Below the pieces are notes generated by a model, which did not search any database, was not told where the DNA came from, and worked only from the letters and a program-made list of their open reading frames with translations. A stretch of 45,338 bases of DNA from Polyangiaceae bacterium (GTDB lineage: Bacteria > Myxococcota_A > Polyangia > Polyangiales > Polyangiaceae): the NCBI GenBank assembly GCA_020846005.1, contig JADLEQ010000020.1, forward strand, positions 1 through 45,338, given 5' to 3'. The translations under genes and the position numbers were made by a program. This document shows positions 1-45,338 of this stretch, in pieces (positions within the stretch are counted from its first letter, which is position 1; each line of letters opens with the position of its first letter).

Positions 1-1329
1 CCCGCGCTCGAGATCGCCCCGCAGCTCCACCGCCTCGAGCTCCAGATCGAGCACGGAGCGGGTCACGTCGACCCAGTCGAGGAGCGTCGCGCTGCCGGTC
101 GTGTACGCGGCGGCGAGGGCGTCGAGGGACCGGCGCGCCGCGGGCAGCGCCCGCGCTCGGACGACCGCGAGCTGCGCCTCGATCGCGCGGAGCTGCGCGT
201 GCACCTCGACGACCTCGGTGCGCGCCTCGAGGCCGGCCTGATCGCGGGCCGCGCGCTCGGCGGCCTCCTCCTCCCGCGCCTGGTCGAGGCGGTGCCCGGT
301 GGGCCCCCAGAGCCAGGGGAGCGACATCGACGCGCTCACGCCGAGACCGGGTCGCATCGCTGGGTCCTGCCAGTAGCCGAACCCCACCATCACCTCCGGG
401 ATCCGAGCCTCGGCCGCGGCCGCCTCGCGCCGCGCGGTCGCCGCGCGGACGCGGGCGTCGGCCGACACCGTCGCGCCGCGCGTCGCCTCCGCGCGCGCGA
501 CGAGCTCGTCGACGCCGAGCGCCACCGTCTCGACCGGCACGTCGCGCGGCTCGCCGAGCGGGGCGGCGGCGGGGCGCCGCAGCACGACGTTGAGCGTCGC
601 GCGCGAGCGGAGGATCGTCCCCTCTGCGCGTGCCAGCGCGCGCCGCCCGCGCGCGAGCTCGAGCTCGACCCGCGCGCCGTCCGACAATGAGGAACCTCCA
701 GTAGGGTACCGAGCCTGTACCGCCTGCCCCATCCGGTGGAGGAGCGCGAGCTGGCGCTCGGCCAGCCGTCGCTCGGCCAGGGCCTGGGAGTAGTCCGCGA
801 ACGCCGCGCCGGCTCGCTCCGCTACGAGCCGCTCCTCGGACGAGACCTCCGCGAGGAGCGCCTGCGCCTCCTCCGCCATCGCGCGCGCCCGCGCGTCGAG
901 CGCGGCGCCCGGCGGGAACCGCTGGCGCAGCTCCAGCAGGTACATGTCCGCCTCGCCCGCCGCGTACGGCCGCGCGAGCGGGAGGTTCGACGCCTGGAGG
1001 CCCAGCTCCGCCGGCGGGGGCGTCCCCTCGGCGCGCCCGGCGTGGACGAGCGCGCGAGCGCGGTGGGACAGCACCGCGAGCGCCGGGCTGCGCGTGACCG
1101 CGAGCGCGACGACGGCGTCACGGTCGAGGGGGGCGGACAGGTCGAGCGCGGCGCCTGCGCCCCCCTCCCGGCCGGCGCCTGGCCCCGCCCGCGTGCCCGG
1201 GGTCGCGAGCTCGTACGACCGATCGAGCGCCTGGCGGGTGGGCCCGGACATGCAGCCGCTGGTGGCGACGGCGACCGCCAGGGACCCCCAGCGGAGGCGT
1301 CTCGGGGCGGGGCGGGGGCGAGCCGGCAC
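1..1329 (-). CDS. TolC-family outer-membrane efflux lipoprotein (3' end cut by window edge)
   Basis: The outer-membrane channel of a tripartite efflux pump, most like the CzcC/CusC heavy-metal type. The frame is open from GTG at 1329 to base 1 (443 codons) with no stop, so the C-terminus lies outside the window. A TAG two codons upstream fixes GTG as the first possible start. The N-terminus is a lipoprotein signal, with a hydrophobic LAVAVATSG stretch followed by Cys26. The rest is Ala/Arg/Glu-rich amphipathic helix typical of the TolC coiled-coil barrel, with the recurring family pattern 'YPTGGSSLSDGARVELELA' near the middle and 'AAYTTGSATLLDWVDV' near the end. It lies 127 bp downstream of the membrane protein ending at 1457, on the same strand, and the RND and adaptor partners would be expected past the left edge. 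The family call is firm; the metal substrate is inference from the neighbours. Confidence 0.85.
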   Translation of the reverse strand, partial: MPARPRPAPRRLRWGSLAVAVATSGCMSGPTRQALDRSYELATPGTRAGPGAGREGGAGAALDLSAPLDRDAVVALAVTRSPALAVLSHRARALVHAGRAEGTPPPAELGLQASNLPLARPYAAGEADMYLLELRQRFPPGAALDARARAMAEEAQALLAEVSSEERLVAERAGAAFADYSQALAERRLAERQLALLHRMGQAVQARYPTGGSSLSDGARVELELARGRRALARAEGTILRSRATLNVVLRRPAAAPLGEPRDVPVETVALGVDELVARAEATRGATVSADARVRAATARREAAAAEARIPEVMVGFGYWQDPAMRPGLGVSASMSLPWLWGPTGHRLDQAREEEAAERAARDQAGLEARTEVVEVHAQLRAIEAQLAVVRARALPAARRSLDALAAAYTTGSATLLDWVDVTRSVLDLELEAVELRGDLERG

Positions 1330-1456
1330 GCGCGTCTAGGCGGGACCGCCGCCGAGCGTGACGGGCGTCGGCCGCCGGGCGGTCCCCGCGGGCGAGGCGC
1401 CGCTCGGCGGGGACTCCCGGTCCCGGCCGGGGTCGCCGGCACCCGCGACCCGCCGC

Positions 1457-1996
1457 TCACGCCGCGGGCCGGCGCAGCAGCGTCGGCACGACCCCCAGCC
1501 CGAACCCCACGGCCAGGCCGACCACGCCGGAGTACCCGACGCACGCGCACCCCATGGCGCCCGTGAGGAGCGCGACCGTCGAGCCGGCGAGCCAGAACCC
1601 GACGCCGGCTCGTCGGCGGTGCCCCACGTAGGCCACCGCCAGGCCGGCGATCACGCCGCCGAGCGTGCAGGCCGGGACACAGAGGGTGCTGCAGCCGTCC
1701 GGGCCGCAGACGTGCACGCGGCTCGCGCAGAGCGCCAACACCAGCGGGACGAGCCCCGCCGTCGCGCCCGGCAGGACGGCGCGCTGAGGGTCCCTGCCGT
1801 ACCAGAGCATCACCGCGCCGGCCACGAGCGTCGCCGCGCCGAACGCGAGCGCCGAGGCGGGGCGCGCCGCGAAGCAGGCCGCGAGCGCCGCGACGACCGC
1901 GATCGGCGCGACCCCGAGCAGCGCGCCCCGGAGGCGCCCGGCTTCGTAGGCCCACCGCGCCTTCCGGCGCGCGACGCTCGCGTCAGTCGAGCCCAT
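1457..1996 (-). CDS. Cys-rich polytopic membrane protein, partner of the sigma factor
   Basis: A 179-residue protein with about six hydrophobic segments (roughly residues 26-44, 49-66, 73-90, 111-124, 132-148, 154-173). Between segments 3 and 4 is a compact cluster of cysteines, C90, C97, C102, C106 and C110, with a second pair at C150/C152. A short charged N-terminus (ARRKARW) probably faces the cytoplasm. The ATG at 1996 lies inside the 3' end of the sigma factor gene (14-bp overlap), so the two are probably co-translated. I do not recognise a named family. Position suggests an anti-sigma or sensor role, and the Cys cluster could bind metal or a redox signal; both are inference. There is no recognisable zinc-binding anti-sigma (HxxxCxxC) motif. 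Confidence 0.7.
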   Translation of the reverse strand: MGSTDASVARRKARWAYEAGRLRGALLGVAPIAVVAALAACFAARPASALAFGAATLVAGAVMLWYGRDPQRAVLPGATAGLVPLVLALCASRVHVCGPDGCSTLCVPACTLGGVIAGLAVAYVGHRRRAGVGFWLAGSTVALLTGAMGCACVGYSGVVGLAVGFGLGVVPTLLRRPAA

Positions 1997-2477
1997 AGAG
2001 CCTCCGGAAGGTGCGTCGCAGGCGGTCCAGCGCGCGCTCGCGGCGCTTGCGCAGCGTGGCGCCGGAGACGGACGCCGCCTCGTCCCAGAACGTCGCGACG
2101 AGCGTCTCGCGGTCGGCCTCCGAGAGCTCCCCGAGCGCGGCGAGCGCCGCGGCCATCAGATCCCGACGGACGACCTCCTCCTCGGCGTGCTCGCCGGCGC
2201 GCTCGACGGCGAGCTCGCTCGTCTCGCGGCGGCGGCTCCGCCTGCGCGCGACGGTGCGACACTCCCACGCCGCGATGGCCATCGCCCACGGCATCGCCGG
2301 CCGGGTGCGGTCGTAGTCGGACGCGCGCAGCAGGATCTTCTGCATCGCCTCCTGCGCCGCGTCCGCCGCGTCGGCCTCGCTCCGCAGCAGGCCGACGCAC
2401 AGCCGCTGGATCGGTCCCCAGAGCGAGTCGAAGACGGGGGTGAACGCGCCGCGATCGCCCTCCGCGAGCCGGGCCAT
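1983..2477 (-). CDS. RNA polymerase ECF-type sigma factor
   Basis: A 164-residue sigma-70 family factor. Region 2 is visible near the N-terminus (AFTPVFDSLWGPIQRLC ... DAADAAQEAMQKIL), where the DAAQEAMQKI stretch matches the core-binding helix. Region 4 is at the C-terminus (LSEADRETLVATFW ... TLRKRRERALDRLRR), giving the helix-turn-helix for -35 recognition. The linker is short, as in ECF factors, and there is no Cys-rich C-terminal extension of the CorE type. I chose ATG 2477, which puts the start just before the LAEGDRGAF motif. An in-frame GTG at 2603 would add 42 residues of Pro/Arg-rich sequence that looks non-coding. It overlaps the downstream membrane protein gene by 14 bp. The likely regulon includes the adjacent efflux gene (inference). 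Confidence 0.85.
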   Translation of the reverse strand: MARLAEGDRGAFTPVFDSLWGPIQRLCVGLLRSEADAADAAQEAMQKILLRASDYDRTRPAMPWAMAIAAWECRTVARRRSRRRETSELAVERAGEHAEEEVVRRDLMAAALAALGELSEADRETLVATFWDEAASVSGATLRKRRERALDRLRRTFRRLYGLD

Positions 2478-2680
2478 CAGCGCGTCGAGCGGCGCGGCCC
2501 CGGGGGGCTCGCGCCGAGGCCCCCCCTCGCGGGGCGGGGAGGCGGGCGGCGGATCGGAGGAGGCCAGGCGGCGGGCAGCTTGCCACGCCCTCGGCGCCTG
2601 CACCCGAAGCGCCCGCTGGGTCGCGCGCAGCCTCCCGCGCGACCGCCCGGGCCGCGCGCGCGTCCGGCGCCGCCGTGGTG

Positions 2681-2695
2681 CGGTGCGCCGCACCG
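2681..2695. promoter_or_regulatory. Short palindrome upstream of the sigma factor
   Basis: Perfect 7-bp arms CGGTGCG and CGCACCG around a single C, about 200 bp upstream of the sigma factor ATG in a gene-free stretch (2478-2924). It could be an operator, but palindromes this short are common at this GC content. Confidence 0.2.
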
Positions 2696-2810
2696 TGAGC
2701 AGCGCGCCTCGAGGGCGGGGGGCGGCGTGGACGATCATGCGCGTGAGGGGCCGCGACCGCGACCGGATGTGCTGGTAGGCGCGAGCGGCGCAGGGCGCGA
2801 CGCCCCGGGG

Positions 2811-2894
2811 CGCGAGCCACCCCGGGCCGCGCGCGCTCCGCGCCCCTCCCCCCCGCCGGCCCGCGGCGCGAGGGGGCCGCCGGGGTGGCTCGCG
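2811..2894. repeat. Perfect 14-bp inverted repeat with 56-nt spacer
   Basis: The left arm (2811-2824, CGCGAGCCACCCCG) and right arm (2881-2894) are exact reverse complements. The spacer holds C-runs facing G-runs that could extend the fold. It sits between the divergent sigma factor and methyltransferase remnant, ending 30 bp before the latter's start. It may be a hairpin, an operator of the methyltransferase, or the scar of a mobile element. I saw no flanking target duplication. Confidence 0.45.
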
Positions 2895-2924
2895 GCGCCG
2901 CGACTGCTCCCCGGGTTCGCCGCC

Positions 2925-3785
2925 GTGCCCCGTCAGCTCATCCGCTCCGAGTACCTGGTGGCGCTGGCCGCGCTCCCCGACCGTTGCGCGTAGCTCATTC
3001 ACGTCGATCCCCCGTTCAACACGGGCCGCCCCCAGTCCCGTGAGCGGCTGCGCGCCGTCGCGGATCCGAGCGCGAGGCGGGAGGGCGTCGGGGGCCGCAA
3101 GCACCGGACCGAGCGCACGGGCCGGAGCGCCTGCGCCGACGCGCTCGACATGCCCCGCATCGAGCCGGGGGGGCCGCGGTGCCACGCGCCTCGCGGCGGC
3201 TGGTTCGTGCACCGCGACGCGCACGAGGCGCGTTGCGTGAAGGTGGCGCTCGATTCGCCGCTCGGTCGCGCGTCCTGCATGAACGACATCGCGTGGGCCT
3301 ACGATCATGGAGCGAGGTCGCGAGCTCGCTGGCCCGCGAAGCACGACACCATTTCGTGGTACGCCATGGACCCTGAGGACTACGTCTCCCACGACGACGA
3401 GATCGATCGGATCCGGTACCTGGGCCCGGATCTGGTGGGGGCAGAGGAGGCGGCGCCGGGCAGGACTCCGACCGACGTGTGGTGGCACACGATCGTGCCG
3501 ACGCACGGGCGCGTGAAGCCGGGGGACGCGACGCAGAGGCCGCTCGGGATCCTGAACCGGATCATCAGGGTGCACGGCGATCCCGGGGAGACCGTGCTCG
3601 ACTTCTTCGCTGGGAGCGGCACCGCTGGCGAGGCAGCGGCGGCGAACGGTCGAGGGTTCGTGCCGATCGACGAGAGCGCCGAGGCCGTGAGCGTCCTGGC
3701 CGCGCGTCTCGCGGAGTGGGCGCCGGACCTCGTCGGCGTCGAGGACCCGGTGCTCGCGCGGGGCGTCCAGCGGGGGATGTCCTGA
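2925..3785 (+). pseudogene. Beta-class N4/N6 DNA methyltransferase, broken by an internal stop
   Basis: Starting at GTG 2925 the frame reads VPRQLIRSEYLVALAALPDRCA, then TAG at 2991-2993, then directly LIHVDPPFNTG in the same frame. DPPF is motif IV (catalytic) and the FNTG tail is typical of beta-class enzymes, which carry motif IV before motif I. Downstream come WFVHRD, KVALD, the family block WAYDHGARSRARWPAKHDT, TPTDVWWHTIV, TQRPLGIL, and motif I VLDFFAGSGTAGEAA. The stretch at about 3140-3195, between motif IV and WFVHRD, looks shortened and scrambled relative to the family. The stop separates the first 22 residues from the catalytic region and no good start follows it before motif IV. 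No restriction endonuclease gene lies beside it. Either a decayed orphan methylase or, less likely, a sequencing error. Confidence 0.8.
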
Positions 3786-3842
3786 TGCGCGGAGCGCGGA
3801 GGAACCGCGATCCCGACCCTCGGGCGCTGGCGCCCCTCACCC

Positions 3843-4811
3843 CTATCGACGCGCCGCGAGGGCGATGCCGCGGCGGGGCTCGAGCGGCTCCGTAGGGTGG
3901 TCGACGGCGCGGGCGGAGGAGCAGGCCGCCTCGAGCAGGCCGAGGACGCCGTGCAGCGTGTTCTCGACCGTCGGGCGAACGTCGAGGGGGTTCATCCACC
4001 AGAACGGGTCGAGGAGGCGGCTCAGCGTGAGCAGCCGCCGATCGAGCGTGCCCACCTCGACCGTGAGCGCGAGGGTGCCGAGCTCGGCATCGAGCCAGTC
4101 GTCGAGGTCACCCTGGGTGCGATAGAGGCCCGAGGCCTGCCGCAGCGTGTAGCGGGCGCCCGGCTGCGACGCCCGAAACGCGCGGCCGAGGCGCTCGTAC
4201 TCCACCGCTCGCGGGTTGCGCCGCGCCGTGAAGCCCCACGGGTAGAGCAAGAGGTTGCCGAAGCTGTGGAAGCCCAGCGCGAGCTTCGGCCGCGTCGCGA
4301 GCGCGAGATCACGGACCGCGCGCGTCTCCGGCTCGCTGTATGGGTGTGGGCCGGCGAAATGGGGCAGGAACGCCCACCGCGAGCCGGCGAACGGGCTCGC
4401 GGACCGCGCGGGGCCCGCCGGCGCGAAGTTGCGGTTCAGATCGACGCCGCGGGCGTTGCCGCGGACCCACGCCCGCGCGCCACGCGCGACCCGCTCGGCG
4501 TTGGCGGCGTAAGCGTCCGGGTTGACGATCGGCGCGAAGACGAAGCGGAGCTGGTCGGCGAGGCCACGGGACAGCCCGGCGCCGCCGACGAGCGCGCGCG
4601 CCACCTCCCGCAACGCGATCGCGCCGATGACCTCCACTCCGTGCAGGAGGCCCGTGAACATCACCGCGGGGGCGCCCGCCGGACCGAACGAGTAGGCGCG
4701 GATCGGGCGCCCCTCGACCGACTCGCCGATCCGCTCCTCCGCTCCGTGGCGCGACGCCAGCTCGCGCCACGAGGCGTCGAACGACTCCCACCGTGAGTAA
4801 GGCGAATCCAT
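3843..4811 (-). CDS. M14-family zinc carboxypeptidase
   Basis: A 322-residue metallo-carboxypeptidase that would trim C-terminal residues from peptides or peptidoglycan stems. Zinc ligands are visible as H57 and E60 in LLHGVE and H182 in LGFHSFGN. The carboxylate-binding motif appears as RGVDLNRNF (R127 with neighbouring Asn), and the catalytic glutamate is E252 in ALTVEVG. All key residues are present, so it should be active. I see no signal peptide at the N-terminus ([11 protein letters not shown]), so it is probably cytoplasmic. The ATG at 4811 is supported by a promoter-like element whose -10 hexamer is 12 nt upstream. It is transcribed divergently from the GNAT gene at 4988. The stop at 3843 is 58 bp from the end of the methyltransferase remnant on the other strand. 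Confidence 0.88.
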
Positions 4812-4823
4812 GGCCAGAGTGTC

Positions 4824-4851
4824 ATCCTAGTGAAGGGCGAGGCGGCGGCAA
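4824..4851 (-). promoter_or_regulatory. Promoter of the M14 carboxypeptidase, close to the start codon
   Basis: On the minus strand TTGCCG (4851-4846), a 16-nt spacer, then TAGGAT (4829-4824), ending 12 nt before the ATG. This leaves room for only a few untranslated bases. Confidence 0.45.
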
Positions 4852-4987
4852 GGAGCCTTCGTGCCGCTCTGGATCGACCGCGATCCGCCGCGGGTTCGTG
4901 CGCGCGCTGTCGCCAAGGAGTTTCGCGCTTGGGCGCACGCCGCCACGCGCCCCCGGCAGGCTGCGTTCGCCCGATGGAGGTGAACGC

Positions 4988-5563
4988 ATGGCGAGCTATG
5001 AAGTCAGAAACCTCTGCAGCGACGACTTCGCTGCCCTGATGCGCCTCGAGCACACGATCTTCGCGGCTGACGGCGAGGAGGTGCTCGGCCCGTACTACGT
5101 GCGGCTCTGCTGCGACTTCTACAATGACACGTGCTTCGTCGTGATCGCGGGCGGGGAGCCGGTCGGCTACCTGTTGAGCTTCGTCCGCGATCGCGAGGCG
5201 TACTGCACGACGCTGGCCGTCGTGCCCGAGTACCAGGGGACGCGCGTCGTCCACCGGCTGCTCCAGGCGTTCGTCCGGTCCATCGCGGGCCGCGTCGACA
5301 GCTGCTGGTTCACGGTGAAGCAGGACAACGACGCCGCGCGCGCCATCCACGCCGCGCTCGGCGCCACGAACGTCAGCGTCCGCCAGGACTTCTACGGCCC
5401 CGGCGACGAGCGGATCGTGTCGCGGATCGACCGGGAGCGGTTCGAGAAGCTGCGGGCGCGCTACGAGCGGCTCGGGCTGGTCGACGGCCGCGACCGCGCC
5501 GCGGCGAGCGCGCCGCGGACCGGCACCCAGCTCGCCGGCCTCGCCGCCGCGGCCACCGCGTGA
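4988..5563 (+). CDS. GNAT-family N-acyl/acetyltransferase
   Basis: A 191-residue protein of the Gcn5-related fold. It begins [18 protein letters not shown], the usual first strand and helix. The acyl-CoA pyrophosphate-binding loop appears as [17 protein letters not shown] (residues about 77-93), with the Q/RxxGxG/A motif in a degenerate form (Q83-G-T-R-V). The following [16 protein letters not shown] segment is the family's last helix. It starts at ATG 4988 behind a strong Shine-Dalgarno GGAGGTGA 5 nt away, the clearest such site in the window. The last four bases overlap a GTG start of the acyltransferase gene, so the two products are probably made together. The acceptor substrate is unknown; pairing with a PlsC-type enzyme suggests lipid or acyl-amine synthesis (inference). 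Confidence 0.82.
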
Positions 5564-6372
5564 CCCCGATGGCCGCGGCTGGGCAAGGCGGCTACCTCCC
5601 GCTCCGTCGCGACCTGGACGAGTCGTCCCCGGTGTCGGCCGCGCTCCGCGCGGGCCGGCGGATCGCCGGGCTCTCGCGGCAGCTCGGCGAGGTGATGCTC
5701 CTCGAGGCGCCCGCGCTCCCGCCGGGTGACGACGGCCGCAGGGGGCGCGGCGCCCTCCTCGCCCGGCACGCCGCGCGCGCCTGCGTCGAGCATGGCATCC
5801 GGGTCGACGCCCGTGGGCCCACGCCGCCCGCGGGGTGCGTGCTGGTCGCCAATCACCTCTCGTACGTCGATCCGCTCCTGCTCGCCGGGGTCGCGCCCTG
5901 CGTGGCCATCGCGAAGGGGGAGATCTCGAGCTGGCCGGTCCTCGGCCGCGTGCTCGGCGCCCTCGGGCTGCTGTTCGTGCGGCGGGGCGATGCGGCGAGC
6001 GGTGCCGTCGTCCTCCGCGGGGCGATCCGGGCGCTGCGAGCCGGCGTCGGCGTCGTGAACTTCCCCGAGGGGACGACCACGGCCGGCGACCGGCTCCTCC
6101 CGTTTCGCCGCGGGATCTTCGGGGCGGCCCGCATCGTCGGCGCCCCCGTCGTCGCCGCCAGCGTGCGGTTCGACGACCCGGAGCTCTGCTGGGTCGGCGG
6201 CGCCACCTTCGGGCCGCACTACCTGCGCACCGTCCGGCGGCTCGAGAGCCGCGTCACGGTGAGCTTCTCCCCGCCCCTCGACGCCCGCGCGTTCCGCAGC
6301 GCGGACGCGCTCGCGACCCACGTCCGCGAGCACCTCGCCTGCGAGCTCGGCGTCCCGCTCGCGGCCGGCTGA
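5560..6372 (+). CDS. PlsC-type 1-acylglycerol-3-phosphate/lyso-lipid acyltransferase
   Basis: A 270-residue enzyme that would move an acyl chain from acyl-CoA or acyl-ACP to a lysophospholipid or related acceptor at the inner membrane. The catalytic NHxxxxD motif is seen as NHLSYVD (residues 98-104), and the acceptor-binding motif as NFPEGTTT (FPEG at 168-171). Both are at the correct spacing and followed by the usual [10 protein letters not shown] and PVVAASV blocks. I start it at GTG 5560, which overlaps the GNAT stop as GTGA. The in-frame ATG at 5569 is an equally good alternative. The N-terminal 90 residues before the motif are longer than the minimal domain and contain no clear membrane segment. 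Coupling to the GNAT gene recalls OlsB/OlsA-type lipid pairs, but the GNAT is too short for a canonical OlsB. Confidence 0.85.
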
Positions 6373-6433
6373 CGCGCCGGCTCGACCGGGGAAGTTGATC
6401 CGCGCGCCGGCCGTTGGCACGGTGTCCATCCCC

Positions 6434-9004
6434 ATGGCCTCCGACCTCCTCGTACGCGCGGCCCGTGCGGCCGCCGCGGCGCTCGCGATCGGCGCGGCGG
6501 GGTGCGGCGGCGCGGCGGAGCGCGGTGAGCCGGCGACTCCGCGCGGGACCCGCGCGCGACCGAAGCCCGCCCGGGTCGCGCCTGGCATGCCGGGCCCGCT
6601 CCTCGCGACGGTCCCCTCGGGGACCTACGGTCCCTACCTGGCCCGGGGGGAGGACGGCGCGGTCGCGGTGTGGGCCGCCGGCGAACCTCGCGCCTGGTAC
6701 GCTGCCCACGCGCCGGCCACGGGACGGATCGCGGAGGCGGTCCGGGTGGCGGACGCGCCGGCCGAGGTGGGCGTCGTCGCGCTCCGCTCCCTCGGCGCTG
6801 CAGGGTACGTCCTCGCCTACACGACGCGCACGGAGCCGGAGCGCGTCGAGGCGCTCCTGATCGACGCCCGCGGCGAGGTCGCCGGGCCGGCGCGCGCGCT
6901 CGAGGAGTCTTCAGAGCGCGCGCTCTGGATCGACGCGCTCCCCATCGAGGGGGGCGCGCTCGTGGCCTTCGCCCGCCAGCGCGGGAAGGGCGCGGACCTG
7001 CTCGCGGCCGCCGTCGGGATCAGGCGCCCGCCGGAGCCGCCGGTGGCGCTGGCGACCGGCGCGCTCGCCTGGCAGCTCGTGGCGACGCCGCCCGGCGGCG
7101 CGCTGGCCACGGTGACGGGCGACGGGCCGCGGGGGCGCGTGAGCGTGCTCCCGCTGTCGGCGGCCGGCGCCCCGGCGGGCTCGCCCGTGCCGCTGTCCGC
7201 GCACCCCACCGCTGAGCCGGACCTCGACGCGGTCGCCACGCCGAGCGGGCTCGTGCTCGCGTGGACCGATCGCGCGTCGATCGAGCCGCGCGTGCACGTG
7301 GCGGCGACGGACGCGCGCGGCGCGCTCGCGCGGCCGCCCGCGCCCGTCACGCTCGGCGCAGGCGAGGAGACGCTCGTCGGGCTCGTGGCGCCGCACGGGA
7401 CCGGTCCGGTGTACCTCGCGTGGGAGCGCCCCGCCGAGCGCGTGCCCGGGGAGCGCTCGGTCGAGCTCGGCGAGCTGGGGGAGGGACTAAAGCTCGGCGG
7501 GCGCGCGCGCATCACCGCGTACGGGGATGAGACGCTGCCCGAGCTCGCGGCGAGCCCGCGGGGACTCGCCGCCTTGACGCTGGCGCGTGCGTGTCGTCGC
7601 GGGGTGAAGTGCGACGAGGTCCTCCCGACCTTCGTCGAGCTCGGCGCCGGGCTCGCCCCGGTGTCGAGCGAGCCCGTCCGCCTCTCCGCCGCCGAGGGTG
7701 CCCCCGCGGCGCTCGCGTGGGGCCTCGGCTGCACCGCGACCGGCTGCACGGCGCTCGCCGCGCCCGACGAGGTCCCCGCGCCCGTGCACCTCGTCTCGTT
7801 CGCGCGCGCGTCGCTCGAGCACGAGCCGGCCGCGGTCGCAGTCACCCGGCCGGAGCCGCCCACCATCGCAGCGACGGAGGTGATCGCCGCGAGCGAGCCG
7901 CTCGCCGCGATCGCGGGCGTGCCGACGCCGTCGGGGGCGCTGGTCGCCTACCTCACGCATTTCGAGCCGACCGGTCCGTGGAAGCTGCTCGACCGACCCG
8001 CCGCCGACGGGAGGCGGGAGCCGCTGCAGGCGCGGCTCGAGCTCGTCGCGCTCGACGCCGCCGGGCGCCCCGCCGCCCCGGTCAACCTCTCGCTGCGCGC
8101 GGGCTCGTACGCGGGCGTGGCGGTGGTGTCCGCCGATCCGGCTCGTGGCGAGCACCTCGTCGTGTGGTCCGCCTACGACCTCGGGCAGCCGCAGGTCTTC
8201 GCGACGCTCGTCGCCGCCGATGGGCGCAAGCTCGCGCAGCGCATGATCACGACCCGCCGGGGCGCGCTACGTGACTTGACGGCCGCGCGCGTCGCGGACG
8301 GCTACGTCCTCGCGTGGGTGGACGAGCGCGACGGCGACGCCGAGGTCTACCTGGCCAAGCTCAACCCGCAGCTCCAGCGGATCGGCCTGGATCAGCGCGT
8401 GACGCGCGTCACCGGAGCCGCCGGGCAGCCCGCGCTGCTCGTGCGCGGCGCCGAGGTGCTGGTCGTGTGGAGCGACGCGCGCGACCCGGACGCGCCCGGT
8501 CGAGGCGACCTCTACGCCTGGCGGAGGTCCGCCCGTGATCTGACGGCGATCGGCGCCGAGGAGCGCGTGGCGAAGACCCCCGAGCACTCGCGGTCCCCGA
8601 GCCTGGCCGCGCTCGGGGACCGCCCCGTCGTCGCCTGGATCGAGCAGGCACCGGAGGGCGCGGCCGGCGAGGGGCGGCTGCGCGTCGCCGAGCTCGACGG
8701 CGCCGGCCGTGTGCTCGGAGCGAGCACGATCGTCGAGCTTCCGGGCGGCTCGCCGTCCGACGTCGCGCTCCGCTGCGGCGAGAAGGACTGCCGCGTGGTC
8801 GTCGCCGTAGAGGACGCCTCGCGGTCGTCGCTCTGGGGCTTCGGCTGGGCTCCGGGCGGCGAGGCGAAGCCGTCGCGTCTCGGTGGCGTCGCGGGGCCCG
8901 CGGGCCAGCTCGTGGCCCCAAGGTGGGTGGGGGACGCGCTGGTCCACCTCGAGCACTCGCGCCCCGGGTCCGGGCGGGTGCGCCGAGCCGTGCTCGAGTG
9001 GTGA
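6434..9004 (+). CDS. Large lipoprotein with propeller-like repeats, function unknown
   Basis: An 856-residue predicted lipoprotein: MASDLLVRAARAAAAALAIGAAGC gives a signal peptide with lipobox GAAGC. I therefore start at ATG 6434 and not at the upstream in-frame GTG 6422. The mature part is rich in beta strand. Short blocks such as VVWSAYD, LAWVDERDGDAEVYLA, VVWSDARDP and VAWIEQAP recur every 50-70 residues. That is the pattern of a sialidase- or WD-type propeller with W-[ST]-D/E turns, although no Asp-box catalytic set is complete. Four to five cysteines occur in two local pairs (ACRRGVKCDE and GCTATGCT; RCGEKDC), suggesting disulfides outside the cytoplasm. It is probably surface or periplasmic and non-enzymatic. 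I do not recognise a named family. It stands alone, convergent with the extensin-like gene. Confidence 0.7.
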   Translation: MASDLLVRAARAAAAALAIGAAGCGGAAERGEPATPRGTRARPKPARVAPGMPGPLLATVPSGTYGPYLARGEDGAVAVWAAGEPRAWYAAHAPATGRIAEAVRVADAPAEVGVVALRSLGAAGYVLAYTTRTEPERVEALLIDARGEVAGPARALEESSERALWIDALPIEGGALVAFARQRGKGADLLAAAVGIRRPPEPPVALATGALAWQLVATPPGGALATVTGDGPRGRVSVLPLSAAGAPAGSPVPLSAHPTAEPDLDAVATPSGLVLAWTDRASIEPRVHVAATDARGALARPPAPVTLGAGEETLVGLVAPHGTGPVYLAWERPAERVPGERSVELGELGEGLKLGGRARITAYGDETLPELAASPRGLAALTLARACRRGVKCDEVLPTFVELGAGLAPVSSEPVRLSAAEGAPAALAWGLGCTATGCTALAAPDEVPAPVHLVSFARASLEHEPAAVAVTRPEPPTIAATEVIAASEPLAAIAGVPTPSGALVAYLTHFEPTGPWKLLDRPAADGRREPLQARLELVALDAAGRPAAPVNLSLRAGSYAGVAVVSADPARGEHLVVWSAYDLGQPQVFATLVAADGRKLAQRMITTRRGALRDLTAARVADGYVLAWVDERDGDAEVYLAKLNPQLQRIGLDQRVTRVTGAAGQPALLVRGAEVLVVWSDARDPDAPGRGDLYAWRRSARDLTAIGAEERVAKTPEHSRSPSLAALGDRPVVAWIEQAPEGAAGEGRLRVAELDGAGRVLGASTIVELPGGSPSDVALRCGEKDCRVVVAVEDASRSSLWGFGWAPGGEAKPSRLGGVAGPAGQLVAPRWVGDALVHLEHSRPGSGRVRRAVLEW

Positions 9005-9020
9005 GCGGCCCTCGGTCGCA

Positions 9021-9053
9021 CAAAAGGCGACCGCCCCGCGGAGCGGGGCGGTC
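9021..9053 (-). terminator. Hairpin terminator between convergent genes
   Basis: An 11-bp perfect stem (9029-9039 with 9043-9053, GACCGCCCCGC pairing) and a GGA loop. On the minus strand the stem is followed by GCCTTTTGTG, so it resembles an intrinsic terminator for the minus-strand gene ending at 9334. It may also stop plus-strand transcripts from the gene ending at 9004. The 9054-9333 stretch holds nothing else I can interpret. Confidence 0.5.
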
Positions 9054-9333
9054 TGGGTACGAACTTGCGCCGTGGTGCGGATCAGCGTTGGCTGCGCGCG
9101 CCGCTGCGTGGTCTCCCACGCGCGATCGGGAGGGGTGGCTCGGGTGGTGGTGCGGCGTGCGGAAACGCCTGCGCAAGTCGTAACCTGAGTCGTCGCTGGG
9201 TGCGGCCTCCTGGGCGCCGGCTCCTTGCCGGTCGCTGTGGAATCAACCCGCGCCCCGGTGGAGCCATTCCCGGCAGCCCGAGAATTGTCGCGCCCGGCGC
9301 TCGGCCCCGCTGACTCCCGGGCCGGACCGCCCG

Positions 9334-10641
9334 CTACTCGTCCCCGTCCGCGCCGGCCACGTCGACCGCCGGCCACTGCGACTTCACCGTCCAGCTCGAC
9401 GGCGTGCCGCTCGAGCCGATGTCCATGTGCCAGTGGTTGCGGTGGGCGCTGTTGTAATTCGGCGTGAGGACGGTGCCGAACGCGTGCTCCGCGCTCGCCT
9501 CGCACGCGATCGTGTAGAGGAGCAGGCTCGTCCCCGTCTGGGCCGCCAGTCCGGAGGTGCAGGTCGTGCTCGACGAGCCCTGCACCCAGTCGGTGGGGTC
9601 GTTGATGTCGTGACGCGTGCCGTCCGCCAGGTAGAGGTAGCGAACGTCCACCGCTCGACCCCAGGAGTGGTTGGAGTAGCCGTTCGCGCTGCAGTCGGGC
9701 TCCGGATCGCTCGGGCCTCGGCAGTAGTTCGTCTCGCTCCACGAACAGCAGCACCGGTAGCAGTACGAGCCCAGCGTGCCCACCCGGACGATCCCGTGGC
9801 TCTTCAGGACCTCCGCGAACGTCCACAGCGACTTCACGAACTCGCACGCGATGGGATCGCCGGTCGGGCTGGTGCTGGTGCCGCTGGCGAAGAGCACGCC
9901 GTTCACCGATCCGCCGAGGTGGACGGCGTCCGTCACGCCGCGCGCGGTGGTCGGCGTGTACGCGACGCCGAGGGCGTCGAGCTCCCCGAAGCAGCCGCCG
10001 GTCGTCGTCGGCGCCTGGACGACGAAGTTCACCAGATCGGTCGCCACCAGCGCGCCCGTGCCGTCGTAGCCACGCGCCTCGGCCCACCGGTTCCCGGGAT
10101 AGGAGTAGGGGTAAGTGAGGGGGAAGGTGGGCGCCGCCGTCGAGGTGCCGAGCGAGAAGCTGGTCTCGATGACGTACTCCACGCTCGTGATGCTGGCGCC
10201 GGCGACGACCTCGAAGCTCACCTGCGCCTGGGCCGGCGAGCCCGATTGCACGTGGACCTGCCCCTCCGCCGGCGCCACGATCTCGAGGTGATCGGGCGCG
10301 ACGGCGCCGCTGCCTCCCGCGCCGCCGCTGCTCGCCCCGCCCGCGCCGCCCTGGCCCGCGGCGCCTCCCGTCGCGGCGCCGGCTCCTCCACCCGTGCCGG
10401 AGCTGCCTGACCCACCCGCCGCGCCTGAGGTGCCCGCCGCACCCGACGCTCCCGCGGTGCCCGCCGTGCCCGCCGCGCCTGCCGCGCCGGAGCTGCCCGC
10501 CGCGCCGGAGCTGCCCGCCGCGCCGGACCCGCCGTCCGCCGGCGCGCCCCCGCCGCCCCCGCCCGGGGAGCCCGTCGCGGCCGTGCACGCCACGCCGGAG
10601 CCCATCGCCACCACCCACGCGACCACGACCCCGTGTTTCAC
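9334..10641 (-). CDS. Extensin-like / M15-fold peptidase lipoprotein with long Gly-Ala linker
   Basis: A 435-residue exported protein. The N-terminus (VKHGVVVAWVVAMGSGVAC) is a short signal with Cys19 as probable lipid anchor. It is followed by about 90 residues of Gly/Ala/Ser linker. The C-terminal half carries the zinc-site pattern of the extensin-like/DD-peptidase fold: SNHSWGRAVDV (H325, D332) and HRNHWHMD (H403, H405, D407). Many cysteines (CYRCCCSW, CRGP, DCSANG, TTCTSG, IACEAS) indicate disulfides. The likely role is binding or cutting peptidoglycan peptides outside the cytoplasm. GTG 10641 is preferred because a promoter-like pair sits immediately upstream. An alternative start at 10677 would add 12 residues, but it lies in the -35 element. 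Between linker and catalytic domain is a beta-rich Ig-like segment (HLEIVAPAEGQVHV). Confidence 0.8.
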   Translation of the reverse strand: MKHGVVVAWVVAMGSGVACTAATGSPGGGGGGAPADGGSGAAGSSGAAGSSGAAGAAGTAGTAGASGAAGTSGAAGGSGSSGTGGGAGAATGGAAGQGGAGGASSGGAGGSGAVAPDHLEIVAPAEGQVHVQSGSPAQAQVSFEVVAGASITSVEYVIETSFSLGTSTAAPTFPLTYPYSYPGNRWAEARGYDGTGALVATDLVNFVVQAPTTTGGCFGELDALGVAYTPTTARGVTDAVHLGGSVNGVLFASGTSTSPTGDPIACEFVKSLWTFAEVLKSHGIVRVGTLGSYCYRCCCSWSETNYCRGPSDPEPDCSANGYSNHSWGRAVDVRYLYLADGTRHDINDPTDWVQGSSSTTCTSGLAAQTGTSLLLYTIACEASAEHAFGTVLTPNYNSAHRNHWHMDIGSSGTPSSWTVKSQWPAVDVAGADGDE

Positions 10642-10648
10642 GTGCGAG

Positions 10649-10677
10649 AGCGTGACGTGTGGGGCGCGGCCCGTCAA
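10649..10677 (-). promoter_or_regulatory. Promoter of the extensin-like gene
   Basis: Minus strand TTGACG (10677-10672), 17-nt spacer, CACGCT (10654-10649), then 7 nt to the GTG at 10641. Good -35, moderate -10, almost no leader. Confidence 0.4.
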
Positions 10678-11337
10678 TGGTGGGACGGAGCGGATCTCCC
10701 CGGCCGCCGGAGCCTGCCGCTGCGCGCGCGCCGGGGGCGATCCGCGCCCGGCTCCAGCGACCAGCTACCGTGGCCGACGTGCGCGCGGATCCGGGCCTCG
10801 CTCACGCGGTCAGCGGGAACCACGAGCACGCCCGGCGGCGCGGCCGTCGTGGGAGCCTCTGCGCGGACGGCGGAGCCCTCGGCGCCACGCTCCTGGCGGG
10901 CTCCGTCGCCTTCGGGACGGAGCGCTTCGCGATTCACCCGGGGCGAGCGCGCTCTGTCGAGGAGCGCGCGCCGGGACGCTGGCCTGGCGGGCCCGCGGAT
11001 GGGAAGGAGGTCCCGGAGCACCTGCGTCGCGAGTAGCGCGCCGCAGCCAGCCGCTCGAGGGTGAGCGAGGCAGGACTCTGGAGCGACCACGGGGACCGGT
11101 GAGTGTCGGCATCGACGGCTCGTGGGGCCGACCGACGACTTCGCCGTCGAGGGCGCCCTCGCTGACGATCCGGACGGCGGGCGTCGAGTCGATCCGGACA
11201 CCGCGGCCAGCCGGGGTTCGCTCCGCGGCTACGTGGGAGGCCGGGAGACGACCGCCGCGCCCGGCCCTCGAGGCGAGGACCCGGGGGGCGCGTGGGGGTA
11301 CCTGCTTCCCGTACTCGAAGGGGTGGCGGAGCCCTGA
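10678..11337. other. Gene-poor stretch without a convincing intact gene
   Basis: About 660 bp upstream of the extensin-like gene. Several frames are open on both strands, as expected at this GC content, but none gives recognisable motifs, a good start or consistent codon use over more than about 60 codons. A plus-strand frame from about 11122 to a TGA at 11335 shows somewhat gene-like codons and is in phase with the remnant that follows. Confidence 0.4.
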
Positions 11338-11727
11338 GACGCGCTCCTCCACGAACCTCGCCTCCCCGCCCGGCGCCGGGCGGGTGCGCGGCCGGGCGAC
11401 GCGATCGCGCGGATCGCCGAGCCGGAGCCCGAGCGCGTCGAGCGCCGCGCGGCCTGGTCGCTCGATCTCCGCGAGTCGCCCGCCGAGACGCTCGCGCCGT
11501 GGCGAGCGCTGTCGCGCAAGGGCGTCCCCGTCCAGCGTCCTCCGAGTCGTGGTGCCTACGTCGCCGTCACGCTGCCCTCGGTGCGCTTCGCCAGACTGGC
11601 GCCCTCGCGCGCGAGTCGCCCTGCGGAAGCGCTGGTGGGGCTCCTCGACCGGCTCGGCCCGATGAGCCCGGAGCCGATGCGGCTGGTCCGCGACGCCCCC
11701 TTACCCCGCGGACGACGAGCTTCGATC
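11338..11727 (+). pseudogene. Possible decayed coding remnant, family unknown
   Basis: From about 11398 to 11710 one plus-strand frame has strongly G/C third positions and protein-like composition (RIAEPEPERVERRAAWSLD ... PAEALVGLLDRLGPMSPEP). It has no ATG or GTG start before 11581, is preceded by an in-phase TGA at 11335, and has no stop of its own before running antisense into the next lipoprotein gene. This looks like the 3' part of a gene that lost both ends. I cannot name the family, and chance is not excluded. Confidence 0.25.
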
Positions 11728-12264
11728 TCAGCGGATCGTGCGGGTGGGGAAGTGCACGTCGCGGCGCGCGCTCTCCGGCGCCGGGGGCCGCGGCTCGCCG
11801 AACAGCCCCACGTCACCGCTCGCGCGCCGCTCCCGGACGAGCTGCCAGCCCCCGTCGCGGTCGCTCCACACCTGCGCGACGCGCGTCGCTCGGAGCGTCG
11901 TGTCGTCGCTCGCGACCCACGCGACGTCGACCTCGACGATGGCGTTGTGCTCGTCTTGCATCGACATGCCCGTCAGCTCGACGTCGAGCACGCGGACGTC
12001 GCGGCCCCAGGTCGCGCGCCGCTCCAGGAAGGCCTTGCGCGCCCCCTCGGCGGCGAGGGAGGCGGCCACGTCCAGGCGTCCGAAGCGCGCCGCGGTGTTC
12101 ATCTCCCGCGCCGCGTCCATGACGCGCTGGGAGGTCGGGGGGGGCGCCATGCACGCCCCGAGCGAGAGCGCTAGGAGGAGTCCACGGAGCGCGCCGGGGC
12201 CGGCGCCGGGGCGCGCGACCGCGCGCGCGAGGGCGGCGGCGAGGCGGACGATGCAGAGGTTCAC
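11728..12264 (-). CDS. Small lipoprotein coupled to ftsEX-envC, function unknown
   Basis: A 178-residue predicted lipoprotein. GTG 12264 overlaps the upstream stop as GTGA, which decides the start over a GTG at 12276. The signal peptide ends LLLALSLGAC, a good lipobox. The mature part (QRVMDAAREMNTAARFGRLDVAASL ... VWSDRDGGWQLVRE) reads as one helix pair followed by a twisted sheet, like NTF2/SnoaL-fold lipoproteins that begin with a helical cone. No catalytic residues are apparent. Its translational coupling to the division operon suggests a role in the same periplasmic process, for example positioning or regulating the EnvC-like factor. That is inference. Confidence 0.72.
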   Translation of the reverse strand: MNLCIVRLAAALARAVARPGAGPGALRGLLLALSLGACMAPPPTSQRVMDAAREMNTAARFGRLDVAASLAAEGARKAFLERRATWGRDVRVLDVELTGMSMQDEHNAIVEVDVAWVASDDTTLRATRVAQVWSDRDGGWQLVRERRASGDVGLFGEPRPPAPESARRDVHFPTRTIR

Positions 12265-13226
12265 AGTCCCAGCCACTCCCCCGGGTCGACGGCCTCGGCC
12301 CCGACCCGGATCTCGAAGTACACGCTCGGGCCGCCGGGCGCGTCCCCGACCCCGCCGAGCCGCGTCCCGGTGACCACGTCATCCCCGACCGCGACGGAGA
12401 TCTCGGAGAGGTTCGCGCTCACCGTGAAATGGTTCGCGCCGTGGTCGACGATCACCGTCCGCCCGTAGTCCGCGTACAGGTCGGCGAACGCGACGCGGCC
12501 CGCGTGGACGGAGCGCACGGCCGAGCCGTACGGCGCGCGCAGCTCGACGCCCGGCGCGCCGTTGCTCCTGCGCAAGCGCCGGACCTCGGTGCGGCCCGCG
12601 AGCGGCAGCGGCAGTCGCCCGCGGAGCGCGGCGAAGCCGCCGGTCGTCTCGGCCGGCGCGGCGGGGCCGACGGCGCCGTACACCGCAGCGTGCGCGCCGT
12701 CGCCCGAGAACGCGCGCGCGAACGCCTCGTCTCGCTCCTGGGCGGCGGCGACCGCCGCGCTCGCCCGCGCGAGCGACTCCGCCTGCGCCTCGAGCGGGAG
12801 CCGCTGCTTGCGCAGCCGCTCGCGCTCCTCGGCGATCCGCGCGCGCTCGTCGACCAGCGCCCGCTCCTGCTCCACGTCACGCGCCAGCGCGCGTCGAAGG
12901 CGCTCCACGCGCGCCGCGTGGTCGACCAGATCTTCGAAGCCGCCGCCGACCGGCAGCAGCCCCGCGCGCGCCAGCCGCACGTAGCTACGGCCCCGCGCCA
13001 GCGTCCGCGCGCGGATCCGCTCGAGCTCCTGCGCGAGCGCCGCGGCGCGCTTCTCCAGCCGCGCGTCGTCCCGCGTCAGGCGCTCGAGCTCGCGGTGGAG
13101 CGCGTCGACCGCGTCCCCCGCGGGCGGGGCCGTCCCGACGCCGGCCGGTGCCGGTCCCGCCGGTCCGGCGAGCGCGCCGGTCCCGACCAGCAGCGCGGCG
13201 AACCCGAAGCGGAGCGCGCGTCGCAT
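12261..13226 (-). CDS. EnvC-like murein hydrolase activator (degenerate LytM domain)
   Basis: A 321-residue exported protein. The signal peptide (MRRALRFGFAALLVGTGALA) is followed by a long coiled coil (residues about 40-165, with repeated RARELE-type heptads) and a C-terminal LytM/M23 domain (about 215-321). The domain's active-site positions are not those of an active M23 enzyme. GVELRAPYG replaces the G-[IV]-D-[IL] aspartate motif, NHFTVSANLS replaces the usual H in 'YGHL', and SVYFEIR replaces HxHFE. This coiled coil plus inactive LytM architecture is that of EnvC, which is recruited by FtsX and activates cell-wall amidases at division. Its place 3 bp downstream of ftsX supports that. The gene symbol is withheld because orthology was not tested. 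Confidence 0.88.
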   Translation of the reverse strand: MRRALRFGFAALLVGTGALAGPAGPAPAGVGTAPPAGDAVDALHRELERLTRDDARLEKRAAALAQELERIRARTLARGRSYVRLARAGLLPVGGGFEDLVDHAARVERLRRALARDVEQERALVDERARIAEERERLRKQRLPLEAQAESLARASAAVAAAQERDEAFARAFSGDGAHAAVYGAVGPAAPAETTGGFAALRGRLPLPLAGRTEVRRLRRSNGAPGVELRAPYGSAVRSVHAGRVAFADLYADYGRTVIVDHGANHFTVSANLSEISVAVGDDVVTGTRLGGVGDAPGGPSVYFEIRVGAEAVDPGEWLGL

Positions 13227-13229
13227 GCT

Positions 13230-14096
13230 TCAGCTCCCGAGCAGCCGCCGCAGGCTGAGGTGCGCGGCGCCCGCGCCGATCGCGGCGCCCAGCGCCACCA
13301 GCGCGGCCGCGATCGTCCACGGCAGGAAGGTGAGCGGCGTCCCGAGCAGCAGGCCGAGCTGCCCGTCGAGGCTCGACCGGACGATGGCGTAGAGCAGCCC
13401 GACCAGCGCCACGGCCGCGAGCGCGCCGAGCGCGCCCTGCCCGGCGCCCTCGAGCACGAAGGGCCGCCGCACGTATGCGTCGGTCGCGCCCACGAGCTTC
13501 AGCACCTCGATCTCGATCCGTCGCCGGGCGAGGACGAGCCGCATCGTCGACGAGACCACGCTCACGACCGCCGCCAGCACGATCAGCGCGAGCAGCGCCG
13601 CCGCCGCGTACCCGCGGTCGAGGAGCGCGCCGAGCCGCTCGCTCCAGGCCTGGTACGTCTCCACGCCGGTCACCGCGGGCAGCGCGGCGAGCTGGGAGGC
13701 CATGCGCGCGAGCCGCGCAGCCGCCGCGTCGTCGGCGAGCGAGACCTCGAGCGACGCGGGGAAGGCCTCGGCGGGGAGCGCGGCGACCAGCGCGTCGCCG
13801 CTCGCGCCGAGCTCGCGGCGCGCGTCCTCGCTGGAGACGAAGCGCACCGAGGTGACCCCCTCGGTCGCGCGGAGCGCGCGGTCGATCGCGGCGACCTGGG
13901 GCTCCGTCACCGCCGGGTCGAGGTACACCGACGCGCGCCCCGTCCGCGCCCAGGCGCCGCGCACGGCGTTCACGTTGACCACGACCAGCAGCGTCGCGGC
14001 GAGACAGACGAACGCCACCGCCACCGAGAACACGCTGAGCCCGTGGAGGCGCCAGTCGCCGCGGCTCCCGCGGAACGCGCGGTCGAACGCGTTCAC
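13230..14096 (-). CDS. ftsX: Cell-division ABC transporter-like permease FtsX
   Basis: A 288-residue inner-membrane protein. A first membrane helix (LHGLSVFSVAVAFVCLAATLLVVV) is followed by a periplasmic domain (residues about 45-160, with ASVYLDPAVTEPQVAAI and VRFVSSEDARRELG, standard FtsX blocks), then three more helices toward the C-terminus. VLKLVGATDAYVRRPFVLEG is the conserved FtsX cytoplasmic-loop signature. It pairs with FtsE and passes ATP-driven movement to EnvC in the periplasm. GTG 14096 overlaps the ftsE stop as GTGA, and the envC-like gene begins 3 bp after this stop. Confidence 0.93.
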   Translation of the reverse strand: MNAFDRAFRGSRGDWRLHGLSVFSVAVAFVCLAATLLVVVNVNAVRGAWARTGRASVYLDPAVTEPQVAAIDRALRATEGVTSVRFVSSEDARRELGASGDALVAALPAEAFPASLEVSLADDAAAARLARMASQLAALPAVTGVETYQAWSERLGALLDRGYAAAALLALIVLAAVVSVVSSTMRLVLARRRIEIEVLKLVGATDAYVRRPFVLEGAGQGALGALAAVALVGLLYAIVRSSLDGQLGLLLGTPLTFLPWTIAAALVALGAAIGAGAAHLSLRRLLGS

Positions 14097-14887
14097 GCGA
14101 CCTCCAGCGCGGGCGAGGCGTCGGCCGTGAGGTCGTCCAGGCCCGCTCGCGCGTCGATGGCCCGTCCGTCGTCGAGGACGACGACCCGCCGGGGGCGGAT
14201 GTCGAGGAGCGACCGGTCGTGCGTCGCGAACAGCACCGTCACGCCCGTCTCGTGGATGTCCTCGAAGAGACCGAGGATGTCGACGGCGAGCTGGGGGTCG
14301 AGGTTACCCGTGGGCTCGTCGGCCAGCACGAGCGCGGGCTCGCCCACGATCGCTCGCGCGATGGCGACCCGCTGCTGCTCCCCACCGGAGAGGTGCCCCG
14401 CCACCTCGTCCCCGCGGCCGCCCAGGCCTACCCGATCCAGCACCTCGGCGATCCGTTTGCGGACCAGGCGGGCCGGCAGTCCCAGCACCTCGAGCGGGAC
14501 CGCCACGTTCTCGGCTACCGTCCAGTTGTGCACCAGCTTGAAGTCCTGGAACACGATGCCGACGTTGCGCCGGAGGAACGGCACGGCGTCGGCGCGGAGC
14601 CGGCCGATCTCGCGGCCGAGGAACAAGATCCGCCCGCTGTCGACCGTCTCGGCCGCGTAGAGCAGCCGGAGCAGGGTGCTCTTGCCCGAGCCGGACGGGC
14701 CGGTGATGAAGACGAATTCGCCCCGCTCGATCTCGAGCGACAGGCCGCGCAGCACCGGCGCGTCGAGGCGGAACGCCTTGTGCACGTCCTCGAACACCAG
14801 GATCGGGCGGTTCGCGGCGTCCCGGTCGAACCGGCTGCCGCCGCGGAGCACCGGGCGAAACGCGCGGCGGCTGGCGCCAGCTTCCAT
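14093..14887 (-). CDS. ftsE: Cell-division ATP-binding protein FtsE
   Basis: A 264-residue ABC ATPase with Walker A GPSGSGKST (residues 63-71), Q-loop VFQDFKL, signature LSGGEQQRVAIARAI, Walker B ALVLADEPTGNLD and H-loop FATHD. NVGIVFQDFKLVHNWTVAENV is diagnostic of FtsE among ABC proteins. I start at ATG 14887. This leaves about 28 residues ahead of the usual FtsE N-terminus, so the in-frame GTG at 14851 is possible. The C-terminal tail is also longer than usual. The gene leads a tight operon ftsE-ftsX-envC-like-lipoprotein with 4-bp or 3-bp junctions. It is divergent, by 71 bp, from the formyltransferase-like gene. Confidence 0.93.
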   Translation of the reverse strand: MEAGASRRAFRPVLRGGSRFDRDAANRPILVFEDVHKAFRLDAPVLRGLSLEIERGEFVFITGPSGSGKSTLLRLLYAAETVDSGRILFLGREIGRLRADAVPFLRRNVGIVFQDFKLVHNWTVAENVAVPLEVLGLPARLVRKRIAEVLDRVGLGGRGDEVAGHLSGGEQQRVAIARAIVGEPALVLADEPTGNLDPQLAVDILGLFEDIHETGVTVLFATHDRSLLDIRPRRVVVLDDGRAIDARAGLDDLTADASPALEVA

Positions 14888-14958
14888 GCTGGGTCCGCTA
14901 CCAGCCGGCCCCGGGCGAGCCAACTTTTCGGCGCTCTCGCGCGGGCGGGCGGCGGGGC

Positions 14959-15843
14959 GTGAAGCTCGCGTTCTTCGGCCTCCCGCTCGCCGCGTGCCTC
15001 CTCGCGAGCGACGGTCACGAGCTCGCCGTCGCCACGCTGGCGCCGGTGCCGGGCCCGGGTCGCCGCCGCCTGGCGCGGGTCGCGCCCGGGGCCGTCGTCA
15101 TCGACGCGCTCGCGACCGAGGACCTCGAAGGCGACGTGGACGCTGCGCTCCGCTCCGCCGGGGCGGACCTCGTGGTGAGCTGGTTCTGGACGCGGCTCCT
15201 CCCGGCGCGGTGGCTCTCCGCGCCGCTCGGGGCCATCGGGGTGCACCCTTCGCTCCTCCCGCGTCACCGGGGGCCCGACCCGTACTTCGCCGCCATCGAC
15301 GCAGGCGACCCGCTGACCGGCGTGACCGTCCACCGCCTCGAGGCGGAGTACGACACGGGGGCGATCCTCGGTCAGCGCACCCTCCCCGTCGGGGACCGCG
15401 ACGCCTGGCAGCTCGCCCGCGCGCTCGACCGTCCGTCCCTCGCCCTGCTCCGGGAGGTCGTCGGGCGCCTCGCCCGTGGAGAGCGCCTCGCCGAGACTCG
15501 GCAGCCGGACGGCCACGCGACCTGGGCGCCCCGCCCGACCGGCGACGCGCTCCGCGTCGACTGGCGCTGGCCCACGGAGCGCGTCCTGCGCCGGGTCCGC
15601 GCCCTCGCGCCCGTCCCCGGGCTCGCGCTCGAGCTCGGGGGGACGCGCTTCTACCTCACCGCGGCCGCGCGCGCGCCGGCGTCCGCCCTGGTCCGCGCGT
15701 TGGCGCCTGGCGAGGCCGCCGCCGAGGCGGAGCGTCGCCTGCTCCTCCGGACGGGCGACGGCGCCCTCGTGGCGCTCGCGGGGGTGACGGAGGACGGCGA
15801 GCCCCTCGGCCAGGCGGCCCTCGCGGCGCTCGCGCCCGCCTAG
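14959..15843 (+). CDS. Formyltransferase-family protein lacking the usual catalytic Asn
   Basis: A 294-residue protein resembling methionyl-tRNA formyltransferase: a Rossmann-like N-terminus (MKLAFFGLPLAACLLA), the core block VHPSLLPRHRGPDPY and GVTVHRLEAEYDTGAIL, then a smaller C-terminal domain similar to Fmt's. The catalytic triad of the family is Asn-x-His...Asp. His96 and Asp132 are present with the correct 36-residue spacing, but the Asn position is Gly94 (IGVHPSLLP). Without Asn it may act on a different acceptor or be inactive. It is probably not the cell's sole fmt, since there is no def or rsmB neighbour. The start is GTG 14959; no Shine-Dalgarno is clear. It stands between ftsE (divergent) and the PilZ gene. 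Confidence 0.72.
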   Translation: MKLAFFGLPLAACLLASDGHELAVATLAPVPGPGRRRLARVAPGAVVIDALATEDLEGDVDAALRSAGADLVVSWFWTRLLPARWLSAPLGAIGVHPSLLPRHRGPDPYFAAIDAGDPLTGVTVHRLEAEYDTGAILGQRTLPVGDRDAWQLARALDRPSLALLREVVGRLARGERLAETRQPDGHATWAPRPTGDALRVDWRWPTERVLRRVRALAPVPGLALELGGTRFYLTAAARAPASALVRALAPGEAAAEAERRLLLRTGDGALVALAGVTEDGEPLGQAALAALAPA

Positions 15844-15911
15844 CCCGGCGGCGCCGCGTCCCAGAGGCCTTCGACCTCTGTTAGAGTCTGCGTCCCCGGA
15901 GGACCCCTGGC

Positions 15912-16919
15912 ATGACCGATCCCGTGAGCGCCGCCCGCAACGCACGTCAGAACCTCGCGCAGGGGCTCGGCGCACTCCAAGATCCCGGCGCGCCGCCCGC
16001 GCTGCAGAGCGTCGCAGAGCCGATCGCGGCCGCGATGAGCGCGCTGCACCGCATCGAGTCCTCCGGAGGCGCGGCCGCCGCGGAGGCCGCGCCGCACGCG
16101 CTCGACGCCGTGCGCCACGCGCTCTCGATGCTGCAAGCGCAGTCCGGGTCGACGCCGCATCCTGCCGTCGATCGCGCCATGGAGGCGGTCGCCGGCTCGC
16201 TCGGGCTCGTGCACTCGCTCGCGCAACACGCCCGCCCGGCGGCGCCTGCGCCGTACCAGGCTCACCCGGCGCCCGTCGCGCCCGAGCCGCCCCACGCGGC
16301 GGCGAGCGTCGGGCCGCCCACTCGCCCGTCGGCGGCGGGCCCCGCCTGGGGCGCCGCGACGGAGGTCGCCGCCGCGCCCCAGTGGCAGCAGCCGCCTGCG
16401 CAGCCGGCGCCCGCGCAGTGGCAGCAGCCCGCGCAGCCGGCGCCCGCGCAGTGGCAGCAGCCCGCGCCCGCGCCCCAGCCGGCCGCCGCGCAGTGGCAGC
16501 AGTCCCCCGCCGCGGCGCCCGCGCCCCAGCCGCAGTGGCCGGTTCAGCCCCCGGCGGCTGCCGCGGCCGCCGCAGCTCCCGCGGGCGCGCAGCTCGTCGA
16601 GGCCGAGCTCGGCGCCCACAGCGCCACCAACTTCTACAAGGGCCTGAGCGGGAACGACGTGATCGACTCGGGCGGGATCTTCGTCGCGACGTACAACATC
16701 CCCAAGATCGGCCAGCAGCTCACGCTCAAGGTCAGCATGCCCGGCGGCTACGAGTTCGAGGCGCTGGGGATCGTGCGGTGGACTCGCGACGCGCCGCTGT
16801 CCGGCGCCGACGCGCCGCCCGGGTTCGGAGCGCAGTTCACGAGCATCACCCAGGAGGGGCGCCAGCTCGTGTACCGCTACGTGCGCAACCGCGAGCCGCT
16901 CTTCCACGACGACCTCTGA
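15912..16919 (+). CDS. PilZ-domain protein with Pro/Gln-rich linker
   Basis: A 335-residue cytoplasmic protein. An N-terminal helical region (residues about 1-100, Ala-rich) leads to a low-complexity linker with repeated AQWQQPAQPAP units (about 155-205). The C-terminal PilZ-type domain (about 220-330) reads SATNFYKGLSGNDVIDSGG, IFVATYNIPKIGQQLTLKV, FEALGIVRWTRD and GFGAQFTSI. This matches the compact PilZ variant (TIGR02266 type) frequent in myxobacteria. The classical cyclic-di-GMP-binding RxxxR plus D/NxSxxG signature is only partly present (DSGG; no clear RxxxR), so nucleotide binding is uncertain. ATG 15912 has an upstream GGAGGA 9 nt away. The repeated linker DNA (about 16380-16510) is prone to length change. 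Confidence 0.85.
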   Translation: MTDPVSAARNARQNLAQGLGALQDPGAPPALQSVAEPIAAAMSALHRIESSGGAAAAEAAPHALDAVRHALSMLQAQSGSTPHPAVDRAMEAVAGSLGLVHSLAQHARPAAPAPYQAHPAPVAPEPPHAAASVGPPTRPSAAGPAWGAATEVAAAPQWQQPPAQPAPAQWQQPAQPAPAQWQQPAPAPQPAAAQWQQSPAAAPAPQPQWPVQPPAAAAAAAAPAGAQLVEAELGAHSATNFYKGLSGNDVIDSGGIFVATYNIPKIGQQLTLKVSMPGGYEFEALGIVRWTRDAPLSGADAPPGFGAQFTSITQEGRQLVYRYVRNREPLFHDDL

Positions 16920-16947
16920 GCGCGCCATCGCGCCGGATCTCCGTCCC

Positions 16948-19900
16948 ATGCCGCCGGCGGCCTGCGGGCGAGGCGGCTCGAGCGCCGGTCGCGCGCGCGG
17001 GTCCGTTCGCAGGGTGGCCGCGGCGGTGGCAGCGCTCGGCTCCGTCGCAGCGACGTCGCTGAGCGCCCCGGAGGCGCGGGCCGGGGATCCGTGGCTGCGC
17101 TGGCACACGATCACGACACCCCACTTCCGCGTCACGTACCACTCGGGGCTGGAGGAGCCCGCCCAGCGGGTCGCGACGCTCGCTGAGGGGATCCATCGCA
17201 GGGTGGCCTCCTCGCTGGGCCACGCGCCGGGCGAGCGCACGGAGGTGCTCCTCACCGACGACACGGACTCCGCGAACGGCTCGGCGACCGTCGTGCCCTA
17301 CGCGGAGGTGCGGATGTACGCGACGGCGCCGGACGACATGTCTCCGCTCGGGGACTACGACGACTGGCTGCTCGAGCTGCTGACTCACGAGTACGCGCAC
17401 GTCGTCCACCTCGACCAGATCAGCGGCCTTCCCGCGCTGGTGAACCAGCTCTTCGGGCGGATCTATGCGCCGAACCAGGTCCAACCGCGGTGGATCATCG
17501 AGGGGCTCGCCGTCGCGCTCGAGAGCGAGCACACCGGCGCCGGGAGGCTGCGGTCCACCCAGTTCGACATGTACCTCCGGGCTGACGTGCTCGCCGGGCG
17601 GCTCGCGACGCTCGACCAGATCAGCAACCCCGCGCGCCGCTGGCCCAGCGGCAACCTCTGGTACCTCTATGGCGGCAAGTTCGTCGGGTGGATCGCGGAG
17701 GTCTACGGCCCCGAGACGTTCGGCGCCGTGGCGGCCGACTACGGCGCGTCGCTGATCCCGTGGGGCATCAACCGCGCGATCCGGCGCGTGACGGGCCGTA
17801 CGTACCCCCAGCTCTACCGAGGCTTCCGCGCCCACCTCGAGCGACGCTACGGCGATCAGGCTCGGGCCATCCGGGCGAGGGGACTCCGCGAGGGAACCCG
17901 GCTCACCCATCGCGGACGCGTCGCCGGCCCTCCGCGGTTCGTGCCGCGCTGCGGGCGCGCCGGCGCGCGCGAGGAGCTCCTCTACACCGTCGACGATGGC
18001 CAGACCCCGGTTGGTATTTACCGCCTCCCCCTGGAGGCACCGGATCGCGCGGCCGAGGCGGACGCGGAGCTCGTCACGCGGACGAACGGGCGCACGCTCG
18101 CGTTCGACGGCGAGTGCGGCACGGTCTTCGAGGGGATCGCGCCGTCCACCCGCCGGTACTTCTTCGGAGACCTCTTCCGGCTGCCCGCCGGGAAGGCGGC
18201 GCCGCGCGGGTCCGAGCGGGTGCGCGAGCGGCTCACCGTCGGGAGGCGCGCGCGCGAGCCGGACGTCTCGCGGGACGGCCGGCGCGTGGTGTACGTGACG
18301 AACCGAGCGGGGTCGTCGGTGCTCCGGCTCGCGGACTACGGGCCCGACCACCGCCTCCGCCGAGAGCGCACGCTCGTCGAGGGGCTCGCGTACGAGCAGG
18401 TCTACACGCCTCGGTTCTCGCCCGACGGGCGCCACGTCGCCTATGGGACGTGGACGCGCGGCGGCTATCGCGACATCCGCGTGGTCACCGTCGCTACGGG
18501 CGAGGTCCGGCGGATCACGGGCGACCGCGCGATCGACCAGCAGCCGACGTGGTCGCCGGACGGCGCGCACCTCTACTTCGTCTCCGATCGGACGGGCGTC
18601 GCCAACGTGTACCGCCACGAGCTGGCGACCGGCGCGCTCCGGCAGGTGACGAACGTCCTCACCGGCGCGTACATGCCCGAGCTCTCCGAGGACGGCGGGA
18701 CGCTCGTCTACGTCGGCTACGGCCCCGACGGCTTCGACCTGTGGTCGATGCCGGTCGATCCGGCGCGCCTCCTCCCGGCGCCGCCGGAGGTCACGGAGCG
18801 CCCCGGGCTCCCTCCGGCCACCGACGCCCGCTGGCCGGTCGAGCCGTACTCCCCGTGGCGCACGCTGCGCCCTCGGGCGTACGAGGTCGACCTCGTGACC
18901 GGCAGCCTCGGCGACGCGCTGCTCGTGACGACGATCGGCGCCGATCTCGTCGGACACCACGGCGTGAGCGCCGCGCTCAGCGTGGACCTCGACCAGGCCG
19001 AGTGGTCCGGCTCCGTGGGGTACGCCTACCGGCGGCTGCCCTTCGATCTCGGGCTCCGCGCGTTCCGATCCATCTCCATGCGCCGCGGCTACCGTTACGG
19101 TGATCAGGAGCCGACCTTCCTCGAGACGTACACCGGCGCGTCGTCCTCGATCGGCTACTCGGCGCCGGGGGAGCTCGACGGGCAGAGCTACGCGCTCACG
19201 TACACGATCGGCGAGTTCGACTCGCGGCTCCCCGTCGGGCCCGTGGCCGACCCGTACGCCCTCGTGACGCGGGATCCGCACACCGGCGTCCTCGGGACGG
19301 TGTCGCTCTCGTGGACGTATGCGAACGCGGACGGACCGGTCTATGGCATCGGCGCCGAGCGCGGCTTCTACCTCGCCGCGGTGGCGGACTGGGCCGACAC
19401 GGCGCTGGGGAGCACGGACTCGCTCCTCGCCGTGAACACCCGGGCCGGCGCGTACGTCCCGCTCCCCTGGGGAGGTCACCACGTGCTGGCGCTCGGCGCG
19501 GCGGGCGGGATGGCCACGGGCACCTACCCGCGGCGCGGCTTCTTCGCGACCGGGGGCTTCGACGACACCCTCCCGCTGGTCGACGCCTGGACGGACGGCG
19601 TCCAGCAGAGCGCGTTCGTGCTCCGCGGGTACGAGCCCGCGCAGTTCGTCGGCTCGAGCTACGGCCTCGCGAAGGGCGAGTGGCGGTTCCCGCTCGCGTA
19701 TGTCGACCGCGGGGTCTCCACGCTGCCCGCGTTCCTGCGGACGGTGAGCGGCGCGTTCTTCGTCGACTGGGGGGGTGCGTTCGATCGGATCGATCTCGAG
19801 GAGCCGCTCGAGAGCTTCCACACCGGAGTGGGCGCCGAGCTCTGGCTCGACCTCGTCTTCGGCTACTACGCGCCCGGCAACCTCCGCCTCGGCGCCGCGC

Positions 19901-19965
19901 GCGGGCTCGACAGCGACGCGGCGGCCGGCTGGCAGACGTACCTGGTCGTGGCGGGCGCGCTGTGA
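16948..19965 (+). CDS. HEXXH peptidase / TolB-like propeller / outer-membrane barrel fusion
   Basis: A 1005-residue exported protein with three parts. After a signal peptide ending ARA (about residue 46) comes a gluzincin-type peptidase domain with THEYAHVVHLD (H147, E148, H151) and downstream WIIEGLAVALESE (E185), the full zinc set of the MA-like family. Residues about 300-640 are TolB/PD40 propeller repeats (FSPDGRHVAYGTW, WSPDGAHLYFVSD, LSEDGGTLVYVGY). From about 650 the sequence becomes alternating amphipathic strands rich in Gly and Tyr, with FVLRGYEP (R893-G894-Y895) resembling the VRGF/Y motif of Omp85-family barrels, and ends in a strand (YLVVAGAL). I infer an outer-membrane protein with a protease and propeller on one side. 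The peptidase residues are intact, so activity is plausible. Myxobacterial proteins with part of this layout are known; the substrate is not. Confidence 0.8.
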   Translation: MPPAACGRGGSSAGRARGSVRRVAAAVAALGSVAATSLSAPEARAGDPWLRWHTITTPHFRVTYHSGLEEPAQRVATLAEGIHRRVASSLGHAPGERTEVLLTDDTDSANGSATVVPYAEVRMYATAPDDMSPLGDYDDWLLELLTHEYAHVVHLDQISGLPALVNQLFGRIYAPNQVQPRWIIEGLAVALESEHTGAGRLRSTQFDMYLRADVLAGRLATLDQISNPARRWPSGNLWYLYGGKFVGWIAEVYGPETFGAVAADYGASLIPWGINRAIRRVTGRTYPQLYRGFRAHLERRYGDQARAIRARGLREGTRLTHRGRVAGPPRFVPRCGRAGAREELLYTVDDGQTPVGIYRLPLEAPDRAAEADAELVTRTNGRTLAFDGECGTVFEGIAPSTRRYFFGDLFRLPAGKAAPRGSERVRERLTVGRRAREPDVSRDGRRVVYVTNRAGSSVLRLADYGPDHRLRRERTLVEGLAYEQVYTPRFSPDGRHVAYGTWTRGGYRDIRVVTVATGEVRRITGDRAIDQQPTWSPDGAHLYFVSDRTGVANVYRHELATGALRQVTNVLTGAYMPELSEDGGTLVYVGYGPDGFDLWSMPVDPARLLPAPPEVTERPGLPPATDARWPVEPYSPWRTLRPRAYEVDLVTGSLGDALLVTTIGADLVGHHGVSAALSVDLDQAEWSGSVGYAYRRLPFDLGLRAFRSISMRRGYRYGDQEPTFLETYTGASSSIGYSAPGELDGQSYALTYTIGEFDSRLPVGPVADPYALVTRDPHTGVLGTVSLSWTYANADGPVYGIGAERGFYLAAVADWADTALGSTDSLLAVNTRAGAYVPLPWGGHHVLALGAAGGMATGTYPRRGFFATGGFDDTLPLVDAWTDGVQQSAFVLRGYEPAQFVGSSYGLAKGEWRFPLAYVDRGVSTLPAFLRTVSGAFFVDWGGAFDRIDLEEPLESFHTGVGAELWLDLVFGYYAPGNLRLGAARGLDSDAAAGWQTYLVVAGAL

Positions 19966-19989
19966 GCTGCGCCGCGGGTGCGGGGCAGC
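19966..19989. terminator. Imperfect hairpin at a convergent junction
   Basis: Arms 19966-19975 (GCTGCGCCGC) and 19980-19989 with one mismatch and a GGGT loop, starting at the stop codon of the fusion protein and 16 bp from the end of the opposing gene. There is no T-run, so intrinsic termination is uncertain. Confidence 0.3.
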
Positions 19990-20005
19990 CGCGCGTGCCG
20001 CGGCG

Positions 20006-21460
20006 TCACGGGCCGCAGCAGTAGAGCGCCCGCGACGCGACGGCCTGGACGAACGTGCACGCGAGCCAGCCGTCTCCGGGGTCGCACAGGTAGGCTACGT
20101 CGCCCTGGCTGCAGGCGAAGTCGAGGTTGCTCGCGCGCTGGCAGCTCGCGCCGGTCGCGCCTCCGCCTCCGCCGGAGCCCGCGCTGCCGCCGGAGCCCGC
20201 GCTGCCGCCGGAGCCCGCGCTGCCGCCGGAGCCCGCGCTGCCGCCGGAGCCCGCGCTGCCGCCGGAGCCCGCGCTGCCGCCGGAGCCCGCGCCGCCGCCG
20301 GTCCCGCCTGCGCCGGCGGTACCCCCAGTCCCGCCCGTACCCCCGGTGCTGCCCTCTTCCCAGTCGCACGCCGAGCACTCGTTCGCGACGCAGCCCACGA
20401 GGGTCGAGAACTTGAGCGTGGCGCTCGCGTTGTGCCACGAGGTGCAGGTGTCGAAGCAGCTCGAGGTCTCGCCGCAGCCAGCGTAGCAGGTGAAGATCTC
20501 GCGGCACTCCACGTCGCCGCCGCAGCTCTCGGCCTGGCCGCAGCAGAACGACGCGAGGCACGCCGAGCAGGCGCTCTGCGCGATGGGGAGCTCACAGACC
20601 GTCGACCCACCCGTGCCGCCGGAGCCTCCGGAGCCGCTCGTGCCGCCGAGCCCGCCGGAGCCGCTCGCGCCGCCGGAGCCGCTCGTGCCGCCGAGCCCGC
20701 CGGAGCCGCTCGCGCCGCCGGAGCCGCTCGTGCCTCCGGAGCCGCTCGTGCCGCCGGAGCCTCCGGAGCCGCCCCACGCACAGGTCGAGCACGAGACGCT
20801 CACGCACTGGACCGCCTGCTGGAACGCCGCCACCGCTGACGACGGGCGCCCCTCCGCGCAGGTCGCGGCGCAGGTGGAGGTGGCGCCGCAGTTGACGAAG
20901 CACCCGAGCAGCTCACGGCAGGTGGCGTCGGTCGCGCACGCCGAGGTGGGTTCACAGCACTCGACCTCGAGGCAGTCGGCGCAATCGCCCTGCGAGATCG
21001 GTGCGCCGCAGACACCCGCGGTGCCGCCCGAGCCGCCCATCGCGGCCTCGCCGCCGGTGCCGCCGGAGCCGCCCATCGCGGCCTCGCCGCCGGTGCCGCC
21101 GGAGCCGCCCATCGCGGCCTCGCCGCCGGTGCCGCCGGAGCCGCCCATCGCGGCCTCGCCGCCTGTGCCGCCGGTGCCGCCGGTGCCGCCGGTGCCCGCG
21201 CTTCCCGTGCACTCCTTCGACGGCAGCGTCACCCACCCGCACCCGATCGCCGGGTCGCAGTAGTCGGCGGTGCATGGGTTGGAGTCGTCGCAGTCCGTCG
21301 CCCGCTGGCAGGCGCGGGTCGCCTTGCGCTCCTTGGCGTTCTCCTCGCCGGTGCACGCGCCCGCCAGCGCGGCCGCCGCTGCCGCCAGCGCTCCGATGAC
21401 GAGCCAGCGCGCGCGGCGGGGGAGCGCCGCCGCCGAGGCGGGTCGGGTCTGTTGGGTCAT
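20006..21460 (-). CDS. Cys-rich repeat lipoprotein with Gly-Ser-Thr linkers
   Basis: A 484-residue lipoprotein (signal ending ALAGAC). The mature protein alternates Cys-rich modules with Gly/Ser/Thr linkers. Module 1 ([28 protein letters not shown]) resembles the 'Cys-rich repeat' found in many myxobacterial surface proteins. Modules 2 and 3 are paralogous ([19 protein letters not shown] ... and [19 protein letters not shown] ..., each about 75 residues with about 10 Cys). A C-terminal Cys-containing tail follows. The linkers are built from three different tandem DNA repeats. ATG 21460 overlaps the upstream stop as ATGA. The longer frame reaching 22156 is not used because it would run antisense-like through the neighbouring gene. 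Probably cell-surface and structural or adhesive; no catalytic motif. Confidence 0.85.
20171..20296. repeat. 18-bp tandem repeat, 7 copies
   Basis: Unit GCCGGAGCCCGCGCTGCC repeated in phase with the reading frame (six identical, the last with one change), encoding SAGSGG. A coding minisatellite inside the Cys-rich lipoprotein gene. Confidence 0.9.
21030..21173. repeat. 36-bp tandem repeat, 4 copies
   Basis: Starts at 21030, 21066, 21102 and 21138 and encodes [12 protein letters not shown] in register. A third, less regular set of related short repeats (linkers of TSGSGG type) lies at about 20630-20770 in the same gene. Confidence 0.88.
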
Positions 21461-22353
21461 GGCAGGCACATCCTCCCTTGCTGAACGCTCCGGCAAGCGA
21501 GCCCCGCGGGGCAGTCCGCCGAGGCGACGCAGAACACGCCGCACCCGCGGATCGACTGGCCGCTCGAGCCGTCGAAGTCGAGCGTGCAGTCCGGGCTCGA
21601 AGCCGGGCCCGCCTTCGGGGTCGCGCAGGTCGCGGTCGACGCACACTCGCGGACGCAAATCCCCTTGGCACCTCCCAGCTTCAGGCAGACGGAGCCGTCG
21701 TCGCAGACCGAGCCGGTACACGCGCACGGGTAGCCGCTGTCGGCGGCGCACTCCGGCGCCTTCCACGTCCCGCCGTCCGAGCTCGCGCCCGTGCACAGGC
21801 AGCGCCCCTCCTCGCAGCTCGGCACCCCGCCGCCCGCGCACGGGCAGCACTCGCTCGAGGACGAGCAGCTCGTCGCCGGGAGCTGGCAGCTCTGGCAGGT
21901 GTTGCCGTATCCCTGCGGGTCGGGCGCGCACCGCAGGCCCGACTCGCAGTTGGAGAGCACCCCGCCGTTGCCCCAGAACTCGCACTCGGAGCCAGCCGAT
22001 CGCCGGTTCTGGCAGGCGCCGTAGGTCGAGCTGCCCGAGTTGGGGTTGCACACCATGTCCGCCGGGCACTGCGCGCCGCAGGCCTCGCTCGCGCCTCGCG
22101 GAGCGCAGGGCGATCCCTCGCGGCAGCCGGACGACGCCCTGCCGCAGCAGACGCACTTGGGCTCCCCGCCGAGGGGCGCCGTGTCACAGGCGCCCAGCTC
22201 GGCCAGCAGGTTGCCGGGGCCGGCGGCGTCGTCGTCGGCGGCGCAGCCGTGGGCCATGAGGAGCGACAGCGCCGCGTACGCGAGCGCCGCCGTGACGCGC
22301 GCCGCCCGGGAGCGGCGCGGGCGAGGTAGGGAGGCGGGGCGAGGTGTCATCAT
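21457..22353 (-). CDS. Cys-rich lipoprotein, function unknown
   Basis: A 298-residue lipoprotein (MMTPRPASLPRPRRSRAARV, signal ending LLMAHGC). The mature part has more than 35 cysteines in short loops of the CxxDxxCxxG type (CESGLRCAPDPQGYGNTCQSC, SECCPCAGGGVPSCEEGRCLC, CDDGSVCLKLGGAKGICVREC). This is the Dickkopf/EB-like pattern seen in disulfide-rich myxobacterial surface proteins. It starts at ATG 22353, with ATGA overlap to the OmpA gene, and ends with ATGA overlap to the next lipoprotein, so all three should be made in fixed proportion. Nothing suggests an enzyme. Export and oxidation are expected. Confidence 0.85.
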   Translation of the reverse strand: MMTPRPASLPRPRRSRAARVTAALAYAALSLLMAHGCAADDDAAGPGNLLAELGACDTAPLGGEPKCVCCGRASSGCREGSPCAPRGASEACGAQCPADMVCNPNSGSSTYGACQNRRSAGSECEFWGNGGVLSNCESGLRCAPDPQGYGNTCQSCQLPATSCSSSSECCPCAGGGVPSCEEGRCLCTGASSDGGTWKAPECAADSGYPCACTGSVCDDGSVCLKLGGAKGICVRECASTATCATPKAGPASSPDCTLDFDGSSGQSIRGCGVFCVASADCPAGLACRSVQQGRMCLP

Positions 22354-24014
22354 GGCTTCTCGGAGGGGGTCGTGGAGTCGGGGGCGGTGCCGTGGATGCC
22401 CTTCTTCACCGCGCGCTCGCACGCCGTGACGACCCCGGTGGCCTTGCCGTGGGCGCGGACGATCCGGAATTCGACGCGCCGATCCCGATCGTCCGGGCGC
22501 TTGCCGTCCGACACGGGGCAGTACGAGCCGTAGCCGACCGCGGTGACCCGCGCCTCGGCGACGCCGCGCTCGACCAGCGCCTTGCGCACGGCCTCGGCGC
22601 GCTCCTGCGTGAGCCGGACGTTCTGGGCGGCGTTGCCCCGCGCGTCCGCGTGGCCCTGGATCTCGACCAGCTCGATCTGCGGCGCGCCCTTCAGCGTGGC
22701 GGCGATCTCGTCGAGCAGCGACGCCGAGCGCTCGTCCACCTCGGCGCTGCCGACGCGGAAGTAGATGACGTCGGCGATGACGATCTCTTTCTCCTTCACC
22801 TTCACGCGGCCCTCGTCCGGGCAGCCGTCGGCGTCGTCGACGCCGTTGACCGTCTCCGGCTCGTTCGGGCACTTGTCGGACGCGCCGCGGATGCCGTCGC
22901 CGTCCGCGTCGTCCGTGGGGCAGCCGTCCTTGTCGTTCGGCGGGAGGGCATCCTCCTTCACCGTCGGGCACGCGTCCGCGCTGCCGACGAAGCCGTCGCC
23001 GTCGGAGTCGTCGATGGGGCAGCCGTCCTTCGGCTCTGGATCCTTGCCGTCCTCCCGCTCGTCGGGGCAGCGGTCGCGGTCGTTGTCGATCCCGTCCTGA
23101 TCGGAGTCCTTGCTCGGGCAGCCGTCCTTCGGCTGTGGACCGACGCCGTCCTCCGGGTCGCGGGGGCAGGCGTCCGCCGCGTTCTTGACGCCGTCCTTGT
23201 CGTGGTCGTCCGACGGTGGCGGCGGGGTCGGGCCCACGAGCGCGGGCACCTCGTGGTGGTACTCGAACACGAGCCCGGCCGACAGCACCCAGTGCGTCGC
23301 CTGCATGGACTCCGGGATCGAGAACTCACGCTCTCCGCCGCCCGCCTTCTCTGTGAACTCCGAGAACTTCCCCCAGCTCACGCCAGCGTAGGGCGAGTAG
23401 AGGAGCTTCTTGCCCTCCGTCAGCACCAGGTAGCCGAACCCCACTCGAGGATCGATCGAGCTGAAGATCCGCTCGGACGGCCCGCGGGCGCCGTTCACCG
23501 TGGCCCAGTAGCGGTTGCGATCGAGGCCGAGCTCGAGGAACCAGCTCCGCTGCTCGGGCTTCAGCAGCCAGCGGACGGAGGCGCCGAGCTGGTCGCTGCC
23601 CGTGTCCTTCCCTCCCTCGGTGCCCTTCCAGTGCTCGACGCGCGCGTAGTGCGCGAACACCCCGAATTGCCTCAAGAACAGCGCGCCCAGCACCAGATCC
23701 GGGCCGCCGCCGGGGAGGTGGGACTTGAAGAACTGGCTGCTCTCGCCCTTGGCGACGTGGCCGGCCGGAAGCACGCCCACGGTGCCGCCGCCGGCCGTGA
23801 TGCCGCCGTGCCCGGCGAACCAGCGTTGCACGTCCTCGAACCCGGGGACCTCGACGCCCGGGAGGTCGGTCGGGCTCTGCGCCGAGGCGGGCGCGGGGAG
23901 GGCGACCCCGGCCGCGAACGCCACCGCGCCCGCCAGGGACGCGCCGCGCGCCCGGGTGCCGGCCAGGTGCCACCACGCGCCGCGCGAGAAGTGCGGATTC
24001 CCAGACTCGTCCAT
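22350..24014 (-). CDS. OmpA-family protein with thrombospondin type-3 repeats
   Basis: A 554-residue outer-membrane protein. After a signal peptide ending APASAQ, residues about 50-265 form a beta-rich barrel-like N-domain (GALFLRQFGVFAHYARVEHW, LELGLDRNRYWATV). Residues about 268-395 are calcium-binding TSP3 repeats (DKDGVKNAADACPRDPEDG, DSDGDGFVGSADACPT and similar, about five units). Residues about 400-530 are a peptidoglycan-binding OmpA domain (VYFRVGSAEVDERS, IQGHADARGNAAQNVRLTQERA, VGYGSYCPV, RDRRVEFRI). It would bridge outer membrane and cell wall. It is the first gene of a three-gene operon. ATG 24014 lies 9 nt after a TATGGT -10 element. Confidence 0.9.
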   Translation of the reverse strand: MDESGNPHFSRGAWWHLAGTRARGASLAGAVAFAAGVALPAPASAQSPTDLPGVEVPGFEDVQRWFAGHGGITAGGGTVGVLPAGHVAKGESSQFFKSHLPGGGPDLVLGALFLRQFGVFAHYARVEHWKGTEGGKDTGSDQLGASVRWLLKPEQRSWFLELGLDRNRYWATVNGARGPSERIFSSIDPRVGFGYLVLTEGKKLLYSPYAGVSWGKFSEFTEKAGGGEREFSIPESMQATHWVLSAGLVFEYHHEVPALVGPTPPPPSDDHDKDGVKNAADACPRDPEDGVGPQPKDGCPSKDSDQDGIDNDRDRCPDEREDGKDPEPKDGCPIDDSDGDGFVGSADACPTVKEDALPPNDKDGCPTDDADGDGIRGASDKCPNEPETVNGVDDADGCPDEGRVKVKEKEIVIADVIYFRVGSAEVDERSASLLDEIAATLKGAPQIELVEIQGHADARGNAAQNVRLTQERAEAVRKALVERGVAEARVTAVGYGSYCPVSDGKRPDDRDRRVEFRIVRAHGKATGVVTACERAVKKGIHGTAPDSTTPSEKP

Positions 24015-24023
24015 GATCCGTCG

Positions 24024-24053
24024 ACCATAGACGGGGGTTTACGCGCCGCACAA
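24024..24053 (-). promoter_or_regulatory. Promoter of the OmpA-lipoprotein operon
   Basis: Minus strand TTGTGC (24053-24048), 18-nt spacer, TATGGT (24029-24024), 9 nt before the ATG. Confidence 0.5.
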
Positions 24054-24080
24054 CCCCAGAGTCGGGTGCTTACGCGAGCG

Positions 24081-24100
24081 CAGTTGACGGGAGTCAACTG
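24081..24100. promoter_or_regulatory. Perfect 8-bp inverted repeat upstream of the OmpA operon
   Basis: CAGTTGAC, GGGA, GTCAACTG. It lies about 27 bp upstream of the -35 element, where an operator would fit, and is notably A/T-containing for this genome. Beside it GTTGGATCG is repeated directly (24112-24120, 24129-24137). It could also be a weak terminator for the gene ending at 24165, though there is no T-run. Confidence 0.4.
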
Positions 24101-24164
24101 CAGGGTGGTGGGTTGGATCGTGTGGTGAGTTGGATCGGGTGTCGAGATCGCTCGTGATGGTGGG

Positions 24165-25130
24165 TCAGCGGGTCCTTACGCAGCGGAAGCCCAGCCCGGG
24201 GACGCGGTAGGTGAGCTTCGACCCGGCGCGGTAGGTGACCTGGAGCGCCTCTCGCGAGCGGTTCCAGCCGCCGCCCCGGAGGCTCCGTACGTAGCAGCCG
24301 CGTTCGAAGCTCGGGTGGCGCTGCGGGCTCGGATCGACGACCTTCTCTCGCGGATACGGCACGTAGCAGTCCGCCGTCCACTCCCAGAGGTTCCCGGCGA
24401 TGTCCTGCAGCGCGCCCGCTGGCCAGACCGCTGCTCCCTTCGGGTGCGCGCCCACCGGGCTCGTGCCGCCGCCGTGGCAGCCGTGGTCGCCCGCTGGATC
24501 GCGCTTCGGGGTGCCGCCGGGGGTGAAGTCGGCCAGGCCGTCCTCGCACGTCGGGTCCGGCGCATCCCCCCACGGGTATTTGCGCTGGCCGGCGCCCGCG
24601 GCCCACTCGAACTGCGCCTCGGTCGGCAGGGACTTGCCCGACGCCTCGCAGAACCTCGTCGCCTGGGTGAAGTTCACCATGTTGATCGGGTGGTTCGGGC
24701 GGTCGAGCTCGGGCCGGAAGTTCGAGTTGGCGTCGTTCAGCTGCGGGATCGTGCACGCCCCGCGGTCGACGCACGCGCGGTACGCCGTGACGGTGACCTC
24801 GGTCGCGTCCATGCAGAAGGGGCGCGTGAGCACGACGGTGTGCGCCTGATCGAGGCGGCCCGGCGCGCCGCGCCCCATGGTGAACCCCTCGGGACCCGTC
24901 GCCGGGATGAACACCTCGCCCTCGGGGCAGGCCGCGGCGCTCCCCGAGGCCGCGGCGCTCCCCGAGGCCGCGGCGCTCCCCGAGGCCGCGGCGCTCCCCG
25001 AGGCCGCGGCGCTCCCCGAGGCCGCGGCGCTCCCCGCGTCGCTCGGCGCAGGCGCCGTCCCGCCGGAGGCCTCGCGGCACGAGCCGGCGAGCAGCGCGAC
25101 CGCGACCGCGACGCCGACGACCGCCCTCAC
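24165..25130 (-). CDS. FGE/SUMF1-fold lipoprotein
   Basis: A 321-residue lipoprotein (signal ending ALLAGSC) with an Ala/Ser linker made of six GSAAAS units. Then comes an FGE-sulfatase (SUMF1) domain from about residue 70: EVFIPATGPEGFTMGRG, FCMDATEVTVTAYRACVDRG, HPINMVNFTQATRFCEASGKSLPTEAQFEWAA, LQDIAGNLWEW, RSLRGGGWNR, GLGFRCVRT. It keeps the fold's structural motifs but not the RxxCRxxAR-type Cys pair of true formylglycine-generating enzymes, so catalysis is unlikely. It may be a binding or scaffold domain, as in other exported SUMF1 proteins. GTG 25130 overlaps the CapA-like stop as GTGA. Confidence 0.87.
   Translation of the reverse strand: MRAVVGVAVAVALLAGSCREASGGTAPAPSDAGSAAASGSAAASGSAAASGSAAASGSAAASGSAAACPEGEVFIPATGPEGFTMGRGAPGRLDQAHTVVLTRPFCMDATEVTVTAYRACVDRGACTIPQLNDANSNFRPELDRPNHPINMVNFTQATRFCEASGKSLPTEAQFEWAAGAGQRKYPWGDAPDPTCEDGLADFTPGGTPKRDPAGDHGCHGGGTSPVGAHPKGAAVWPAGALQDIAGNLWEWTADCYVPYPREKVVDPSPQRHPSFERGCYVRSLRGGGWNRSREALQVTYRAGSKLTYRVPGLGFRCVRTR
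24931..25038. repeat. 18-bp tandem repeat, 6 copies
   Basis: Unit GCCGCGGCGCTCCCCGAG, five identical copies and a sixth with one substitution, in frame and encoding the Ala/Ser linker of the FGE-fold lipoprotein. Confidence 0.92.
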
Positions 25131-26458
25131 GGGTTCGCTCCCGGCGCGGTCGCAGCGCCGCGCCGCGAGGGCGGCGTCAGGCGCATGCAGCTCTGCTCGC
25201 CCGGCTCAGCGACCCCCGTGCCCCCTGCCGTCTTCGAGATCTGCACGAGGTGGGAGCGGAGCTGGCGCTCGCGGGGCACGCGCGTCTTGCCCTCGAAGAG
25301 CCGCGGGCGGTGGCCGAGGATGTGGTACGGGCACGCCTCGGCCTCGAGGGCGCCGTCGTGGTGGAAGGTGAGCCGGGCCATGAAGCTCGTCCCCGTCCAA
25401 GGATGGTCGGAGTGCATGGCGAAGACCAAGTTTCCGAGGCTGTGGAACACCGGCTTGCCGCCGATCCAGCCCACTGCCTGGGGGACATGGGGGTGGTGGC
25501 CGAGCACGGCGTCCACGCCCGCGCCCATCAGCGCTCGCACGAACTCGCGGGTCCACTGCATGATCGTCGGCGAGTACTCCGCGCCGCCGTGGTAGCTCAC
25601 GAGGACCAAATCGTGCTGCTGGCGCGCCTGGCGCAGGTGGGGTCGGAGCTCGTCGAAGGCGGCCCAGGCGACGTGGTGGCGCCCGTCGTGCTCGCCGAAC
25701 GCGCCCTGGTTCCAGATATGGGTGACGGCGAAGAAGGCGACGCTCCACCCCTTCACCCGGATGACGCTCGGCTCGTACTGTGTGCGCGGCGTCCGGCTCG
25801 CGCCCACGTAGGCGACCCCGGCGTCCTCGAGGCTCGCGAATGTCTGAAAGAGCGCGGACCTCCCGTAGTCCCACGCGTGGTTGTTGGCGAGCGAGACGAG
25901 GTCGATCCCGGCCCTCGCGAGCGCGCGCCCGCCCTCCGGCGGACCGGTGAACACCAGCCGATTGCGCGGTGACTGGGTCTCGCCCTGCTGGTCGCTGAGG
26001 ACGCTCTCCAGGTTGACGAACGTCAGATCCGCGCGTGCCAGCAGCGGCGCCAGGTCGCCGAGCGGATCGTAGTCGGCGTCCGCCAGCAGCCGCTGGCCGA
26101 CCTCGCGCCCGAGGTTCACGTCCCCACCGGCGAGGAGGACGAGCTGCGCGCGCTTGGTCCCGGGGGCGGGCGCGGCCTCGGGCCCGGCCGCGCCCGCCTC
26201 GGTGGGGCTCGCGAGGTCGCTCGCGTCGTCGTCGAGCTCCTCGGTCAGCGTCGGCGGCGCGCCCGCCGCGGCCCGGCTCGCCCCGCTCGCGTCGCCGTCT
26301 CCGCGGGCGCAGGCCGCCGCCAGCGCGAGCGCGGCCACGCCGGCCGCGGCGCGCCGCCCGAACCAAGGCGAGCCCACGTCGGAGCGCCCCCGGGGAGCCG
26401 GCGCCGTGCCGGCGAGCCGTGGCAGCGCGAGCAGTGCCTGGGTGAGCGCGCGACGCAT
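25127..26458 (-). CDS. CapA-family (PGA_cap, metallophosphatase-fold) lipoprotein
   Basis: A 443-residue protein with a signal peptide ending ALALAAAC (lipobox), so I start at ATG 26458 and not upstream. The CapA domain (about residues 105-400) shows its usual order: LLAGGDVNLGR, DLTFVNLESVLSD, GIDLVSLANNHAWDYGRSAL, VAYVGASRT, VLVSYHGGAEYSP, VDAVLGHHPHVPQAVGWIGGKPVFHSLGNLVF. The GDV, NLE, NNH, HGG and GHHPH blocks are the metal-binding positions of the calcineurin-like fold and are all present. Such proteins take part in poly-gamma-glutamate capsule handling or act as envelope phosphoesterases; without capB or capC nearby, capsule synthesis itself is unlikely. It is coupled to the FGE-fold lipoprotein and divergent from the L,D-transpeptidase. 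Confidence 0.88.
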   Translation of the reverse strand: MRRALTQALLALPRLAGTAPAPRGRSDVGSPWFGRRAAAGVAALALAAACARGDGDASGASRAAAGAPPTLTEELDDDASDLASPTEAGAAGPEAAPAPGTKRAQLVLLAGGDVNLGREVGQRLLADADYDPLGDLAPLLARADLTFVNLESVLSDQQGETQSPRNRLVFTGPPEGGRALARAGIDLVSLANNHAWDYGRSALFQTFASLEDAGVAYVGASRTPRTQYEPSVIRVKGWSVAFFAVTHIWNQGAFGEHDGRHHVAWAAFDELRPHLRQARQQHDLVLVSYHGGAEYSPTIMQWTREFVRALMGAGVDAVLGHHPHVPQAVGWIGGKPVFHSLGNLVFAMHSDHPWTGTSFMARLTFHHDGALEAEACPYHILGHRPRLFEGKTRVPRERQLRSHLVQISKTAGGTGVAEPGEQSCMRLTPPSRRGAATAPGANP

Positions 26459-26496
26459 CGGGCGTGTGATGGAAGCACGGGCCGCCGATCGCCGCC

Positions 26497-26566
26497 CGGG
26501 CGGGGGCGTCCGGGCGGGGGCGCCCGGGCGGGGGCGCCCGGGCGGGGGCGTTCGGGCGGGGGCGCC
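26497..26566. repeat. 14-bp G-rich tandem repeat, 5 copies, in a divergent promoter region
   Basis: Unit CGGGCGGGGGCGCC (three identical copies, two with changed ends). Each holds GGG and GGGGG runs one base apart, so the plus strand has four or more consecutive G-runs within 30 nt, enough for a G-quadruplex. It fills the space between the capA-like gene (ATG 26458, minus) and the L,D-transpeptidase gene (26619, plus). Confidence 0.9.
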
Positions 26567-26618
26567 GTGCCCCGCCGCCGAGTTGCCGCGAGCCGAGCAG
26601 TAGTGGGACGATCGGCTC

Positions 26619-28157
26619 GTGCGGCCCGCCGTCACACCGATGATCGCGTTGGCCGCGCTCGCGTGCGGGAGCCGCGCGGGCGCGCCCGCGGAGGAGCCGT
26701 CGCGGCCCCGCGTGGCGCCGGTCTCGCGCGCCGCGGCCGGGCCGGCCGCGCCGGACCTCCGGGCCCCCGCCCCAGGCGCCGCCACGGTGGGGATCGAGCC
26801 TCCCGCGCCGCCGTCGCCGCGGGTCGACGCCGCGCCGCCTGCGCTCGCCGATCTCGGCCACGGCTTCATCGCCAGCACGACCTTCGGCACCTGGATCCAG
26901 CCGAAGCCGCGCTCCGGCGCGCTGCCGCTCGGCATGCTGCGCCCGGGCGACGCGCTGCCGCTCGTGGAGGGGCAGACGGTGCGTGGCGGCGGCCAGTGCG
27001 CGGAGTTCGTCCAGGTGGCGCTCGGCTGGGTGTGCGCATCGCGCCGCGCCACGCGGAAGGTCGACTCCGCGTTCTTGCGCGCGTCCCGCCTGGTCGCGCC
27101 CCGCCCTGGACCCTACCCCTACGAGTACGCGCTGAGCCTGGGCGCGCCGATGCTCTCCCGCCTGCCCGCCGACCCGTCGCGGTGGGTCACCGGCTCACGG
27201 GAGCTGCGCAAGATGCGCGGGTGGGCAGCGGGCCACGACGAGCTCGCCGAGGACGAGCTCATCGAGGCGACCGGTCCCGTCCCCGACCTCCTGCGTGACG
27301 GCGGCTCCCTCCCGACGCCGTGGAACGAGCGCCCGCACGAGTTCGTGAAGAAGATCCCGCGCGGGTCCATGCTCGCGTATACGCACGCCTTCGAGCACGC
27401 GGGCGAGACGTGGGTGCTCTCCACGAACCTCACGGTCGTGCCGGCGCGCGGGCTCAAGCGCTTCCGCCGCTCGGCGTTCCGCGGCGTGGAGCTCGGCGGG
27501 GGCGTCGAGCTGCCGCTCGCGTGGATGCGCAAGGAGCCGCGCGCCAAGTGGGCGCTCGAGGGCGAGGCCGCGCGAGCCACGGGCGAGGCGTGGCCGCTGC
27601 GCGGCTGGGTGGCGCTCACGGGGACCGCGCGCACCATCGGGCGTGAGCGCTTCCTCGAGACGCGGGAGGCCGGCAGGTGGATCCGCGCGAGCGACGCGAC
27701 CGTCGTCGAGGGGGCGCCCCGCCCACCGCGCGAGGTGAAGGGCGACGGGCAGTGGATGCACGTGCGCGTCCTGCGCGGCACGTTGACGCTCTACGAGGGA
27801 TCGCGCCCGCTCTTCACGACGCTGATGTCGCCTGGCAAGGAGGGAGCCACCCCTTACGGCCGGTACTGGATCGAGTCGAAGCACCACGTGACGACGATGA
27901 CGACCGAGGCCGGCGAGCCGCGCAAGTTCTGGATCGCGGACGTGCCGTGGACGATCTACTTCGAGCGACCGTACGCGATCCACGCGGCGTACTGGCACGA
28001 GGATTTCGGCGAGAAGAAGTCCGGCGGCTGCCTGAACCTCTCGCCGCTCGACGCGCGCCGCGTCTTCGACTGGGCCGCGCCCGGGCTGCCCTCGGGCTGG
28101 ATCAGCGTACAGGCGTATACCATGGGCGCGAAGGTGTTCGTGCTCGTCGAGGCGTGA
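26619..28157 (+). CDS. L,D-transpeptidase (YkuD) lipoprotein
   Basis: A 512-residue exported protein starting at GTG 26619, with a short lipoprotein signal (VRPAVTPMIALAALAC). A Pro/Ala linker and a large N-terminal region of unknown fold (about residues 75-370, SH3-like segments possible) precede the YkuD domain (about 375-512): MHVRVLRGTLTLYEGSRPLFTTLMSPGKEGATPYGRYWI, then AIHAAYWHEDFG and KKSGGCLNLSPLDARRVFDW. Catalytic Cys471 and His455 are present. The usual [ST]HGC motif reads S-G-G-C, losing the second His. It would make 3-3 peptidoglycan crosslinks or attach a protein to the wall; the altered motif may change its preference. Confidence 0.86.
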   Translation: MRPAVTPMIALAALACGSRAGAPAEEPSRPRVAPVSRAAAGPAAPDLRAPAPGAATVGIEPPAPPSPRVDAAPPALADLGHGFIASTTFGTWIQPKPRSGALPLGMLRPGDALPLVEGQTVRGGGQCAEFVQVALGWVCASRRATRKVDSAFLRASRLVAPRPGPYPYEYALSLGAPMLSRLPADPSRWVTGSRELRKMRGWAAGHDELAEDELIEATGPVPDLLRDGGSLPTPWNERPHEFVKKIPRGSMLAYTHAFEHAGETWVLSTNLTVVPARGLKRFRRSAFRGVELGGGVELPLAWMRKEPRAKWALEGEAARATGEAWPLRGWVALTGTARTIGRERFLETREAGRWIRASDATVVEGAPRPPREVKGDGQWMHVRVLRGTLTLYEGSRPLFTTLMSPGKEGATPYGRYWIESKHHVTTMTTEAGEPRKFWIADVPWTIYFERPYAIHAAYWHEDFGEKKSGGCLNLSPLDARRVFDWAAPGLPSGWISVQAYTMGAKVFVLVEA

Positions 28158-28218
28158 GGCGACGACCGCCGCCGCGTCGTGCGCGCTCCCGGGATGTGGC
28201 AGGGAAGTGCCCAAGAAC

Positions 28219-28861
28219 ATGAGAGTGAAGAGCGACCAGGAGACCTTCTGGGAGGGTCGGTTCGGGGACGACTACGCGGCTCGGAACGAGGCGACCTGAA
28301 GCCGCTACCGAGGGCGCGCGCCGTTCTTCGAGGCCGTGCTCCGGATCGCGCCGGGGCGTGCACACCGTGTGCGAGCTCGGCGCCAACGCCGGGCAGAACC
28401 TGGAGGCGCTCCGCGAGGTGCGGCCGGAGCTGCGCCTCACCGGCGCGGAGGTCAACGCGCAGGCCTGCGAGCGGATGACGCGCGTCCCCGGCGTCACCGC
28501 CGTGCGCTCCTCGATCCAGGACTTCGCCGCGAGCGGGCGCTTCGACCTCGTGTTCACCTGCGGCGTGCTGATCCACGTCTGCCCCGAGGATCTGCCGGCC
28601 GTGTACCGGAAGATGGTCGCGCTCTCGAGCCGCTATCTCCTCGTCAACGAGTACTTCAATCCGCGGCCGCAGGAGATCCCCTACCGCGGGCACGCGGGCA
28701 GGCTGTTCAAGCGCGACTTCGCGGCAGAGCTCCTCGAGCTGTGCCCGGACGTGCAGCTCGTGGACTACGGCTTCCTCTGGAAGCGGCGGCACCCCGCGTG
28801 GGACGACACGACCTGGTTCTTGTTGGAGAAGCGGCCGCCGCCGTCGCAGCCCGAGCCGTGA
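28219..28861 (+). pseudogene. SAM methyltransferase (pseudaminic-acid-associated type), N-terminus disrupted
   Basis: ATG 28219 reads MRVKSDQETFWEGRFGDDYAARNEAT and meets TGA at 28297-28299. The same frame then continues with SRYRGRAPFFEAVLRIAPG. At about 28351-28357 one extra base shifts the reading to VHTVCELGANAGQNLEALREV (motif I, E-L-G-x-N-x-G), which runs intact to 28861 with LVFTCGVLIHVCPEDLPAVY and DTTWFLLEKRP. The FW-x-G-x-F-G-D-x-Y start and ELGANxGxNL block are those of the TIGR03587-type methylase linked to nonulosonic acid synthesis. A 167-codon open frame from GTG 28358 remains but lacks the N-terminal helices. Either a pseudogene or two sequencing errors. Confidence 0.75.
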
Positions 28862-28885
28862 TCACGGCGGGCAGAGGGCGCCCGC

Positions 28886-28904
28886 CCGCCCCGCGGCGGG
28901 GCGG
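28886..28904. terminator. Short strong hairpin upstream of the FG-GAP gene
   Basis: 9-bp stem (28886-28894 with 28896-28904, CCGCCCCGC pairing) with a one-base loop, 25 bp after the methyltransferase stop. No T-run. Confidence 0.3.
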
Positions 28905-28941
28905 CGCGCCGGGGCGGGGATGCAGCGGGACGCGACGAGGC

Positions 28942-28947
28942 TAGACT
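28942..28947 (+). promoter_or_regulatory. -10-like element of the FG-GAP lipoprotein gene
   Basis: TAGACT, 4 nt before GTG 28952 and 10 nt before the in-frame GTG 28958. The second spacing matches other starts in this window and favours 28958. Confidence 0.35.
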
Positions 28948-28951
28948 GCCC

Positions 28952-30895
28952 GTGACCGTGCCGAGCCCGTCCCGTGCCGTCCCCAGCCGCGCGCGCGTCG
29001 CCGCCGCCCTCGCCGTCTCGAGCCTGCTCGGGTGCAGCGACGACGGTGGGCCGGCGGCCGCCGCGCCGGCGGACGCGGGCGTAGACGCGGCGCCCGCGTG
29101 CGATCCTCACGCGACCGTGGGGCCGCCGACGTTCTCCGACCGCACCGCCGCGTGGGGGCTCGCCGGCGTGCGCGGCAACCGCCTCTCGACGCCGGATCTC
29201 GACGGCGACGGCTACCCGGATCTCGTCGTGCACCGCGTCTACTCGAACCAGCGGGACGACCTCGCCCCAGAGACGCCGCGTCTCGTCCGCGTGTCGATGA
29301 ACCGGCCGGCGCCCGGCGGCGGGCGGACGTTCGTCGATCGGACGGTGGAGAGCGGGCTCTTCGCGCCGCGGGAAGGATCGGGGCTCCGCTCCGCGCAGCT
29401 CGCGGTGTTCGCCGACGTGGACGACGACGGCGATCTCGACGCCTTCAGCGGCACGTACACCGATCCCGCCCGCGTGGCCTCGCCTCCGACGGACGCGGAC
29501 GGCGACCGCAGCGAGCTCCTCCTGAACGACGGCACGGGGACGTTCGTCGCCGGGCCGCCCCTCGAGCCGCACGCGTCGCTCGCGATGACGACGACGGCGG
29601 CGACGTTCGCCGACGTGGACCGGGACGGCCACGTCGATCTGTTCGTCGCTGGCTGGTACTCCTACTACGGCTTCTCCTCCGAGGGGACGCAGGCGCGCCT
29701 GCACCTGGGGCGGGGCGACGGTACCTTCGAGGAGGTCACCTCGCGTGCGGGTTTGCTCACCGACTCCCTCGGCCACGCCGACGGCGGCAACCACCGACCC
29801 GCTTACGGCGTCACCTCGTGCGACGTCGACGACGACGGGGACACCGACCTGCTCCTGGCCGCGTACGGCCGGCAATGGAACCTCTCGTATCGCAACGACG
29901 GCGCGGGGATCTTCCGGGAGGTGGGCCGCGCCGATGGCTACGCGGGCGACCCGAACGCGAGCTACGCCGATAACCAGTTCTTCCTCTGCTGGTGCACGCT
30001 GCACGCCGACGCGAGCTGCCCCGCGGGCGTGTCGCCGTCGATCGCGTGCCCGTCGCCCGCGGACTCGGGCTGGGGCGCGTCGGACACGCTGCCGTGGCGC
30101 CAGAACGGCAACACCTTCACCACGGCCTGCGCGGACGTGACGGGGGATGGCCTGGCCGATCTCTACAGCGCCGAGATCCACCACTGGTGGGCGGGCGAGG
30201 GGAGCGACGGCTCCGAGCTCCTCGTCGGCCAGCGCGACGCCGCCGGCCATCGCTTCATACGTTCGGGCAACGCGCAGGCGGGCCTCGTGTGGCCGCGCGT
30301 CGGCGTCGACTGGAACGAAGGCGGCATCGTGGCGGCGCTGGCCGACGTCGACGGCGACGGTCGGCGCGACGTGCTCGTCGGCGCGAGCGACTACGCGGAT
30401 CAGCGCTTCCTCCTGTTCCATCAGCGCGCGGACGGCACCTTCGAGGAGACGGCGCGGGCGTGGGGCGTCGATCACCCGTGCGCGAGCGGCCTCGCGCTGG
30501 CGGACTTCGACGCGGACGGCGATCTCGACCTCCTGCTCGCGGCGAGCACCGCCCGCGACTGCGGCGCGACGTGGGGGGACAACGAGGTCCGGCTCTACGA
30601 GTCGGACGCCGCGGCGAAGGCGCGCTTCGTCACGCTGGCGCTCGCCGGGGGCAGCGGCGTCAACGGCGCCGCGATCGGGGCCCAGGCGCGCGTCACGGCG
30701 GGCGGCGTGACCCAGGTCGGAGAGGTGCAGGGCGGCTACGGGCACTTCGGGCTCGGCGGCGACACGCGCCTGCACTTCGGCCTGGGTGCTTGCGAGCGCG
30801 CTGACTCCGTCGAGATCCGGTGGCCCGACCAGGCGCTCACCACGACCCAGCACGGCGTCGCGGCCGCCGGCGGCGTGGTGCGGATCGAGCGCTGA
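28952..30895 (+). CDS. FG-GAP repeat lipoprotein with ASPIC/UnbV C-terminal domain
   Basis: A 647-residue exported protein (signal ending VSSLLGC). It carries repeated calcium-binding FG-GAP/VCBS blocks of the DxDxDGxxD type: TPDLDGDGYPDLVV, FADVDDDGDLDAF, FADVDRDGHVDLFVAGW, CDVDDDGDTDLLLAAYG, LADVDGDGRRDVLVG and LADFDADGDLDLLLA, spaced as blades of an integrin-like propeller. The C-terminal about 90 residues (GVNGAAIGAQARVTAGG ... FGLGACERADSVEIRWPD) are the ASPIC_UnbV domain of CRTAC1-like proteins. Likely a surface or secreted binding protein; enzymatic activity is not indicated. I list GTG 28952, but GTG 28958 is equally likely. Convergent with the pectate-lyase-like gene. Confidence 0.88.
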   Translation: MTVPSPSRAVPSRARVAAALAVSSLLGCSDDGGPAAAAPADAGVDAAPACDPHATVGPPTFSDRTAAWGLAGVRGNRLSTPDLDGDGYPDLVVHRVYSNQRDDLAPETPRLVRVSMNRPAPGGGRTFVDRTVESGLFAPREGSGLRSAQLAVFADVDDDGDLDAFSGTYTDPARVASPPTDADGDRSELLLNDGTGTFVAGPPLEPHASLAMTTTAATFADVDRDGHVDLFVAGWYSYYGFSSEGTQARLHLGRGDGTFEEVTSRAGLLTDSLGHADGGNHRPAYGVTSCDVDDDGDTDLLLAAYGRQWNLSYRNDGAGIFREVGRADGYAGDPNASYADNQFFLCWCTLHADASCPAGVSPSIACPSPADSGWGASDTLPWRQNGNTFTTACADVTGDGLADLYSAEIHHWWAGEGSDGSELLVGQRDAAGHRFIRSGNAQAGLVWPRVGVDWNEGGIVAALADVDGDGRRDVLVGASDYADQRFLLFHQRADGTFEETARAWGVDHPCASGLALADFDADGDLDLLLAASTARDCGATWGDNEVRLYESDAAAKARFVTLALAGGSGVNGAAIGAQARVTAGGVTQVGEVQGGYGHFGLGGDTRLHFGLGACERADSVEIRWPDQALTTTQHGVAAAGGVVRIER

Positions 30896-30940
30896 CGGGG
30901 CGCGGTGACGGGGCGCCGTGGCGGGGCGCCGAGAGCGCGG

Positions 30941-30954
30941 GCGAGCGTGCTCGC
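30941..30954. terminator. Small hairpin at a convergent junction
   Basis: GCGAGC-GT-GCTCGC directly before the stop of the pectate-lyase-like gene, in the 59-bp gap between convergent genes. Weak evidence only. Confidence 0.25.
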
Positions 30955-32619
30955 TCAGCCGCCCTCGACCTCGACGGCGCGCTCGTGCAGGTACACCTCG
31001 AGGTTGGTGAAGCCGGGCGCGCCGAGCACGCCGACCGACAGCGTGGTGGCGTTGCGGTCGCTCGCGTCGTTCGGGTCGAGCTGGCGCGCCGCCTCCCAGG
31101 TGTCCGGCATGCCGTCGCGGTCGGTGTCGAGCGGCACCGCGGGCGGCGACGAGAACGGGAGCGCGAGCGTGTCCCCGGCCGGGTTCGTGTCGATGGGGGC
31201 GGGGTCGAACGTCCCGGCCGCCACGTGCGCGAGCACGCGCGAGTCGAACGGATCGCGGGGGAACGCGCCCGCCTTGGCGGCCAGGTGGGCGACCAGCGGC
31301 TGACCCGTCGCGTGGTACGTCACCTCGGGGAACGGGTGGCGCGCGTCGCGGGCTTGCGGCGGGCGCGTCGCGGACGTGTTGCCCCACGGCAGCCCGCCGG
31401 AGGCCGCGGCGTCGCAGTAGTCGTTCGAGTTGTAGAGGAGCTCGTAGTCCGCGGTCGTCGCGCGGCTCATCGCGTTCTCGGAGAAGAACAGCGAGGACTC
31501 CGGCGTGAAGGACGGGCGCGTCGGATCCGGGCCCAGCTCCACCGCCATCAGCCCGTAGCACTGCGCGATCGGCCGCTGCACCGAATAGTTCCCGACGACG
31601 TTGAGGGCGTAGTGGAGCGGCGGACTGGGGCTCGCGAGCGGGTTCGCCGAGCTGACGTAGATGGGGCGCTCGTGGGCGTGGAGCACGTTGTTCGCGAGCT
31701 CGAGCTCCATCACGCCCGGGTCCGGGACGTTCTCGCGGGAGAGCTCGGGCATGCGGCCGAAGATGCGCGTCCACACGTCGTGGTGGAGGGTCAGCCGCGT
31801 GAGCGGGAACCCGCGCGCCGGATCGGAGTAGTTGAGGAGCATCCCGCCGAACTCGTGGTGGCCACCGAGCGTCTCGGCGAGCACCGTGTACTGGACCGTG
31901 ACGTCGCTCGTGAACGACACCTGTGCCGCCTCGTCCTCCGCGTTGCCGATCGAGACGTGGTCGATGACGCCCCGCCGCGCGTGGTGGAGCCGCAGCCCGT
32001 CCCCGGCGCCGTCGGGATCGCCGAACGCCCCCGGGCGCAGGCGCACGTGCCGGATCACGAAGTTCTCCGGGAACGCGCCCGGGTTCGGGCACTCCGGCGG
32101 TCCGGGTGCCTCGCACACCACGTCACCCTGAACGAGCAGCCCGCGCAGCGTGATGCCGCCCGGCGAGGTCTGCCCCGCGATCGTGACGTCGCCGTTCGTC
32201 ACGATCGGGACGGCGTCGATCACCCCGCTCACCTCGAACACGATCGTGCGCGCCCCCGACTCGTCGAGCGCCGCCTGGAGCGAACCCGGCCCGCTCGCCG
32301 CGAGCCTCGTCACGTGGATCACCCGCCCTCCCCGCCCGCCGCTGGCGCACCGCCCGAACCCCTCGGCGCCTGGGAACGCGACCGGCTCCCCGCCGGGGCA
32401 AACCCCAGCCCCCGTACCCCCACTCCCGCCCGCCCCCGCGCCCCCGCCCCCGCTCGCGCCCCCGCTCCCGCTCGCGCCCCCGCTCCCGCTCCCGCTCGCG
32501 CCCCCGCCCCCGCTCCCGCCCCCGCTCCCGCTCCCGCCCTCGCCTCCTCCCCCGCACGCCAACGCCATCAGCCCCCCCAACAACGCCACGCTCACCCGCC
32601 TCGTCAGGTCCAGTGTCAT
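30955..32619 (-). CDS. Pectate-lyase-like (PL1-type beta-helix) lipoprotein
   Basis: A 554-residue lipoprotein (MTLDLTRRVSVALLGGLMALAC) with a 50-residue Gly/Ser linker. Then comes the start block FPGAEGFGRCASGGRGGRVIHVT, characteristic of PL1-family pectate trisaccharide lyases, followed by IVFEVSGVIDAV, ITLRGLLVQGD, FVIRHVRLRPG, NVLHAHERPIYVSS and other beta-helix rungs. The positively charged residues expected at the catalytic site are plausible in VIRHVRLRPG and LRLHHARRGVIDHVSIGNA but were not aligned. The C-terminal DTDRDGMPDTWEAARQLDP is a TSP3/dockerin-like calcium motif common at the end of these enzymes. It would act on pectic or uronate polymers outside the cell. Convergent with the FG-GAP gene, divergent from ugd. 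Confidence 0.85.
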   Translation of the reverse strand: MTLDLTRRVSVALLGGLMALACGGGGEGGSGSGGGSGGGGASGSGSGGASGSGGASGGGGAGAGGSGGTGAGVCPGGEPVAFPGAEGFGRCASGGRGGRVIHVTRLAASGPGSLQAALDESGARTIVFEVSGVIDAVPIVTNGDVTIAGQTSPGGITLRGLLVQGDVVCEAPGPPECPNPGAFPENFVIRHVRLRPGAFGDPDGAGDGLRLHHARRGVIDHVSIGNAEDEAAQVSFTSDVTVQYTVLAETLGGHHEFGGMLLNYSDPARGFPLTRLTLHHDVWTRIFGRMPELSRENVPDPGVMELELANNVLHAHERPIYVSSANPLASPSPPLHYALNVVGNYSVQRPIAQCYGLMAVELGPDPTRPSFTPESSLFFSENAMSRATTADYELLYNSNDYCDAAASGGLPWGNTSATRPPQARDARHPFPEVTYHATGQPLVAHLAAKAGAFPRDPFDSRVLAHVAAGTFDPAPIDTNPAGDTLALPFSSPPAVPLDTDRDGMPDTWEAARQLDPNDASDRNATTLSVGVLGAPGFTNLEVYLHERAVEVEGG

Positions 32620-32625
32620 GCGCCC

Positions 32626-32631
32626 ATCCTA
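32626..32631 (-). promoter_or_regulatory. -10-like element of the pectate-lyase-like gene
   Basis: Minus strand TAGGAT, 6 nt before ATG 32619. A start this close leaves essentially no leader. Confidence 0.35.
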
Positions 32632-32688
32632 CCAGCGGCGGCGACCGCCCCGTGCGTGGTCGCCTCGCCCGCGGCCGGGGTTCGATGC

Positions 32689-32694
32689 TAGACC
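32689..32694 (+). promoter_or_regulatory. -10-like element of ugd
   Basis: TAGACC preceded by GC, 9 nt before ATG 32704; no Shine-Dalgarno is present between. Shares GCTAGAC with the FG-GAP gene's element at 28940-28946. Confidence 0.35.
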
Positions 32695-32703
32695 GCTCGC
32701 CCC

Positions 32704-34047
32704 ATGAAGATCGCGGTCGTCGGGACGGGTTACGTCGGGCTGGTGGCGGGCGCCTGCTTCGCCGAGGCGGGCACGCACGTCACCTGCGTGGACGTGGACG
32801 AGGCGAAGCTCGCGAAGCTGCGCGCCGGGCAGGTGACGTTCTTCGAGCCCGGCCTCGAGGAGCTGGTGAAGCGGAACTGGCCGCAGCGGCTCGAGTTCAG
32901 CTCGGACCTGGCGGCCTCGATCCGCGGCCGCCAGGCCGTCTTCGTCGCGGTCGGGACGCCGCCCAGCGAGGACGGCTCGGCCGACCTGTCGCACGTCCTG
33001 CGCGTGGCCGAGGACGTGGCGCGGCTCGCCGAGCACGAGGTGGTCCTCGTGCTGAAGAGCACGGTCCCCGTCGGGACGAACGCGAAGGTCCGCGAGGTCG
33101 TCGCCCGCCACGCCCGTCACCCCGTCGCGGTCGTCAGCAATCCAGAGTTTCTCAAGGAGGGCGACGCCGTCAACGACTTCCTGAAGCCCGATCGCGTCGT
33201 GATCGGCTCCGACGACGCCCACGCCCTCGAGGTGCTCGGGCGGCTCTACGCGCCGTTCACGCGACAGCGAAACCGCATCCAGACGATGAGCCCGAAGTCG
33301 GCCGAGATCGTGAAGTATGCAGCGAACGCCCTGCTCGCGACCAAGATCTCCTTCATGAACGAGGTCGCCCGCCTGTGCGACGCGGCCGGCGGCGATGTCG
33401 AGCACGTCCGCTCGGCGCTCGGCGCGGACACCCGCATCGGCTACCCGTTCCTCTACCCGGGCCTCGGGTTCGGGGGGAGCTGCTTCCCGAAGGACACCCG
33501 CGCGTTCGTCCGGACGGGCGAGGAGCTCGGCGTCCCGCTGCGCATCACCGAGGCGGCGATGCTCGCCAACGCCGAGCCCGTTCGCGACATGCTGCGCCAC
33601 CTGGCCGAGGACCTGGGCGGGCTCTCCGGCAAGACGATCGCCGTCTGGGGGCTCGCCTTCAAGCCGCGGACGGACGACGTGCGTGAGGCCGCGAGCCTCC
33701 GCCTCATCGCCGGCCTGCTCGCCGAGGGCGCCACGGTGCGCGCCACCGATCCGGAGGCGCTCGACACCGCGCGGGACGCGCTCGCGCGCGACGGTCTCGC
33801 GGGGCGGGTCGAGCTCCTCGGCGACCAGCTCGCCACGTGCGCTGGCGCTGACGCGCTCGTCATCGCCACCGAGTGGAACGAGTACCGCAACCCCGATTTC
33901 GAGGCGCTGGCCGGCGTGATGCGGGGCCGCGCGATCTTCGACGGGCGGAACATCCTCCCCCCGGAGACGGTGACGGCGGCCGGCTTCGACTACCGCGGCG
34001 TCGGCCGCCCGCGCTTCGCCGCGGCGGCGCCCGCCGGCCCACGCTGA
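32704..34047 (+). CDS. ugd: UDP-glucose 6-dehydrogenase
   Basis: A 447-residue enzyme oxidising UDP-glucose to UDP-glucuronate with two NAD+, supplying acidic sugars to surface polysaccharide. MKIAVVGTGYVGLVAG is the NAD-binding Rossmann start (GxGxxG, residues 7-12). SNPEFLKEGDAVNDFLKPDRVVIG is the substrate-binding block. GFGGSCFPKDTRAF carries the catalytic Cys260, and IAVWGLAFKPRTDDVREA is the C-terminal domain signature. Length and all motifs are normal, so it should be functional. There is no glycosyltransferase next to it; it is divergent from the pectate-lyase-like gene and convergent with glgB. Confidence 0.95.
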   Translation: MKIAVVGTGYVGLVAGACFAEAGTHVTCVDVDEAKLAKLRAGQVTFFEPGLEELVKRNWPQRLEFSSDLAASIRGRQAVFVAVGTPPSEDGSADLSHVLRVAEDVARLAEHEVVLVLKSTVPVGTNAKVREVVARHARHPVAVVSNPEFLKEGDAVNDFLKPDRVVIGSDDAHALEVLGRLYAPFTRQRNRIQTMSPKSAEIVKYAANALLATKISFMNEVARLCDAAGGDVEHVRSALGADTRIGYPFLYPGLGFGGSCFPKDTRAFVRTGEELGVPLRITEAAMLANAEPVRDMLRHLAEDLGGLSGKTIAVWGLAFKPRTDDVREAASLRLIAGLLAEGATVRATDPEALDTARDALARDGLAGRVELLGDQLATCAGADALVIATEWNEYRNPDFEALAGVMRGRAIFDGRNILPPETVTAAGFDYRGVGRPRFAAAAPAGPR

Positions 34048-34062
34048 GCGCCTGCGCGGCGC
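34048..34062. terminator. Hairpin between convergent ugd and glgB
   Basis: GCGCC-TGCGC-GGCGC starting at the base after the ugd stop; the whole convergent gap is 40 bp. No T-run, so weak. Confidence 0.25.
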
Positions 34063-34087
34063 CTCCCGCGTCGGGTCGGGCGGGTGA

Positions 34088-36319
34088 TCAGCCGGTCGGG
34101 ACCAGCACGAGGGCGCCGAGGGGCGGCAGGTTGAGCTGCATCGACTGGGCGCGGAAGTGCCACGGGACGGGCTCCGTCGAGACGGCCTTGCGGGTCCCGT
34201 AGCCGCTGCCGCCGAAGCGCGGCTCGTCGCTCGAGAGCGCCTCGACGTACGAGCCCGCCGCGGGCGCCCCGATGCGGTAGCCGGTGCGCGGCACCGGCGT
34301 GAAGTTGAGCGCGACCACGACGTGGCTCTCGCCGTCCCGCCGGACGAACGACAACACCGACTGCTCGCGATCGTCGCAGTCGATCCACTCGAAGCCGCGG
34401 TCGTCGTAGTCGCCGCGGAAGAGCGCAGGTGTCGAGCGGTAGAAGGTCCCGAGCGCGGCGAGCCACTCGCCGAGGGCGCGGCGCGCGGGCTCCTCCATCA
34501 GGTGCCAGTCCACGCTCGAGTCGTGGCTCCACTCGCCGGGCTGCGCGAGCTCGGAGCCCATGAACAGCAGCTTCTTCCCCGGGCGCGTCCACTGGTAGGC
34601 GTAGAGCAGCCGGAGGTTCGCGAGCTTCTGCCACATGTCGCCCGGCATCTTGGCGAGCAGCGAGCCCTTGCCGTGGACGACCTCGTCGTGGCTGAGCGCG
34701 TTCACGAAGCGCTCGGTGCGCTCGTAGAGCATCGCGAAGGTGAGCTCGTCCTGGTGGTGCTTGCGATGCACCGGGTCGTGGCGGAAGTAGCCGAGCGTGT
34801 CGTGCATCCACCCCATGTTCCACTTGAACGTGAAGCCGAGCCCGGCGTCGGGTACCGAGCGCGTCACGCCCGACCAGCTCGTCGACTCCTCCGCGATCGT
34901 GACGGCGCCCGGCGCCTCCTCCGCGACCCAGAGGTTCAGTGTCCGGAGCAGCTCGATCGCCTCCAGGTTCTCCCGGCCCCCGTGCTCGTTCGGCACCCAC
35001 TCGCCCGGCGAGCGGCTGTAGTCGAGGTACAGCATCGAGGCGACGGCGTCGATGCGCAGGCCGTCGAAGTGGAACTCGCGGAGCCAGTAGAGCGCGTTCG
35101 CGAGGAGGAAGTTCTTCACCTCGTTTCGGCCGTAGTTGAAGATGAGGGTCCCCCAGTCGGGGTGCGCTCCGCGACGCGGGTCCTCGTGCTCGTAGAGCGC
35201 CGTGCCGTCGAAGCGGTGGAGCGCGAACTCGTCACGCGGGAAGTGCGCGGGCACCCAGTCGAGGATCACCCCGAGGCCCGCCTGGTGGCACGCGTCCACG
35301 AAGAAGCGGAGGTCGTCCGCGGAGCCGTAGCGAGTCGTCGGCGCGTAGTACGAGGTCGTCTGGTAGCCCCAGGAGGGGTAGTAGGCGTGCTCGGCGAGCG
35401 GCATCACCTCGAGGTGGGTGAACCCGAGCCGGCGTACGTGCTCGACGAGCCGCGTCGCCAGCTCCCGGTAACGGAGCGATCGATGTCCCTCCTCCGGCAC
35501 CCGCGCCCAGGACCCGAGGTGGACCTCGTAGGCCGCGAGCGGCTCGCGCAGCGGCTGTCTCCGTGCTCGCGCCTGCATCCACTCGGCGTCCCGCCACTCG
35601 TGGTGCGCGGCGGTGACGCAGGACGCGGTCGCCGGGGGGAGCTCCACCGCGCGCGCCAGCGGATCCGTCTTGAGGAGCAGGCCGCCGCTCGCGGTGCGGA
35701 TCTCGTACTTGTAGAGCGCGCCCTCCCCCACTGCCGGGACGAACAGCTCCCAGATCCCGCTCACCCCGAGCGTCCGCATCGGCAGCAGGCGGCCGTCCCA
35801 CCCGTTGAAGTCGCCGACGACGCTCACGCGCGTGGCGTTCGGCGCCCACACCGCGAACGCGGTGCCGGGTTCGCCGTCGACGACGGTGGTGCGCGAGCCG
35901 AGCTTCTCCCACAGCCGGCGGTGGGTCCCCTCGTTGAAGAGGTGCAGATCGAGCGCGCCGAGCGTCGGCTCGAACCGGTACGGATCGCCGCGGTGCCAGG
36001 CGTTGCCGTCCGGGAAGAGGAACCGCAGAGAATAGCGGAGGGGGACGCGCGCGCCCGGCACGAAGCCCCCGAACACCCCGCCGCCGAGCGACTCGAGCGC
36101 GAGCGGAGCGCGCCCCTCCATCCAGCACTCGACCAGCGTCGCGTCGGGGTGGAACGCGCGCACCACGACGCCGTCCGCGCCGTCCACCGTCGCGGGGTGC
36201 GCGCCGAGCACCTGGTGTGGGCTCGAGTGCTCGCCGCGCCACAGCCGGTCGAGCGCGTCGGAGTCGCCCTCGAGCTCGGGGCGGGGCGGGCGCGAGTCAC
36301 GCAGAGACGGCGGCACCAT
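34088..36319 (-). CDS. glgB: 1,4-alpha-glucan branching enzyme
   Basis: A 743-residue GH13 enzyme forming alpha-1,6 branches in glycogen-type glucan. It has the N-terminal N1 and CBM48 modules (HSSPHQVLGAHP ... FAVWAPNATRVSVVGDFNGWD), the catalytic barrel and a C-terminal beta domain. Catalytic residues are D424 in FDGLRIDAVASMLYLDYSR, E477 in TIAEESTSW, and the third Asp in NALSHDEVVHGK. All family blocks (SWGYQTTSYYAPTTRYG, NYGRNEVKNFLL, GSELAQPGEWSHD) are present and the length is normal. ATG 36319 follows a TATGCT element by 9 nt, so it probably has its own promoter despite lying at the end of the glg cluster. The upstream gene is a GH13 lipoprotein 123 bp away. Confidence 0.96.
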   Translation of the reverse strand: MVPPSLRDSRPPRPELEGDSDALDRLWRGEHSSPHQVLGAHPATVDGADGVVVRAFHPDATLVECWMEGRAPLALESLGGGVFGGFVPGARVPLRYSLRFLFPDGNAWHRGDPYRFEPTLGALDLHLFNEGTHRRLWEKLGSRTTVVDGEPGTAFAVWAPNATRVSVVGDFNGWDGRLLPMRTLGVSGIWELFVPAVGEGALYKYEIRTASGGLLLKTDPLARAVELPPATASCVTAAHHEWRDAEWMQARARRQPLREPLAAYEVHLGSWARVPEEGHRSLRYRELATRLVEHVRRLGFTHLEVMPLAEHAYYPSWGYQTTSYYAPTTRYGSADDLRFFVDACHQAGLGVILDWVPAHFPRDEFALHRFDGTALYEHEDPRRGAHPDWGTLIFNYGRNEVKNFLLANALYWLREFHFDGLRIDAVASMLYLDYSRSPGEWVPNEHGGRENLEAIELLRTLNLWVAEEAPGAVTIAEESTSWSGVTRSVPDAGLGFTFKWNMGWMHDTLGYFRHDPVHRKHHQDELTFAMLYERTERFVNALSHDEVVHGKGSLLAKMPGDMWQKLANLRLLYAYQWTRPGKKLLFMGSELAQPGEWSHDSSVDWHLMEEPARRALGEWLAALGTFYRSTPALFRGDYDDRGFEWIDCDDREQSVLSFVRRDGESHVVVALNFTPVPRTGYRIGAPAAGSYVEALSSDEPRFGGSGYGTRKAVSTEPVPWHFRAQSMQLNLPPLGALVLVPTG

Positions 36320-36328
36320 GGACGGCCG

Positions 36329-36334
36329 AGCATA
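36329..36334 (-). promoter_or_regulatory. -10-like element of glgB
   Basis: Minus strand TATGCT, 9 nt before ATG 36319; no convincing -35 at standard spacing. Confidence 0.4.
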
Positions 36335-36372
36335 GCCCGCTCCCCGCCGGCAACCCACCCGCCCCCGCGCGC

Positions 36373-36436
36373 CGCTCGCGGCGTCGCCTCCCGCCGGCGC
36401 GCGTCGCTCGCGGCGTCGCCTCCCGCCGGCGCGCGT
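36373..36436. repeat. Perfect 32-bp tandem duplication
   Basis: 36373-36404 is repeated without change at 36405-36436, in the 123-bp gap between the GH13 lipoprotein gene and glgB. It lies 39 bp upstream of the glgB -10 element and may influence glgB expression. Confidence 0.93.
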
Positions 36437-36442
36437 CGCGGC

Positions 36443-38080
<1,638 letters not shown>

Positions 38081-38088
38081 GGGCAGCG

Positions 38089-38094
38089 ATCGTA
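38089..38094 (-). promoter_or_regulatory. -10-like element of the GH13 lipoprotein gene
   Basis: Minus strand TACGAT, 8 nt before ATG 38080, in the 52-bp gap after the FGE-fold lipoprotein gene. Confidence 0.35.
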
Positions 38095-38132
38095 CGCGTG
38101 GGCGAGCCGCGGGTCCAACGGCCGCCGGTGTG

Positions 38133-39098
38133 CTACTCGGCGTCCGCGCAGCAGCGGAAGCCCGTCTGGGCGCCGAAGTAGTACTCGTCGTGCGCGGTGG
38201 TCGCTGCGATGCAGTTGTTCCGCCCGGCGAGCCACCACCCGCCGCGGAGCCCGGAGCGATAGGGGTGCACGTAGCCGTCGCGCCACACCCACTCGTCGGC
38301 GTTGCCCGTCAGGTGGCGCACGCCGAACGCGCTCACGCACTCGGGGCGGTCCGCGGCCTTCACGCGCCAGTCCTTCAGGCGGGGCCCGTCCGAGAGGTCG
38401 GTGATGTCGTGGTTGCAGCGCCCGGCGTCGCGGGTGAAGCCGTAGGGATACGGCCACATCGCCTCACCCTGGCACGCGAACTCCCACTCGCTCTCGAAGC
38501 ACAGGCGCTTGCCGAGCGACTCGCAGGTCGCGCGCGCGAGCGTCCACGACTGATCGATCAGCGGCAGCTCCGCGCCGGGGGCGGTGTACTCATCGCGGTC
38601 GATGCAGAAGCGCCTGCGCTCGCGCGGCGCCCTGCACTCCACCTCGCGCGCGTACTCTGCGCAGCGGTGCTTGCGCAGGAAGCCGCCAGAGAGCTGCTCG
38701 TCCAGGTACCGGAGGCAGCGGTGCGCCGGCTTCGGGCAGTAGTTGCCCTCGATCAGCACCATGCCGTCCGGGCACGGCTCGCGCTCCGCGACCCCGAAGT
38801 CGGAGAGGCGCAGCTCCGGGTCGGGCAGGATCGGGACCTTGCCGCCGAGCGGTAGCGGCGTGGGCGGCGCCGCGGGGGTGAAGCAGAGATCGAAGCCCCG
38901 CCGCGGGTCGTGCCCCGGGCGGCTCGCCGGATCGAAGGAGCACTCCAGCGCCGTCGGGCTCGGCGCGGGGCGCGGCGCCGGGCGTGCCGGCGCGCGCCGC
39001 GCCGCGGAGCGCCACGGCGGCGGCTCGACGCACCCCGCGAGCGCGAGTCCCCCGGCGAGCCAGACCCCGAGGCGGCGCCGCTCAGTCGTCCGGCGCAC
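38133..39098 (-). CDS. Second FGE/SUMF1-fold lipoprotein, inside the glucan cluster
   Basis: A 321-residue lipoprotein (signal ending GGLALAGC) followed by a Pro/Arg linker and a Cys-rich SUMF1-like domain: CPDGMVLIEGNYCP, FCIDRDEYT, WTLARATCESLGKRLCFESEWEFACQG, HLTGNADEWVWRDGY, LRGGWWLAGRNNC, YYFGAQTGFRCC. It has the fold's WEF-C, GN-x-x-EW and GFRC landmarks, and extra cysteines that probably form disulfides outside the cytoplasm. The catalytic Cys pair of true FGE is not evident. Its GTG start at 39098 overlaps the 3' end of glgX by 17 bp, so it is made with the glucan enzymes. It is distinct in sequence from the one at 24165. Confidence 0.85.
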   Translation of the reverse strand: MRRTTERRRLGVWLAGGLALAGCVEPPPWRSAARRAPARPAPRPAPSPTALECSFDPASRPGHDPRRGFDLCFTPAAPPTPLPLGGKVPILPDPELRLSDFGVAEREPCPDGMVLIEGNYCPKPAHRCLRYLDEQLSGGFLRKHRCAEYAREVECRAPRERRRFCIDRDEYTAPGAELPLIDQSWTLARATCESLGKRLCFESEWEFACQGEAMWPYPYGFTRDAGRCNHDITDLSDGPRLKDWRVKAADRPECVSAFGVRHLTGNADEWVWRDGYVHPYRSGLRGGWWLAGRNNCIAATTAHDEYYFGAQTGFRCCADAE

Positions 39099-41208
39099 CC
39101 GGCACCTCGTGACGCAGCAACGCGACGGCGTGCGCGGCCACGTCCGTTCGTCCGCCCGTGACCGGCCCGAGCGCGCGCCCCGAGGTCCGCAGCACGACCG
39201 TCCACGCGCCGGGCTCGTGGAGCGGAGGGAGGGTCACCTCGGCGAGCGCCTCCGAGGCGTTCAGCAGCACGAGGTGAGTGGCGCCGGCGAGCTTGCGCCC
39301 GCGCTCGTCGAGCTCGTCGGAGGCGTCGCCGTGGATCAACATCCCGAGGAAGCGCATCGCCGGGTTCTGCCAGTCGCCGACCGTCATCTCCGTGCCGTCC
39401 TGCCGGAGCCAGAGGACATCCTTCACGGCCCTCCCCGCCAGCGGGTCCCCGGCGAAGAAGCGGCGACGACGGAACGCCGGGTTCGCGCGGCGGAGCGCGA
39501 AGACGCGGCGCGTGAACTCGAGCAGCTCGCGCGCCTCGTCGTCGAGCTCCCAGTCGAGCCACGCGAGCTCGTTGTCCTGGCAGTAGACGTTGTTGTTCCC
39601 GCGCTGGGTTCGCCCGAGCTCGTCCCCGTGGGAGAGCATGGGGACGCCCTGCGCAAACGCCAGCGTGGCGAGCAGGCTCTTCATCACGCGGCGCCGCAGC
39701 GCGCAGACCTCCGGCGTGGGCTCCCCCTCGCCGCCCCAGGCCCGCGACCAGTCGACCGGAGCGCCGTCCCGCCCCTCCTCGCCGTTCGCCGCGTTGAGCT
39801 TCCGTTCGTGGGTGACCAGATCGCGGAGCGTCATCCCATCGTGGCAGGTGACGAAGTTGATGCTCGCGTGCGGCCCGCGGTCGCCACGGAAGATGTCGCT
39901 CGACCCACCGAGGCGCGACGCGAGCTCGGAGACCTGCCCCGGGTCGCCGCGGACGAAGCGCCGCACGGCGTCACGGAAGCTGCCGTTCCACTCGGCCCAC
40001 CCGGAGGGGAAGCGCCCGAGCTGCCAGCCCCCGTGCGCCACGTCCCACGGCTCCGCGATGAGCTTCACCCGGGAGAGGACCGGATCCTGCTGGACCAGCG
40101 CGAAGAACGCCGCGCGGGGGTCGAAGCCGTCGTGCCCTCGCGCGAGCGTCGTCGCGAGGTCGAAGCGGAAGCCGTCGACGTGGTACTCGGTGACGAAGTG
40201 GCGGAGAGAGTCGACCACGAGCTGGAGCGCGCGCGGGTGGCGCGTGTCGAGCGCCGCGCCGCAGCCGGTGGTGTCGACGTAGCGGCGCCGGTCGCCCTCG
40301 CGCAGGCGGTAGTACGTCGCGTTGTCGACGCCGCGGAGCGAGAGCGTGGGCCCGAGCTCGTCCCCCTCGCAGGTGTGGTTGTAGACCACGTCGAGCAGCA
40401 CCTCGATGCCGACGCGGTGCAGCGCCTTCACCAGCGTCTTCAGCTCGGTGACCTGGGCGCCCAGCGACGAGGTGGCGAAGCGCGCGTCCGGTGCGAAGAA
40501 GCCGAGCGTCGAGTACCCCCAGTAGTTCGAGAGCCCCCGATCGTGCACCGCGCGCTCGGTGACGCGGTGGTGCACCGGCAGCAGCTCCACGGCCGTGACG
40601 CCGAGCGACACCAGGTGATCGAGGATGGCGTCGCTCGCGAGGCCGAGGTAGGTGCCGCGCAGGTGCGGCGGCACGCCGGGGTGCCGGGCCGTCATGCCCT
40701 TCACGTGGCACTCGTAGATGACGGTGCGACTCCACGGGACGGCGGGCGGGCGGTCGTCGCTCCAGGTGAAGGCGCCGTCGACGACGACGCTCTTCGGCAC
40801 GTACGGGGCGCTGTCGAGCGCCGAGAGAGAGAGGTCGGTCTCGGGGTGGGAGGGATCGTAGCCGTGGAGCGCGTCATGCCACCGCACGTCTCCGGCGATG
40901 GCGCGCGCGTACGGGTCGACGAGCAGCTTGCGCGGGTTGAACCGGTGCCCGGCGCGGGGATCGTACGGGCCGTGGACGCGGTACCCGTAGAGCTGCCCCG
41001 GGCGCACGTCCGGCAGGTAGGCGTGGAAGACATCCGCGTGTCGCTCCTCGAGCGGGACGCGCACCCGCTCCCGCGCGGCGTCCGGCGCGTCGAAGAGGCA
41101 GAGCTCGACGTGCGTCGCGTTCTCGCTGTAGACGGCGAAGTTCGTGCCCTCGCCGTCCCACACGGCGCCGAGGGGAGCGGGATCACCGGGCCAGACGCGC
41201 AGGCTCAC
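39082..41208 (-). CDS. glgX: Glycogen debranching enzyme (isoamylase type)
   Basis: A 708-residue GH13 enzyme hydrolysing alpha-1,6 branches. It starts with VWPGDPAPLGAVWDGEGTNFAVYSENATHVELCLFD (CBM48-like), then WSRTVIYECHVKGMTARHPGVP, LSNYWGYSTLGFFAPDARF, nucleophile D350 in VDGFRFDLATTLARG, acid/base E386 in KLIAEPWDVA, and INFVTCHDGMTLRDLVTHERKLN with the third Asp. The GNNNVYCQDNELAWLDW block is diagnostic of GlgX/TreX. GTG 41208 overlaps the glgE stop as GTGA, which sets the start. Full length, expected active, cytoplasmic. Confidence 0.95.
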   Translation of the reverse strand: MSLRVWPGDPAPLGAVWDGEGTNFAVYSENATHVELCLFDAPDAARERVRVPLEERHADVFHAYLPDVRPGQLYGYRVHGPYDPRAGHRFNPRKLLVDPYARAIAGDVRWHDALHGYDPSHPETDLSLSALDSAPYVPKSVVVDGAFTWSDDRPPAVPWSRTVIYECHVKGMTARHPGVPPHLRGTYLGLASDAILDHLVSLGVTAVELLPVHHRVTERAVHDRGLSNYWGYSTLGFFAPDARFATSSLGAQVTELKTLVKALHRVGIEVLLDVVYNHTCEGDELGPTLSLRGVDNATYYRLREGDRRRYVDTTGCGAALDTRHPRALQLVVDSLRHFVTEYHVDGFRFDLATTLARGHDGFDPRAAFFALVQQDPVLSRVKLIAEPWDVAHGGWQLGRFPSGWAEWNGSFRDAVRRFVRGDPGQVSELASRLGGSSDIFRGDRGPHASINFVTCHDGMTLRDLVTHERKLNAANGEEGRDGAPVDWSRAWGGEGEPTPEVCALRRRVMKSLLATLAFAQGVPMLSHGDELGRTQRGNNNVYCQDNELAWLDWELDDEARELLEFTRRVFALRRANPAFRRRRFFAGDPLAGRAVKDVLWLRQDGTEMTVGDWQNPAMRFLGMLIHGDASDELDERGRKLAGATHLVLLNASEALAEVTLPPLHEPGAWTVVLRTSGRALGPVTGGRTDVAAHAVALLRHEVPGAPDD

Positions 41209-43214
41209 GCCGGCTCCGGGACGTGGACGCGGAGGACGTGGCCCACCCGCTCCTTCGGGTCGAGCCGGACCCAGCCCTTCGCGCCGCGCCACGTCCACCG
41301 CTCACCGGTGAGCAGATCCTCGACGACGTAGGGTTGCTCGGGCGCGATGCCGAGCGCCTCGATCGGCACCTCGACGAACGCCTCGGCGGGCTCACGCGGG
41401 TCGAGGTTCACGGCGACGAGCAGCTCGTCTCCGGGGAAGCTCCTCCAGTAGGCCAGCAGGTGCGGCGAGTCGTGCGCGAGCAGGCGCAGGTTGCCGAGGT
41501 GCTGCAGCGCCGGGTGCTCGCGCCGCACGAGGTTCAGCCGGCGCACGTCCTCGCGGACGTCCCCGGGCGCCTCGCGCCGCAGCGTCTTCAGCTCGTACTT
41601 CTCGCTGTCGAGGTACTCCTCGCTCTCCTCGCGGACGGGCGTCGCGTCACACAGCTCGAAGCCGGAGTAGATGCCGTAGACGGGCACCAGCGTCCCGGCG
41701 AGGAGGAGCCGGATGCGGAAGGCGTTGCGTCCACCCCGCTGCAGGTACTCGTGGAGGATGTCCGGGGTGTTCGCGAAGAAATGGGGGCGGTAGTACTCCG
41801 TCACCGGGGGGCGCGCGTACTCCTCGAGGAACGGCTCCAGCTCCTCGCGCGTGTTCTTCCACGTGAAATACGTGTAGCTCGTGGTGAAGCCGAGCTTCGC
41901 CAGCGCGAGCATGCGCTTCGGTCGCGTGAAGGCCTCGCTCAGGAAGACCACCTCGGGGTGCCGCGCCTGGACCTCGGCGAGGCACCACTCCCAGAACGCC
42001 AGCGGCTTGGTGTGCGGGTTGTCGACGCGGAAGATCCGCACCCCTCGCTGGATCCAGAAGAGGAGGATGTCGCGGCAGGCCTCCCAGAGCCGCTCGCGAT
42101 CGGCGCACCAGAAGTCGAACGGGACGATGTCCTCGTACTTCTTGGGCGGGTTCTCCGCGTGCCGGATGGTGCCGTCGGCGCGCACGTGGAACCACTCCGG
42201 GTGCTCCTCGACCCACGGGTGGTCCGGCGCGCACTGGAGCGCGTAGTCGAGCGCGATCTCGAGCCCGTGATCGCGCGCCGCCCGGACCAGGTGCTCGAAG
42301 TCGCCCAACGTGCCGAGCTCCGGGCAGACGGCGGTGTGCCCGCCCTCGACCGCGCCGATCGCCCACGGGCTCCCCACGTCGCCCGGCCGCGCCACCGGGG
42401 CGTTGTTGCGCCCCTTGCGGTGCGCCCGCCCGATCGGATGGATGGGCGGCAGGTAGAGTACGTCGAAGCCGAGCTCGGCGAGCTCCGGGAGCCGCGCCTC
42501 CACGTCCTGGAAGGTGCCGTGCCGCCCCTCGACCGGCGACTGAGAGCGCGGGAACAGCTCGTACCACGCCGAGAAGCGCGCGATCGTTCGATCGACGACC
42601 ACCTCGTAGACCGCGGAGCGGACCAGGTCGTGCGCGGCGTGCGGGCCCCAGGTCGCGCGCAGCAGCTCGTGATCGAAGGCCGCCTCGAGCCGAGCCTCGA
42701 CCGGAGCCGCCTCGTCGGCGAGGCGCGCGGCGGCGGATCGCAGCGTCGCGGCCGCTCCGCCCGGATCGGCGGACGCGCGCGCGCGGAGCAGCCGGGCTCC
42801 CTCGAGGAGCTCGGGCGCGGCGTCCTGCCCGGCGTCGACGCGCTTCTTCAGCTCCTCGCGGAAGGTGCGGAATCGGTCGGGCCACCCCTCGACGCAGAAC
42901 GCCCAGCGACCGACTCGGTCGAGCGGGAGCGACGCCGTCCAGCGGTCGGCCTCGAAGTCGTACGCCAGCGGCTGCTCCTCGAACGACTCCGCCCCGGGCG
43001 CTCGCCAGAGCACGCGCGCCGCGACCAGGTCATGGCCGTCCTTGAAGATGTCCGCCCCCACCTCGAGCGTCTCGCCGAGGAAGCGCTTGACCGGGTGCCG
43101 GCCGCCGTCGAGCGCCGGGGAGATCCCCTCGAGGACCACCCGCTCCCGGCAGCGAGCGGACTCCAGGGTGATGCGGGGGACCTCGGGCGGCGGGAGGAGG
43201 CTGGCGCGTGACAC
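41205..43214 (-). CDS. glgE: Alpha-1,4-glucan:maltose-1-phosphate maltosyltransferase
   Basis: A 669-residue GH13 subfamily 3 enzyme that elongates alpha-glucan using maltose-1-phosphate. Diagnostic blocks are SAWYELFPRSQSP, LPPIHPIGRAHRKGRNN, VGSPWAIGAVEGGHTAVCPELGT, and PEWFHVRADGTIRHAENPPKKYEDI. The catalytic set is D398 in FRVDNPHTKPLAFWEW, E427 in FLSEAFTRPKRM, and Asp in FFANTPDILHEYLQ. The frame is open to 43322. I chose GTG 43214 because the protein then begins just before the RITLESARCRERVVLEGISPALDGG block, where GlgE proteins usually start. It is the first gene of the glg cluster, divergent from the 2Fe-2S protein gene. The partner enzymes TreS and maltokinase are not in the window. 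Confidence 0.94.
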   Translation of the reverse strand: MSRASLLPPPEVPRITLESARCRERVVLEGISPALDGGRHPVKRFLGETLEVGADIFKDGHDLVAARVLWRAPGAESFEEQPLAYDFEADRWTASLPLDRVGRWAFCVEGWPDRFRTFREELKKRVDAGQDAAPELLEGARLLRARASADPGGAAATLRSAAARLADEAAPVEARLEAAFDHELLRATWGPHAAHDLVRSAVYEVVVDRTIARFSAWYELFPRSQSPVEGRHGTFQDVEARLPELAELGFDVLYLPPIHPIGRAHRKGRNNAPVARPGDVGSPWAIGAVEGGHTAVCPELGTLGDFEHLVRAARDHGLEIALDYALQCAPDHPWVEEHPEWFHVRADGTIRHAENPPKKYEDIVPFDFWCADRERLWEACRDILLFWIQRGVRIFRVDNPHTKPLAFWEWCLAEVQARHPEVVFLSEAFTRPKRMLALAKLGFTTSYTYFTWKNTREELEPFLEEYARPPVTEYYRPHFFANTPDILHEYLQRGGRNAFRIRLLLAGTLVPVYGIYSGFELCDATPVREESEEYLDSEKYELKTLRREAPGDVREDVRRLNLVRREHPALQHLGNLRLLAHDSPHLLAYWRSFPGDELLVAVNLDPREPAEAFVEVPIEALGIAPEQPYVVEDLLTGERWTWRGAKGWVRLDPKERVGHVLRVHVPEPA

Positions 43215-43384
43215 GGCGGCGACCTCAGTCGAGACCGGAAGCGCGCGAAACGCAACCTCGGAGTCGGCAGGCCACGACGAGCGACGGCGCGCCGCGCTCG
43301 CCCGGCCCCACCGCGACGGCACGCGCGCGCGCCGGCCGTGGCGCTCCTCCCTCCTGGTGGGCGCGCCGCTGGTCGCGCCCGAGT

Positions 43385-43413
43385 TTGACCGCTCCGCCGC
43401 CGCGCTCTACGGT
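43385..43413 (+). promoter_or_regulatory. Promoter of the molybdo-hydroxylase genes
   Basis: TTGACC (43385-43390), 17-nt spacer, TACGGT (43408-43413), 29 nt before ATG 43443. Good -35, fair -10. The remaining divergent gap 43215-43384 shows nothing else. Confidence 0.5.
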
Positions 43414-43442
43414 CGAGGCTCGCGTCGAGGTCGCCGGGTCGC

Positions 43443-43976
43443 ATGAGGCAACTCCAAGCTCTCCAGCTCACCGTCAACGGCGACGCCGTCGAGCTGGCCG
43501 TGCCCGCGCACTGGACGCTCCTCGAGGCGCTCCGCTATCGGCTGGGCCTCACGGGTACCAAGCAGGGCTGCGACAAGGGCGACTGCGGCGCGTGCACGGT
43601 GCTGCTCGATGGCGAGCCCGTCCTCGCCTGCCTCACCCTCGCCGTCACCGTGGAGGGGCGCGACGTGACGACGATCGAGGGGCTGACGCCGCTCCACCTC
43701 CGCGCTGGGGGGACGGGGCCGGATCCGCTGCAGGACGCCTTCGACCGCTCCGGCGCGCTCCAGTGCGGGTTCTGTCAGCCGGGGATGATCCTGAGCGCCA
43801 AGGCGCTGCTCGCGCGCACGCCGCGCCCGACGCGCCAGGAGATCTTGCACGCGTTGAGCGGCAACCTGTGCCGCTGCACGGGATACACCCAGATCGTGCA
43901 GGCGGTGGAGCTCGCCGCCGCCGAGGCCGCGGGCGAGCCTCCCGCGCCGACGCACGCTGCGGCCGAGCCCGCGTGA
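43443..43976 (+). CDS. 2Fe-2S subunit of a xanthine dehydrogenase/CO dehydrogenase-type enzyme
   Basis: A 177-residue protein carrying two [2Fe-2S] clusters. The N-terminal plant-type ferredoxin domain has GCDKGDCGACTVLLDG with a distal Cys in VLACLT. The C-terminal helical domain has QCGFCQPGMIL and GNLCRCTGY. All eight cluster cysteines are present. It passes electrons from a molybdenum cofactor subunit to FAD in molybdo-hydroxylases (CoxS/XdhC-operon type). The catalytic molybdopterin and FAD subunits are not in the window. ATG 43443. XdhC follows 49 bp downstream on the same strand, so the rest of the enzyme may be further right or unlinked. Confidence 0.92.
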   Translation: MRQLQALQLTVNGDAVELAVPAHWTLLEALRYRLGLTGTKQGCDKGDCGACTVLLDGEPVLACLTLAVTVEGRDVTTIEGLTPLHLRAGGTGPDPLQDAFDRSGALQCGFCQPGMILSAKALLARTPRPTRQEILHALSGNLCRCTGYTQIVQAVELAAAEAAGEPPAPTHAAAEPA

Positions 43977-44025
43977 TCGCCGGGCGCGCGCGCCTCGTGC
44001 GCCCGAGCCGCGCCCCGGTACGCTG

Positions 44026-44985
44026 ATGGCGCTCGAGCTCGATCGGCTGGTCGGAGAGGTGCGCCGCCAGGGGGTCGTGGTGCGGATCGTGGTCACGCAC
44101 GCCGAGGGGTCGGTGCCGCGGAACGCGGGGACGGCGATGCTGGTCGGTCGCGACGTGACGCAGGGCACGATCGGCGGCGGCGCGCTCGAGCACCAGGCGA
44201 TCGTGGCCGCGCGCGGGCTGCTCGAGGCCGAGGGCGCGTGGGCGAGGCAGGCGCTCGCGCTCGCGCTCGGTCCCGCGCTCGGGCAGTGCTGCGGCGGCGC
44301 CGTGCGCCTCCTGCTCGAGCGGTTCTCCCTGCACGAGGTCGAGGCGCTCGAGGCGCTCCGCGGCGCCGTGCCGGCGTTCGTGCGCCCGCCCGAGGGCGCG
44401 CGGCCGCCTGCGCACGCGCTCGAGTCTCCCGCGGTGCCGGAGGCGACCGTCGCGGCGGCGCGGCGCAGCGCGGGCGTGGCGGGCGCGATCGGCGTCGAGG
44501 GCTGGCTCGTAGAGGCGTGGGAGCCGAGCGCGGCGCCGGTCTGGATCTGGGGCGCGGGGCACGTCGGGCGGGCGCTGGTCGGCGCGCTCGAGGGGCTCCC
44601 GCTCCGGCTCACGTGGCTCGACGACGCGCCGGAGCGCTTCCCCGAGCGGCTCCCGCAGGGTGTCGAGCCGGTGGTCGTGGCGTCCCCCGCCGCGGCGGCC
44701 GAGGCCGCGCCAGCAGGCGCGACCCACTACGTGCTCACGTACTCGCACGCGCTCGACCTCGAGCTGTGCCACCGGATCCTCTCGCGCCCCTTCGCCCACC
44801 TCGGCCTGATCGGCTCCGCGACGAAGCGCGCCCGCTTCGAGCGACGCCTGCTCGAGCTCGGCCACGCGCCGGCGGTCGTCGCGCGCGTGGAGTGTCCGAT
44901 CGGCGACCCCGCGCTCGGCAAGGAGCCCCAGGCCATCGCCCTCGGCGTCGCGGCGTCGCTCCTGCGGCGGCTGCGGGCTGGGTAG
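44026..44985 (+). CDS. xdhC: Molybdenum-cofactor insertion/sulfuration protein XdhC
   Basis: A 319-residue chaperone that binds Moco and helps its sulfuration and insertion into xanthine-dehydrogenase-type enzymes. The N-terminal XdhC/CoxI domain shows VVTHAEGSVPRNAGTAMLV, GTIGGGALEHQAI and LGQCCGGAVRLLLE (the Cys pair C-C is the likely Moco ligand). The C-terminal Rossmann domain begins PVWIWGAGHVGRALVGAL and contains YSHALDLELC, HLGLIGSATKRARF and CPIGDPALGKEPQAIALGVAASLL, the family's closing signature. Length is normal. It pairs with the 2Fe-2S subunit upstream. ATG 44026 lacks a strong Shine-Dalgarno. Confidence 0.93.
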   Translation: MALELDRLVGEVRRQGVVVRIVVTHAEGSVPRNAGTAMLVGRDVTQGTIGGGALEHQAIVAARGLLEAEGAWARQALALALGPALGQCCGGAVRLLLERFSLHEVEALEALRGAVPAFVRPPEGARPPAHALESPAVPEATVAAARRSAGVAGAIGVEGWLVEAWEPSAAPVWIWGAGHVGRALVGALEGLPLRLTWLDDAPERFPERLPQGVEPVVVASPAAAAEAAPAGATHYVLTYSHALDLELCHRILSRPFAHLGLIGSATKRARFERRLLELGHAPAVVARVECPIGDPALGKEPQAIALGVAASLLRRLRAG

Positions 44986-45041
44986 GGGCGGGGGGACACT
45001 CTCGCCCGGCCGGGGTAGGGGGGCGACGCCAGCGTCGCGAC

Positions 45042-45284
45042 GTGCGGGGGGTGGGGGGGAGACCCACCAACGTCATCCACGCGCCGAGCGGGGCCGCGTG
45101 GAAGGTGCGGGCGCGCTCGGGGCGCTTCCTGACGCCGTACCGTTCCGCCTTGGACGATGAGTACGTCTACTGGACGGAGGACGGGAGCTCGACCAAGCCG
45201 CCGATCACTCGCTGGGTCACGCACCTCGTCCGCGTGCGCCTGACGCCCGAGGCGCTGGACGCCTTCGCGGAGCGAGTGAAGTGA
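45042..45284 (+). CDS. Small hypothetical protein
   Basis: An 80-residue open frame from GTG 45042 (GTG 45051 is also possible) to TGA 45284. It reads as a compact soluble protein: VIHAPSGAAWKVRARSGRFL, YVYWTEDGSSTKPPITRWVTHLV, LTPEALDAFAERVK. Codon third positions are G/C-rich and the sequence is not low-complexity, so it is probably real. I do not recognise a family. It lies 56 bp after xdhC; the gap holds a 7-bp hairpin (45023-45038) without a T-run. After 45284 nothing is visible to the window end. Confidence 0.5.
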   Translation: MRGVGGRPTNVIHAPSGAAWKVRARSGRFLTPYRSALDDEYVYWTEDGSSTKPPITRWVTHLVRVRLTPEALDAFAERVK

Positions 45285-45338
45285 GCGCCTGAGCCCGGGG
45301 CGGCGGCCGGGGGGGCGGTGATGGTGGCGTCGTTGTGC

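Follow-up and report, generated by a model that had tools for sequence, protein, structure and literature searches.

Proteins that join a propeller to an outer-membrane barrel have been described before. The WD40-Omp85 proteins reported in 2014 have such a propeller-barrel plan, and the available text of that study suggests a role for them similar to that of BamA and BamB (PMC4104836). The OMP-TolB-like and FhaC-TolB-like proteins reported in 2025 also follow a propeller-barrel plan and are proposed, in the available text of that article, to represent an ancestor of TolB (PMC12204202). A different arrangement is found in PlpD, the prototype of type Vd secretion, for which topology experiments showed the patatin domain to be exclusively periplasmic (PMC11116518). 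Among proteases, the M48 enzyme BepA of E. coli is a periplasmic zinc protease that, according to the available text of the source, attends outer-membrane protein assembly (PMC8423444).

We analyzed a window of 45,338 nucleotides (the whole stretch of Polyangiaceae DNA under study) in which one gene (1005 amino acids plus stop) combines signal peptide, metallopeptidase domain, TolB-like propeller, and Omp85 barrel within a single chain (Table 1). The GC content by codon position (0.70/0.58/0.92) is coding-like. The signal-peptide region is the least conserved part of the orthologue alignment, and a short linker separates the propeller (to about residue 605) from the barrel (from about residue 641). 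The original prediction had recognized an exported chain that runs from a metallopeptidase domain (HEXXH...E) through a TolB-type propeller to a C-terminal barrel with an Omp85-like RGY motif, and had seen no POTRA domains in it. Pfam, profile comparisons, and the orthologue alignment agree with each element of this description: the domains, conserved catalytic residues, undetected POTRA, beta-signal, and phylum-wide conservation are all legible in the sequences themselves.

Table 1. Features of the peptidase-propeller-barrel locus, with positions counted from the first letter of the window.
Feature	Positions	Strand	Basis
Gene for peptidase-propeller-Omp85 barrel protein	16948..19965	+	Open reading frame, codon-position GC, orthologues phylum-wide
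Probable Sec signal peptide, residues 1-45 (RR...AAAVAALGSVAATSLSAPEARA, then GDPW)	16948..17082	+	Read directly from sequence
Gluzincin-type (clan MA) metallopeptidase domain, residues 46-310 (~265 residues)	17083..17877	+	Pfam of relatives, profile alignment, invariant residues
Zinc-binding, catalytic HExxH motif (HEYAH, residues 147-151)	17386..17400	+	H147, E148, H151 invariant across 71/71 intact orthologues
E185 of the EGxA...E segment (WIIEGLA), presumed to be the third zinc ligand	17500..17502	+	71/71 orthologues; register with the Peptidase_MA_2 EG-A glutamate
TolB-like beta-propeller, residues ~311-605; length and TolB homology make six blades probable	17878..18762	+	PD40, TolB matches
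Omp85-superfamily beta-barrel, residues ~641-1005; homology suggests 16 strands	18868..19962	+	Pfam, BamA profile match
LRGY motif, residues 892-895, equivalent of the Omp85 loop-6 (V/I/L)RG(F/Y) motif	19621..19632	+	Orthologue alignment; solved BamA 8xnb alignment
C-terminal strand resembling a beta-signal (QTYLVVAGAL, last 10 residues)	19933..19962	+	Orthologue C-termini
Immediate upstream neighbour with a PilZ domain, 28-bp gap, possibly in the same transcript	15912..16919	+	Pfam PilZ just over cut-off
FtsE (14093-14923), FtsX (13230-14096), M23 peptidase (12261-13226), divergent from the peptidase-propeller-barrel gene	12261..14923	-	Pfam

The peptidase domain carries the strongest conservation signal. 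None of the 71 intact full-length orthologues, which span the phylum at roughly 30-60% identity, departs from H147, E148, H151, or E185, and a further set of residues in the domain (D104, N110, P128, G170, G186, A188, E192, G199, R200, P233, Y239, and G242) is also invariant. Invariance of the four residues at this scale is far beyond chance expectation for an HExxH motif and argues for a working enzyme, and we infer that the domain is probably catalytically active. The residue count leaves aside a 72nd orthologue (L019, from genome G036), which is split between two frames in the peptidase region, near residue 200, through either an assembly frameshift or a broken gene. A profile of the N-terminal domain matched Peptidase_MA_2 (PF13485) proteins from the same family of genomes over about 220 columns, at 98% hhalign probability (E 2.2e-13); HExxH and the glutamate that follows it align in register. 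Peptidase_MA_2 was also the best direct Pfam match among the relatives (8 of 38 members, best 1.5e-5), ahead of weaker matches to the BSP, M9, M48, and M61 zinc-peptidase families. A Pfam search with the peptidase domain of the window copy alone returned no match, and the peptidase profile gave nothing significant against solved structures (best E 0.34).

The propeller is recognizable as TolB-like both from its Pfam match to PD40 (3.9e-15) and from comparison with solved TolB chains in the PDB (7e-26). The barrel matches PF01103 (Omp85) over the gathering score (1.7e-9 to 2.1e-8), and a profile built from 37 orthologous barrels matches solved BamA (8xnb) at 4.6e-7 across positions 8-345 of 360 and TamA at 0.0012. 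The LRGY motif aligns with the LRG loop-6 site of 8xnb; it occurs as such in 59 of 71 orthologues and in the form x-R-G-Y/F in 68 of 71. Two copies from GTDB family f21 (L082 and L083) have VRGM or VRGT in its place. An aromatic C-terminal residue is a mark of outer-membrane barrels (the beta-signal); F, Y, or W closes 60 of the 72 orthologues, and the window copy ends in L. Pfam detected no POTRA domain in the protein, while the same library recovered POTRA in the BamA of the same genome at 8e-61. A second Omp85 protein in this genome (L094, C19:73692-74066) likewise has no POTRA match in the readable part of its cut locus.

AlphaFold2 models were of low confidence, because only six sequences (the window protein and five relatives) were usable. 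Mean pLDDT was 41 for residues 46-330 and 51 for residues 46-1005, where the low-confidence model has about 14-15 barrel strands and a disordered end. In structure searches with this 46-1005 model, the propeller alone was recovered, matching TolB with a Z score of 18.8 (172 residues, 3.4 Å), and neither barrel nor peptidase appeared in the match lists, which counts neither for nor against these two folds.

Matches to the protein occur in 58 of 59 relatives searched, including all 45 good-quality genomes (45/45), and most relatives carry one full-length orthologue. Phylum-wide, 119 of 141 genomes have matches at 1e-10, many of them full-length and some of them weak matches to the propeller only; among good-quality genomes, 102 of 122 have a match. 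A scan of genome contigs returned five loci, all myxobacterial. Presence in nearly all related genomes, usually as a single full-length copy, fits a housekeeping function better than optional predation. Conservation is unevenly distributed along the chain: mean pairwise identity in the orthologue alignment is 45% for the peptidase domain, 38% for the propeller, and 32% for the barrel, and in 99.6% of sequence pairs the peptidase domain has the higher identity of the peptidase and barrel.

The genomic context is conserved at a narrower scale. The PilZ neighbour is kept in most same-family loci examined, and the full order of ftsE-ftsX-M23, PilZ, and the peptidase-propeller-barrel gene is kept in about a dozen loci of that family and not outside it. 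Clustering of genes in 40 loci found no conserved neighbours outside the family that would hint at a substrate. Just downstream of the gene, GCC/GGA-rich repeats of 18, 27, 36, and 45 bases form several arrays at positions 20169-21196, across which reading frames are low-complexity and hard to call. Elsewhere in the window, 34091-43322 on the minus strand holds genes for a GlgB-type branching enzyme, an amylase-family enzyme, a CBM48 glycosidase, and a GlgE maltosyltransferase (Pfam); this alpha-glucan cluster has the makings of a GlgE-type glucan pathway.

The reading that we favour, with modest confidence, is that the protein is a housekeeping periplasmic metallopeptidase that is tethered to the outer membrane and serves envelope maintenance, most plausibly by checking or cutting outer-membrane proteins or lipoproteins. 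The chain would be exported by Sec, and its C-terminal Omp85-type barrel would insert into the outer membrane and anchor it there. Propeller and zinc-metallopeptidase domain would then hang into the periplasm, where the propeller may act as a binding platform that holds a substrate or partner beside the active site. Protease activity would serve the upkeep of the envelope, with quality control of outer-membrane proteins or lipoproteins favoured by analogy with BepA; this substrate class is a guess and the weakest step of the explanation.

Several lines of evidence bear on the orientation and role of the protein. In the characterized Omp85 proteins, BamA and TamA among them, the N-terminal domains lie in the periplasm. 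Since these Omp85 N-terminal domains and the enzyme domain of PlpD are periplasmic, the propeller and peptidase are more likely to be periplasmic as well. TolB is a periplasmic protein, and the closeness of the propeller to TolB can be counted for the same placement. The greater conservation of peptidase and propeller relative to the barrel would be expected of inward-facing domains, yet in the peptidase it would fit any enzyme wherever located. A conserved, usually single-copy enzyme placed in the periplasm suggests envelope upkeep, and the adjoining ftsEX-M23 envelope genes can be counted for an envelope role, though they are limited to one family.

The original prediction had instead suggested a self-secreted or self-displayed surface protease, resembling a protease form of type V secretion with a plan comparable to type Vd, that would be useful to a predator or polymer degrader. 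On this reading the barrel would pass peptidase and propeller to the cell surface. The domain plan behind this proposal held up, and surface display is consistent with the passenger-before-barrel order, with a barrel from the translocation-competent Omp85 superfamily, and with the protein translocation by some Omp85 relatives (TpsB/FhaC) described in the available text of PMC4104836. The step to the cell surface fits less well, since the patatin domain of PlpD, the type Vd model, stays periplasmic; the authors of that work also argue that it is unfavourable to secrete a globular domain through a barrel of this kind once it has folded, whereas the type V passengers known so far consist largely of beta-helical or coiled-coil structure (PMC11116518). 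The gene is moreover core across the phylum and usually single-copy, unlike a variable predation gene, which speaks against surface display. We consider surface display improbable. A role as an outer-membrane protein assembly or translocation factor is unlikely but deserves somewhat more weight. In such a BamA-BamB-like device, barrel and propeller would be the main workers and the peptidase would remove failed substrates or trim clients. Homology of the barrel to BamA and the conserved LRGY motif speak for it, as does the comparable role that Heinz and Lithgow, in the available text, suggested for WD40-Omp85 (PMC4104836). Against it, POTRA, the usual chaperone-like domain, was not detected, the genome already encodes a canonical BamA with five POTRA stretches along with other POTRA-bearing Omp85 proteins, and the barrel is the less conserved part of the chain.

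The similarity of the propeller to TolB raises another alternative, that the protein acts like TolB in outer-membrane constriction or in the Tol-Pal system and works with the FtsEX-M23 cell-separation genes, which adjoin it within the family. No other protein of the genome matches the TolB model better than the propeller (TIGR02800 score 98.7 against a cut-off of 343), and PF04052 (TolB_N) has no match anywhere in this genome, the present gene included. This synteny is confined to one family, however, and a peptidase stands in the place of TolB_N. We regard the idea as very unlikely. The protein does not replace TolB in general, since TolB_N is present in 118 of 141 genomes of the phylum, most of which also carry the peptidase-propeller-barrel protein. 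Within family f21, at least 12 genomes yielded no TolB_N match. Least credible of all is a purely structural protein whose peptidase fold is a vestige without catalytic activity: the window copy, taken alone, lacks a Pfam peptidase match, but the four positions for catalysis and zinc binding do not vary among the 71 orthologues. MasABK of Myxococcus, a candidate from literature keywords, is unrelated.

Nearly every sampled genome of the phylum carries the protein with an intact active site, and we found no published description of its function; it is a conserved and apparently active protein that is uncharacterized in the literature found. A broader proposal is more speculative and, in our view, doubtful: these proteins may constitute a phylum-wide, hitherto unrecognized class of outer-membrane-embedded metalloproteases that act as single-chain machines for envelope quality control or, less likely, represent true protease-form type V secretion. 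If the favoured reading of an outer-membrane-tethered periplasmic protease is true, the protein would offer a testable handle on outer-membrane maintenance in these bacteria.

Comparison with known systems places the parts of the protein in different contexts. The Peptidase_MA_2 member of the same genome that scores in Pfam is encoded by a frame of 447 aa, in which neither a propeller nor a barrel was matched. A plasmid-encoded protein of Salinibacter ruber (WP_118831798, 'basic secretory protein-like') has the same peptidase-propeller order, retains HExxH...E, and matches the N-terminal domain at E 7e-19, but is 633 aa long and lacks the barrel. The first two domains thus form a module able to exist without the barrel. 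A match on a Gemmatirosa plasmid proved to be a different propeller protein. The likeness to BepA is one of functional analogy only: BepA belongs to a different family, has a TPR domain instead of a propeller, and has no covalent barrel anchor.

PF00149 is a metallophosphoesterase family. It is this family on which a separate 'Metallo' class rests in the available text of the WD40-Omp85 study (PMC4104836). Closer to the present protein are the WD40-Omp85 proteins themselves, with their N-terminal TolB-like propeller, Omp85 barrel, lack of POTRA, and proposed envelope role; the window protein shares their defining features, namely an Omp85-type barrel, a WD40/TolB-like propeller before it, and no POTRA detected by Pfam. 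The word 'peptidase' has no occurrence in the main text of that paper, whose supplementary domain tables may list one (PMC4104836). OMP-TolB-like proteins share the outer-membrane barrel and TolB-like periplasmic propeller, but the available text describes a Rossmann fold beside the propeller where the present protein has an HExxH peptidase domain at its N-terminus (PMC12204202). The propeller-barrel plan is therefore already known, and an intact gluzincin head is not mentioned for it in the available text of either article, though supplementary tables may list it (PMC4104836, PMC12204202).

The comparison with PlpD is of a different kind. Both proteins fuse N-terminal enzyme domains to an Omp85 barrel, but PlpD has a patatin lipase and POTRA and no propeller, whereas the present protein has a metallopeptidase and a propeller and no POTRA. 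We accordingly rejected membership in type Vd: Pfam found no patatin match and no POTRA between passenger and barrel, and the N-terminal domain is a clan MA peptidase. Should the protein be a periplasmic protease anchored in the outer membrane, the Omp85 barrel would have come to anchor an enzyme on more than one occasion, with PlpD as the other example.
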